NCBI GenBank assembly: GCA_031262745.1
Contig: JAISHE010000028.1
Location: forward strand, 1 to 49,852
Reading direction: 5' to 3'
DNA: 49,852 nucleotides
Source: Culturomica sp.
GTDB taxonomy: Bacteria; Bacteroidota; Bacteroidia; Bacteroidales; Marinifilaceae
This document shows positions 1-49,852 of the stretch, piece by piece (the stretch's first letter is position 1; each line of letters begins with the position of its first letter). The notes beneath the pieces are model-generated. The model did no database searches. It was given only the letters and a program-made list of their open reading frames with translations, and was not told the DNA's origin. The translations under genes were made by a program, and so were the position numbers.

Positions 1-10
1 ATTTAGCCAT
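1..10 (-). CDS. Start of a gene running off the left edge (partial)
   Basis: Read on the minus strand, an ATG at 10-8 followed by GCT AAA would begin a protein Met-Ala-Lys. Only three codons lie inside the window, so the product cannot be named. The support is a good Bacteroidota -7 box (TATCTTTG, 30-37) placed about 20 nt upstream of this ATG, and the absence of any other gene to explain that promoter. It could still be chance. Confidence 0.35.
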
Positions 11-29
11 ATTCTTTATTTTAGAAATA

Positions 30-37
30 CAAAGATA
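30..37 (-). promoter_or_regulatory. -7 box for the left-edge gene
   Basis: The minus strand reads TATCTTTG, a full match to TAnnTTTG. I do not see a TTG at the usual 19-20 nt upstream, so this is half a promoter by consensus. Confidence 0.4.
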
Positions 38-85
38 CGACTTTTGTGGAGAAGCAGAGAAAAACAACATCTTTTTACGCAAAAA

Positions 86-116
86 ATGCGGAGAATAAAA
101 TGATTTTTCTCCGCAT
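86..116. terminator. Perfect 10-bp stem-loop
   Basis: Arms at 86-95 (ATGCGGAGAA) and 107-116 pair perfectly around an 11-nt A/T-rich loop. A-rich sequence lies on the left and no clean T-run on the right, so it could terminate minus-strand transcription or be part of the repeat patch that follows. Confidence 0.35.
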
Positions 117-150
117 GAATGGCTGCCGTAGGCAGCTCCTCTCTATGACA

Positions 151-428
151 GGGGGCAAGCTACGAGTGTTCGGAAGATTGTAAAACACACATATTCAAAA
201 CAATATAGAGAAATAGGAGACTGTTAATGTTATTCCGAGTTAGTGCGATTAGCTGAGTTTGAGGGCAAAACAAGACTCTATCGCACGACGAAGAATCCTT
301 CCCTTATAGAATAATCGGCAAATTTCTCGTCAATGCGGGGCAAATAAATGACATTTTGCATATTTTCACCCGCACTTCGCTATAAATGAATTAGTTATAA
401 TCTTCCGACCACTCGTAGGCAAGCCCCC
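151..428. repeat. 278-bp element bounded by a ~32-bp imperfect inverted repeat (MITE-like)
   Basis: The left arm (151-182) and right arm (395-428) are inverted copies. A 23-bp core containing TCTTCCGA and CACTCGTAG differs at two positions, and beyond it both end in a G- or C-run with a small indel. The inside has no credible reading frame but folds: GTGCGAT (about 243-249) pairs with ATCGCAC (about 279-285), enclosing a second GAGTTT/AAGACTC pairing. Size and ends resemble a miniature inverted-repeat element. No target-site duplication was found, so mobility is inference. Confidence 0.5.
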
Positions 429-560
429 TTGTTGTTGGCTTGGCTGTTGTTTTGCGTTTGCTTCCTACGGAAGCTGCTCTCGGTAGTTCTGCTACCTACC
501 AGCCGACAAGCCGGCTGGTTACTAAGCTATGCTGCCTACGGCAGTTCGATTATCTTCTTA
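429..560. repeat. Intergenic stretch of short stem-loops and CCTACGG motifs
   Basis: No gene is visible. ACCAGCCG (498-505) pairs with CGGCTGGT (512-519), and GGTAG pairs with CTACC at about 482-496. The string CCTACGG followed by an A/C and then AGCTGCTC or AGTTCG occurs at about 472 and 531. It occurs again at about 19981 and 21445 and inverted at about 125, so this belongs to a dispersed repeat family. Confidence 0.4.
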
Positions 561-615
561 GCCTGAAAGGCGACATCTGCATCCCGTAGGTCGCGCTGCG
601 CTTGACCTACGGGAT
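561..615 (+). repeat. Dispersed stem-loop repeat R, copy 1
   Basis: It starts with a small hairpin (GCCT-GAA-AGGC, 561-571) and ends with a perfect 12-bp stem, ATCCCGTAGGTC at 581-592 against its complement at 604-615. Related copies lie at 853-911 (inverted) and 21395-21452 (same orientation). As in the 21395 copy, it is followed directly by an array with a 21-nt period. Confidence 0.6.
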
Positions 616-619
616 AACC

Positions 620-682
620 GGCGAGCCATTCGCCGGCATCAGCGAGACTCTTGCCGAACTTTCCGGTCAACTCGCCGAACTC
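620..682 (+). repeat. Short array with 21-nt period (array C, 3 units)
   Basis: Three consecutive 21-nt units occupy 620-640, 641-661 and 662-682, each with a GCGAG- or TCGCC-type half palindrome. The first contains GGCGA...TCGCC. In one frame they read as heptads (SETLAEL, SGQLAEL), like the AVLSETL frame of the larger array at 21461. The 83-codon open frame across this stretch (602-853) has no start context and no recognisable domain, so I treat it as repeat, not gene. Confidence 0.5.
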
Positions 683-693
683 TCCGGATGTAC

Positions 694-762
694 GGGCGTA
701 TGGCATACGCCCGATGATGATATTGTAGAGGGTGTCCCCAAAGTATTGACACCCCTCTTTTT
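694..762 (+). terminator. Two stem-loops, the second a probable intrinsic terminator
   Basis: GGGCGTATG (694-702) pairs with CATACGCCC (704-712). GAGGGTGTC (728-736) then pairs with GACACCCCTC (748-757) and is followed by five T residues at 758-762, a classic plus-strand terminator. No gene upstream explains it, so it may be the remnant of a lost gene or end a non-coding transcript over the repeats. Confidence 0.5.
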
Positions 763-852
763 ATTCGTACCCCTATCCGAGAATGATTTCAAATATTCGA
801 TTCTACGGAAGATAGTTGAACTTTTGAGACAGCCTCGATGTAGTGGGTGGTA

Positions 853-911
853 ATCCCGTAGGTCGCGCTTCGCTTGACACTACGGTTATGGAAATATCGC
901 CCTTCTGGCGG
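853..911 (-). repeat. Dispersed stem-loop repeat R, copy 2 (inverted)
   Basis: On the minus strand this aligns with the copies at 561 and 21395, sharing GGCGATATTT, TAACCG and CGACCTACGGGAT elements. It resembles the 21395 copy more closely, including the AGTGTCAAGC segment. Copies 1 and 2 therefore form an inverted pair around 616-852. The remaining sequence up to 1023 shows nothing recognisable. Confidence 0.55.
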
Positions 912-1023
912 CTTGTAGAGCCTGATTTTCACAACCTTAGGTCAGCGACCTAAGGGGAAAAAGATGGCACCGTTGCATGCCATACGTCCAAACGACATAT
1001 CCTGTCATCGACCGGAGGGGGGA

Positions 1024-2838
1024 CTATTCGCTTATCTTTTTTTGTCGGCGTTTGCGTTCGTTTTCGTCCAAGTAAATTTTGCGTAAGCGCATGAAATGTG
1101 GTGTTACTTCTACGTATTCATCCTCCTGAATGTATTCCAACGCCTCTTCCAAACTGAACTTTGTGGGTGGTGCGATATTTGTTTTATCGTCCGAACCGGA
1201 AGCACGCATATTCGTTAGTTTCTTGGATTTTCCGACATTTATTACAATATCATCTGGACGAGTGCTTTCACCTATAACCTGACCGGCATACACTTCTTCT
1301 CCGGGTTCAATGAAAAATTTACCCCTGTCTTGCAGTTTGTTTATGGCATAAGCATAAGTGTCGCCGGTTTCCATAGCAATAAGAGAACCGTTTATACGCA
1401 TCTCAATTTCGCCTTTGTAAGGTTCAAAACCTTTTAAGCGGTGGGCAATCACGGCTTCTCCGGCAGATGCCGTAAGAAGATTACTACGCAAGCCGATGAT
1501 GCCTCGCGAAGGGATGTCGAAAATCAAATGAACCCGCTCGCCACGTGTTTCCATGTTGAGCATAACACCTTTACGCTTGGTAATCATTTCAATTGCTTTG
1601 CCCGAATATTCTTCCGGTATATCAATAGTCAATTCTTCAATAGGCTCACATCTTTCGCCGTTGATTTCCTTAATAACCACCTTCGGCTGCCCTACTTGCA
1701 ACTCATATCCTTCACGCCTCATTGTTTCAATAAGCACACTCAAATGCAGCACGCCGCGACCGAAAACGATGAACGAATCGGCAGTTTGACCGGGTTCAAC
1801 CTTCAAAGCCAAATTCTTTTCCAATTCCTTGTCCAAACGGTCTTTGATATGGCGCGAGGTAACGTATTTACCGTCTCTACCAAAAAAGGGCGAATTGTTT
1901 ATAGTGAAAAGCATGCTCATAGTAGGCTCATCAATAGCGATAGGTTCCAAAGCTTCGGGATTTTCATAATCGGCAATGGTGTCGCCAATCTCAAATCCTT
2001 CAATGCCTACAACGGCACAAATTTCTCCGGCAGGAACTTCTTCAACTTTTTTCTTTTCCAAGCCTTCAAAAAGCATCAAATCTTTAATGCGCGTTTTTTC
2101 AAAGGTAACGCCGTCTCTTTTACAAAGAGTTACCGGCATGCCCGACTTCAAAACACCTCTCGTCAATTTACCTACGGCTATACGTCCGATGTAGGAAGAA
2201 TACTCCAAAGAAGTAATCAACATTTGGGGAGTACCTTCGGCTGCCTCCGGTGCCGGAATATATTCTATGATTGCATCAAGCAATGGCACAATATCTGTCG
2301 TCGGTTTCCGCCAGTCCGTTGACATCCACCCTTGTTTGGCACTTCCGTAAATAGTGATGAAATCCAACTGTTCTTCCGAAGCTCCAAGCGAAAACATCAG
2401 GTCGAAAACTTCTTCCTGCACTTCGTCCGGTCGACAATTCAATTTATCCACCTTGTTTACTACAACAATGGCTTTCTTGCCCAAGCCCAATGCTTTTTGA
2501 AGCACAAAACGGGTTTGCGGCATAGTGCCCTCAAAAGCGTCAACAAGGAGAAGAACACCGTCTGCCATGTTGAGTACACGTTCCACTTCACCGCCGAAAT
2601 CGGAGTGCCCCGGAGTGTCAATGATATTAATTTTGTAATCCTTATATCTAACGGATACATTCTTTGAAAGAATAGTTATGCCGCGTTCTCTTTCAAGATC
2701 GTTGTTGTCAAGTATCAAGTCGCCGCTTTGTTTCTCATTTTCGCGGAAGAGCTTGCCTTGTAAAATCATTTTGTCAACTAAGGTAGTTTTGCCGTGGTCT
2801 ACGTGGGCAATGATTGCGATGTTTCTTAAATTTTGCAT
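1024..2838 (-). CDS. typA: Ribosome-associated translational GTPase TypA/BipA
   Basis: TypA/BipA is a ribosome-binding GTPase involved in ribosome assembly and stress or cold adaptation. The N-terminal GTPase domain shows the P-loop (AHVDHGKTT, residues about 11-19), the switch II motif DTPGH and the NKVD specificity motif. EF-Tu domain-2, EF-G domain-V-like and TypA-specific C-terminal regions follow. Length from this start is 604 residues, normal for the family. The frame is open upstream to a TTG at 2862, but that TTG lies inside the -7 promoter box. The ATG at 2838, giving the family-typical start [12 protein letters not shown], is therefore chosen. It is transcribed alone, divergently from the phosphatase gene. 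Confidence 0.95.
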
Positions 2839-2859
2839 GTAAATAATTTTATGAGTGTG

Positions 2860-2888
2860 CAAAGTTACGAAAAATGTGGAAGTTTCAA
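2860..2888 (-). promoter_or_regulatory. typA promoter
   Basis: The minus strand carries TTG (2888-2886), 18 nt, then TAACTTTG (2867-2860), a good match to the Bacteroidota sigma-ABfr promoter. Transcription would start near 2853, leaving a leader of about 15 nt before the ATG at 2838. Confidence 0.65.
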
Positions 2889-2959
2889 CTTTGGCTGTGT
2901 AACATATTTAAAGAATCGTCGTAAACGCATAATATTTTTTGAATTATAACAAGAATCAA

Positions 2960-4027
2960 ATGAAGAAGTGGATATTAATGGGTGGAGTCTTGGTTACTTC
3001 TTTTATTATCTTTTTAATACTTTCCTGTGGTGATGATATTAAACCGGGGTATTACGGAGGAGAAAATATTTTCGGTAAAGTTAAAGTATTTAGATACGTA
3101 AACACGAAAGCAGCAGCTTTGGAGATAGATGTTGATAGCGAATGGAAGATATTTAGCGGCAAAAATCCCGATGAAATAAATTTCTCGCATCCTATTTTGG
3201 AAGGCTACGGCAAAGGAAATTTTAATGTTGATGTTGAAAATTCAAGCAGAGATTATTTTCAGATAATCACACCTAATTCCATGCTCATAGCCGCTGAGCG
3301 AGAGTTGCCGATGTCAGGAGGTTTTAATTTCCGTGATATAGGTGGCTACCCGACCACAGACGGCAAATACGTGAAATGGGGTAAATTCATTCGTTCCGGC
3401 AATCTAAATAGTCTTAATCGTACAGACCTTATTTATCTTTCAAGTATACCTATTACTACTGTTGCGGATTTTCGCGGGCAAGAAGAAATAACGTCTAATC
3501 CGGATAATTATCCTTCATCTGTGAAATATAATTATCATTTCAATATTCCCAAACCGGATTTTGCAAGTCTGGACTTACCTAATCTCACACCCCAAATGGC
3601 AATTGAGATAATGAAGGGAATAAATGTAAAATTTGTTACCGATAGTGCGTGTATTGTTCGTTACCGTGAATTTTTCAACATCTTGCAAGACGAATCGAAG
3701 ACTCCGGTTATTTTTCATTGTTCAGGCGGTAAAGACCGTATCGGTATGGCTTCGGCATTGATACTACTTGCGCTTGGTGTGGATGAAGAAACGGTGATTG
3801 GTGACTACATGCTCTCAAACAATGCTCTTGACAACGATAAATATGATTCGCTCTTTGTCAAATCACCTATTTTGAGGGAATTTCTCATTGTTAAGCGGGA
3901 ATATATAGAGGCTGGTCTCACCGCCATCAAAAGTCGCTACGGTTCGATTGAGAATTTTCTTAGAAATGAACTCTTCATTAATCTTGAAGATTTTCGCAAA
4001 AAATATCTTAACATTCCCGAGAAATAA
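2960..4027 (+). CDS. Tyrosine/dual-specificity-type protein phosphatase, lipoprotein
   Basis: The N-terminus (MKKWILMGG... LILSC) is a lipoprotein signal with lipobox cysteine, so the protein is probably anchored in the envelope. Residues about 30-100 form an unassigned N-terminal domain. The phosphatase domain of the Y_phosphatase3 type begins at NFRDIGGY, with the family motifs KWGKFIRSG and VADFRG. The catalytic P-loop is HCSGGKDRIG, which satisfies HCX5R. Total length is 355 residues. A TTG upstream at 2939 is in frame, but the ATG at 2960 begins the signal peptide directly and is preferred. The substrate is unknown; relatives act on phosphotyrosine or phosphoinositides. It is monocistronic and convergent with fba. 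Confidence 0.8.
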   Translation: MKKWILMGGVLVTSFIIFLILSCGDDIKPGYYGGENIFGKVKVFRYVNTKAAALEIDVDSEWKIFSGKNPDEINFSHPILEGYGKGNFNVDVENSSRDYFQIITPNSMLIAAERELPMSGGFNFRDIGGYPTTDGKYVKWGKFIRSGNLNSLNRTDLIYLSSIPITTVADFRGQEEITSNPDNYPSSVKYNYHFNIPKPDFASLDLPNLTPQMAIEIMKGINVKFVTDSACIVRYREFFNILQDESKTPVIFHCSGGKDRIGMASALILLALGVDEETVIGDYMLSNNALDNDKYDSLFVKSPILREFLIVKREYIEAGLTAIKSRYGSIENFLRNELFINLEDFRKKYLNIPEK

Positions 4028-4055
4028 TCATTGATAGTTTTGTTATGACAATAAA

Positions 4056-4091
4056 TAAGGGCAGAAAAACTATAATACTATTCTGCCCTTA
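4056..4091. terminator. Bidirectional terminator between the phosphatase gene and fba
   Basis: TAAGGGCAGAA (4056-4066) pairs perfectly with its complement at 4081-4091 around a 14-nt loop, in the 95-nt gap between two convergent genes. There is only a weak T-run on either side. Confidence 0.6.
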
Positions 4092-4122
4092 ATTATTGGT
4101 TTAGTAAAAAAAGCGTAAACTT

Positions 4123-5118
4123 TTACTTAACAGTGTTTGCGCTACCGAGCACATCCACAATCTTGTGTTTGTACAATTCTCTTAAACTGTCGCGTGCCGG
4201 TCCGAGGTACTTTCTCGGGTCAAATTCCTGCGGTTGTAAAGCTAATACCTCACGAACTGCTGCCGTCATAGCCAAACGACCGTCGGAATCAATATTGATC
4301 TTGCAAACAGCTGACGTGGCTGCTCTACGTAATTGATCTTCCGGAATACCGATTGCATCTTTCAATTTACCGCCATATTCGTTGATAATAGCCACTTTAT
4401 CTTGTGGTACGGATGAGGCACCGTGAAGTACGATAGGAAATCCCGGTATACGTTTTTCGATTTCTTCGAGTATGTCAAATCTCAATGGAGGAGGCACCAA
4501 AAGACCTTCGGCATTGCGGGTGCATTGTTCAGGCTTAAATTTGTTTGCACCATGAGAAGTGCCGATTGAAATTGCAAGCGAATCAACACCTGTTCTTGCC
4601 AAAAAATCCTCAACTTCTTCCGGACGTGTATAGGTGTGATGTTCCGCACTAACTTCATCTTCTACTCCCGCAAGAACACCAAGTTCACCTTCAACTGTAA
4701 CATCAAACTGATGAGCGTAGTCAACCACCTTTTTAGTCAGTGCAATGTTATCTTCATAAGAATGATGCGAACCGTCAATCATCACCGAAGAAAAGCCCAT
4801 TTCAATGCAACTCTTGCACAATTCAAAAGTGTCGCCATGATCAAGATGCAACACAATAGGAACGTTCAAACCGAGTTCTTTAGCATACTCAACAGCTCCT
4901 TGTGCCATGTAGCGCAAAAGTGTTTGATTGGCATACTTGCGTGCGCCACTTGACACTTGCAGTATGACCGGCGATTTACATTCCACAGCAGCAGAAACAA
5001 TCGCCTGCATTTGTTCCATGTTGTTAAAGTTGAAAGCTGCAATAGCATATTTTCCTGCCATTGCCTGTTTGAAAATTTCTCGACTGTTTACCAGTCCGAG
5101 TTCTTTGTAACTTACCAT
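4123..5118 (-). CDS. fba: Class II fructose-1,6-bisphosphate aldolase
   Basis: This zinc-dependent cytosolic enzyme interconverts fructose 1,6-bisphosphate with dihydroxyacetone phosphate and glyceraldehyde 3-phosphate in glycolysis and gluconeogenesis. Visible family signatures are AAFNFNNMEQ near residue 28, the HLDHGD motif at 91-96 with catalytic Asp and zinc-binding His, SVMIDGSHH, VEGELG, IGTSHG and PIVLHGASSVP. Length is 331 residues. The ATG at 5118 gives the usual short N-terminus. It is separated by 50 A/T-rich nt from ung upstream on the same strand. No promoter was recognised in that gap, so read-through from ung is possible. Confidence 0.93.
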   Translation of the reverse strand: MVSYKELGLVNSREIFKQAMAGKYAIAAFNFNNMEQMQAIVSAAVECKSPVILQVSSGARKYANQTLLRYMAQGAVEYAKELGLNVPIVLHLDHGDTFELCKSCIEMGFSSVMIDGSHHSYEDNIALTKKVVDYAHQFDVTVEGELGVLAGVEDEVSAEHHTYTRPEEVEDFLARTGVDSLAISIGTSHGANKFKPEQCTRNAEGLLVPPPLRFDILEEIEKRIPGFPIVLHGASSVPQDKVAIINEYGGKLKDAIGIPEDQLRRAATSAVCKINIDSDGRLAMTAAVREVLALQPQEFDPRKYLGPARDSLRELYKHKIVDVLGSANTVK

Positions 5119-5168
5119 AAAATTGTATTTAAAAGGTTTATTTATTGATTTTTATATCTTTTATTTTT

Positions 5169-5837
5169 TTACCATATAATTTCTTTAAATCCGTGAGAGC
5201 GAAGGTAATCATTTGTTTGACTAAAATGCTTATTGCCGAACCAGCCTCCGCGATTTGCCGAAAGTGGCGACGGATGTACGCTTTTAAGCACAAGATTACG
5301 ACTTGTGTTAATAAATGAACCTTTACGCTGCGCATAACTCCCCCATAATAGAAATACAAGATGATCCTTATAGTCGGTTAAACGACGTATTACGGCATCT
5401 GTGAACTGTTCCCAACCTTTATTTTGGTGGGAACCGGCTTCATGAGCTTTAACGGTAAGCGTGGCATTCAAAAGCAGAACCCCTTGTTCCGCCCAACGTT
5501 CCAAATTGCCGGACGTAGGAGCCCCAACACCTAAATCCGATTCTATTTCTTTGAAAATGTTCTGTAAAGACGGCGGTTGTTGTACTCCCTCAGACACAGA
5601 AAAACATAATCCGTGTGCTTGTCCGGGTCCATGATAAGGATCCTGACCGAGTATGACAACTTTTGTTTGTTCAACGGGACAATGATTGAAAGCGTTGAAA
5701 ATCAACTTGCCGGGAGGATAAATTCGATTGGAGGCATATTCTTTCTTTACAAAAGCGATCAATTCTTCAAAGTAAGGCTGATTAAATTCCTCTTTGAGCA
5801 ATGATTTCCATGATTCTTCGATTTTCACTTCTGCCAT
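5169..5837 (-). CDS. ung: Uracil-DNA glycosylase, family 1
   Basis: It removes uracil from DNA, starting base-excision repair of deaminated cytosine. The catalytic water-activating motif GQDPYHG is at residues 64-70 (Asp66), and the DNA-intercalation loop HPSPLSANRGG starts at residue 188. Length is 222 residues, full size for the family. The start MAEVKIEESW is an ATG only 17 nt after the end of the cyclotransferase gene, so cysS, the cyclotransferase and ung probably form one minus-strand transcript. Confidence 0.95.
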   Translation of the reverse strand: MAEVKIEESWKSLLKEEFNQPYFEELIAFVKKEYASNRIYPPGKLIFNAFNHCPVEQTKVVILGQDPYHGPGQAHGLCFSVSEGVQQPPSLQNIFKEIESDLGVGAPTSGNLERWAEQGVLLLNATLTVKAHEAGSHQNKGWEQFTDAVIRRLTDYKDHLVFLLWGSYAQRKGSFINTSRNLVLKSVHPSPLSANRGGWFGNKHFSQTNDYLRSHGFKEIIW

Positions 5838-5854
5838 AACGCAATCATTTTAAC

Positions 5855-6643
5855 CTATTTTCTACGTACACGTATTTCAAAAAGTTTCGACCAGTTTTTT
5901 CCGGTTACATAAACCGTTTTACTTTCAGGATTGTATGCAATACCGTTAAGTACATCATCATTCTTATCTAATTTGCGACGTTCAATAGACGGAAGTATTC
6001 CTGCCAAATCCAATTTACCGCTAACCGTACCCGTATCAGGATCTATCATAACAATAATATCTTGTAGCCATACATTTGCCCATATTTTTCCGTCTATATA
6101 TTCAAGTTCATTCAACATTTTTACAATTCCTTTATTGTCATGCACCTCAACAACGTTAAAGACAGCACCGTTTGCAGGATTCATACAATAAAGTTTCTCA
6201 CTTCCGTCGCTCATAACCAAATAATTATCAACAGTAGTAATACCCCAACCCTGAGTATTATAACTAAAGGTAGAAACGGGAGAGAATGTGTTAAGATCAT
6301 AAATAAATCCTTGTCGCGACATCCATGTAAGTTGATAAATTTGATTATTTAGAATGGTTATGCCTTCTCCGAAGTACTTGACAGCTAAGTTAGTTGACAT
6401 GCGAGGTTTACCGCTTTTGATTTCTACTTTTCGCAATGACGATTTACCGTTACCGCCTGTACCCTCATATAACCAACCGTCATGATAAACTAATCCTTGA
6501 GTATAAGCATGGGGATCATGAGGATAAGTATTTACGATTTCATAAGTGTATTCTACCGGAGATTTCGTTTGTTGTGCAAAGATATTATTTGCATCAATTA
6601 ACAAGATTGTAAACACATAGACGATAAGTATCTTAAATGACAT
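5855..6643 (-). CDS. Glutaminyl-peptide cyclotransferase (plant/bacterial beta-propeller type)
   Basis: This family converts N-terminal glutamine of peptides to pyroglutamate. An N-terminal hydrophobic segment (residues about 3-23, ending NNIFAQ) suggests export to the periplasm. The mature part fits the five-bladed propeller family PF05096: YPHDPHAYTQGLVYHDGWLY, then YEGTGGNG carrying the conserved Glu region, a FGEGIT motif, and the C-terminal LNGIAYNPESKTVYVTGKNW. Length is 262 residues. It sits 11 nt downstream of cysS on the same strand. In Bacteroidota many exported proteins start with glutamine after signal cleavage, so a periplasmic cyclase is plausible here (inference). Confidence 0.88.
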   Translation of the reverse strand: MSFKILIVYVFTILLIDANNIFAQQTKSPVEYTYEIVNTYPHDPHAYTQGLVYHDGWLYEGTGGNGKSSLRKVEIKSGKPRMSTNLAVKYFGEGITILNNQIYQLTWMSRQGFIYDLNTFSPVSTFSYNTQGWGITTVDNYLVMSDGSEKLYCMNPANGAVFNVVEVHDNKGIVKMLNELEYIDGKIWANVWLQDIIVMIDPDTGTVSGKLDLAGILPSIERRKLDKNDDVLNGIAYNPESKTVYVTGKNWSKLFEIRVRRK

Positions 6644-6654
6644 TTATTAAAGTT

Positions 6655-8133
6655 TTAATTTAATATTTCCCATTCGTATCCGTCTTTGGTATCCTTAACT
6701 TTGACACCGGCAGCATTTAAATTATCTCTGATGCGATCACTTGTTGCCCAATCTTTGTTTTTCTTCGCTTCGTTGCGTGTTTCCATAACTATATCAAGCA
6801 CTTTTCCAAGTACTTCTTTGTTTTTGGAATCACCGCAAGAAGATTCTGCCCGCAAACCAAGTACGTCAAAGACAAAATCATGATAAAGTTTCTGCAAAGC
6901 TATTAAGTTTTGTGCGTCAATCTTTTCTTTACCGGCGGCAATAGAGTTGATCGTATGCACACCTTCAAATAGATAGGACATCAGAATACATGTGTTCATA
7001 TCATCATTCATCGCTTCGTGAAATTTGTTCGACAATTCTGCAACATTAACTGTTCCATCGGATGAAGGTGTGATTTTTCCTAAGGTTTCCACAGCAGACA
7101 TTAATCGTTCATAACCTCTTTCGGCAGCTTTTAATGCTTCGTTTGAAAAGTCAAGCGGACTTCTGTAATGGGCTTGTAGTATGAAAAACCGTACAGTCAT
7201 AGGTGAATAAGCCTGTTCAAGTACTTCATTATCACCTGTAAATAGTTGGTCAAGAGTTATGAAATTGCCTAAGGACTTGCCCATTTTCTGACCGTTCACG
7301 GTTATCATATTATTATGCATCCAATAGCGAACGGCTTCGTGTCCGTATGCTGCGGTGCTCTGTGCAATTTCACATTCATGGTGAGGAAATTGCAGGTCAA
7401 GACCACCTCCGTGTATGTCAAAAACTTCACCTAAGTATTTTTGACTCATACAAGAACATTCAAGATGCCAACCCGGGAAACCTTCTCCCCAAGGAGATGT
7501 CCAACGCATGATATGCTCCGGCGAGGCTTTTTTCCATAATGCAAAATCTGCCGGATTATGTTTTTCTTGCTGACCGTCCAGAGTACGGGTAGCTGCATAA
7601 AGTTCTTCGACTTTTCTGCCCGACAGTTTCCCGTAATCATACTTTCTATTATACGACTCAACGTCAAAATATATGTTGCCATTGATTTCGTAAGCATAAC
7701 CATGCTCTAAGATTTTTTTAATAAGTTCTTGTTGTTCAATGATATGTCCCGAAGCATGCGGTTCAATGCTTGGCGGAATATTGTTCAATTGTTCCATATT
7801 CTTATGGTAACTGTTGGTGTAATGTTGCACAACTTCCATCGGTTCAAGCTGTTCCAATTTAGCTTTGACAAGTATCTTATCGTCTCCGTTGTCGCTATCA
7901 TTCGTAAGATGTCCTACATCTGTTATATTACGCACATATCTAACGCGATAACCTAAATATCTAAGGTAGCGCACAAGTACGTCGAAAGTTATTGCAGCCC
8001 TTGCGTGTCCAAGATGAGCATCACCGTAAACGGTGGGACCGCACACATAAACCCCTACAAAAGGTGGATTTAACGGTGCAAATTCCTCACGCCTGCGGGT
8101 CATTGTGTTATATATGATGAACTTATTTTCCAT
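6655..8133 (-). CDS. cysS: Cysteinyl-tRNA synthetase
   Basis: This class I synthetase charges tRNA-Cys. [15 protein letters not shown] at residues about 31-45 contains the first zinc ligand and the HIGH-type motif (here HLGH). HLECSCMS and HHECEIA supply further zinc ligands, and KMGKSLGN is the KMSKS-type loop. The C-terminal anticodon-binding domain ends in GYEWEILN. Length is 492 residues, normal. It is the first gene of a probable cysS-cyclotransferase-ung transcript and is divergent from ispG, with a 109-nt intergenic region holding an inverted repeat. Confidence 0.96.
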
Positions 8134-8169
8134 GTTTTAATCATTTGATTGTTATTTAAGAACGTAAAA

Positions 8170-8207
8170 TTAAGGAAAAACTATCAAATACGATAAATTT
8201 TCCTTAA
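8170..8207. promoter_or_regulatory. Inverted repeat between cysS and ispG overlapping the ispG -7 box
   Basis: TTAAGGAAAA (8170-8179) is the exact inverse of TTTTCCTTAA (8198-8207). The right arm runs into TAATTTTG (8205-8212), a consensus -7 box for ispG. The left arm runs on the minus strand into TAATTTTA, a near-consensus -7 for cysS. The symmetry may come from two facing promoters or be an operator. Confidence 0.45.
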
Positions 8208-8242
8208 TTTTGAAAGATATAAATTGAAAATTCTGTTTTTTG

Positions 8243-9619
8243 ATGGAAAGAAGGAAGACCAATGCTGTAACTGTGGGTAAATTAGTTATAGGCGGTGATG
8301 CTCCGATTGTGGTTCAATCCATGCTTACGACTCCTACGCTTGATACCGAAGCTTGTGTGCAGCAGGCAATATGTATAATTGAAGCCGGCGGAGAACTTGT
8401 AAGAATAACGGCTCAAGGTATAAAAGAAGCTGAAAATTTGAAGAATATCCATAATCTTTTGAGGATTAAAGGTTATGATACACCTCTGTCTGCCGATATT
8501 CATTTCAATCCAGAAGCCGCAATAGTTGCTGCCCGATATGTTGAAAAGGTAAGGATAAATCCGGGTAATTTTGCCGATAAACGAGCTGTTTTTCGTAAAA
8601 TAGAATACACAGATGATGAGTATGCAAAGGAATTATTTGAGTTGAGACATAAATTCAAAAAATTTTTGGATGTATGTACAGACTACAGAACTGCGATAAG
8701 GATAGGTACAAATCACGGTTCGTTATCCGACAGAATAATGAGTCGTTATGGTGATACATCTAAAGGGATGGTTGAAGCTACTATGGAGTATCTACGTATA
8801 TGTAAGGATGAAAAATTTGATAATGTAGTTATTTCCTTGAAATCGAGTGATTGCAGGGTTATGATAGATGCAGTACGTATGCTTATTGTAGCTATGGATG
8901 CTGAGAATATAAAATATCCTATACATCTTGGAGTTACCGAAGCCGGAGAAGGTGAAGACGGGCGTATACGTTCAGCAATCGGTATCGGTACTTTACTAAA
9001 AGAAGGTATCGGAGATACAATAAGAGTTTCACTTACCGAACCTCCTGAAGATGAAATTTTAGTAGCACGTCAATTAATTAGTAACTTTAATTTAAAATCG
9101 CATGATTATACCATTGACAAAATAGGTGAACGTATAATAGTTACGACCTCTTTTAATGGGAGCGATGAAGATAAACTTAGAATTGCCGCTAATATCGGCG
9201 GATTATTTGTTGATCGTAAAGCTACTGATTTAAAGATTATGCCGGAGGATGGTGTTAGTAGTGAAATTGCGGACGAATTGGCTCGCAATATATTACAGGC
9301 TGCGGGTGTGCACCGTTATAAGGCAGAATTTATCAGTTGTCCGGGTTGCGGGCGCACGCTTTTCGATTTGCAGGGAGCAGTGGCAAAGGTTAAAGCGGCT
9401 TTCTCCGATTTGAAACATCTTAAAATAGCAATTATGGGTTGTGTTGTTAATGGTCCGGGTGAAATGGGTGATGCGGATTACGGATATGTCGGAGCCGGTT
9501 ATGGTAAGGTGAATCTCTACAAAGGTAGGCAGATGATAAAAGCGGGAGTGTCGGAGAATGAGGCTATTGAGGAGTTGAGAAGATTGATAACCGAATATGA
9601 AATAGGTAGCAAAAAGTAA
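8243..9619 (+). CDS. ispG: 4-hydroxy-3-methylbut-2-enyl diphosphate synthase (IspG/GcpE), short insertion form
   Basis: IspG performs the penultimate step of the MEP isoprenoid pathway. The TIM-barrel part (residues about 1-270) shows VQSMLTTPTLDTEACVQQ, LSADIHFNP, RINPGN and GVTEAGEG. The iron-sulfur domain shows CPGCGRTLFDLQ, then MGCVVNGPGEM, which supply the three cluster cysteines and the conserved Glu. Length is 458 residues. That is longer than E. coli IspG (about 370) but clearly shorter than the roughly 600-residue form usual in Bacteroidota, because the domain between barrel and cluster spans only about 80 residues here. The ATG at 8243 is chosen over a TTG one codon upstream. The sensor gene starts 3 nt after the stop. 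Confidence 0.93.
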   Translation: MERRKTNAVTVGKLVIGGDAPIVVQSMLTTPTLDTEACVQQAICIIEAGGELVRITAQGIKEAENLKNIHNLLRIKGYDTPLSADIHFNPEAAIVAARYVEKVRINPGNFADKRAVFRKIEYTDDEYAKELFELRHKFKKFLDVCTDYRTAIRIGTNHGSLSDRIMSRYGDTSKGMVEATMEYLRICKDEKFDNVVISLKSSDCRVMIDAVRMLIVAMDAENIKYPIHLGVTEAGEGEDGRIRSAIGIGTLLKEGIGDTIRVSLTEPPEDEILVARQLISNFNLKSHDYTIDKIGERIIVTTSFNGSDEDKLRIAANIGGLFVDRKATDLKIMPEDGVSSEIADELARNILQAAGVHRYKAEFISCPGCGRTLFDLQGAVAKVKAAFSDLKHLKIAIMGCVVNGPGEMGDADYGYVGAGYGKVNLYKGRQMIKAGVSENEAIEELRRLITEYEIGSKK

Positions 9620-9622
9620 ATT

Positions 9623-12600
9623 ATGCGTTTTTTAATTATATTTTTAATTTCATTTTTTGTTCAAAACATTACGGCACAGCCTCCTGTAGCTTTGCGGTTT
9701 GACCGTTTTACCCAAAACGAGGGACTTTCCAACAATCACGTTCACTGCATTTTTCAGGATTCACAAGGTTGGATGTGGTTTGGCACCACTTACGGTTTAA
9801 ATCGTTTTGACGGAAGAAATTTTCGAGTTTTCAAAAATGATTTCAACGATCCGTATTCCCTTTCGGCTAATTTGGTGAGAGTGATTTTTGAGGATAGTCG
9901 CGGTATTATGTGGGTTGGTACTGAAAACGGCGGATTGTGTCGTTATGATCGTGAAAACGAACGGTTTTTGCGAAATGAAACCGGAGGGTTAGGAGGAGGT
10001 TCCGTCAATGATGTAGTTGAAGACGGAAGCGGAAATTTATGGGTAGCAAGTAGCAGAGGTCTGGTGAAACTCACATACAAAGGAGATGGTAAATTTCAAT
10101 CGGAATTAGTATCACTTCAATTGCTTTCACCGGATATAAAACGTTTATACCTGAATAAAACTAATCAACAACTTTGGATTGGTACGGAAAGAGGTGTTTA
10201 CCGCTATGAACTGTTGAGACATAGTCTATTGCATTTGGAACTTCCTAATGAGCAGCACAAGAACGATGAGATATGGGCAATTTACGGTGAAGATAACGGT
10301 AAAATATGGATAGGCTCCTATAATGCGGGGCTTTTCTACGTAAACCCTTGGGAAGACCGAATTATGCAGAGTGCATTCAAACCTGAAAAGGACAGGGCAA
10401 AAACGGTTAGAGCAATAATCAGAGGTAAGGACGGGAGATTATGGTTGGGCACGCGTGCGGGTTTATATTCTTTAGATATTGATAAATTTGAATATCACAG
10501 TCAAGGGGAAGAGGAAAATCGTGGTAATATAAATTCTGTGCTTAGTTTATTTATTGATGCTAAGGGAGATATGTGGATAGGTAGTAGACAAGGAATAAGT
10601 TACTTTGTTCAAGAGAAACAGTTTCTAACTTCTTTCACGCCCGGAGGTAAAAAAGGTGATTGTATCAATGACGGAGAGGTTTATGCTTTTCTTTGTGAAG
10701 GTAACAACGTTTGGATAGGAACCGAAGTGGGAGGAGTGAATAAACTTGACACAAAAACCAAAACATTTACTTACTACACCTGCCAAAATACCGGTATAGG
10801 TTCAAATTGTGTGAAAGCACTTCTTAAAGACGGTAACCAACTTTGGGTTGGGATGTATATGGGTGGTATTTCCGTTTTGGACATTCACACCGGTAAACTT
10901 TTACGACAATATTCACATAATTCGGGAAGTGCTAATGAAAATACACTTTTGGATAATCGTATTTGGACACTGTTTAAAGATAAGGACGGAACTATTTGGG
11001 TGGGTAATTCACGTGGTTTGCAACAATATGATCGTGCTACCGACAGTTTTATAACTCGTAGTGATATTTTACGCAGTAATCAAGTGAACTGGATAAGTCA
11101 GGATACAAATGGAGACTTATGGATAGGTTGTGAAGATGAATTGATTATATATGATATATTAAAGAAAACAATTAAACGTTATTTTCGCAAAACACGTTAT
11201 ATGGCAGAATTTCCTAAGGGTACATATTATGTTACAACAATTGATGGGTTAGGACTTTTTGATAAAGAAAGAGGATTTTATAAGATTTACACGGAGAAAG
11301 ACGGTTTAGTGAATAATTATACACAGGGAATTTTGCAAGGAAATGATTCGACTCTATGGATTTCAACCACCGGCGGATTGTCTCAATTTGACTTGATTAC
11401 ACGTACTTTTAAAAATTTTAAAGGTAAAGACGGATTACAGGATAATCAGTTCAATTATGGTGCGTATGCAAAAGATAATAACGGCAATTTGCTTTTTGGC
11501 GGTATTAACGGTTTCAATGTAATCGCACCGGTTTTGGTAAGAGATAATCGTTATATACCCCCTGTGGTTATTACTGATATGAGAGTTTTCAACGAAAGCG
11601 TTAAAATTTCTCCCAGGATGATGAAATTGCGGTATAATCAAAACATGCTTTCTTTTTCTTTCACTGCACTCAATTATGTTATGGCAGAGAAAAATAGTTA
11701 CAGATACCGTTTGGATGGTTTGGAAAACCGTTGGGTGGATGCCGGTCATATAAATACGGCGACTTATACTAACCTTAAACCGGGTAGTTATGTTTTTCGC
11801 GTGCTCGGTTCAAACAATGATGGAATTTGGAACACAAAAGGAGCATCGTTGCACATAGAAATTGTACCGCCTTTCTGGGAAACGTGGTGGTTTTCGACGA
11901 TTCTTTACATTGTGATAGCATTAATCGTTTTCTTAACGGCACGCTTATATGTATTTAGGCAGACAATGAAGAATCGTCTTGAAATGGAGCATATACAAGC
12001 TAAACGAATGCATGAAGTAGACATGCTCAAATTACAGTTCTTCACTAATGTATCACATGAGATACGTACACCTTTAACTCTTATAATTGGACCCATTTCA
12101 AAACTTTATAGAGAGATTAAAGACCATGATATTCATGAGCAGTTGAGTATTGTTTATAAAAATGCCAACAATCTTTTGAAATTGGTTAATCAACTTCTGG
12201 ATTTTCGCAAGTTGGATGCCGGTCAATATCAAATAACATATCAAAGCGGTGATATAGTGCGTTTCCTTTCGGAAATAACCAATTCATTTGAATATTCCGC
12301 AAAGGAAAAGGATATTAAACTTTTATTTGAAACAAATAAGGATAAATTTCTCATTGCCTGTGATCAAGATAAGATAGAAAAAATTATGAATAATCTTCTT
12401 TCCAATGCTCTGAAATTTACTAACAACGGCGGACAAGTCAATGTAAGTCTAAACATAGGTGAGGATGTTTATGAGATAAAAGTTAGTGACACGGGATTAG
12501 GCATGACAAATGATGAATTGCAACGTATTTTCAATCGTTTCTATCGTTCTCCTAATGCAATAACTACAACAGGAACAGGTATAGGTCTTTCGATTACCAA

Positions 12601-13498
12601 AAGTTTCGTGGAATTGATGGACGGCACTATTGACGTGAAAAGTGAGCATGGTAAGGGTACAACTTTTAGCATATCTCTACCTTTTCAACCTGCCAAAATA
12701 GGTCAAACAGATATAGAAGATTATGAAGCGTTTACTGCTCATGACAATATTCTTTTGGTTGTAGATGATAATGAAGACATTCGGTTATTTATAAAGAGTC
12801 ATTTCAAGAATAACTATAATGTTATTGAAGCTACCAATGGTAAGGAGGGTTATGAAAAAGCAGTAGAAAATGTGCCTGACATTATTATAGCGGATATGCT
12901 TATGCCTGAAATGAACGGATTGGAAATGTGTAAGGAATTGAAAAATGATGAGCGCACTTCTCATATACCGATATTAATGCTTACGGCTGTTGTTTCCAAA
13001 GAAACCGAGTTGGAGGTACTGCAAAAAGGAGTTGATGATTATATTACCAAACCTTTTGATATTAATATTCTGAATGCCAAAGTGGATAATCTTATCAAGA
13101 ACCGTCTTTCTCTTCGCGAAAAAATGAAGATAGATTTCATAATGAAACCGGAGAATGTGGTTATAGATTCTCCCGATGATAAATTTCTGAAAAAAGCTGT
13201 CGATGTCGTTGAAAAGTTCATGGATGATCCGGAATTGGATATTGAGAAATTCTCGGAAGAAATGGGAGTAAGTAGGATGCAACTTTATCGTAAGTTTGAA
13301 GCATTAGCAAACATGACAGTTAAAGAATTTATCAGAGGTATTCGTTTAAAACGTGCAGCGCAACTGTTGGAACAACAAAAACTCACAATTTCGGAGATAG
13401 CATGGGCGGTAGGTTTTAAAGATTTGTCCTATTTCCGTAAATGTTTCAAAGAAGAATTCGGAGAAACACCGTCGGAATACATAAAGAGAAGGGAATAG
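9623..13498 (+). CDS. Hybrid two-component system sensor/regulator (HTCS)
   Basis: One polypeptide of 1291 residues senses a glycan fragment outside and regulates transcription inside. Order: signal peptide (1-18); two-component-regulator propeller repeats with WxGT-type motifs (about 20-670); Y_Y_Y domain (about 674-750); transmembrane helix (about 755-777); histidine kinase with FFTNVSHEIRTP (phospho-His 812), N-box NNLLSNALKF, G-boxes DTGLGM and GTGIGLS; receiver domain with phospho-Asp 1091 in IIADMLMPEMNG; AraC-type DNA-binding domain (about 1190-1291). It begins 3 nt after ispG, probably co-transcribed. In Bacteroidota such proteins control polysaccharide utilisation genes; the adjacent GH105 and GH3 genes are the likely targets (inference). 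Confidence 0.95.
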   Translation: MRFLIIFLISFFVQNITAQPPVALRFDRFTQNEGLSNNHVHCIFQDSQGWMWFGTTYGLNRFDGRNFRVFKNDFNDPYSLSANLVRVIFEDSRGIMWVGTENGGLCRYDRENERFLRNETGGLGGGSVNDVVEDGSGNLWVASSRGLVKLTYKGDGKFQSELVSLQLLSPDIKRLYLNKTNQQLWIGTERGVYRYELLRHSLLHLELPNEQHKNDEIWAIYGEDNGKIWIGSYNAGLFYVNPWEDRIMQSAFKPEKDRAKTVRAIIRGKDGRLWLGTRAGLYSLDIDKFEYHSQGEEENRGNINSVLSLFIDAKGDMWIGSRQGISYFVQEKQFLTSFTPGGKKGDCINDGEVYAFLCEGNNVWIGTEVGGVNKLDTKTKTFTYYTCQNTGIGSNCVKALLKDGNQLWVGMYMGGISVLDIHTGKLLRQYSHNSGSANENTLLDNRIWTLFKDKDGTIWVGNSRGLQQYDRATDSFITRSDILRSNQVNWISQDTNGDLWIGCEDELIIYDILKKTIKRYFRKTRYMAEFPKGTYYVTTIDGLGLFDKERGFYKIYTEKDGLVNNYTQGILQGNDSTLWISTTGGLSQFDLITRTFKNFKGKDGLQDNQFNYGAYAKDNNGNLLFGGINGFNVIAPVLVRDNRYIPPVVITDMRVFNESVKISPRMMKLRYNQNMLSFSFTALNYVMAEKNSYRYRLDGLENRWVDAGHINTATYTNLKPGSYVFRVLGSNNDGIWNTKGASLHIEIVPPFWETWWFSTILYIVIALIVFLTARLYVFRQTMKNRLEMEHIQAKRMHEVDMLKLQFFTNVSHEIRTPLTLIIGPISKLYREIKDHDIHEQLSIVYKNANNLLKLVNQLLDFRKLDAGQYQITYQSGDIVRFLSEITNSFEYSAKEKDIKLLFETNKDKFLIACDQDKIEKIMNNLLSNALKFTNNGGQVNVSLNIGEDVYEIKVSDTGLGMTNDELQRIFNRFYRSPNAITTTGTGIGLSITKSFVELMDGTIDVKSEHGKGTTFSISLPFQPAKIGQTDIEDYEAFTAHDNILLVVDDNEDIRLFIKSHFKNNYNVIEATNGKEGYEKAVENVPDIIIADMLMPEMNGLEMCKELKNDERTSHIPILMLTAVVSKETELEVLQKGVDDYITKPFDINILNAKVDNLIKNRLSLREKMKIDFIMKPENVVIDSPDDKFLKKAVDVVEKFMDDPELDIEKFSEEMGVSRMQLYRKFEALANMTVKEFIRGIRLKRAAQLLEQQKLTISEIAWAVGFKDLSYFRKCFKEEFGETPSEYIKRRE

Positions 13499-13514
13499 TA
13501 TCATGCTTTTTTGT

Positions 13515-13522
13515 TAATTTTG
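13515..13522 (+). promoter_or_regulatory. Possible -7 box upstream of the GH105 gene
   Basis: TAATTTTG matches the -7 consensus, 72 nt before the GH105 start. No TTG is present at the normal distance upstream, so activation by the neighbouring regulator would be expected if this is the promoter. Confidence 0.3.
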
Positions 13523-13594
13523 TCCCCGTCCGAAAGGAAATGTATAAGTAGTTTTGGCATATAAACTTGAATAACTATTAATTAAACAATTATA

Positions 13595-14791
13595 ATGAAA
13601 CGCTATTTATTATCACTCACTTTAGTTGCTTTATTGGCAGCATGTAGCAATAAACCCGAAAAGCCCTATTCCACTTGGATGGCGGATTCCGAAATCACAC
13701 GTTTCCCGGAATTGTGGCAAGTTGATTTCACAGACAAACCGAAATGGGAGTATACACTTGGTTTGATGGCTCAATCAATTTTTATTCTTTCCGAAACCGA
13801 TACATCCGCATCCAATAGGGAGAAATATTACAAATATGTAAAAGATTTTGCCGATCAATTTGTGGATTCAAACGGTGTGGTATTGACATACAAATTAAGT
13901 CTTTACAATCTCGACCGCATCAATGGCGGTAAATTCCTTTGGCAGATGTGGCATAAAACCGGTGAAGAAAAATATCTCAAAGCAGTGGAAACCCTCAGAA
14001 GTCAACTTGACACACAGCCACGCACATCCGAAGGTGGTTTTTGGCATAAGCAGATATATCCCTATCAAATGTGGCTTGACGGCTTATATATGGGAGAACC
14101 GTTTTATGCTCAATGTGCACAGGAATTCGATAAATCGGCAGATTTTGACGATGTGATCAACCAATTTCTCATCGTTTATCGACACACTTATGATCCCCGC
14201 ACGGGTTTAAACTTCCATGCTTGGGACGAAAGTCGCGAACAAGCTTGGGCAAACAAAGAAACCGGTTGTTCTCCGCATGTATGGGGTAGAGCAATGGGAT
14301 GGTATTTTATGGCTTTGGTGGATGCTTTAGATTATATTCCCGAAGGTCATCCGCGCCGTCATTTGCTGGTTGACATCATTAAAAAAGTCGGTGAAGGCGT
14401 TAAAAAAGCTCAGGAACCTTCCAAAAAAGTATGGTATCAAGTGATGGATGAACCTAATCGTGAAGGCAATTATTTGGAGGCTACATGTTCTTCAATGTTT
14501 GTTTATTCATTTTTCAAAGCCGTGCGCAAAGGGTATCTCCCTGCCGATCCGTATTTAGAGGTGGCACAAAATGGCTACCAAGGTATATTGGACAATTTTA
14601 TAAAAGAAGAAAAAGACGGTACGATTTCCTTAACTCGTTGCTGTGCGGTGGCAGGCTTAGGAGGTAATCCTTACAGAGACGGTTCGTTTGACTATTATAT
14701 CAATGAAAAAATTCGTGATAACGATCCGAAAGGTGTAGGACCTTTTATTCTGGCAAGTGTGGAGGCAGAATCCTTACCGGTCGGTAAATAA
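13595..14791 (+). CDS. Unsaturated rhamnogalacturonyl hydrolase-like glycosidase (GH105), lipoprotein
   Basis: GH88/GH105 enzymes remove the unsaturated uronic acid left on oligosaccharides after a pectate- or rhamnogalacturonan-lyase cut. A lipoprotein signal (MKRYLLSLTLVALLAAC) places it in the envelope. The (alpha/alpha)6-barrel shows WQVDFTDKPKWEYTLGLM, then GGFWHKQIYPYQMWLDGLYM, where Asp162 corresponds to the conserved catalytic Asp of the YteR group. CSPHVWGRAMGWYFMALVD and the C-terminal NPYRDGSFDYY motif follow. Length is 398 residues, full for the family. It is 96 nt downstream of the HTCS gene. Substrate specificity within GH105 cannot be decided by eye. Confidence 0.88.
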   Translation: MKRYLLSLTLVALLAACSNKPEKPYSTWMADSEITRFPELWQVDFTDKPKWEYTLGLMAQSIFILSETDTSASNREKYYKYVKDFADQFVDSNGVVLTYKLSLYNLDRINGGKFLWQMWHKTGEEKYLKAVETLRSQLDTQPRTSEGGFWHKQIYPYQMWLDGLYMGEPFYAQCAQEFDKSADFDDVINQFLIVYRHTYDPRTGLNFHAWDESREQAWANKETGCSPHVWGRAMGWYFMALVDALDYIPEGHPRRHLLVDIIKKVGEGVKKAQEPSKKVWYQVMDEPNREGNYLEATCSSMFVYSFFKAVRKGYLPADPYLEVAQNGYQGILDNFIKEEKDGTISLTRCCAVAGLGGNPYRDGSFDYYINEKIRDNDPKGVGPFILASVEAESLPVGK

Positions 14792-14811
14792 TAATCTTGA
14801 AAAAAGCGACG

Positions 14812-14846
14812 ATGAACCGCCTTGTCTATACCACAAGGCGGTTCAT
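14812..14846. terminator. Terminator between GH105 and dapL, overlapping the dapL coding end
   Basis: A perfect 14-bp stem (14812-14825 with 14833-14846) around a 7-nt loop contains GAACCGCCTTG. The right arm and loop are the last codons and the stop of dapL, so the hairpin is part of the coding sequence. It can serve both convergent genes. Confidence 0.65.
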
Positions 14847-16031
14847 TGCTTCAATGGTGTTTTCCTTGCTACCGAAGGATGTGAGACGGAAATAACCTTC
14901 GCCGGATGGACCGAAACCTACGCCGGGCGTTCCCACGATATTATAAGTATTCATCATATAGTCGAAGAATTCCCATGAACTCATGTTGTCGGAAGTTCGC
15001 AACCAGATGTAAGGTGCGTTCTTACCGCCGAATACCTTAAAACCGCAGGCATTTAAGCCTTCGCTTATGATCTTGGCATTACCCATGTAGTAGGCAATCA
15101 TCTTCTTCACTTCTTCCTTTCCTTCGGGTGAGTAGACCGCTTCGGCAGCGCGTTGAACGATGTATGGCGTGCCGTTGAACTTTGTGCTCTGGCGGCGGTT
15201 CCAAAGGTGATTTAGAGACACTCCGCCTGCTTTCAATTCTCGTGGCACAATGGTGTAGCCGCAGCGCAATCCGGTGAAACCTGCCGTTTTTGAAAAACTG
15301 CGAAATTCGATAGCAGTTTGCTTTGCACCTTTCATTTCGTAGATAGAATGCGGCACGTTCTCCTCTTGAATATAAGCTTCGTAGGCAGAGTCAAACAGAA
15401 TGAGAATCTTATTATCAAGGGCGTAATCTACCCATTTTTGCAGCACGTCCGCACTCCAAACCGTGCCGGTAGGATTATTCGGCAGGCAGAGATACAGCAC
15501 GTCCGGACGTTCCTTAGGGAATTCGGGGATGAAATTATTATCCTCAGTACACGGGAGATAAATAATGTTACTCCATTTATTATCCTTAAAATCGCCTGCT
15601 CTTCCTGCCATGACGTTGCTGTCCACATAAACCGGATAAACGGGGTCGGTCAGGGCTATGCGGTTAGAGCGGTCGAGAATGTCCGTTATATTTCCGAGAT
15701 CGCTTTTTGCGCCGTCGCTGATAAAAACTTCGTCCGCCGATATATCTATGCCACGAGCAGCATAATCGTTTTCCACAATCGTTTTTCGTAGGAACTCATA
15801 ACCCTGTTCCGGTCCGTACCCTTTAAAGGTGGTAGAATCGCTCATCTCGTCCACTGCCTTATGTAAAGCTCCCACAACGGCTTTCGGCAACGGTAGTGTA
15901 ACATCGCCTATACCAAGTCTGATAATTTTCGACTGAGGATATTTAACCTGAAATTCCTGAACCTTTTTGCTGATTTCGGCAAATAAATAATACTCCGAAA
16001 GTTTCAAATACTCTTGATTAATAGAAAACAT
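14826..16031 (-). CDS. dapL: LL-diaminopimelate aminotransferase
   Basis: This PLP enzyme converts tetrahydrodipicolinate directly to LL-diaminopimelate, the short lysine/peptidoglycan route found in Bacteroidota, chlamydiae and plants. The start [20 protein letters not shown] is typical. Other signatures are [45 protein letters not shown] and the PLP-lysine motif [15 protein letters not shown] (Lys about 247). Length is 401 residues. dapF lies 33 nt upstream on the same strand, so the two steps after tetrahydrodipicolinate form one operon. The operon is inserted between two glycosidase genes on the opposite strand. Confidence 0.94.
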
Positions 16032-16064
16032 AGCCCTTAATTATATTCAATTCATAATTCATTT

Positions 16065-16904
16065 TCACACATTATCCGGATACTCGCCTTCAAAAACGGT
16101 TTCCGCAGGTCCCGTCATATAAACGTGATTGTCGTCCGCAGCCCATTCGATTTCCAAGTTGCCACCGTTTAAGACAACGGTTACTTTCCTTTCTGCTTTA
16201 CCGTTTATAACGGCTGCAACCAGCGATGCACATGCACCTGTGCCGCATGCCATAGTTTCGCCGGTGCCTCTTTCCCAAACACGCATGCGTATACAGTCGG
16301 GGGCGAGTATGCTTATAAACTCAACATTGGTTCTTTCTGGGAAAAGCGGATGATTTTCAATGATATTGCCGATTTCCTCAATAGGAAAGATTTCCGGATT
16401 GCCGACAAACATAATTGCGTGGGGATTGCCCATTGAAACGCAGGTGATGCGGAAAGTGTCGCCGTTATCTAATTGCAACGGATAATCCACAACCTTTTCG
16501 GCATCAATGTTCACAGGTATATTCTTAGCCGAAAGAACAGGTTCGCCCATATCCACTTTCACTTTCGTAACCTTGCCGTTTTCGGGATAAAGCGTTAGAT
16601 GTTTCATGCCCGCATCGGTTTCGATGTCAATCTCTGTTTTAGTGGTAAGCCCCTTATCGTAAACGTATTTACCTACGCATCTGATGCCGTTGCCACACAT
16701 AGCGGAGCGACTGCCGTCGGCATTAAACATAATCATTCGGAAATCACCCGTTTTGCCGGGTTCGATATTGATTAATCCGTCGGAACCTACACCGTAGTGG
16801 CGATCGCTGATACGTCTGATAAATTCCGGTTTGTGATACTGCGGAGCCACGCCGTAGAAATAAACATAATCGTTGCCCGCACCTTGCATTTTCGTGAAAA
16901 TCAT
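16065..16904 (-). CDS. dapF: Diaminopimelate epimerase
   Basis: It interconverts LL- and meso-diaminopimelate without a cofactor. The substrate-binding start KMQGAGNDYVY is at residue 5. The two catalytic cysteines lie in MCGNGIRCVGKYVYD (residues about 69-83) and ETMACGTGACAS (about 212-223). Length is 279 residues, normal. It is the first gene of a dapF-dapL operon. Its upstream region has a consensus -7 box at 16975-16982 and a leader of about 70 nt in which I see no known riboswitch. Confidence 0.94.
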   Translation of the reverse strand: MIFTKMQGAGNDYVYFYGVAPQYHKPEFIRRISDRHYGVGSDGLINIEPGKTGDFRMIMFNADGSRSAMCGNGIRCVGKYVYDKGLTTKTEIDIETDAGMKHLTLYPENGKVTKVKVDMGEPVLSAKNIPVNIDAEKVVDYPLQLDNGDTFRITCVSMGNPHAIMFVGNPEIFPIEEIGNIIENHPLFPERTNVEFISILAPDCIRMRVWERGTGETMACGTGACASLVAAVINGKAERKVTVVLNGGNLEIEWAADDNHVYMTGPAETVFEGEYPDNV

Positions 16905-16974
16905 ATACTAATCTAAAATCTTTATAAAAAACTTCTGCAATTTATTCCCATAAACTTGCATTTTCAACCGAAAG

Positions 16975-16982
16975 CAAAGGTA
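16975..16982 (-). promoter_or_regulatory. -7 box of dapF-dapL
   Basis: The minus strand reads TACCTTTG, identical to the -7 boxes found before rpsP and two of the DUF4143 genes. The -33 TTG is not at the usual distance. Confidence 0.45.
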
Positions 16983-17058
16983 TTAAAAAGAAATCTTGTA
17001 ACCGAGACAAAACGGCAATAAAATATTGTACAAAAAGGGCTTATTAATTCAATCTTCG

Positions 17059-17066
17059 TATATTTG
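17059..17066 (+). promoter_or_regulatory. -7 box of the GH3 gene
   Basis: TATATTTG matches TAnnTTTG and lies 42 nt before the ATG. There is no matching -33 TTG, which would fit activator-dependent expression. Confidence 0.4.
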
Positions 17067-17107
17067 CAGGGATAAATTACAAAACTGATTATTAAAACCA
17101 ATAACCC

Positions 17108-19696
17108 ATGAAATCAAGACTTATATTTCTATTTGTTGTACTACTGTTTGCAGCTTGTGATAAACCTTCTTATAAGGATAATTCCTTGTCGCCTGACAGG
17201 CGTGCCGACTTGCTTTTGGAGCAATTGACGTTGGAAGAAAAGGTGTCGCTTATGTTGGATGTTTCAAAACCGGTGGAACGTTTGGGTGTGCTGCCCTACA
17301 ATTGGTGGAACGAAGCTTTGCACGGAGTGGCACGTTCCGGTTTGGCTACCGTATTCCCGCAGCCTATAGGTATGGCTGCTTCTTTTTCGCCCGAAACGGT
17401 TTATGAAGTGTTCGATGCGGTTTCGGATGAAGCAAGGGCAAAAAACAGCGACTATGTTGCTCGCGGAAGTTATGAACGCTATCAGGGATTGACGATGTGG
17501 ACGCCTACGGTGAATATCTATCGTGATCCGCGTTGGGGCAGAGGAATAGAAACCTATGGAGAAGATCCGTATTTGACAAGTCGTATGGGAGTTATGGTGG
17601 TGGAAGGTTTGCAAGGCGGCAACGACGGTAAATACGACAAACTGCATGCTTGCGCCAAGCATTTCGCCGTGCATTCCGGTCCCGAATGGAACAGACATTC
17701 ATTCAACGCCGAAAACATTAAACCTCGTGATTTGTGGGAAACCTACCTGCCGCCCTTTAAAGCATTGGTGCAGGAAGCGGGAGTTAAAGAAGTTATGTGT
17801 GCCTACAACAGTTTTGAGGGTCAACCCTGTTGCGGCAGCGATCAGTTGCTCATACAAATACTGCGTAATAATTGGGGATTTGACGGTATTGTGCTTTCCG
17901 ATTGTGGTGCTATTTCCGATTTCTTTAATAAATACGGACACCACACATCTCCCGATGCCGAATCGGCTTCGGCTGTTGCCGTGAAAGCCGGTACCGACCT
18001 GAATTGCGGTTCGAGCTACAAGGCATTGGTAGAATCCGTAAAGAAAGGATTGATTTCGGAAGAAGAGTTGAACGTTTCTGTGAAACGCTTGCTCAAAGCT
18101 CGTTTTGAACTTGGTGAAATGGATGATCCCAAGGACGTTTCTTGGACAAAAATACCTTTATCTGTGGTTGCTTCGGCAGCTCATGATTCATTAGCTCTTA
18201 AAGCAGCACGCGAATCTATGGTGTTGCTTATGAACAAAAATAACGCATTGCCTTTGAAACGTGGCGGATTAACGGTTGCCGTGATGGGACCCAATGCCGA
18301 CGATGCCGTGATGCAATGGGGCAACTACAACGGTCAGCCGCCCTACACGGTTACTATTCTGGACGGCATTAAAGCCTCTCTCGGGGCAAATGACAAACTG
18401 ATTTACGAACAGGGTTGTGGATTGGTGGAAAGAACGCTGCTGAAAAGCGTTTTTGATTTGTGTAAAACTGCTGAGGGCAAAGGTTTCTCTGCCGAATATT
18501 GGAACAATGTAAAACGCGAAGGCAAACCGGTTACCACCGTCCAAGTTGCTAATCCCTTTAATTTCTCCACATCGGGTGCAACGGTGTTTGCTCCGGGCGT
18601 AAATCTCACCGATTTCTCCGCAACCTACACCTCCGTTTTCACACCCATAGAAAGCGGAGAAGTGATTTTTGAAATACGTGCCTACGGTTCGGGTCGCTTG
18701 CGTGTGAACGGAGAAGAAGTTAAATCATTTGTCAACATGCACGGTTCACGAGGTGTTGCCTACAGTCTAAATGTGAAAGCAGGTGAAAAATATGATATAG
18801 AACTTGACTTTGAATACCTTCGTAGCGATGCTCAACTATCTTTCGACCTCGGATTTAAGAAAAATGTAGACATCAGGCAATCCGTGGCACGAGTGGCAAA
18901 AGCAGATGTGGTTGTATTTGTGGGCGGCATCTCTCCGAGCCTCGAAGGCGAAGAAATGGGAGTGAACCTACCCGGTTTCAAAGGAGGTGACCGCACGGAT
19001 ATTGAACTGCCGGCTGTTCAGCGTGAACTAATAACGGCTTTGCGCAAAGCGGGCAAAAAAGTGGTGTTAGTCAACTGTTCCGGTTCTCCCATTGGTTTGG
19101 AACCCGAAACCAAAACCTGCGATGCCATCCTGCAAGCGTGGTATCCGGGGCAAGCCGGCGGTAAAGCCGTTGCGGAAGTTTTGTTCGGCGACTACAACCC
19201 TTCCGGAAAATTGCCGGTAACCTTTTATAAAAACGTATCCCAACTTCCGGACTTTGAAGATTATAATATGACGGGACGCACCTATCGTTATATGGCTCAA
19301 CAACCTCTTTTCCCGTTTGGCTACGGACTTAGTTACACGACATTTGAATACGGTCGAATAGCAATGGATAAAAATGAAATCTCTGTCGGAGAACCATTGA
19401 AATTGAGTGTCGACGTAACAAACACAGGTAGCACTGACGGTGCGGAAGTTGTGCAGGTGTACCTCAGAAAACAGGGCGACACCGACGGACCGCTAAAAAC
19501 ACTGCGTGCTTTTAAACGTGTTAATGTCCCCGCCGGAACAACGGTGAAAGTCGACCTGCGTTTGGATGAAAAAGAATTGGAATGGTGGAACGAAACCGCT
19601 CAGGAAATGAAAATAACCGCCGGCACATACGAACTAATGCTTGGCAGCAGTTCCCAATCATCCGATTTGCAAACAACAACCTTTGCGATAAAATAA
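17108..19696 (+). CDS. Glycoside hydrolase family 3 (beta-xylosidase/beta-glucosidase type) with PA14 insertion, lipoprotein
   Basis: It releases terminal beta-linked sugars from oligosaccharides. The lipoprotein signal MKSRLIFLFVVLLFAAC is followed by the GH3 N-terminal barrel: YNWWNEALHGVARSG, then MWTPTVNIYRDPRWGRGIET, HFAVHSGPE and the nucleophile motif VLSDCGA with Asp265. The GH3 C-terminal domain is split by a PA14 sugar-binding domain (residues about 455-590). It resumes with EGEEMG, which carries the likely acid/base region, and ends in a fibronectin-III-like domain. Length is 862 residues. HGVARSGLATVFPQPIGMA favours the xylosidase-like subgroup, but substrate cannot be fixed by eye. 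It probably belongs to the same utilisation locus as GH105 and the HTCS. Confidence 0.92.
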   Translation: MKSRLIFLFVVLLFAACDKPSYKDNSLSPDRRADLLLEQLTLEEKVSLMLDVSKPVERLGVLPYNWWNEALHGVARSGLATVFPQPIGMAASFSPETVYEVFDAVSDEARAKNSDYVARGSYERYQGLTMWTPTVNIYRDPRWGRGIETYGEDPYLTSRMGVMVVEGLQGGNDGKYDKLHACAKHFAVHSGPEWNRHSFNAENIKPRDLWETYLPPFKALVQEAGVKEVMCAYNSFEGQPCCGSDQLLIQILRNNWGFDGIVLSDCGAISDFFNKYGHHTSPDAESASAVAVKAGTDLNCGSSYKALVESVKKGLISEEELNVSVKRLLKARFELGEMDDPKDVSWTKIPLSVVASAAHDSLALKAARESMVLLMNKNNALPLKRGGLTVAVMGPNADDAVMQWGNYNGQPPYTVTILDGIKASLGANDKLIYEQGCGLVERTLLKSVFDLCKTAEGKGFSAEYWNNVKREGKPVTTVQVANPFNFSTSGATVFAPGVNLTDFSATYTSVFTPIESGEVIFEIRAYGSGRLRVNGEEVKSFVNMHGSRGVAYSLNVKAGEKYDIELDFEYLRSDAQLSFDLGFKKNVDIRQSVARVAKADVVVFVGGISPSLEGEEMGVNLPGFKGGDRTDIELPAVQRELITALRKAGKKVVLVNCSGSPIGLEPETKTCDAILQAWYPGQAGGKAVAEVLFGDYNPSGKLPVTFYKNVSQLPDFEDYNMTGRTYRYMAQQPLFPFGYGLSYTTFEYGRIAMDKNEISVGEPLKLSVDVTNTGSTDGAEVVQVYLRKQGDTDGPLKTLRAFKRVNVPAGTTVKVDLRLDEKELEWWNETAQEMKITAGTYELMLGSSSQSSDLQTTTFAIK

Positions 19697-19705
19697 ACGG
19701 TTAAT

Positions 19706-19746
19706 TTGCCTGTTTTGGCGTATGCATCCTACGTCAAAACAGGCAA
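19706..19746 (+). terminator. Strong stem-loop after the GH3 gene
   Basis: A 17-bp stem, TTGCCTGTTTTG at 19706-19717 with complement at 19735-19746 plus five inner pairs with one G-T, closes a 7-nt loop 10 nt after the stop codon. There is no T-run, but strength and position point to transcription termination. Confidence 0.65.
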
Positions 19747-19826
19747 TACTCGCCACTACATGGGGGAATTGCATGACTGCGAACCTGCTTTCTAAGGGTT
19801 TATACATCAAAAAAAGGACTTTTTAT

Positions 19827-19910
19827 AGCAAGTTTAATGCTTTTTTGGTGGAGTTTAAAGTCGACTCTTTTTTGTCTAAACCCGACTCTTTTTGCTTTAA
19901 AGTTTCTATA
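19827..19910 (+). repeat. Array with 21-nt period (array A, short copy, 4 units)
   Basis: Units at 19827-19847, 19848-19868, 19869-19889 and 19890-19910 carry variants of GTTTAAAGTCGACTCT. The segment 19814-19860 matches the minus strand of 37147-37192 with only about two mismatches, so this is a shortened, inverted relative of the 36970-37179 array. One frame gives heptad-like peptides (FNAFLVE, FKVDSFL), but there is no plausible gene. Confidence 0.6.
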
Positions 19911-19924
19911 TTGAAGGTAGCATG

Positions 19925-19966
19925 CCCCATTGTTGTTTGTCCCGACAATGGGTTGCAACCCATTGT
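19925..19966. repeat. 22-bp perfect palindrome with an alternative pairing arm
   Basis: 19945-19966 is exactly self-complementary (ACAATGGGTT and its complement, separated by GC). A further CCCATTGT at 19925-19932 can pair with ACAATGGG at 19945-19952, so two mutually exclusive hairpins are possible. It is followed by the dispersed CCTACGGAACTGCTC motif at about 19981. Confidence 0.55.
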
Positions 19967-20013
19967 TAATTGCGACGCCTCCTACGGAACTGCTCTTATG
20001 TGAAACGAATCAC

Positions 20014-20082
20014 TCGGAATATGTAAAGTGAAAACCTCCAAATATGTAAAGTGAAAGTCTCGGAATATGTAAAATAAAGCAT
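20014..20082 (+). promoter_or_regulatory. Three 23-bp direct repeats upstream of the first DUF4143 ATPase
   Basis: Copies at 20014-20036, 20037-20059 and 20060-20082 share AATATGTAAA and then GTGAAA (ATAAAG in the third). They are exactly contiguous and end one base before the -7 box, so they cover the region where an activator or repressor would bind. They may be operator repeats or iteron-like sites. Confidence 0.5.
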
Positions 20083-20090
20083 TACCTTTG
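20083..20090 (+). promoter_or_regulatory. -7 box of the first DUF4143 ATPase
   Basis: TACCTTTG fits the consensus. A start about 7 nt downstream falls at 20096-20100, almost on the ATG at 20099. The message would be leaderless, or translation begins at the second Met (20114). Confidence 0.5.
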
Positions 20091-20098
20091 CGGAAACA

Positions 20099-21367
20099 AT
20101 GAATGATACAACTATGGCATATCTTCCGAGAATAACCGATGTAGAACTGGAGCGCAAGCTCTCTTCTTCGGGTGCGGTGCTTATACGTGGACCGAAAGCG
20201 TGTGGCAAAACAGAATCTGCAACACAGTTTGCCCACAGTATTTTGCAGATGGATCAAGATCCGCAAGTACCTGCGTTGATGGGCGTGGATCCGAAGCGTC
20301 TTTTGCTGGGTGAAACTCCGCGCCTCATAGATGAATGGCAAGTTCAGCCCGAAATTTGGAACTACGTCCGCCATGAAGTTGACTACCGCAAACAGGAAGC
20401 GCAGTTCATACTTACCGGTTCGGCAACGCCCGAAAAGAAAAATAAATCGGAAGCAGAGACTAAGATGCACTCCGGAGCAGGGCGATTTACCAAACTTGAT
20501 ATGCGCACCATGTCGTGGCAGGAGTTGGGATTTTCAACCGGTAAGATTAGTCTTGAAAAGCTATTCAACGGTGAAAAGATAAATATTATTGACACGTCGA
20601 TGGATATAGAACAAATCGTTGAACGTATCATAATCGGAGGTTTCCCTGCGTTAATAGGCAAAAAACTACAGGCGGCAATGGATTTAAACAGGGCTTACGT
20701 TGATTTGTTGGCTGAAGTTGATATTAGTCGCGTTCCCGAAATTAAGCGCGACCCGATAAAGGTTCGTGCCTTGTTGCGCTCATTGGCTCGAAATACGGCT
20801 ACGCTTGCCGAAATCAAAACATTCGAAGCCGACACAGGTATTTCACGCCCTACTGTCTATGATTACCTTAGTGCGCTTGAACGCTTGATGATAGTAGAAG
20901 ACCAACCGGCATGGGATGCCCATCTGCGCTCATCCGCTTCTTTGCGAAAAACTCCCAAACGGCACTTTACCGATGTCTGTTTGGCTGTGGCGGCACTCGG
21001 TGCAACAAAAGAGTCCCTGCTTGCCGATATGAAATATACGGGATTCCTTTTTGAATCACTGGCTATACACGAATTAAGAGTTTACGGACAAGCCATCGAT
21101 GCAAAGGTATATCACTACCACGACTCGAATAATTTAGAAGTCGATGCCATTGTTCAAAAATATAACGGCGATTGGAGCGCATTCGAGATAAAGTTAGGTA
21201 TCGGGCAAATCGACGAAGCGGCAGCAAATCTGCTCAAACTCGCATCTGTGGTGGATGCGAGTAAATCATCTGCTCCGAAATCACTCAACATCATCACCGG
21301 CACGGGCATCAGTTACACCCGCACCGACGGAATAAATGTTATTTCGCTTGCTTCGTTGGGGATTTAA
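20099..21367 (+). CDS. AAA ATPase with DUF4143 domain (copy 1)
   Basis: Walker A reads GPKACGKTESA near residue 32. A Walker B-like segment LIDEWQ follows, then a sensor-like FILTGSATP. A winged-helix-like middle contains GISRPTVYDYLSALERL. The C-terminal DUF4143 domain contains a PD-(D/E)XK-like core (LEVDAIVQ ... WSAFEIKLG). Length is 422 residues. The family is widespread in Bacteroidota and archaea with no settled function; nuclease or transposition-related activity is only a guess. It differs clearly from the two other copies here. Triplicated 23-bp repeats lie at its 5' side, and repeat R plus a 21-nt array follow its stop, so it sits in a repeat-rich accessory island. Confidence 0.85.
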   Translation: MNDTTMAYLPRITDVELERKLSSSGAVLIRGPKACGKTESATQFAHSILQMDQDPQVPALMGVDPKRLLLGETPRLIDEWQVQPEIWNYVRHEVDYRKQEAQFILTGSATPEKKNKSEAETKMHSGAGRFTKLDMRTMSWQELGFSTGKISLEKLFNGEKINIIDTSMDIEQIVERIIIGGFPALIGKKLQAAMDLNRAYVDLLAEVDISRVPEIKRDPIKVRALLRSLARNTATLAEIKTFEADTGISRPTVYDYLSALERLMIVEDQPAWDAHLRSSASLRKTPKRHFTDVCLAVAALGATKESLLADMKYTGFLFESLAIHELRVYGQAIDAKVYHYHDSNNLEVDAIVQKYNGDWSAFEIKLGIGQIDEAAANLLKLASVVDASKSSAPKSLNIITGTGISYTRTDGINVISLASLGI

Positions 21368-21394
21368 TATATCGTTATCATAAAACAAAACTCC

Positions 21395-21452
21395 CTCGCC
21401 TGAAAGGCGATATTTGCATAACCGCAGTGTCAAGCAAAGCGTTGCCTACGGA
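21395..21452 (+). repeat. Dispersed stem-loop repeat R, copy 3
   Basis: It starts 28 nt after the ATPase stop with TCGCC-TGAAA-GGCGA (21396-21410) and ends in GCCTACGGAG. It aligns with 561-615 and with the minus strand of 853-911. Like copy 1 it leads straight into an array with 21-nt period. Confidence 0.6.
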
Positions 21453-21460
21453 GTTACCTC

Positions 21461-21700
21461 GCTGTCCTCAGCGAGTCCCTCACTGTCTTCAGCGAGTCTT
21501 TCGCTGTCCTAAGCGAGCCTTTCACTGTCCTCAGCGAGTCTTTCGCTGTCTTCAGCGAGACTTTCGCTGTCTTAAGCGAGACTCTCGCTGTCTTAAGCGA
21601 GCCTTTCGCTGTCTTAAGCGAGACTCTCACTGTCTTAAGCGAGTCTCTCACTGTCCTAAGCGAGCCTCTCACTGTCCTCAGTGAGCGACTCGCTGTCTTA
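21461..21700. repeat. Tandem array with 21-nt period (array B, 11 units plus 9 nt) reaching into the FISUMP stop codon
   Basis: Eleven exact 21-nt units begin at 21461 and every 21 nt to 21671, and a partial unit covers 21692-21700. Several units join to give the 13-nt palindrome GCGAGACTCTCGC, spaced by TGTCTTAA, so the array can form a row of hairpins. Both strands have open frames of about 70-85 codons made only of heptads (for example SLKTARV on minus, CLKRDSR on plus). This follows from a period divisible by three; there is no start signal and no domain. The last TTA of the partial unit is the stop codon of the minus-strand FISUMP gene. Confidence 0.85.
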
Positions 21701-24481
21701 ATTTAGCAAACAACGGACGGACATGCCGATCGACTTATGGCGGATATTACGGTAGGTTGAAGACGAACTAACGTACAGAGCCCGGTCCCACGCACTGGAA
21801 GAATCATACTCTGATGACGACCACCATAATCCGTACGTACCAAAGTAGCTACCCCAAATACCACCCGGAAGACCGCTCCACCCGGTACTGTTAGTTCCAT
21901 TCATTGTTTCACTCTTTAACTTTGAACCGTAACCCGAGTCGCGACTCCAATGATCTCCGCTGCTATTTACCGAATTCTCAGGCATCCCAATAGATCTCTC
22001 CAAAGTCTTAAAATCCCCATCGCTCGGAACATGCCAACCGTCAGGACATATACCCTGAACATGATCACTACCGTCAGTAGCGTATTTTATATCGGTTGTA
22101 TTTTCTCCATAAACAGTTTCCCACCAATTATAAAGTCCTCCGTAAGTATCACAATTACTTTCATTATTATCATAGCATGTCCTTTGAATACCCGCAGTAT
22201 TTTGTGTACTTGTCCCTCCATTTACACACTCGCCTATATTCATATTCTTTGCCATCCAACACTGCTCGCCGATTTCTACTGTGGGATAAGATTGACCATC
22301 GCGAGAATCTTTAAAACAATCGCCACACTTAGCAAATGATTTGTTGAGATTTGTTACGTTAACACTCAAATCGGCTGTGCTCACACAACCTGCTACTGCC
22401 ACTTCACATTCCACAGTTACGGTGCCTTCCGTTCCATCCGTGAAATCACTGTAAGAAGTCGTGTACTTTGCCCCTGTTTTTGTGCCCGTTTGAGTTATCC
22501 ACGTGAAAGTAGGTGTGCTTGAAGTGTAAGGGACACTTGCCGTTACTGTTGAGGTAATACCGCAATTAAGCGTTGCGCTCGCCGAACTAAGCGAAATAGT
22601 AAGATTAGGTACAGTTGTTGAAACCTCAGTCGTTGTAGCTTCGCCCAAAGTCGTGATAGCTTTGCGTTTGAATTTGAATATCCGGCTCGCTTCGGTGAAA
22701 CTTGCCGGTACATAAGTCAACGATTCCGAAACAGCATCCGGAACTAATTCCCAAGCAGCCGACCCTTTCTGCACATACCAAACGTAGGTTATCCTCATGT
22801 TCATTGCCACGCCGTTCCACGTTAGGCTTCCATTTACGCTATCCCTAACATTAATCCCATTCGTACAGCCTGTCGAAACTTTAATTATGCCCGCATCAAC
22901 TGCCACGCTTCCGCCAAACGTATGCACGGCTCTAAAACCCATTGTGCTGTCCCTTTTGTCTGTAACGGTGCTGTGGGTTCTGTCCGAAATTCTCAACTCA
23001 TCCGTGTTTGCAGTTGCAAAACTGCCGCCCTTAACAATAAACGAAGACATTGCATTGGGCCAAATACTCGTGGAAATATCGGAAGTTGCGGCAGCCGTGA
23101 GTTCACCGTTTCCGTGAGAATCATAAATGTTGGAAGTGTTGAAATAGCTTCCGGCATCAACGGAATAGCAAATCTCCGCCACATTGCCGCTCATTTCCAT
23201 CAAACCCCAAAACGTCGCTCCCGCCTGCGCCTGCGTAGAACTCGAAGTGCCGAAACTCGCACTGCGAACAGGTCCGAAATCAGGATTATTATAGTTAACA
23301 TTAGTCGCCGCCGAATTCGGTTTCTCACTAAATGTGCCGAGGTTCAACAATCCTGTCTGTGCATTCAAACCGTTCAAACTGCTTGCCGAGTTCCAAACGT
23401 ACTCGCCTGCAACAACTTCCTGCGGATACGGCTTTCTGCAAGCCTTTTCATATTCCAACTCACTCATCGGACGCAAACAAGCCCAATCACAATAAACCAA
23501 CATATCAATAGGAGTGAGGTAATTACATGCTATGCACTGACCGTCGTCCTCTCCAAAATAAGGTGCTACGGGATTAAGATTGCAACCGAAAATCGCAGGC
23601 TGACTCGAAGTGTTGGAAAGCACACAAATACCATTGCGATAGCTTGGCTGTAACTTATCGCCGAAAACGTACTCACCGGCTTTTAATTCGTCAAGATTGT
23701 TGCCGATGCGTGCCTTTTGTTGAGCACGGGTGAGAGTGTTGAGGAAACCCACATATTGCTCCTGACTCACTTCATATTTCATGCAGTAGAAGCCCTTATA
23801 TCCTTTGGGGAAAGTAGCAGGTAAATTTCTCACCGCACCGACAGTGCCGGCAGTAACGGGATAAACACTCAACGCATCTTCGCTGTTCACGGCAATCGGT
23901 GCACCGATACTGTTGCCAAGACGATTAGGCGTTGCTCCGTCGCCAAGGTAATAACCGCCATAAGGGATGTAGACCATCTCTATTGCCTGAAACGAAATGA
24001 AAACGTTATTTTTATTGATATCCTGTTCGGTTACACTACTGAGATTCACCAACGGAACTTTGATAGTAAACGTTTGATTATTAACTTTTCCACCACCATT
24101 GCCGTCACGCATAAGGAACAAACCGCCCGCATTATTGGCATTGATGTTTCCCGCATCATAAGTGAAGCCCGGAGGCATTATATGACCTGTGGGTGAAAGC
24201 TTTAAATGATTCCATGCACCTTTGGCACCCTTGCTGTACTTACCAAAAACCCAAACAGCATCCCAGTTAAATTCATCTCTCCACGAATTGTCCCAAGATA
24301 ATGAGATTGAAATCACTACCGTGTCGCCGTTTACAACAACATCCGGTTTTGAATTAAATCTCACATTATTCCCAAAAACACCTGTGCTCAGCAGAATACA
24401 AGCACAAATTAAGATCTGCGAAAAAGGATTCTTCCCAAATCCTTTTCTCTTTTTTGTTTTTTCCACGTCCATTTTATACAT
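21698..24481 (-). CDS. Exported FGE-sulfatase-like / FISUMP-domain surface protein
   Basis: This 927-residue protein (919-927 depending on start) has a hydrophobic export segment at about residues 20-38 (ILICACILLSTGVFG). An N-terminal region (about 40-170) is typical of Bacteroidota SUMF1-like proteins. An FGE-sulfatase domain (about 170-515) runs from YIPYGGYYLGDG to DSTMGFRAVHTF. Ig-like regions rich in Ser/Thr follow (about 520-715), and a C-terminal Fib_succ_major (FISUMP) domain (about 725-927) contains GQSYPTVEIGEQCWMAKNM, CPDGWHVPSD, LWWSSSEYD and the end SVRCLLN. It is probably a cell-surface or secreted ligand-binding protein rather than a catalytic formylglycine enzyme. The gene is monocistronic, and its stop codon is provided by a tandem repeat. 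The second Met (24472) is an equally likely start. Confidence 0.85.
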   Translation of the reverse strand: MYKMDVEKTKKRKGFGKNPFSQILICACILLSTGVFGNNVRFNSKPDVVVNGDTVVISISLSWDNSWRDEFNWDAVWVFGKYSKGAKGAWNHLKLSPTGHIMPPGFTYDAGNINANNAGGLFLMRDGNGGGKVNNQTFTIKVPLVNLSSVTEQDINKNNVFISFQAIEMVYIPYGGYYLGDGATPNRLGNSIGAPIAVNSEDALSVYPVTAGTVGAVRNLPATFPKGYKGFYCMKYEVSQEQYVGFLNTLTRAQQKARIGNNLDELKAGEYVFGDKLQPSYRNGICVLSNTSSQPAIFGCNLNPVAPYFGEDDGQCIACNYLTPIDMLVYCDWACLRPMSELEYEKACRKPYPQEVVAGEYVWNSASSLNGLNAQTGLLNLGTFSEKPNSAATNVNYNNPDFGPVRSASFGTSSSTQAQAGATFWGLMEMSGNVAEICYSVDAGSYFNTSNIYDSHGNGELTAAATSDISTSIWPNAMSSFIVKGGSFATANTDELRISDRTHSTVTDKRDSTMGFRAVHTFGGSVAVDAGIIKVSTGCTNGINVRDSVNGSLTWNGVAMNMRITYVWYVQKGSAAWELVPDAVSESLTYVPASFTEASRIFKFKRKAITTLGEATTTEVSTTVPNLTISLSSASATLNCGITSTVTASVPYTSSTPTFTWITQTGTKTGAKYTTSYSDFTDGTEGTVTVECEVAVAGCVSTADLSVNVTNLNKSFAKCGDCFKDSRDGQSYPTVEIGEQCWMAKNMNIGECVNGGTSTQNTAGIQRTCYDNNESNCDTYGGLYNWWETVYGENTTDIKYATDGSDHVQGICPDGWHVPSDGDFKTLERSIGMPENSVNSSGDHWSRDSGYGSKLKSETMNGTNSTGWSGLPGGIWGSYFGTYGLWWSSSEYDSSSAWDRALYVSSSSTYRNIRHKSIGMSVRCLLN

Positions 24482-24800
24482 ACGTTAAGCGTTTGAATAT
24501 ATACCACTTTATTTTATTCAAAGCAATTGATTTTCCTGATTTTTGCAAAGAAATCATTGCGCCCCGCAATGTTAAACATTTTTTAATTATAAAACAAATT
24601 TCAAAATATGTTTATTCTTAATTTAACCATTCCGCCACCTACCGGCAGCGTTGCTTCTCAGCAACCGTCATTTTCCGTTACGCAAAAACGAATACCTTTC
24701 AATAAATATTGGTCTAATGGTCAAAACTGAGGATGAAATGACCTCAAAATCACTTAATGGTCAAAAACTTCTTCCGAACACTACTATGCATGCAACGCCC
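24482..24800. other. 319-nt stretch without a gene
   Basis: There is no credible coding sequence. It contains a small perfect hairpin ATTGCG-CCC-CGCAAT (24556-24570) and two copies of TAATGGTCAAAA about 40 nt apart (24714 and 24755). These flank a short TGAGG/CCTCA pairing. No consensus promoter for the FISUMP gene was recognised. Confidence 0.4.
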
Positions 24801-24899
24801 CTACGATGAAACCTATCTAAAAAATTAGCCCCCGCTACAAGTAAATGTAACGGGGGCTATTTTCTAACTTAATTAATTTCAGGCAGTTTTTAACCTTCC
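24801..24899. repeat. ~98-bp direct repeat, left copy (downstream of DUF4143 copy 2)
   Basis: This is almost identical to 26260-26356, with two single-base indels and a few changes near the end. It begins at CTACGATGAAACC, includes a whole terminator, and ends 3 nt before the ATPase stop codon. The right copy likewise ends 10 nt before the susD stop. The pair frames the ATPase gene exactly. Confidence 0.85.
24826..24859 (-). terminator. Terminator of DUF4143 copy 2 (duplicate of the susD terminator)
   Basis: TAGCCCCCG (24826-24834) pairs with CGGGGGCTA (24851-24859). On the minus strand a T-run follows directly, giving a textbook intrinsic terminator about 45-75 nt after the ATPase stop. Confidence 0.8.
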
Positions 24900-24902
24900 T
24901 TA

Positions 24903-26111
24903 TTATTCTTCTAACAACCAATCTATTATATTTCTTTTCTGTATCCCTTTGTACGTTGTTGCAGGTTCAACATCGGTAGTTAATAAAATTCTGCGGTTAA
25001 AATCGTTTACCAATTCAAACGGTCGTATTTCACGCTCAAACGTACTATTCTCTTTGGTTGTCCAAGCCACTTGTATATATTCGGTTTCGTTTTGGGGCGT
25101 TCGTATCACAAAATCAATTTCTGTATTGTCTGCTTTGCCAATATGCACGCTATTTCCTCTTCGTAGGAGTTCCAAGTAGACAATATTCTCGAGATTATGT
25201 CCTAAATCCTGACTGATTTTGTCTCCGAGAAAATATTTTTTCAATCCCAAATCAACAGTGTAATATTTCTCTTGTGTTTGCAAAAGCCCTTTTCCTCGCA
25301 AATCAAAACGCCGTACTTTGTAGAACATATACGATTCAACAACGGCATCAATGTAATTTGCTACGGTATGGTGTGAAATTGCAATATTATTATTCGTTTT
25401 CAGATAGTTGGCGATTTTCTTGGTGGTAATGACCGAACCGACCGAGTCGAAAAGAAACGAAAGTGTTTTGTTAAAATTGTCTTCATTTTTCCATTTATTA
25501 CGCACCAAAACATCTTTTTGAATAATGTTTTGAATAACATCAAGAATGTAATTTCGTATCATATTTTCGGGCAAATCGAAAATTCCCGGCATTCCGCCCG
25601 TGTCCAAATATTTGGCAAACAACAAATCGGTGCGCGAAATATCCGTTTGTGTCAAAAGATATTCTTTGAACGAAAACGGCAAAACATGAATGGAAATGTA
25701 ACGCCCCGTTAGTAAAGTACCGAGTTCACTTGAAAGCAAATAAGCATTGGAGCCGGTAACATAAACATCAATGTTTGGTTTGACATAGAGTCCGTCCACA
25801 AGACGTTCAAATTCTTTAACTTGCTGTATTTCGTCAAGAAAAACATAGCACCGCTTGTTTGTATCCAACCGATTAACAATATCATAATACAAAGCATCAA
25901 GATCATTCAAGTATTTGCGATTTTCGTAATCTTCAAAATTGAGGAATATAATTTGATTTTCTTTCACGCCATCGGTGCGCAAATAATCTCTAAACATTTG
26001 CATTACGGTTGATTTTCCGCAACGTCTAACGCCTGTAAGCACTTTAATCAGGTTTTTATCCCGCAACGCTTTCAGCGTGTCCATATAATCTTTTCGTTCG
26101 ATCTGTATCAT
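24903..26111 (-). CDS. AAA ATPase with DUF4143 domain (copy 2)
   Basis: Walker A is GVRRCGKSTVM (residues about 27-37), Walker B is CYVFLDEIQ, and the sensor region is VYVTGSNAYLLSSE, followed by TGRYISIHVLPFSF. The middle is helix-turn-helix-like. The C-terminal DUF4143 part has a PD-(D/E)XK-like end (LELLRRGN ... EIDFVIRT ... YIQVAWTTKE). Length is 402 residues. The biochemical role is unknown. It lies between two ~98-bp direct repeats that duplicate the 3' region of susD, so it looks inserted downstream of the susCD operon. Its 5' leader contains a perfect 11-bp hairpin. It is only distantly similar to the copies at 20099 and 31867. Confidence 0.88.
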   Translation of the reverse strand: MIQIERKDYMDTLKALRDKNLIKVLTGVRRCGKSTVMQMFRDYLRTDGVKENQIIFLNFEDYENRKYLNDLDALYYDIVNRLDTNKRCYVFLDEIQQVKEFERLVDGLYVKPNIDVYVTGSNAYLLSSELGTLLTGRYISIHVLPFSFKEYLLTQTDISRTDLLFAKYLDTGGMPGIFDLPENMIRNYILDVIQNIIQKDVLVRNKWKNEDNFNKTLSFLFDSVGSVITTKKIANYLKTNNNIAISHHTVANYIDAVVESYMFYKVRRFDLRGKGLLQTQEKYYTVDLGLKKYFLGDKISQDLGHNLENIVYLELLRRGNSVHIGKADNTEIDFVIRTPQNETEYIQVAWTTKENSTFEREIRPFELVNDFNRRILLTTDVEPATTYKGIQKRNIIDWLLEE

Positions 26112-26126
26112 AATACTTTATATTAT

Positions 26127-26160
26127 AGCCCAAACTTTCTGTTTTTAATAAGTTTGGGCT
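26127..26160 (-). promoter_or_regulatory. Stem-loop in the leader of DUF4143 copy 2
   Basis: AGCCCAAACTT (26127-26137) pairs perfectly with AAGTTTGGGCT (26150-26160) around a 12-nt loop, 16 nt upstream of the ATG. It could be an operator, an attenuator, or an end of the inserted unit. The sequence between it and 26259 shows no clear promoter. Confidence 0.5.
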
Positions 26161-26259
26161 GTAAAAATACTGATTATTTTAGAAATCGGAGCAAAACATA
26201 TATATTTCTTTTGGAAGAGAAAAAATGAATCAAAAGAGTAAACTTATTTTAGGATAAGA

Positions 26260-26356
26260 CTACGATGAAACCTATCTAAAAATTAGCCCCCGCTACAAGT
26301 AAATGAACGGGGGCTATTTTCTAACTTAATTAATTTAAAGGCAGTTTTTAGCCTTC
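26260..26356. repeat. ~98-bp direct repeat, right copy (downstream of susD)
   Basis: This is the partner of 24801-24899. The copy next to susD is presumably the original, because it supplies that operon's terminator. Confidence 0.85.
26284..26316 (-). terminator. Terminator of the susCD operon
   Basis: TAGCCCCCG and CGGGGGCTA arms with a 15-nt loop lie 50-80 nt after the susD stop and are followed on the minus strand by a T-rich run. Confidence 0.8.
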
Positions 26357-26366
26357 TGTTTTTGTA

Positions 26367-28031
26367 TTATAATCCACTTGGGTTCTGTACGATGTTCGGA
26401 TTAATCGAAGTGGAAACATACGGGAATGGGAAATACTCATGCTTACCGGGTATAAAACCTGTTGTACCTTGGTTAGGATTGCTATACTCAACGTAGATAC
26501 GATGTTTCGGCTCTCCTTTGGTGAAGAATGCATCATAAGCAGTAGGTATATTTTTACCATTATTCACAATACCTTGCGTATTACCCCAACGTACCATATC
26601 CGGGAAGCGAACACCTTCAAGCCACATTTCGTAGCTCTTTTCGTTCTTTACTTCATCCAATGTAAGTGAAGAAGATATATGAGCCGAGCCTGCACGCGTT
26701 TGAATATCTCTAAGACACTGGAGACCGAGACCGTCAGAGTCGCTGGTTTGTGCACAAGCTTCTGCATACATCAATAAAACTTCTGCATAACGGAAGATAG
26801 TGAGGTTCTTGAAACCATACCAACCCATTTCGTTGTCCTCAGCCCAAGGAACGAACTTGTTAGCAAAATATTTATCAAATCCGTAAAGACCTGTAGGGTC
26901 TTTGATACCAATTTGATCAGATGTTTCAAGCTCTTCGCGAGTCAAACCTGCACCGCCGTTCCATGCTATCTCGTAGAGGAATTCCTCATCTGTGAGGAAA
27001 GTAGCTTTACGACGAGGAGAATCTCCATCGTTAGCCAACATACGTTCGGCAAAATCCTTACGAATAGAGTGAGCACCCCAGCCATCAACTCCAATAAACG
27101 AAGGACGAGTAGCCAACTTGTCGGTACGCCAGTTCCAGCACTGAATCCACATCCAAGATGTACGCTGAATCTTATTGTCCCAGTCGCCGACAGCCGGATT
27201 ATTAATCACGTTAGCTTGGAAAATCATTTCTTCGCAAAGGTCTCCCGATGCGTGAAACAAATTTGCCCAACGATTAGCAGGAACGAGTTCGTACTTATCT
27301 GATTCGATCACTTGTTTGAGATTTCTTTTTGCGCCTTCATAGTCCCCTTTAAAGAGGCGAGCCTTACCGGCTACTGTGAGAGCGAATCCCTTAGTTACCT
27401 TAGAAGGACCTACCTTATCCTGCGGATTGGCACGTTCATCAAGGACGCCAACTACAGCTTCCGCTTCTGTTGCACACCATTCCAAAAGCCCGTCATGTCC
27501 ACCTTCGTAGTTCCCGGGTTTGTCGGTTCCGGTAAGAAGGTGATCAACCAATGGAGGGCAATCCCAACCAATAGCGAGCATCAGATAAGACCAAGCACGA
27601 AGTGTGCGAGCTTCACCACGAACTCTTTCCTTAGTAGGTGATTCACCACTAAGATTGTCGAGAATAAGATTACAATCGTAGATCACACCATACAAGCCCA
27701 AATATGCATTCCTGATAACTTCGTTCTGCGAGTCGTAACGGAATTCGTTGAGCTGTGCCATGTAATCGTTGTCACCATAAAAGTTACCTGCTGCCAACAT
27801 ATCATCACCCGCTTCATTGAAAAGAACGGGAAGAGCTACATAAATACCCTCATTACCGGCAATGTTCAAACAAAATGACTGGTAGAGGTTGTTGATTGCG
27901 TTCTGTGCATCATCATCGGTCTTATAGAAATTGTCAGCCGAGATAACACCCTTCTGGTCAATGTCGAGACGACCCTCGCAAGCACCGAAGAGCAATGCTG
28001 CACCTAAAAGGGAAAATATTATTTTTTTCAT
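26367..28031 (-). CDS. SusD/RagB-family nutrient-binding outer-membrane lipoprotein
   Basis: SusD proteins form the lid of the SusC transporter and bind glycan or peptide at the cell surface. The lipoprotein signal MKKIIFSLLGAALLFGAC gives Cys19, followed by a surface-export-like GRLDID stretch. The N-terminal part (DNFYKTDDDAQNAINNLYQSF) and TPR-like repeats fit RagB/SusD. The C-terminus FIPGKHEYFPFPYVSTSINPN, with the nearby NPNIVQNPSG, is diagnostic. Length is 554 residues from the ATG at 28031; a TTG two codons upstream is unlikely to be used. It follows susC by 43 nt. The ligand cannot be read from sequence. Confidence 0.95.
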   Translation of the reverse strand: MKKIIFSLLGAALLFGACEGRLDIDQKGVISADNFYKTDDDAQNAINNLYQSFCLNIAGNEGIYVALPVLFNEAGDDMLAAGNFYGDNDYMAQLNEFRYDSQNEVIRNAYLGLYGVIYDCNLILDNLSGESPTKERVRGEARTLRAWSYLMLAIGWDCPPLVDHLLTGTDKPGNYEGGHDGLLEWCATEAEAVVGVLDERANPQDKVGPSKVTKGFALTVAGKARLFKGDYEGAKRNLKQVIESDKYELVPANRWANLFHASGDLCEEMIFQANVINNPAVGDWDNKIQRTSWMWIQCWNWRTDKLATRPSFIGVDGWGAHSIRKDFAERMLANDGDSPRRKATFLTDEEFLYEIAWNGGAGLTREELETSDQIGIKDPTGLYGFDKYFANKFVPWAEDNEMGWYGFKNLTIFRYAEVLLMYAEACAQTSDSDGLGLQCLRDIQTRAGSAHISSSLTLDEVKNEKSYEMWLEGVRFPDMVRWGNTQGIVNNGKNIPTAYDAFFTKGEPKHRIYVEYSNPNQGTTGFIPGKHEYFPFPYVSTSINPNIVQNPSGL

Positions 28032-28074
28032 AATCAATATACTTTTTTTTAAATTTTCAATAGAGCTATCTCAA

Positions 28075-31000
28075 TTAAAAGGCAATACTTGCACCGAATG
28101 TGAACTTCTTCATAGTGGGGAAAGTTCCGATATCGAAGCCGGCACCACCATTATTAGAAGTTGTTGCGGTTTCCGGATCCATACCCGGGTACTTAGAGAT
28201 CGTGAAGAAGTCATCCAAACTTACGAAAACGCGTAGGTTCTTGACAGCCACTTTTTCAGTGAGTTCTTTAGGCAAGGTATAACCCAATTGGATCTGTTTG
28301 AACTTGAAGTAAGCACCGTTGAACATTGAGGCACTTGAACTCCAGAAGTTATTATCCGTAGCAACCTTTGCGGGATCCGGCATAGATTTACCGCTACCGG
28401 GTCCTGTCCAAGCATTGTCCATATAGTACTTCAAAGAGTTACGCATCGGACTATCTGCACGATAAAGAATGTTGAAGATCTTATTACCTGCAACACCGGT
28501 ACCGAATACAGAGAAGTCGAAGTTCTTATATTCAAGGTTAATAGTGATACCGTAAGTAAGTTTCGGAATAGCACTACCGATATCCGTCAAATCCTCATCC
28601 GACAATTCTGAAGAAGATACGATGTTACCTTCCTTATTGCGGAACAGAGGTGCTCCTGTTTCTTTGTCAACACCTGCATAGTCGTATGCACGGAAATACC
28701 AAATAGCGTGACCTTTCTCAAAAGCAGTACTTACTTTATTGTTTGTACCGTCTACACCACCTTGAGCTGCAGGGATGCGAGGCATATCTTTGTTTAGATA
28801 AGTAACCTCGTTCTTCAAAGTAGAGAAATTACCGGCAACGCTATATCTGAGGTCGCCGATACGGTCTCTCCAATTGAGTTCAACTTCAAGACCTTGATTG
28901 TTTATTTTACCGGCATTATCTACATATGATTGTGTGGTTACTTCCGGAGACAATGGTACATTTGTAACAAGAAGATCTTTAGTAGTCTTGTTATAATAGT
29001 CGATACCCACTGTCAAACGGTCGTTTAAGAAACGCATATCAAGACCTAAGTCAATCTGTTCGGATGTTTCCCATGTAAGATTGGGGTTTGCATAACCGTT
29101 GGGATAAGAACCGTAGTTTAGCGTAGCATCATTTCCATATTGATACCAAGCAGCATTGTAGTTGATCGGCGATTGATATGGGTAACCACTTAGCACGTTG
29201 ATGTTACCGTTGCGACCCCAAGAAGCACGAATCTTAGCGAAAGATAAAACATCGCTATTAACATTGTCCTTGAAGAATTTCTCATTGCTGATTGTCCAAC
29301 CTGCCGAAACAGAGGGGAATTTACCCCAACGCTTGTTAGCCGGAAGTTTCGACGTATCAAATGCGTCGGCACGATAGTTGAATTGCACACTGTAACGGTT
29401 ATCGTAATTATAGATCAAACGACCAAAGTAGGAAATACTTGTAGCATTACCCGGCGCATTACCGATGTTCTTTGTCGTTGTCGAAGCTGAATTCACATAG
29501 TCAACATATCTAAAGTTAGCGGCATCACCGGAAAGAATCTTGTTGCCACCCGTACCGGTAGCACCGGCTGTTACATTGTCCCAACGATTTTCGATATATG
29601 ACATACCGACCATTGCACCCACATTGTGCTTATCGAAAGACTTATTGAAGTTTGCAAAGTTTTCCCACTGAAGATACTGACCATTGTTAGCAGTAGCATT
29701 AATTGAATAGTCCGTAGCATTAGCCTGACCGTTCAGATAATATGGTGAGGCATATTCATGAGAATTATTCTGAGAAAGGCGATAAGAAACGCGAGATGTG
29801 TACACGAAACCTTCGATGGGAGTGAAATCAATATAGGCTGTTCCGCGAACGGTGTAACCTCCATTGGTTGCATCACGGCGATCGCGTTGCAGGAGAGGGT
29901 TACCGTTATCGTCCTTATAAAACTTTGAAGTAGCGTAATACTTGCCGTTAGGAGCTCTGAGGATGGTTGAAGGATTCGTATTCCATTGTGTCTTCATATC
30001 CGTCGTGAAATCGTCAATACTATCAAAATACACCGGAGTAAGAGGATCAAGCATAAGAGCCGGAGCCAACATAGAACCATAAGCACTTGATTGAGTAACG
30101 CTACGAATAAACCATTTTTCAATAGAAGTGTTAGTACCTACCTTAATCCAACTATACAATTTATAGTCTGCATTAAGTTGACCGGTATAACGGGTGTAAA
30201 CATCCTTTTTGCCGCGTACAATACCATCATTATTAACGTAGTTTAAAGAAGCGAAGAAATGACCTTTGTCATTACCGTCTTGGAAAGTAAGAGAGTGCTG
30301 AGTTGCCCAGCTGTTGCCGAATACTTCCTTTACCCAATCGGTATTTTGAGGATTGTCATAGTCAACACCATTAGCCTTAGTAAGAGTTACCATGTCGAAA
30401 CCGGACAATTCCTTGTATCTAATCCAGTCTTTTGCACCGAAAAGTTCAGGAGTTCTACCAAGACTCTGGTTGATAGCTTTAAAAGAGTAAGTGATTTTTG
30501 GACTTCCATCCATTCCGTTACCTGTCTTTGTTGTAACAAGAACAACACCGTTACCGGCTTCAGCACCATAAATAGCAGCCGAAGCAGCATCCTTCAGAAT
30601 CTCTATAGACTCAATCATAGAAGGATCCAAATACTGGATGTTGTCAACTTTCAAACCATCGACGATCAAAAGGGGCCCGAGGTTACCTGAGTTAGACGAA
30701 TAACCGCGAATACGGATTTGAGCACCTGTACCCGGAGCACCGGATGTGTTCAAAATTTGAACACCGGCAGCTTTACCTTGAAGGGCAGCAGCAGCATCAC
30801 TCGTAGCGAGACTCTTGATTTCGTCTGCGTCTACAGAGGCTACAGCACCGGTTAAGTCGCTCTTACGCTGAACACCGTAACCGATAACCACAACCTCATC
30901 AAGAGATTTGGCATCATCCTGCAATACAATATTAAAATTAGTATTGCCGTTTAAAGTAACTGTTTGACTCTCATAACCAATGAATGAGATAACAAGTTTG

Positions 31001-31212
31001 CCTTTTGAAGAAACGTTCAACGAGAAATCACCGTTAGCATCGGTAATCGTACCGTTTTGTGTTCCTTCTTCAAGGACAGTAGCACCAATTAATACCTCTC
31101 CCGTAACATCTTTAACATTACCGGTAACGGTAACGTTCTGAGCATACGTGAATAAAGGGATTAAAAACAACATAAACAAAAGCCCTAAAGGCTGAAAACA
31201 ATTTTTTTTCAT
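28075..31212 (-). CDS. SusC/RagA-family TonB-dependent outer-membrane transporter
   Basis: It imports oligomers across the outer membrane using TonB energy. The protein starts with a signal peptide (about 1-24, ending FTYAQ), then a carboxypeptidase-regulatory-like domain (about 28-105; VTGNVKDVTGEVLIGATV). The SusC-typical junction SLDEVVVIGYGVQRKSDLTG, plug and 22-strand barrel follow, ending with the aromatic terminus FTFGASIAF. Length is 1045 residues from the ATG at 31212; an ATG three codons upstream is possible. It is the first gene of a susCD operon with no HTCS, ECF sigma or hydrolase immediately beside it. Its upstream region has repeated GTAACA motifs. Confidence 0.96.
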   Translation of the reverse strand: MKKNCFQPLGLLFMLFLIPLFTYAQNVTVTGNVKDVTGEVLIGATVLEEGTQNGTITDANGDFSLNVSSKGKLVISFIGYESQTVTLNGNTNFNIVLQDDAKSLDEVVVIGYGVQRKSDLTGAVASVDADEIKSLATSDAAAALQGKAAGVQILNTSGAPGTGAQIRIRGYSSNSGNLGPLLIVDGLKVDNIQYLDPSMIESIEILKDAASAAIYGAEAGNGVVLVTTKTGNGMDGSPKITYSFKAINQSLGRTPELFGAKDWIRYKELSGFDMVTLTKANGVDYDNPQNTDWVKEVFGNSWATQHSLTFQDGNDKGHFFASLNYVNNDGIVRGKKDVYTRYTGQLNADYKLYSWIKVGTNTSIEKWFIRSVTQSSAYGSMLAPALMLDPLTPVYFDSIDDFTTDMKTQWNTNPSTILRAPNGKYYATSKFYKDDNGNPLLQRDRRDATNGGYTVRGTAYIDFTPIEGFVYTSRVSYRLSQNNSHEYASPYYLNGQANATDYSINATANNGQYLQWENFANFNKSFDKHNVGAMVGMSYIENRWDNVTAGATGTGGNKILSGDAANFRYVDYVNSASTTTKNIGNAPGNATSISYFGRLIYNYDNRYSVQFNYRADAFDTSKLPANKRWGKFPSVSAGWTISNEKFFKDNVNSDVLSFAKIRASWGRNGNINVLSGYPYQSPINYNAAWYQYGNDATLNYGSYPNGYANPNLTWETSEQIDLGLDMRFLNDRLTVGIDYYNKTTKDLLVTNVPLSPEVTTQSYVDNAGKINNQGLEVELNWRDRIGDLRYSVAGNFSTLKNEVTYLNKDMPRIPAAQGGVDGTNNKVSTAFEKGHAIWYFRAYDYAGVDKETGAPLFRNKEGNIVSSSELSDEDLTDIGSAIPKLTYGITINLEYKNFDFSVFGTGVAGNKIFNILYRADSPMRNSLKYYMDNAWTGPGSGKSMPDPAKVATDNNFWSSSASMFNGAYFKFKQIQLGYTLPKELTEKVAVKNLRVFVSLDDFFTISKYPGMDPETATTSNNGGAGFDIGTFPTMKKFTFGASIAF

Positions 31213-31305
31213 AAAAACCATTCGTTAATTTAATTTAAAAATTGATAAACTCTGTTTTTCATGATGCAATGATAGTCTAAGTTTCGTGCACTTCTAAGAA
31301 ATTTG

Positions 31306-31374
31306 TGTTACATTAACATTGTCAGACGTAACATCACCTTGTTATTCGTAACAAAAACTGCTTCTATTGTAACA
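31306..31374. promoter_or_regulatory. Cluster of four GTAACA/TGTTAC motifs upstream of susC
   Basis: TGTTAC lies at 31306-31311, GTAACA at 31328-31333, the inverted pair TTGTTA-TTCG-TAACAA at 31339-31354, and GTAACA at 31369-31374. They sit about 95-160 nt upstream of the susC start. A near-consensus -7 (TATCATTG, minus, 31275-31268) lies between them and the gene. Binding sites for a dedicated activator are likely; which one is unknown. Confidence 0.5.
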
Positions 31375-31375
31375 T

Positions 31376-31789
31376 GAAATCGTTTGCGCTGGCGGTTTTG
31401 GTAGATATTTCTTTACGGAAACCTATTTTATGCAAAGAAGATACTCCCTCTTAATATTATTTAACTTTATTTAAGATGGTTGTGTATCAACTATTTCGAC
31501 ATATATTTGTCGTTCTTCGTTGCTCATATTTTATGACGACTACGGTAATATTTACATAAAAACAACAAAAACGCTTATCAGAGAGCAAAACTTGTCTACT
31601 TGTATGGAAATTGAGTGGCAATATTCCCAAACTTGGGAATTATAACATCCTTTCGGCAAATCTCGCCGGCAAATAATAAAATCGATTTTTGAATAAAATA
31701 AGGATAATCATATACTTCTAACGAAAAGATATTAATACCAACAACACATTGATATTTTTGCCTTTTTAATTCGTTGAATTAAAAATTGT
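31376..31789. other. 414-nt stretch without a gene between susC and DUF4143 copy 3
   Basis: No coding sequence is supported. The only structured item is an 18-nt inverted repeat, ATTCCCAA-AC-TTGGGAAT, at 31623-31640. The rest is A/T-rich and may hold distal regulatory sites. Confidence 0.4.
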
Positions 31790-31835
31790 TACCTTTGTAG
31801 TGCGCAAATCAGTTATTCCGGTGCGGATTTGCGCA
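31790..31835 (+). promoter_or_regulatory. -7 box and leader hairpin of DUF4143 copy 3
   Basis: TACCTTTG (31790-31797) is the -7 box. The predicted transcript begins near 31803 and almost at once contains a perfect 10-bp stem, TGCGCAAATC (31801-31810) with GATTTGCGCA (31826-31835). The stem lies over the start site, so operator or RNA-level control is plausible. Its position relative to the gene resembles the leader hairpin of DUF4143 copy 2. Confidence 0.5.
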
Positions 31836-31866
31836 TTATGAAGTTAATTAATTGTGTTGCAATAAT

Positions 31867-33078
31867 ATGATGTATGTAAATAGAACTATTTCGGAGAATA
31901 TTTTAAGCATATCTAATACGTTTAAGGTGCTTTTAATAAACGGAGCAAGGCAAATCGGCAAAACGACTTTGCTAAAGCATCTGTCGGAACATAACAGAAA
32001 GTATGTTACGCTTGATAATCCTACCGATCTCTTACTTGCTAAAACAGATCCCAAAGGCTTTTTTGATATTTATTCGCCACCTGTGGTTATTGATGAAATT
32101 CAATATGCTCCGGAACTTTTCCCATATATCAAAATGATAGCCGACAATACGCAGGAAACCGGACTGATTTGGCTCACAGGATCTCAACAGTATAATATGA
32201 TGCAAGGCGTGTCGGAATCATTGGCAGGACGAGTGGCAATAATAGACTTATTCGGGTTTTCAATTTACGAAACGGAACAAATGGCTTCAGAACAAAAACC
32301 ATTTTCACCGGTTAATAAACCGATGAATATACTTAAATCAAAAAACGTCAGCGACACCTTCAAAATTATTTGGCAAGGTTCATTTCCGGCTGTGATAAAT
32401 CTTGATGCAACAACCCGTAGAACTTTCTACGATTCATATATAAGAACTTATATAGAAAGAGACGTTAGACAAATAATAAATATCGGAAATGAAGTGGCGT
32501 TTATTACCTTTATGAAGGTGATAGCTGCAAGAACGGCACAGCAACTCAATATTGAAGATATTGCACGCAATGTAGGTATCGCAACGGGAACAGTGAGAAA
32601 CTGGCTTTCGGTTCTGAAAACTTCCGGACTTGTCTATATGTTGCAACCATATTTTAAAAACACAACAAAACGCCTAACTAAAACGCCTAAACTTTACTTC
32701 GTTGACTCCGGACTTGCAGCCCACCTCGCAGGTTGGACAACTCCCGAAGCCCTTGAAACAGGAATTTCGGCAGGAGCGTTTTTTGAGACTTTTGTGGTGG
32801 CTGAAATACTAAAATCTTACTACCATAACGGAGAAACTCCGCAATTATACTTTTACAGGGATGATAAAGGGAAGGAAATTGACCTGTTAATCTATCAAAA
32901 CGGGAAATACTATCCCATCGAAATCAAGAAACATTCAACACCGTCCTTATCTGATATTTCTGCATTTAATATATTAGCCAAAACGGAAGAACTCGGTGAA
33001 GGTTGTGAAATTTGTTTGACTAATGAAGTACAACCTTTGTTACCAAGTGTAAATGCAATATCAATATGGAACATTTAA
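31867..33078 (+). CDS. AAA ATPase with DUF4143 domain (copy 3)
   Basis: Walker A is GARQIGKTTLL, Walker B is PPVVIDEIQY, and IWLTGSQQYNMM precedes the LAGRVAIIDLFGFS motif typical of this family. The helix-turn-helix segment is VGIATGTVRNWLSVL. The DUF4143 C-terminus includes KLYFVDSGLAAHLAG and a PD-(D/E)XK-like core: FYRDDKGKEIDLLIY, then YYPIEIKKH. Length is 403-404 residues from the ATG at 31867 or 31870; a TTG at 31852 is less likely. The function is unknown. The core KEIDLLI...IEIKK is the best preserved of the three copies. It is monocistronic, between a structured leader and a terminator. Confidence 0.88.
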   Translation: MMYVNRTISENILSISNTFKVLLINGARQIGKTTLLKHLSEHNRKYVTLDNPTDLLLAKTDPKGFFDIYSPPVVIDEIQYAPELFPYIKMIADNTQETGLIWLTGSQQYNMMQGVSESLAGRVAIIDLFGFSIYETEQMASEQKPFSPVNKPMNILKSKNVSDTFKIIWQGSFPAVINLDATTRRTFYDSYIRTYIERDVRQIINIGNEVAFITFMKVIAARTAQQLNIEDIARNVGIATGTVRNWLSVLKTSGLVYMLQPYFKNTTKRLTKTPKLYFVDSGLAAHLAGWTTPEALETGISAGAFFETFVVAEILKSYYHNGETPQLYFYRDDKGKEIDLLIYQNGKYYPIEIKKHSTPSLSDISAFNILAKTEELGEGCEICLTNEVQPLLPSVNAISIWNI

Positions 33079-33081
33079 AAA

Positions 33082-33108
33082 GAGGAGCCGTTTTTCAACG
33101 AACTCCTC
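33082..33108 (+). terminator. Terminator after DUF4143 copy 3
   Basis: GAGGAG (33082-33087) pairs with CTCCTC (33103-33108), with additional CGTT/AACG pairing inside. It begins 4 nt after the stop, in the gap before the convergent deoxyhypusine-synthase-like gene. Confidence 0.5.
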
Positions 33109-33139
33109 CCCTTTCAATCCATTAAAATACATTTTAAGC

Positions 33140-34114
33140 TTACCAGCCCAAAACGTATGCGAACATTAGAGGCGCAACGATTGTGGCGTCGGACTCTACG
33201 ATAAATTTAGGCGTGTCAATGTCGAGCTTGCCCCAAGTTATTTTTTCGTTGGGCACCGCTCCGGAGTAAGAACCGTAGGAAGTGGTGGAATCGGAAATCT
33301 GGCAGAAATATGCCCAGAAAGGAACGTCTTCCCATCCTAAATCCTGATACATCATGGGCACTACACAAATCGGGAAATCGCCCGCAATACCGCCGCCTAT
33401 TTGGAAGAAACCTACGCCGGCACCGCCTGAGTTGGCACGATACCATTCTGTTAGAAATATCATAGTTTCTATACCGCTTTTCACGGTTGACGCTTTCAAT
33501 TCGCCTTTGATAACGTGGGCGGTGAATATATTACCCATTGTGCTGTCTTCCCAACCGGGCACCACTATCGGTATGTTTTTTTCACATGCTGCGAGAACCC
33601 AACTGTCCTTAGGGTCAATGTCGTAGTATTGTTCGAGTTCACCGCTTTTGATGAGTTTATACATAAATTCGTAGGGCAAATACCTTTCACCTTTGCGGTC
33701 GGCATCCAACCATACCTTTAATATATGTTTCTCCAAACGGCGAAAAGCCTCTTCTTCCGGGATACAAGTGTCGGTAACACGATTAAGATGGTTATCAAGC
33801 AATTCTCTTTCCTGCACGGGAGTCAAATCACGATAATTAGGCACTCTTTTATAATGGGAATGTGCCACAAGATTCATTATATCTTCTTCGAGATTATTTG
33901 CTGAGCATGAAACGATGTGAATTTTGTCTTGACGAATCATTTCGGCAAGCGACAAACCAAGTTCAGCCGTACTCATTGCTCCTGCCATTGCAAGCATCAT
34001 TTTACCGCCTTTGTCAAGGTGAGCCTCGTAGGCTTTGGCAGCATCCACCAGCGATGCCGCATTAAAATGGCGGTAGTGGTGAGTGATAAATTGTGAAATA
34101 GGTCCTTTATTCAT
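33140..34114 (-). CDS. Deoxyhypusine synthase-family protein
   Basis: Members transfer an aminobutyl group from spermidine to a lysine or an amine. Bacteria lack eIF5A, so bacterial relatives probably act on polyamines (for example homospermidine formation); that is inference. Visible family features are MMLAMAGAMSTAELG, SCSANNLEED, NIPIVVPGWEDSTMGN, NSGGAGVGFFQIGGG and ITWGKLD. The last keeps the lysine (Lys296) that forms the enzyme intermediate in eukaryotic deoxyhypusine synthase. Length is 324 residues. It lies 19 nt downstream of an agmatinase-like gene, which produces putrescine, the obvious co-substrate. The two are probably transcribed with lepA. Confidence 0.88.
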   Translation of the reverse strand: MNKGPISQFITHHYRHFNAASLVDAAKAYEAHLDKGGKMMLAMAGAMSTAELGLSLAEMIRQDKIHIVSCSANNLEEDIMNLVAHSHYKRVPNYRDLTPVQERELLDNHLNRVTDTCIPEEEAFRRLEKHILKVWLDADRKGERYLPYEFMYKLIKSGELEQYYDIDPKDSWVLAACEKNIPIVVPGWEDSTMGNIFTAHVIKGELKASTVKSGIETMIFLTEWYRANSGGAGVGFFQIGGGIAGDFPICVVPMMYQDLGWEDVPFWAYFCQISDSTTSYGSYSGAVPNEKITWGKLDIDTPKFIVESDATIVAPLMFAYVLGW

Positions 34115-34133
34115 CCTGTTTATAGTTTAAGTT

Positions 34134-34985
34134 TTAAATATTCTGAAAACGCATGCTTAATATTTGATATATCAGTTTGGAAGCAAGAAAATCCGACGCC
34201 TTAGTGTTTTCGTTGGGACAAAGTTCCACAACATCCAAACCTATTATATTATGTCTTTCATTTATCAACTTCAAAAGATTAATCACATCGCGATAAGCCA
34301 AACCGTCGGGTTCTGGTGTTCCGGTTGAAGGAACGTAAGCCGGATCAAATACATCCAAATCAATAGTTACATAAACGTCATCACGCAATTTTTCGGAAAC
34401 ATGATACATCCACACCGGCGATTCCTTAATAATATGAGCATAAAACACTCTTTCGGGATCAATGTTTTCCTTTTCGGATATGTCGGAACTACGAATACCG
34501 ACCTGTGCCACCGTTGCAAGTTCCTTAGCACGTGCCATCACACAGGCATGGTTATAATCGGAATCTTCATACGTGCTTCGCATGTCGGAATGTGCATCCA
34601 ACTGCAAAACGGAAAAGCTGTCGTAGTGTTTTGCAAACGCCTTGAATGCTCCTATACTAACGGAATGTTCGCCGCCGAGTAGCACGGGAAATTTACCGTC
34701 TTTCAACACTTCGTCAACGACCGTTTCAACTACATCAACCATAGCTTCGGGTGATGACTTTTCCGTAACGGCAGGTAAAGTTGCTATTCCTTGTAGATAC
34801 ACTTCGGAATCGGTTTCAATGTCGTAGAGTTCCATGTTGGCTGATGCTTCCAGAATTGCATCGGGTCCCTTGTCGGCACCTTTTATCCATGTGCTCGTGC
34901 CGTCATAAGGAACGGGTATAACCGCAATCTTAGCCTTTGCATAATCGGTTTGCACCTCATCTAATCCACCGTAATTTTTTTCCAT
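34134..34985 (-). CDS. speB: Agmatinase/arginase-family ureohydrolase
   Basis: It hydrolyses agmatine to putrescine and urea; arginase or guanidino-acid activity cannot be excluded by eye. The dimanganese site is evident from GGEHSVSIG, LQLDAHSDMR and TIDLDVFDPAYVPSTGTPEP. Length is 283 residues. The gene starts 6 nt after lepA and is followed after 19 nt by a deoxyhypusine-synthase-like gene, so the two form a likely polyamine pair. argR about 2.3 kb upstream on the same strand would fit arginine-linked control, though no ARG box was identified. Confidence 0.88.
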   Translation of the reverse strand: MEKNYGGLDEVQTDYAKAKIAVIPVPYDGTSTWIKGADKGPDAILEASANMELYDIETDSEVYLQGIATLPAVTEKSSPEAMVDVVETVVDEVLKDGKFPVLLGGEHSVSIGAFKAFAKHYDSFSVLQLDAHSDMRSTYEDSDYNHACVMARAKELATVAQVGIRSSDISEKENIDPERVFYAHIIKESPVWMYHVSEKLRDDVYVTIDLDVFDPAYVPSTGTPEPDGLAYRDVINLLKLINERHNIIGLDVVELCPNENTKASDFLASKLIYQILSMRFQNI

Positions 34986-34991
34986 AATTTA

Positions 34992-36776
34992 TTAATCCAA
35001 TTTAAGCACGGCAAGGAAGGCTTTCTGGGGCACTTCAACGTTACCGATTTGTTTCATTCGCTTCTTACCTTTTTTCTGTTTTTCCAACAGTTTACGCTTA
35101 CGGGTGATGTCGCCGCCGTAGCATTTCGCTGTTACGTCTTTACGCACGGCTTTTATAGTTTCTCTCGATATGATTTTAGCTCCTATAGCCGCTTGCACGG
35201 CAATATCAAACTGTTGACGCGGTATTAGTTCTTTCAGTTTTTCGCAAATTCGTTTTCCGAAACTGTAAGCATGATCAATATGTATTAAGGCGGAAAGCGC
35301 ATCCACCATTTCGCCGTTAAGCAGAATATCAAGCTTTATAAGATTGGCACGACGATAGTCAATGCGGTAGTAATCAAAAGAAGCGTAGCCGCGCGAAATA
35401 CTTTTCAACTTGTCGTAGAAGTCAAACACAATTTCGCCCAAAGGCATTTCAAAGGTTAGTTCCATTCGGTTGCCCGTGTGGTATTGTTGATTTATTAGAA
35501 CGGCACGTTTATTCAAACAGAGCGTCATAATGGAGCCGATATAATCGGAAGGTGTGATTATCTGAGCACGTATGAACGGTTCTTCTATATAGTCAAGTTC
35601 CGTCGGCGAAGGCATGTCGGAAGGATTGTGCATTTCATATTCCTTTCCCTTAGTGGTATGGGCTATGTACATAACGTTTGGCACGGTAGTGATTACGTTC
35701 ATGTCAAACTCCCTGTCCAAACGTTCCTGCACTATTTCCATGTGCAACATTCCAAGAAAGCCGCAACGGAAACCGAAACCGAGCGCAGCCGATGATTCCG
35801 GTTCAAATGTAAGCGAGGCATCGTTGAGTTTCAACTTTTCAATAGCGGTGCGCAAATCTTCGTAATCTTCCGAGTCTACGGGATATATTCCCGCAAATAC
35901 CATCGGTTTGACTTCCTCGAAACCTGCTATGGCTACTGCTTTGGATCCCACGTGAGTTATGGTGTCGCCCACTTTTACTTCCGCCGATGCTTTGATGCCG
36001 GAGATGATGTAACCGACGTTGCCGGCAGAAAGTTCTCCGCGAGGTTCCTGTTTAAGTCGCAACACTCCGATTTCTTCGGCTGTGTACTCTCTTCCCGTGT
36101 TGATAAACTTCACCTTTTCTCCGGTGCGCAATGTGCCGTTTACGACTCGGCAATATGTGATGATACCTCTGAACGAATTAAATTCGGAATCAAATATCAA
36201 CGCCTGCAACGGTGCATTCGGTTCACCCTCCGGCGACGGTATCCTTTCCACAATGGCTTTCAGTATTTCCTCAACTCCCAAACCCGTTTTACCGCTGGCT
36301 TCGATGATTTCTTCTCTTTTGCAACCGGTTAGTTCCACAATCTGGTCTTTCACATCTTCGGGCATAGCATTCGGCATGTCCATCTTGTTGAGTACGGGGA
36401 TTATTTCCAGACCGCTATCAAGGGCGAGGTAGAGATTTGAAATGGTTTGTGCCTGTATTCCTTGCGTGGCATCTATTATAAGCAATGCACCTTCGCAAGC
36501 TGCAATTGAACGCGAAACTTCGTAAGAGAAGTCAACATGTCCCGGAGTGTCGATAAGATTTAGTACATATTTTTTGCCTTCAAATTCGTAATCCATTTGA
36601 ATGGCATGACTTTTTATGGTGATGCCGCGTTCACGTTCAAGATCCATATCGTCGAGCACCTGTGCCTGTAAGTCCTTGCCCGTAACGGTACCTGTGTATT
36701 CCAGAAGTCTGTCGGCAAGCGTACTCTTTCCGTGATCTATATGAGCGATAATGCAAAAATTCCTGATGTTATCCAT
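34992..36776 (-). CDS. lepA: Elongation factor 4 (LepA) GTPase
   Basis: LepA is a ribosomal GTPase acting in initiation or back-translocation. The N-terminal GTPase domain shows AHIDHGKST (residues about 11-19), DTPGHVDF and [11 protein letters not shown]-like domains follow ([14 protein letters not shown]). The LepA-specific C-terminal domain contains [15 protein letters not shown] and [19 protein letters not shown]. Length is 594 residues from the ATG at 36776, normal. The frame is open to a TTG at 36803, but that lies within the -7 box and cannot be translated from the predicted transcript. It is the first gene of a lepA-speB-deoxyhypusine-synthase-like unit. Confidence 0.96.
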
Positions 36777-36800
36777 CTTTATCCCTTTAATTACAAAGCG

Positions 36801-36830
36801 CAAATTTACATCAAATTTACCGGTTTACAA
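36801..36830 (-). promoter_or_regulatory. lepA promoter
   Basis: The minus strand has TTG (36830-36828), 19 nt, then TAAATTTG (36808-36801), an exact fit to the Bacteroidota promoter consensus. A second TAAATTTG lies 11 nt further upstream. Confidence 0.7.
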
Positions 36831-36969
36831 CATATTGTTATGAGGTTTTAATTTACGGCAGGAATTCAAGATTTGAATTTTCATGACTTCAGAGCAGCAA
36901 CATTAGTCTTATACCATACGCCCCAACACGGGATAAACCGAGTTTATAGAAAATAACATCAATTTTTCT

Positions 36970-37179
36970 ACTGCAAGATTAGAGTTTAACTCTCAGAGAG
37001 TCGAGTTTAGACGAAAAAGAGTCGACTTTAAATAAAATAGTGTTGACTTCAATTCTATTTGCTATGAATTTATAGCAAATAGAGTTAAACTTGGTTCTGA
37101 AAGAGTCAAGTTTAGACCTCAGAGCTTTAAAGTCGACTCTCAAAGCTTTAAACTCTACCAAAAAAGCATTAAACTTGCT
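36970..37179 (-). repeat. Array with 21-nt period (array A, long copy, 10 units)
   Basis: Ten contiguous 21-nt units run from 37179 down to 36970 on the minus strand, built from variants of TTTAAAGTCGACTCT and AAACTTGACTCT. The first unit is identical to 19827-19847, and the flanking AAGGTCTTTTTAT also matches that locus. A 60-codon frame of heptads (FKALRVD, FKALRSK, LDSFRTK) crosses it, but it has no promoter or start context. Between the lepA promoter and the array (36831-36969) nothing recognisable is seen. Confidence 0.75.
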
Positions 37180-37208
37180 ATAAAAAGACCTTCGTTTGCT
37201 GAATTAAG

Positions 37209-37225
37209 ACGAGTGAATGACTCGT
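37209..37225 (-). terminator. Small hairpin after argR
   Basis: ACGAGT (37209-37214) pairs with ACTCGT (37220-37225), 23 nt beyond the argR stop. There is no T-run; this is a weak terminator candidate. Confidence 0.3.
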
Positions 37226-37247
37226 TAATGCCCCAACTCTTACAGAA

Positions 37248-37727
37248 TTACCACCTCGGCAACTCATCAATCTTAGGGATTATGTAGTGGAGAGCGTGCA
37301 AAAGAGCTTTTGGTTCTACACCTTCACGCATGACAATGATAATAGTGTCCTCACCGGCAACTGTTCCTAAAACCTCATAATATTTTTCATTGTCAATAAG
37401 CACGGTAACGGCATTTGCATAGCCGGGTAAGGTTTTTATGACAGCTATATTGTTTGAGAAGTCTATACCTATAATAGAATCCGTTATTACGGAAGAAACC
37501 TTTTCTTCTTTTTGTTCGTTGATTGTGCGAGGAACAACATAGACATACCCTTTTTCGGAATCGGCAACTCTGGCAATCCTCATTAATCGCATATCACGCG
37601 ACAATGTGCTTTGAGTGGCTTCAATGCCACGTTCACGCAAACGCTCAAGCAAATCGTCCTGAGTATTTATAAACTCTTTTTCAATGATTTCACGAATGGC
37701 AGCAAGTCTTTTAGTTTTGTTTCTCAT
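37248..37727 (-). CDS. argR: Arginine repressor ArgR
   Basis: This hexameric regulator binds DNA with L-arginine as co-repressor. The winged-helix N-terminal domain (residues about 1-75) contains TQDDLLERLRERGIEATQST and LSRDMRLMRI. The C-terminal arginine-binding domain has VLGTVAGEDTIIIVMREG with the usual acidic pair. Length is 159 residues, normal. Its start overlaps the end of the 2-hydroxyacid dehydrogenase gene by 17 nt, so the two are translated from one message. No arginine-biosynthesis genes are in the window; speB is the only candidate target nearby. Confidence 0.93.
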   Translation of the reverse strand: MRNKTKRLAAIREIIEKEFINTQDDLLERLRERGIEATQSTLSRDMRLMRIARVADSEKGYVYVVPRTINEQKEEKVSSVITDSIIGIDFSNNIAVIKTLPGYANAVTVLIDNEKYYEVLGTVAGEDTIIIVMREGVEPKALLHALHYIIPKIDELPRW

Positions 37728-38649
37728 AATCTTTAATTGCTTCGGTTATTTTTTCAATAAGTCTTTTACGAGCTTCTACGGAAGCCCAAGCTATATGCGG
37801 TGAAAAGATAATCTTTTCGGGTTTTCTTATAAAAAAGTAAGGGCTTTCTTCTGCTATCGGTTCTTCTTCAAATACATCTATCGCAGCACCGGCAATCAAA
37901 TCCTCATTAAGGGCTTTCACCAAGTCGTGCTCATTCACAATACCCCCGCGTCCCATATTTAAAAGGTAAGCCGTCTTCTTCATTTGTTTAAGTTGGGAAT
38001 AAGTAATTAAATTCCTCGTCTTGTCGTTAAGCGGAGCATGAATTGTTATTATATCGCATTCCGATAGCAACTCCGCTAAAGAAAGTGCAACATATTTATT
38101 GGAATGAGGCTTACCGGAAGTTGGAAAATAAACCGGATGCATACCGAAAACTTCAGCTATTTCCGCCACGCGACTACCGATTGTACCAAGCCCTATGATG
38201 CCGAGCTTTTTGCCCTTCACCTCATTATACGGATGTGTCAAATCTGCAAATGTGCGACTGTGCGAATATGCACCCGTTTTTACAAAACGATCGAAATATG
38301 CACCATGTCCCACAAGACTAAGAATGTGCATAAATGTTACCTGAGCAACACTTTCGGTGGAGTATGCAACGGCATTTCTAACAATGATACCCTTACTTGC
38401 CGCATAGTCCACATCTATATTATTTACTCCCGTTGCTGCTACGCAAATCAATTTCAAATGCGGTGCGGCATCCATTTCTTTTTTACCGATAATCACTTTA
38501 TTTACAATAATCACGTCGCAATCCTTTATTCTCTCGTTCACTTCGCTCGGAGATGTGAATTGATACATAGAGAATTGTCCCAACTCTTTTATAAACGCAA
38601 GAGAAACATCTTCTCCCAAAGTGGCACTGTCTAAAAATGATATTTTCAC
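37711..38649 (-). CDS. D-2-hydroxyacid dehydrogenase (NAD-dependent)
   Basis: It reduces a 2-oxoacid to a D-2-hydroxyacid or the reverse; glycerate/hydroxypyruvate or 2-oxo-acid substrates are typical. The NAD-binding domain carries GIIGLGTIGSRVAEIAEVFG with the GxGxxG motif near residue 150. Catalytic regions are LLNMGRGGIVNE (Arg), DVFEEEPI (Glu) and SPHIAWASVEAR (His). Length is 312 residues. The N-terminal substrate domain shows ICVAATGVNNIDVDYA. It is the first gene of a pair with argR and divergent from panC. The exact substrate is not decidable. Confidence 0.9.
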   Translation of the reverse strand: MKISFLDSATLGEDVSLAFIKELGQFSMYQFTSPSEVNERIKDCDVIIVNKVIIGKKEMDAAPHLKLICVAATGVNNIDVDYAASKGIIVRNAVAYSTESVAQVTFMHILSLVGHGAYFDRFVKTGAYSHSRTFADLTHPYNEVKGKKLGIIGLGTIGSRVAEIAEVFGMHPVYFPTSGKPHSNKYVALSLAELLSECDIITIHAPLNDKTRNLITYSQLKQMKKTAYLLNMGRGGIVNEHDLVKALNEDLIAGAAIDVFEEEPIAEESPYFFIRKPEKIIFSPHIAWASVEARKRLIEKITEAIKDYEKQN

Positions 38650-38679
38650 CTTAATTGTAAAATTTAATTTAAACTAATG

Positions 38680-38687
38680 CAAAAATA
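38680..38687 (-). promoter_or_regulatory. -7 box of the dehydrogenase-argR unit
   Basis: TATTTTTG on the minus strand matches the consensus, 30 nt upstream of the start codon. No -33 TTG lies at standard spacing. Confidence 0.4.
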
Positions 38688-38785
38688 CCCAAAGTTTCTT
38701 TAGGAGATGTAATTTTTGAGAGATAAAAATAAATTTCTCAAAAATAGTTCGTATAATTGCAACCCAAAATTTGATGTCAAGCACC

Positions 38786-39646
38786 ATGAAAGTTGTAAAT
38801 ACTAAAAGTGAATTGATAGAACTACTTGAAGAGGCTAAGAAAACGGGTAAAACCGTTGGATTTGTGCCTACTATGGGAGCATTGCACGAAGGGCATATCT
38901 CTCTGCTCACCGAATGTAAGCGTCATTGCGACGTGAGTGTTTTAAGCATCTTTGTTAATCCCACGCAATTCAATGATCCTGCCGATTTGGAACGCTATCC
39001 GCGCACGCCTGAAAAGGATTTTTCACTGCTTGAAGATAATGGTTGCAATATAGTTTTTTATCCTTCCGTTGAGGAAATATATCCCGAACAGGATACACGC
39101 AAATTTGACTTCGGCTACATCGAAAGTATAATGGAAGGAGCAAAACGTCCCGGACATTTCAACGGAGTGGCACAAGTTGTAAGTAAACTTTTCTACATTG
39201 TTAAGCCCGACAAAGCATTTTTCGGCATGAAAGATTTTCAACAAATTGCCGTAATCAAAAAAATGGTGGAAATCCTCAAAATGCCTATTGAAATTGTTGA
39301 ATGCCCCATCATCAGAGAAAAAAGCGGACTCGCTCTCAGTTCTCGCAACAAGCTTCTAAGTGATGAACATAAAAAAAATGCTCCTCATATACACTCTATC
39401 TTAAAAAAAGCTACTAACTTAGCGACCGAAATTCCGACCTCCGAATTAAAGGAGTTTATAAAAAAAGAAATTGATAAAAACTCTTACTTGGAAACGGAAT
39501 ACGTGGAAATTGTAGATGCGGAAACGCTGAGGGTAATAACAGAACCCTACCCTGAGACGAAGACGGTTGTATGTGTTGCCGTATATGCCGGCAAGATAAG
39601 GCTGATAGATAATATCGCAATAAACCCGTCTAACGCACAACATTAA
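38786..39646 (+). CDS. panC: Pantothenate synthetase
   Basis: It joins pantoate and beta-alanine with ATP to make pantothenate for coenzyme A. The ATP-binding HIGH-type motif is in PTMGALHEGHISLL, followed by SIFVNPTQFNDPADLERYPR, then GVAQVVSKLFYIVKPDKAFFG and REKSGLALSSRN as the KMSKS-like segment. Length is 286 residues from the ATG at 38786, which gives the usual MKVVNT start. An ATG at 38774 and a TTG at 38771 are in frame but closer to a near-consensus -7 (TATAATTG, 38752-38759). panD follows after 12 nt, so beta-alanine supply and its use are co-transcribed. Confidence 0.94.
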   Translation: MKVVNTKSELIELLEEAKKTGKTVGFVPTMGALHEGHISLLTECKRHCDVSVLSIFVNPTQFNDPADLERYPRTPEKDFSLLEDNGCNIVFYPSVEEIYPEQDTRKFDFGYIESIMEGAKRPGHFNGVAQVVSKLFYIVKPDKAFFGMKDFQQIAVIKKMVEILKMPIEIVECPIIREKSGLALSSRNKLLSDEHKKNAPHIHSILKKATNLATEIPTSELKEFIKKEIDKNSYLETEYVEIVDAETLRVITEPYPETKTVVCVAVYAGKIRLIDNIAINPSNAQH

Positions 39647-39658
39647 TAGAGAAACAAC

Positions 39659-40009
39659 ATGTTTATTGAAGTTGTAAAATCAAAAATTCATAAAGTAAGT
39701 ATCACGGAGGCAAATCTCCAGTACGTGGGAAGCGTTACGATAGATGAAGCTCTTATGGAAGCTGCCAACATCATTGAAAATGAAAAAGTGCAAATCGTAA
39801 ACGTAAACAACGGCGAGCGTTTGGAAACATACGTAATAAAGGGTGAACGCAATTCGGGAGTGCTGTGCCTGAACGGTCCCGCCGCAAGAAAATGCGCAGT
39901 AGGAGATGTGGTTATAATAATTTCCTACGCCTCAATGGACTTTGAAGAAGCAAAACAACATTCTCCTGTTTTGGTTTTCCCCGACACTTCTACAAATCAA
40001 TTAATTTAA
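39659..40009 (+). CDS. panD: Aspartate 1-decarboxylase, pyruvoyl type
   Basis: It makes beta-alanine from aspartate. The proenzyme self-cleaves at Gly24-Ser25, visible as QYVGSVTID, creating the pyruvoyl group. Other conserved parts are [12 protein letters not shown] at the N-terminus (Lys10 region) and [18 protein letters not shown]. Length is 116 residues, normal. It lies 12 nt after panC and 6 nt before an unknown gene on the same strand. Confidence 0.95.
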
Positions 40010-40015
40010 TATATC

Positions 40016-40336
40016 ATGATTTACCGCGATTTTATAGAAAGCAAAATTGTTGCAGAAAAGGAAGATTTGTACTACACTCTCGGTCAGTGGAGGTTTAAAT
40101 TGGAAGAGATTGTTTATGTCAACCTGACGGATTCCGTTGTAACGGCTGAAATAGTGGATAAACTTCTTGACGCTTCGGCTCTCGGCACAAAACTCGTGGT
40201 GAGCATTCCTAAAGACTATATTTCACAAGCGATCTTGCTTGCTTCCATGCTTTTTGTAGACAAAGTTTTACTCATGGATGAAAGTGTCGACAAAAATGAA
40301 ATAAAAGACTATTTGCAACCGGCAGTAGTGCTTTAA
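40016..40336 (+). CDS. Unrecognised 106-residue protein in the panCD operon
   Basis: I do not recognise the family. It is a small cytosolic-looking protein without signal or membrane segment. It has alternating hydrophobic strands and helices (LVVSIPKDYISQAILLASML, then FVDKVLLMDES), compatible with a small alpha/beta fold, and it is acidic. The 6-nt gap after panD and shared strand make co-transcription very likely, so a link to pantothenate/CoA synthesis or control of PanD is possible but unproven. The start ATG is the only one near the 5' end. Confidence 0.75.
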   Translation: MIYRDFIESKIVAEKEDLYYTLGQWRFKLEEIVYVNLTDSVVTAEIVDKLLDASALGTKLVVSIPKDYISQAILLASMLFVDKVLLMDESVDKNEIKDYLQPAVVL

Positions 40337-40350
40337 AAATCATTTAATTA

Positions 40351-40968
40351 TCACTTGCTTTCTTTTTTCGGTTCCAATTGGCGATAAAAGATGAGGAGTA
40401 TGGCGACTCCTATTGTTATGTAGGAATCTGCTAAGTTGAAAATCGGTCTGAAAAATTCAAAGTATTCACCTCCCCAAAACGGCAACCACTGTGGAAAGTT
40501 ACCGGAAATCAAAGGGAAGTAGAACATGTCCACCACTTTGCCCTGCAAAAGAGGAGCATAACCGCCGCCGGCAGGCAAAAACGTTGCCACATGATAATAA
40601 CTGTCGCTGAAAAGCACTCCGTAGAAAACCGAGTCTATTATATTTCCGACAGCTCCGCAAAAGATTAATACCCCTGCAATTGTGAGCGGAACGGAGATAC
40701 CTTTTTTGATATATTTAGCTATAAACCACCCTATAAAACCTACTGCAACTATTCTAAACAGGGTGAGAAGAACTTTTACAAAGCGACCGCCGTCGGCAGC
40801 CATTCCCCATGCCATACCGTTGTTTTCGGTGAAATGTATACGAAACCACGTTCCCAATACGTTAAATTCTTCACCCAAAGACATGTTGGTCTTAATCCAT
40901 ATTTTAAGTATCTGATCAAGAAGTATAAGTATTGCCGCAAAAATAAGCAGTTTATATCTCAATCTCAT
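40351..40968 (-). CDS. lspA: Lipoprotein signal peptidase (signal peptidase II)
   Basis: This inner-membrane aspartyl protease cleaves the signal peptide of lipidated prolipoproteins, which are abundant in this window. Four hydrophobic segments are present. Conserved parts are ENNGMAWGMA, GAVGNIIDSVFYG (first catalytic Asp) and FNLADSYITIG (second catalytic Asp). Length is 205 residues, longer than in E. coli because of the loop between the two aspartates, as is usual in this phylum. The start overlaps the stop of the TraR/DksA-like gene by 4 nt (ATGA), implying coupled translation. Confidence 0.94.
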   Translation of the reverse strand: MRLRYKLLIFAAILILLDQILKIWIKTNMSLGEEFNVLGTWFRIHFTENNGMAWGMAADGGRFVKVLLTLFRIVAVGFIGWFIAKYIKKGISVPLTIAGVLIFCGAVGNIIDSVFYGVLFSDSYYHVATFLPAGGGYAPLLQGKVVDMFYFPLISGNFPQWLPFWGGEYFEFFRPIFNLADSYITIGVAILLIFYRQLEPKKESK

Positions 40969-41345
40969 GATTCTTTGCCTTCTTTAGCTTCAAGACACAA
41001 TGTGGCATGCGGCACGGCACGCAAGCGATCTTTCGGAATGAGTTTACCCGTTACCCGACATATACCGTAGGTTTTGTTTTCCACTCTTACCAGCGCTGCT
41101 TCCAAGTGGGAAATAAACTTTGCCTGTCTTTGTGCCAAACGTCCGGATTCTTCTTTCGACAACACTGAGGCACCTTCTTCCAAAACCTTGAAAGTTGGTG
41201 ATGTGTCGGCAATATCGTTACCGTCACGACCTGAAATGGTTGATTTTAAATTGTCGTAGTCCTTACGTGCTTTGTCCAATTTTGCAAGAATTAATTCTTT
41301 AAATTCCTGCAATTCTTCATCCGAATATCTTGTTTTTTCTGCCAT
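40965..41345 (-). CDS. TraR/DksA-like protein with degenerate zinc finger
   Basis: DksA-type proteins bind RNA polymerase through a coiled coil and a C4 zinc finger. Here a helical N-terminal part (about 1-90) ends in the typical LARVENKTYGIC-like turn (VRVENKTYGICRVTGK). The four-cysteine pattern is reduced to Cys96 and Cys117, with Thr99 and Ala120 at the other two positions, so zinc binding is doubtful. Length is 126 residues. It sits between ileS and lspA on one strand, which also makes it a candidate for regulating or accompanying lipoprotein maturation (inference). Confidence 0.88.
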   Translation of the reverse strand: MAEKTRYSDEELQEFKELILAKLDKARKDYDNLKSTISGRDGNDIADTSPTFKVLEEGASVLSKEESGRLAQRQAKFISHLEAALVRVENKTYGICRVTGKLIPKDRLRAVPHATLCLEAKEGKES

Positions 41346-41418
41346 ATCTGTAAAATTTCGCTGAAATTAAATAAAAGTTCCTTCGTATACAAAAAATAAG
41401 TTGAAAATGTTACACCCT

Positions 41419-44400
41419 TCATTCCTTATATTTCACAACTTTGATGAAAGTCTTCATATCATCAATTTCAACTTCCTTAGCATCTTCGTCTTCGAGAGAA
41501 TCCGCAAGTTCCACTTTTTCTGCAAGTACCTGACTTGCTATATAATCCTTAAAATTGTTTACGGCTTCATCTATTTCCGGATGTTTTTCAATAGAAAGGA
41601 TTATCTTATCCGTAACATCAAAATCTTTTTCCTTTCTAAGATTTTGGATACGGTTGATAAATTCCCTTGCAATACCTTCTTCTTTCAACTCCTTAGTTAT
41701 GTTGATATCCAAAGCCACAGTGAGTTTACCCTCGTTTGCTACGAGCCAGCCCGGAATGTCTTCCGAGATAATCTCAACATCTTCAAGCGAAAGAGTAATT
41801 TTCTCATCGGCAAGATTTAATTCATACGCACCCGTTTTTTCAAAATTGAAAATCTCCGACTGATTAAGTTTCTCAACTTCCGCACTGATGGCTTTCATAT
41901 ACTTACCGTACTTGGGACCGAGTGCTTTAAAATTAGGTTTGATTTTTTTAATTAACACTCCGCTTGTATCGGTGATATATTCAATGCCTTTCACATTCAC
42001 TTCCGAAAGTATGATGTTGTTAACCGCTTCAAGTTGTTTTTTCATTTCGGAATTGATTAGCGGTATCATAATCCGTGAAAGCGGTTGACGCACTCGGATT
42101 TGTACTTTACGTCTCAAACTGAGCACCATAGAAGAAATCGTCTGTGCCATTTGCATACGTTCTTCAAGATCTTTGTCTATCTCGCTTTCATTAGCCAAAG
42201 GAAATTCTGCCAAGTGAACACTTATTTCACCGTCGCCGGCAACAGCATGCAAGTCGGTGTACAACCTGTCCGTGTAGAACGGTGCAATAGGAGATGTAAG
42301 CACAGATACCGTTTCAAGACAGCGGTACAAAGTTTGATAAGCGGAAATCTTATCTTTAGAATATTCCCCACCCCAAAATCTCTTACGCGAAAGTCTCACA
42401 TACCAATTGGACAAATGTTCTATAACAAAATCCTGAATAGCCCTTCCGGCACGAGTAGGTTCATATTTTTCAAATGATTCGGTTACTTCAAGCACAAGCG
42501 AATTCAATAACGAAATAATCCAACGGTCTATTTCCGGTCGCTCGTTCATAGGGACGTCTGCTTCCTTGCCCGAAAAATTATCCACATTGGCATAGAGTGC
42601 GAAGAAACTATATGTGTTATACAATGTTCCGAAAAATTTACGTTTGGTTTCGTCAACACCTGCTACGTCGAATTTCAGATTATCCCATGGTTGAGAATTT
42701 GTGATCATATACCACCGAAGAGGATCGGAACCATGTTCCTCAATCGTAGAGAAAGGATCAACCGCATTGCCCCAACGTTTAGACATTTTATTACCCTTTG
42801 CATCAAGTACCAAACCATTGGATATGATATTTTTAAATGCCACAGAATCAAAGATCATGGCAGCAATCGCATGAAGTGTGAAGAACCAGCCGCGTGTTTG
42901 GTCGACGCCTTCCGCGATGAAATCGGCAGGGAATTTCAAACGATTTTCAACGGCTTCCTTATTTTCAAACGGATAATGCAACTGTGCATAAGGCATGGCA
43001 CCGGAATCAAACCACACATCAATCAAATCGGTTTCCCGCATCATCTTTTCACCTTTTGACGAAACCAAAACAATTTCGTCAACATAAGGGCGATGAAGGT
43101 CTATTTTTTCGTAATTATCCGAAGAATTATCACCGACAACGAAGTTTTTATATGGGTTTTCTTTCATAAAACCGGCGGCAATCGACTTTTCAATTTCATC
43201 AATCAATTCGCCCACCGAACCGATGCACTTCACTCCGCTGCCGTCTTCGGTTACCCATATCGGCAGAGGTGTGCCCCAATAGCGGGAACGTGAGAGGTTC
43301 CAGTCTACGAGGTTTTCGAGCCATTTACCGAACCTGCCTTCACCTGTGCTTGCGGGTTTCCAATTTATTGTTTTATTCAGTTCCAACATGCGCTGTTTCA
43401 CAGCAGTGGTTTTGATAAACCACGAATCGAGCGGATAATAAAGTACCGGTTTATCGGTACGCCAGCAGTGAGGATAATTGTGAACATGTTTTTCTACTTT
43501 AAATGCTTTATTATCCTTTTTCAACATCACGGAAAGATCAATATCCAAAGTAGCGTCATCTTCACTTAGTGTAAGGTCGAAAGAATTTTTCACATAGCGA
43601 CCGGCATATTCGCCGTATAAGGCAGTGTTGACATGTGATTTTACATATTCCGTATCAAGGTCGTCCAAAACAAAAAAGCGACCTTTTTTATCTACCATCG
43701 GCACTTTATTGCCGTCCCTGTCTATCATTAATAAGGGTGCAATGCCGGCAATTTTTGCTACCCTGTCGTCATCCGCACCGAAAGTAGGAGCGATGTGTAC
43801 AATACCCGTACCATCTTCCGTAGAAACATAATCACCACCAATAACGCGGAAAGCATCTCCGTCGGGCTTCACCCAAGCAATTAACTGTTCGTAATTTATG
43901 CCTTCCAAGTCTTTGCCTTTAAATGCACCGATAATTCTGTAAGGTAACAACTTATCACCTTCCTTATAATCTTCCATCGGTAGGTCGGCACCTTTCGGAT
44001 TAAAATAAGCCGAAAGTCTGTTTTCCGCCAATATAACCGTTACCGGCAAAGCAGTGTAGGGATTGAAAGTTTTAACTTCTATATATGTTATTTCCGGTCC
44101 CACAGCAAGTGCCGTATTTGACGGCAAAGTCCAAGGCGTTGTTGTCCAAGCTATGAATGACACATTTTCGGTGTCTTTAAACAGCTTCTCCGATTTTTCG
44201 TTTCTCACCACTTTAAATTGCACCACACTCGTCGTGTCTTTCACATCACGATAGCAACCCGGCTGATTCAGTTCATGGGTGCTTAAACCCGTGCCGGCAG
44301 CAGGAGAATAAGGCTGTATGGTATAACCCTTATAAAGATAACCTTTGTTAAAAAGTTGTTTTAGTAGATACCAAAGAGTTTCAATATAACGATTATCATA

Positions 44401-44856
44401 AGTGATGTACGGATGTTTCATGTCCACCCAGTACCCCATCTTTTTTGTTAGGTCTTCCCATTCGCGGGTGTACTTCATCACTTCCGCACGACATTCGTTA
44501 TTGTAGTCGGCAACACTGATTTTTTTACCTATGTCTTCTTTGGTAATACCTAATTTTTTTTCCACACCAAGCTCTACGGGCAATCCGTGAGTGTCCCAAC
44601 CTGCCTTACGTTCTACAAAAAAACCTTGCAAGGTTTTGTAGCGGCAAACGGCATCTTTAATTGTGCGCGACATCACGTGGTGGATACCGGGCATACCGTT
44701 TGCAGAAGGCGGTCCTTCGTAGAAAACATAAGAGGGATTACCTTTTCTTGTTTCCAAACTTTTACCGAAAGCATTTTCTTCTTCCCATTTTTTGAGAACG
44801 TCTTTATTCACTTGTGAAAGGTTCAATGCCTTGTATTCGGGGAATTTTTTATCCAT
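41419..44856 (-). CDS. ileS: Isoleucyl-tRNA synthetase, long (eukaryote-like) type
   Basis: This class I synthetase charges tRNA-Ile. The HIGH-type motif appears as GMPGIHHVMSR at residues about 54-64. WTTTPWTLPSNTALA marks the editing domain, and KMSKRWGN near residue 690 is the KMSKS loop. An anticodon-binding domain and a long C-terminal extension (from about 990) follow. Length is 1145 residues, matching the long form common in Bacteroidota rather than the E. coli form (about 940). It starts 41 nt after lysC, with a -7 box in between, and is followed by the TraR-like gene and lspA. Confidence 0.96.
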   Translation of the reverse strand: MDKKFPEYKALNLSQVNKDVLKKWEEENAFGKSLETRKGNPSYVFYEGPPSANGMPGIHHVMSRTIKDAVCRYKTLQGFFVERKAGWDTHGLPVELGVEKKLGITKEDIGKKISVADYNNECRAEVMKYTREWEDLTKKMGYWVDMKHPYITYDNRYIETLWYLLKQLFNKGYLYKGYTIQPYSPAAGTGLSTHELNQPGCYRDVKDTTSVVQFKVVRNEKSEKLFKDTENVSFIAWTTTPWTLPSNTALAVGPEITYIEVKTFNPYTALPVTVILAENRLSAYFNPKGADLPMEDYKEGDKLLPYRIIGAFKGKDLEGINYEQLIAWVKPDGDAFRVIGGDYVSTEDGTGIVHIAPTFGADDDRVAKIAGIAPLLMIDRDGNKVPMVDKKGRFFVLDDLDTEYVKSHVNTALYGEYAGRYVKNSFDLTLSEDDATLDIDLSVMLKKDNKAFKVEKHVHNYPHCWRTDKPVLYYPLDSWFIKTTAVKQRMLELNKTINWKPASTGEGRFGKWLENLVDWNLSRSRYWGTPLPIWVTEDGSGVKCIGSVGELIDEIEKSIAAGFMKENPYKNFVVGDNSSDNYEKIDLHRPYVDEIVLVSSKGEKMMRETDLIDVWFDSGAMPYAQLHYPFENKEAVENRLKFPADFIAEGVDQTRGWFFTLHAIAAMIFDSVAFKNIISNGLVLDAKGNKMSKRWGNAVDPFSTIEEHGSDPLRWYMITNSQPWDNLKFDVAGVDETKRKFFGTLYNTYSFFALYANVDNFSGKEADVPMNERPEIDRWIISLLNSLVLEVTESFEKYEPTRAGRAIQDFVIEHLSNWYVRLSRKRFWGGEYSKDKISAYQTLYRCLETVSVLTSPIAPFYTDRLYTDLHAVAGDGEISVHLAEFPLANESEIDKDLEERMQMAQTISSMVLSLRRKVQIRVRQPLSRIMIPLINSEMKKQLEAVNNIILSEVNVKGIEYITDTSGVLIKKIKPNFKALGPKYGKYMKAISAEVEKLNQSEIFNFEKTGAYELNLADEKITLSLEDVEIISEDIPGWLVANEGKLTVALDINITKELKEEGIAREFINRIQNLRKEKDFDVTDKIILSIEKHPEIDEAVNNFKDYIASQVLAEKVELADSLEDEDAKEVEIDDMKTFIKVVKYKE

Positions 44857-44884
44857 AATATTGAAGAATTATCAAAAACGGCTA

Positions 44885-44892
44885 CAAATATA
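44885..44892 (-). promoter_or_regulatory. -7 box of ileS
   Basis: TATATTTG on the minus strand, 28 nt upstream of the ileS ATG and just beyond the lysC stop, suggests ileS has its own promoter. No -33 TTG at the usual spacing. Confidence 0.4.
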
Positions 44893-44897
44893 AAATT

Positions 44898-46166
44898 TTA
44901 TTCGGAAATATCATTATTTATAACAAATCGGGCTGTCAATCTACTCCTTTGTTCCACTAACACAACTTTTTCTCCGATTAGACGATGAATAATATCTTCA
45001 TTGTAATGTCTAACGGTTATAAGTGTTACATCTTTATTATACAAAACTTCAAATTCGTCTTTGAGAGAGTTAATAAAATCTTTAAAAACAACTTCGTTAT
45101 AGTTGATACAGAAAGAGAAACTTATTGCAGAGTTTTGCATGAGGTTCAATTTGAGGCGGAATTTTGCCAAAAGTCCGAAGATATTGCATAATTTTTCTTC
45201 TGCGATGAATGAAAAATCACGCGGGGTTAAGGTTAGCAACAATTGTTTGTCTTTGTTTATGTAGATTGGCGGAAGTTTTAATTTTTCATCCAGTTCAGCA
45301 ACGATTGACCCCGGAGACATAGGGTCGGAAAAAGATTTTACCAATAATGGGATCTTTTTGTTTTGCAGAGGTTTAATGGTTTTGGGATGAATGATTTTAG
45401 CACCGAAATTCGACAATTCTATAGCTTCTTTATAGGATAGTTTGTAAATTATTTCGGTGTCTGCATACATCTTAGGGTCTGCATTCATTATTCCCGGAAC
45501 GTCTTTCCAAATCGTTAGATCTTCGGCATCCAGAATATTTGCGAGCAATGCAGCCGTATAATCGGAACCTTCACGACCGAGTGTTGTGGTTTGATTGGTG
45601 CGTGTACCGGCTATAAATCCCTGAGTGATATATAAAAACGTATCCTGAAAATTGAACACTTTTTGGCAGAGTTTTTCGGAAAGTTCGATATCCACATTGG
45701 CATCTCTGTAATTATTGTCGGTGATTAAACATTTGCGTATATCAACAAATTTCGCTTTACGTTTATTAAACTGCAAATATTCTGCAATAATCGTTGTGGA
45801 AATCAATTCTCCGAAACAAACAATTCGGTCATATTCATAATCATAACAAAGTGAAGGTTCGGACGAGAGAATGGTCTCTAATTCCTTGAAAAGTTTGTCC
45901 ATTTTTTTCACAACCTCATCTTTTTTCTCCCCGAAGAGGTCATTCACTATGCTAAGATGAAATGTTTTTACTATGTCAAATGATTGTGGTGTTTTCCCCG
46001 TGCGATTAAAAAAATCGTTACATACGATTTCGAGAGCATTGGTCATTTTCCCCATAGCCGACACCACCACAATAAGGTTGGATTTAGGAGTATTTAGAAT
46101 GCTGAGAATATTCTTAACTCCTTCGGCATCTTTAACCGATGCACCTCCGAATTTAAATACTTTCAT
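44898..46166 (-). CDS. lysC: Aspartate kinase
   Basis: It phosphorylates aspartate, the first step toward lysine, diaminopimelate, threonine and methionine. The start MKVFKFGGASVKDAEGVK holds the KFGG nucleotide/substrate motif. CFGELISTTIIAEYL, then TTLGREGSDYTAALLA and the ADPKMY segment complete the kinase domain (about 1-280). The C-terminal region (about 290-422) is an ACT-type regulatory domain, so feedback inhibition is likely. Length is 422 residues, a monofunctional enzyme. Together with dapL and dapF elsewhere in the window it covers part of the lysine pathway. Confidence 0.92.
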   Translation of the reverse strand: MKVFKFGGASVKDAEGVKNILSILNTPKSNLIVVVSAMGKMTNALEIVCNDFFNRTGKTPQSFDIVKTFHLSIVNDLFGEKKDEVVKKMDKLFKELETILSSEPSLCYDYEYDRIVCFGELISTTIIAEYLQFNKRKAKFVDIRKCLITDNNYRDANVDIELSEKLCQKVFNFQDTFLYITQGFIAGTRTNQTTTLGREGSDYTAALLANILDAEDLTIWKDVPGIMNADPKMYADTEIIYKLSYKEAIELSNFGAKIIHPKTIKPLQNKKIPLLVKSFSDPMSPGSIVAELDEKLKLPPIYINKDKQLLLTLTPRDFSFIAEEKLCNIFGLLAKFRLKLNLMQNSAISFSFCINYNEVVFKDFINSLKDEFEVLYNKDVTLITVRHYNEDIIHRLIGEKVVLVEQRSRLTARFVINNDISE

Positions 46167-46195
46167 AGATTATAGAATGCTGTTTTTTTAGGTCG

Positions 46196-46226
46196 CTAAG
46201 GTAATGATAAAGACTTAAAGTTGCAA
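46196..46226 (-). promoter_or_regulatory. lysC promoter
   Basis: Minus strand TTG (46226-46224), 20 nt, then TACCTTAG (46203-46196), one mismatch from the -7 consensus. Its -33 element abuts that of the divergent acyl-CoA synthetase promoter, forming TTGCAA. Confidence 0.6.
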
Positions 46227-46251
46227 AAAACAAAATGGAGTTATAATTTTG
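46221..46251 (+). promoter_or_regulatory. Promoter of the acyl-CoA synthetase gene
   Basis: TTG (46221-46223), 20 nt, then TAATTTTG (46244-46251). The ATG at 46257 is only 6 nt beyond the -7 box, so the message should be leaderless or nearly so. Confidence 0.7.
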
Positions 46252-46256
46252 TAAGC

Positions 46257-48317
46257 ATGATTGCAAAAGAACTTTTAAATCCTTCCGGCATTGTGGTTGT
46301 TGGGGGATCCGATGATGTGTACAAGCCCGGCGGTGCGGTTTTAAGAAATCTTAGAACGAGCAACTTCAGAGGTGATTTGTATGTTGTGAATCCCAAAGCA
46401 GATGAAGTGCAGGGGGTGAAATCCTACAAAAATGTGGGAGAACTTCCGGCAGTTGATTGTGCTATATTGGCAATTGCTGCCAAGTTTTGTTTGGAAGCTG
46501 TGGAGGTGTTGGCAAAAGAAAAAGGATGCCGTGCTTTTATAATTCTTTCGGCAGGATTTAGCGAAGAGAGCAAAGAAGGTGCTGCGTTAGAGGCTAAAAT
46601 TGTGGAAGTCATAAACTCGGTGGGCGGTTCTTTGATTGGTCCCAATTGTACGGGAATGCTTACCGTTAATTACAACGGTTCATTCACATCTCCTGTGCCC
46701 CAATTAGATGCGAAGGGGGTCGATTTTATATCCGGTTCCGGAGCTACGGCAATTTTTATTGTGGACAACGGTATAAGAAAAGGTATAAAGTTTTCAAGTG
46801 TTTTTGCCGTTGGTAATTCGGCACAACTCGGAGTTGAGGAACTTTTGGAATATTTCGATGAATCATTTGATCCTGAAACAAGTTCTAAAGTGAAGTTGCT
46901 TTACGTGGAAAGCATCGCCAAACCGGAAAAATTCCTGAAACATGCGTCGTCATTAGTGAGAAAAGGTTGCAAAATTGCTGCAATCAAATCCGGTAGTTCC
47001 GCTGCCGGTAGTCGTGCCGCATCTTCCCACACGGGAGCATTGGCAAGTCCCGACGTAGCTGTTGATGCACTGTTCCGTAAAGCCGGCATAGTACGTTGCC
47101 ATGGTAGGGACGAACTTATGACCGTTGCCGGCATTTTATATCATCCCGAACTAAAGGGGAAAAATATGGCGATTATAACGCATGCCGGTGGTCCTGCGGT
47201 TATGTTGACGGATGCTCTTTCAAACGGCGGTTTGGAGATACCACATATTGAGGGAGAAGCGGCGATGGAATTGCTATCAAAACTGTTCGGCGGTTCTTCG
47301 GTGGGTAATCCGATTGATTTTCTTGCAACCGGCACCGCAGAACAATTGGGTTGGATAATTGATGCCTGTGATAAGGATTTCAACGGCATCGACGGTATGG
47401 CGGTGATATTCGGAAGTCCCGGACTTGCACCTATTTTCGAGCCTTACAAGATGATACTGGAAAAACAAAAAACGGTGAAAAAACCGTTGTATCCGATATT
47501 TCCGTCCTACAGTATTGTGCAAGATGAAGTGAACGGTTTCGTTGAAGCAGGTGGAATTTATTTTCCGGATGAAGTTTTATTCGGAAATGCTTTGACAAAG
47601 GTTTATAATACTTCACCTATTCTACCGGCTGATGAACCTCTCCCCGTAGTTGACAGAGATAAAATACGTGCCGTCATAGAATCAGCCGACAACGGTTATC
47701 TTTCTCCTTCACAAATCCACCTGCTTTTGGATGCCGCAGGAATTGCATGCGCAAAGGAAGGCACTGCAAACGAAGAAGAATCATGCGTTGCTTTGGCTCG
47801 TGAAATCGGTTATCCGTTGGTGATGAAGGTCGTGGGACCGGTTCATAAATCGGATGTGGGCGGAGTTGTGCTCAACGTTCAGGACGAAGCCACCGTTAGA
47901 AACGAATTTCAACGGATGATGAAGATACCTGAAACTTATGCCGTGATGCTCGCCGAACAATTACAAGGTACGGAAGTGTTTATCGGTGCGAAGAGAGAAG
48001 ATAAGTTCGGGCATTTGGTGCTCTGCGGACTTGGCGGCATCTTTATAGAAGTACTCAAAGATGTGTGTTCGGGTCTATCACCTCTTACGGAATCGGAAGC
48101 TTTGCGAATGATTCGCTCATTAAAATCTTACCGTATCATAAAAGGTGTGAGAGGAAAAGAAGGCGTCAACGAGCACAAGTTTGCCGAAACCGTTGCAAGA
48201 GTATCAATGCTTGTAACGGTGGCTCCCGAAATATTTGAAATGGACTTAAACCCGTTGCTTGGAAATGCGAAAGGAGTAACGGCAGTGGATGCTCGCATAA
48301 GAATTGAAAAGCAATGA
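46257..48317 (+). CDS. Acetate/acyl-CoA ligase, ADP-forming (fused alpha and beta parts)
   Basis: It converts acyl-CoA + ADP + phosphate to acid + CoA + ATP, a way of gaining ATP in fermenters. Domains in order: CoA-binding Rossmann domain (about 1-130; PSGIVVVGGSDDVYKPGG), succinyl-CoA-synthetase-like ligase domain (about 140-455; GPNCTGML, SGSGATAIFIVDNG, SSHTGALASPDVAVDALF), and ATP-grasp domain (about 470-686; GYPLVMKVVGPVHKSDVGGV, EMDLNPLL). Length is 686 residues. A TTG at 46221 in frame is part of the promoter's -33 element, so the ATG at 46257 is the start. Its stop overlaps the start of a 32-residue membrane peptide gene. Confidence 0.92.
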   Translation: MIAKELLNPSGIVVVGGSDDVYKPGGAVLRNLRTSNFRGDLYVVNPKADEVQGVKSYKNVGELPAVDCAILAIAAKFCLEAVEVLAKEKGCRAFIILSAGFSEESKEGAALEAKIVEVINSVGGSLIGPNCTGMLTVNYNGSFTSPVPQLDAKGVDFISGSGATAIFIVDNGIRKGIKFSSVFAVGNSAQLGVEELLEYFDESFDPETSSKVKLLYVESIAKPEKFLKHASSLVRKGCKIAAIKSGSSAAGSRAASSHTGALASPDVAVDALFRKAGIVRCHGRDELMTVAGILYHPELKGKNMAIITHAGGPAVMLTDALSNGGLEIPHIEGEAAMELLSKLFGGSSVGNPIDFLATGTAEQLGWIIDACDKDFNGIDGMAVIFGSPGLAPIFEPYKMILEKQKTVKKPLYPIFPSYSIVQDEVNGFVEAGGIYFPDEVLFGNALTKVYNTSPILPADEPLPVVDRDKIRAVIESADNGYLSPSQIHLLLDAAGIACAKEGTANEEESCVALAREIGYPLVMKVVGPVHKSDVGGVVLNVQDEATVRNEFQRMMKIPETYAVMLAEQLQGTEVFIGAKREDKFGHLVLCGLGGIFIEVLKDVCSGLSPLTESEALRMIRSLKSYRIIKGVRGKEGVNEHKFAETVARVSMLVTVAPEIFEMDLNPLLGNAKGVTAVDARIRIEKQ

Positions 48318-48412
48318 AAAAGTGGAAAGAATATTCCGTTCATGAAAGACGGATGATTGTGGCATTAGGAGCCATTATTGTAGCGGTTATTTTACGATAT
48401 GTCATTTGGTAG
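48314..48412 (+). CDS. 32-residue single-span membrane peptide, coupled to the acyl-CoA synthetase
   Basis: The ATG overlaps the TGA of the upstream gene by four bases (ATGA), the signature of translational coupling. The peptide has a basic, charged head (MKKWKEYSVHERR) and one hydrophobic span of about 18 residues (MIVALGAIIVAVILRYVI) ending in Trp. By the positive-inside rule the head should stay in the cytoplasm. I do not recognise a family. The rpsP promoter's -33 element lies inside its last codons. Chance cannot be excluded for so short a frame, but the overlap and composition favour a real gene. Confidence 0.6.
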   Translation: MKKWKEYSVHERRMIVALGAIIVAVILRYVIW

Positions 48413-48435
48413 ATAAAATTTATTTTCTACCTTTG
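48405..48435 (+). promoter_or_regulatory. rpsP-rimM promoter and leader
   Basis: TTTG (48405-48408), 19 nt, then TACCTTTG (48428-48435) is a full consensus promoter. The leader before the ATG at 48483 contains a small stem, CCTAT (48441-48445) with ATAGG (48451-48455). Confidence 0.7.
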
Positions 48436-48482
48436 TCGCTCCTATCGAGAATAGGGCAATATTAATTTAATTAATTAAAAAA

Positions 48483-49025
48483 ATGGCAACAAAAATCAGA
48501 TTAGCGAGACACGGACGCAAAGGACATCCATTCTACCATGTAGTGGTAGCGGATAGTAGAGCACCACGCGATGGTAAATTCATTGAAAAAATCGGAACTT
48601 ACGATCCGAACACAAATCCGGCTACTATCAATCTCAAATTTGAAAGAGCTTTGTATTGGTTGCAAGTGGGTGCACAACCTACTTTGACTGCCGAAAAGAT
48701 TCTTTCCGATCAAGGCGTACTTCTGAAAAAACATCTCTTAGGTGGTGTGAAAAAAGGAGCTTTTGATGCTGCGGCAGCAGAAGTGAAATTTGAAGCATGG
48801 CTAAAAGAAAAAGAAGACAAACGTCAAGCAAAGATTAAGAAATTAGCAGGAGAAGGTGATTTAAAAGCAAAAGCAAGACTTGAAGCAGAAGCAAAAGTCA
48901 GAGCAGAAAGAGAAGCTTTGATTGCAAAGAAAAAGGCTGAAGCAGAAGCTGCTGCCGCACCTGTTGAAGAAGAAGAAACAGTTGCGACTGAAACGGCTGA
49001 AGCAGAAGTTCCTGCAGCAGAATAA
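48483..49025 (+). CDS. rpsP: 30S ribosomal protein S16 with Ala/Glu/Lys-rich tail
   Basis: S16 is a small-subunit protein needed for 30S assembly. The conserved domain (residues about 1-85) contains [20 protein letters not shown], then [20 protein letters not shown] and [13 protein letters not shown]. The remaining part up to 180 is a long charged, probably helical tail rich in Lys, Glu and Ala, ending EVPAAE. Such tails are common in this phylum. rimM begins 10 nt downstream, the usual partnership for 30S maturation. Confidence 0.95.
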
Positions 49026-49035
49026 TTTCATTGCT

Positions 49036-49578
49036 ATGGTGCACAAAGAAGATTGTGTTAAAGCCGGCAAAATAATTAAAACCCACAATCTTGACGGGAA
49101 AGTGGTGGTGGCGGTTGAAAATGATCTTCTTGAAAAATACTCAAAAGAACCGGTGTTTCTGTTTTTAGAAGGAGCACCGGTTCCTTTTTTTATTGCCGAA
49201 AACGGTGTTTCCGTAAGAAATCACACTTCTTTAATTGTTAAATTCGACTACGTTGATTCTCCTACTCAAGCGGAACGTCTGCTCGGAGAAGATGTTTTTA
49301 TACGTACAAGCGATTTGAATGAGGAAGATTTATCCGATTTTGACGAAGATGATTTTGACATTTTTGATCTTGAAGGATTTAAGGTGAAAGATTCTCTTTC
49401 CGGAGATGAGGGCAATGTCGAATATATAACCGATTATTCCGGAAACATTGTTATGACGGTAATCTTAGGCAACAAAGAGATTCTAATTCCTTTTGCTCCC
49501 GACTACATTACATACGTGGATCCCAAACTAAGGACTATTACTTTACAAATTCCGCAAGAACTAAGGGATTTGGATTGA
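49036..49578 (+). CDS. rimM: 16S rRNA processing protein RimM
   Basis: RimM binds S19 and helps mature the head of the 30S subunit. The N-terminal RimM domain starts CVKAGKIIKTHNLDGKVVV, followed by the acidic linker (LNEEDLSDFDEDDFDIFD). The PRC-barrel-like C-terminal domain contains LEGFKVKDSLSGDEGNVEYI and ILIPFAPDYITYVDPKLRTI. Length is 180 residues. The frame is open further upstream inside rpsP (to 48922), but that part is out-of-frame rpsP tail. The ATG at 49036 gives the proper family start. Confidence 0.92.
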   Translation: MVHKEDCVKAGKIIKTHNLDGKVVVAVENDLLEKYSKEPVFLFLEGAPVPFFIAENGVSVRNHTSLIVKFDYVDSPTQAERLLGEDVFIRTSDLNEEDLSDFDEDDFDIFDLEGFKVKDSLSGDEGNVEYITDYSGNIVMTVILGNKEILIPFAPDYITYVDPKLRTITLQIPQELRDLD

Positions 49579-49614
49579 AAAGTGATTTAAGTACCAAAAT
49601 AACATAAAGAACAA

Positions 49615-49630
49615 GAGGCTGTCCAAAAGT
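49615..49630. mobile_element. Sequence resembling an insertion-sequence end
   Basis: GAGGCTGTCCAAAAGT resembles the terminal inverted repeats of several Bacteroidota insertion sequences. No transposase and no second end are inside the window. It lies about 40 nt beyond the cut-off end of the minus-strand gene at 49671, so it may be a solo remnant. Confidence 0.35.
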
Positions 49631-49670
49631 GAGATAGCTTCTTTTGTATTTATAAACATATTTGTGAAGA

Positions 49671-49850
49671 TTAAAAAAAATAGTACTTTCGATGGTCTTT
49701 TACGGGTACAGGCGTGCGCGTCGTCTTGTGCACCGGCAAGCCCATGTTTATCTTATCTTCATCACTCACTTTTGGATTGTAAGTGATGTAGGATTTAATA
49801 AACATGCGCAATTGCGTTTCATACTCTTTGCGGGTAGCATTTTTTAAATG
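49671..49850 (-). pseudogene. C-terminal-side fragment of a conserved Bacteroidota hypothetical protein
   Basis: The minus strand reads 59 codons from the right edge to a TAA at 49671: RKEYETQLRMFIKSYI, then YNPKVSDEDKINMGLPVHKT and TRTPVPVKDHRKYYFF. The segment DxDKxxMGLPxxKTTRTPVP is one I associate with uncharacterised Bacteroidota proteins of roughly 200 residues, in which more sequence normally follows. Here it ends abruptly in a run of T/A codons, so the 3' end is probably lost, possibly by an insertion-sequence event. The 5' part is outside the window. Confidence 0.5.
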
Positions 49851-49852
49851 CA

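Follow-up and report, generated by a model that had tools for sequence, protein, structure and literature searches.

How a single ATPase gene came to lie between two long direct repeats, each of which carries a transcription terminator, is the question raised by a susCD locus in the window studied here, the whole stretch of 49,852 nucleotides from Culturomica sp. The window stems from a metagenome-assembled draft genome of 78 contigs and 2.12 Mb (G000), and all features of the locus lie on the minus strand. A susC-type TonB-dependent receptor gene (28075-31221; Pfam Plug, CarbopepD_reg_2 and TonB beta-barrel) is followed by susD (26367-28037; Pfam SusD_RagB and SusD-like_3), the stop codon of which (26367-26369) is separated by 10 nt from the first repeat copy with its terminator (26260-26356). 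Next come a relic that resembles one end of a MITE or IS (TCTTATCCTAAAATAAGTTTACTC...; 26217-26259), a putative ATPase promoter region in which a Bacteroidota-type -7 element, TATTTTTAC, can be read directly (26161-26195), a leader palindrome of the form AGCCCAAACTT-N12-AAGTTTGGGCT (26127-26160) and the ATPase gene itself (24903-26111), the only open reading frame between the repeats. The second repeat copy with its terminator (24801-24899) follows the ATPase stop codon (24903-24905) at a distance of 3 nt, and the presumed inserted segment, as delimited by the repeat boundaries, would comprise 1,360 bp (24900-26259). The next gene downstream, outside the unit, encodes FGE-sulfatase and Fib_succ_major domains according to a domain search (21698-24481), and an imperfect 21-bp tandem array is located just past its stop codon (21459-21701).

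When the window was compared with itself by BLAST, 24801-24898 paired with 26260-26356 at 94.9% identity over 99 columns (E=3e-37) in direct orientation, giving a repeat of ~98 bp (97 and 99 bp in the two copies). This agrees with the initial annotation, which had reported near-identical segments flanking the ATPase at 24801-24899 and 26260-26356, spaced by 3 and 10 nt from the ATPase and susD stop codons, and the full intrinsic terminator that it had read in each copy was confirmed by folding (-34 and -37.5 kcal/mol). Genome-wide use of the terminator sequence, which the initial annotation had named as a refutation, was not observed: exactly two copies were returned when all 2.12 Mb of the assembly were searched, and a dispersed terminator family was thereby ruled out. 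Across the genus, family and order, 59 further genomes gave no copy of the repeat, save for one weak 28-nt match, nor did the search at these ranks turn up the window locus in an empty state. The nearest susCD relative found (G220; susD 80% identical, from another family) has another terminator and other downstream genes 3′ of susD, and its flank contains neither the repeat nor the ATPase. The copy next to susD is probably the native one, and the repeat may have been copied from the susD region, as had been proposed; given that the flank in G220 lacks both repeat and ATPase, either copy could be the native one on this comparison.

The ATPase consists of 402 amino acids, with an AAA_14 domain fused to DUF4143 (Pfam), and matches the PADLOC model PDLC04787 (PDC-S01) over its full length (residues 3-401, E=3.3e-142). 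The predicted structure (pLDDT 85) matches archaeal STAND-type ATPases, Apaf-1 and plant NLRs, and the fold is accordingly predicted to be STAND-like. PDC-S01 has been described as joining an ATPase to a domain of PD-(D/E)XK type, an architecture shared by the window protein, as ranking fourth in frequency among prokaryotic defence systems and as widely transferred horizontally, even across domains; validation is pending for most PDCs, and the defence activity of PDC-S01 itself has not been validated (PMC12988326). In PADLOC's terms the window gene is a candidate solo anti-phage defence gene. The window holds two more PDC-S01 genes, both from other subfamilies (20099-21367 and 31852-33078; PADLOC), and the 2.1-Mb genome has 13 DUF4143 genes that score above the cut-off. 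The former of these two PDC-S01 genes adjoins one copy of a 36-62 bp sequence, possibly a MITE, that lies in inverted orientation at 19799-19889 and 36997-37207. No mode of insertion or mechanism of spread was found described for PDC-S01 in the literature searched, and nothing on mobility was found in the open literature mentioning DUF4143.

Close relatives of the window ATPase are horizontally mobile: proteins 96, 92, 91 and 79-81% identical to it are encoded in unrelated contexts in metagenome-assembled genomes filed under other families of the Bacteroidales, those at 91-96% in other termite-gut Bacteroidales. DNA homology with the relatives begins about -77/-92 from the ATG, runs through the stop codon and then ends, so that the shared segment consists of the promoter, the palindrome near the ATG and the open reading frame, without a terminator. 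This fits the earlier suggestion of a cassette that reuses host terminators. The promoter region is conserved in the alignments, its -7 element in the relatives being TANNTTTG. A strong palindrome (score of at least 16) was detected in 71% of 38 subfamily members, as opposed to 17% among the remaining DUF4143 genes and 12% among controls, and its sequence varies between clades while the pairing is kept; located at the transcription start, it could act as an operator or as a 5′ UTR hairpin. At one locus (L223) the leader palindrome is present three times around the gene, the third repeat copy being the palindrome itself. Many PDC-S01 genes have no bracketing repeat, and G080 harbors two near-identical 1.7-kb PDC-S01 units at different sites (L118 and L119), with sharp ends and no such repeat.

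Bracketing was surveyed at DUF4143 loci, with all other open reading frames in the same DNA as controls, as direct repeats located within 500 bp on both sides (E<1e-4), at genes with 150 bp or more of non-coding sequence in each flank. An initial round over 60 loci (4/63 DUF4143 genes, 7/231 controls, p=0.26) ruled out that all DUF4143 genes are bracketed, and the excess proved to be concentrated in the subfamily of the window gene, where 10/23 are bracketed as opposed to 6/83 flank-matched control open reading frames (p=1e-4); the control rate is 4-7%. Of the other DUF4143 genes, 5/35 are bracketed. The repeat sequence is unlike from locus to locus. A copy-number search ruled out that every bracketed relative represents a target duplication, as much of the subfamily's excess consists of repeats present in many copies, namely attC arrays (L228), a MITE (L028) and dispersed sequences (L226, L230, L235, L029, L244 and L232). 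Two-copy, locus-specific repeats are found in the window and at L034, L042, L241 and L223, and with these cases alone, set against all control hits, the statistic weakens to 5/32 versus 15/349 (p=0.02). Repeat length is 98 bp in the window, 22-176 bp at other Bacteroidota loci and ~470 bp on plasmids. The distance from repeat to stop codon was dropped as evidence, because control hits are also close to stop codons, and a similarity between the sequences that follow the stop codon in the window and at L029 was set aside as too weak (uncorrected p=0.002, seven comparisons).

Several sister cases resemble the window. At L034 the 3′ end of murG, including its stop codon, is duplicated and present in two copies, and L171 has a 34-bp two-copy repeat of unrelated sequence. 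At L097 (G063) a 176-bp 3′ end of an endonuclease/exonuclease/phosphatase-type (EEP) gene is duplicated; the duplicate begins 2 nt after the DUF4143 stop codon, the downstream copy keeps the gene ending found in relatives, and G022, G031 and G064 each have a single, contiguous copy of the EEP gene. L124 was ruled out as a clean case, having a diverged, partial manA copy. The other site with a single-copy comparison lies next to dnaE (genus g10, L205-L208): G010 is empty, with one 52-bp copy, G031 has two 52-bp gene-end copies around a DUF1016/YhcG gene (PDC-S02), G064 has a deleted form, and G062 has a DUF4143 gene within PDC-S02 remnants. Once counted for DUF4143, this site was reassigned to PDC-S02, and the series indicates that PDC-S02 leaves the same trace and that sites can change their cargo. 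The closest parallel to the window is in another phylum, on plasmids of Acinetobacter, of which 169 records carry PDC-S01. There, an HNH (GmrSD-like) gene and DUF4236/BREX genes enclose a site that is occupied by PDC-S01 in some plasmids and by a Fic pair in others (L284-L298), and the PDC-S01 gene behind the HNH gene likewise matches PDLC04787. A diverged copy (87%) of the last 270 bp of the HNH gene begins 23 nt after the PDC-S01 stop codon at L292, and at L289 the copied pieces reach from about -270 to +198 relative to the HNH stop codon, terminator included. On two plasmids that have a Fic gene instead, next to the same HNH and DUF4236 genes, no repeat was found. Allele comparison, tried as a way to assign the copies to donor or recipient, was uninformative for the EEP and HNH genes.

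Taken with these cases, the window repeats probably arose by insertion of the ATPase unit with a long target duplication, in what would have been a single event. A mobile solo PDC-S01 unit, bringing its own promoter and leader palindrome but no terminator, would have entered the spacer behind susD, and the terminator region of ~98 bp would have been duplicated on entry, so that susD kept its terminator and the newcomer gained one. The earlier proposal, in which the gene either brought along or generated a duplicate of the local 3′ sequence, is the best-supported reading and is borne out in part, by the mobility of the relatives and the duplications at sister sites, whereas the step in the window itself is inferred. 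Evidence against it comes from the vain search for an empty window site, from the many-copy repeats behind much of the subfamily's excess, from the bracketed controls and the unbracketed PDC-S01 genes, and from the dnaE repeats, which were made for another gene. The most likely route would be that host functions joined an incoming molecule, perhaps a circle, through staggered or replicated ends; a route of this kind is more likely than a dedicated transposase, since PDC-S01, PDC-S02 and restriction-modification enzymes are unlike proteins and yet leave the same trace. Neither a transposase nor terminal inverted repeats were found between the window repeats, only the one MITE-like end at the left junction, and complete MITEs with ends related to it occur at L028. 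Owing to this relic, the shared unit may have been only part of what came in, or a second element may have been involved.

The view that no element with this layout has been described was mistaken: for restriction-modification genes, insertion with long target duplication (ILTD) is already on record (Nobusato et al., 2000, as cited in passages of PMC3031569 and PMC1643837), and the pattern of that study in H. pylori is set out in a passage of the latter. The likeness lies in one gene or small unit with defence-type cargo between long direct repeats that are variable in length and made of local sequence, and in the window, too, the repeats are of local, not element-specific, sequence. The window is nevertheless filed as a variant of ILTD because its cargo is PDC-S01, a single ATPase/PD-(D/E)XK-like gene in other organisms, and not a restriction-modification gene; a further difference is that several of the present cases duplicate the 3′ end of the preceding codirectional gene and/or its terminator. 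With insertion sequences, composite transposons and MITEs the window shares the MITE-like end, but its unit has no transposase or second end, and the duplication is far longer than the target duplications of insertion sequences.

The chief rival would have the repeats in place before the ATPase came, as happened next to dnaE: an earlier insertion of another solo gene or of an IS or MITE would have duplicated the terminator region and later been replaced, with the repeats serving as homology arms. This is rather unlikely for the window. Precedent comes from the 52-bp repeats next to dnaE, which were made for PDC-S02 and later occupied by a DUF4143 gene, and from the Acinetobacter slot that takes PDC-S01 or Fic, and the MITE-like end at the left junction would suit an earlier occupant. 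Yet between the two copies in the window no remains of a different gene were recognised, the right repeat starts 3 nt after the ATPase stop codon, and the Fic-bearing Acinetobacter slots have no repeats.

Tandem pairs of susCD are common in Bacteroidota, and the terminators could be remnants of a tandem duplication of susCD or of the operon, the second copy of which was lost or replaced. Each repeat copy does follow closely behind the stop codon of a gene, but there is no susD relic between the copies, the homology stops short of the stop codons, and bracketing is likewise seen with the ends of murG, EEP and HNH genes, which makes such a history improbable.

Lower still stands the idea that PDC-S01 genes with their leader palindromes are autonomous single-gene mobile elements, whose protein, perhaps acting at the palindrome, would insert its own gene behind other genes with long, variable duplications and thereby acquire a host terminator; this appears very doubtful. 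Its mechanistic core, that the ATPase/PD-(D/E)XK-like protein itself carries out the insertion, duplicating the target over long and variable stretches, and would thus be a new kind of transposase, is a shade more doubtful again. Such a role would accord with the conserved unit and its leader palindrome, with repeated independent insertions and with the motif ExDFV..YIQ, which is kept in the window subfamily and resembles a PD-(D/E)XK nuclease site. This motif lacks the catalytic lysine, however, which is replaced in the window clade (YIQVA), no conserved termini are present at the junctions, and many copies have no duplications; moreover, the same trace left by PDC-S02 and restriction-modification genes, which encode unrelated proteins, points to a host route.

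Highly improbable, too, is an integron reading of the locus, with the ATPase as a gene cassette and its flanking repeats as attC sites. Cassettes and CALINs likewise present a single gene between repeats of 50-150 bp, and a relative of the window gene (L228, in G333) is a true cassette, where ~130-bp repeats of attC form recur between same-strand open reading frames; a tyrosine recombinase of G333 (L266) reaches 200 bits against the integron-integrase model, below the 265-bit cut-off. The window repeat, in contrast, occurs in two copies, has no attC core boxes (R''/R') and folds as a terminator, and no integron integrase was seen, the hits in the draft genome of the window being only weaker and Xer-like. 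In G333, a member of the Bacteroidales, integron-type arrays with attC-form repeats in one orientation extend over L249-L252, and one of their cassettes is PDC-S01. The least credible account is an artefact of the metagenome assembly, which the 78-contig draft would permit, but the copies differ by 5% and their longest exact shared runs are 31, 28 and 18 nt, which makes a join at an identical repeat unlikely, and similar layouts are found in complete plasmids.

For the biology of these genes, insertion of the ATPase unit with a long target duplication would have several consequences. The duplicated gene ends would protect the neighbour and at the same time supply the newcomer with a terminator. 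If solo defence genes repeatedly insert by ILTD, as restriction-modification genes do, a shared host route for the 'embedding' of such genes becomes testable. The duplicated ends may then serve as homology arms by which defence genes are swapped, as is suggested by the dnaE site, where PDC-S02 gave way to PDC-S01.
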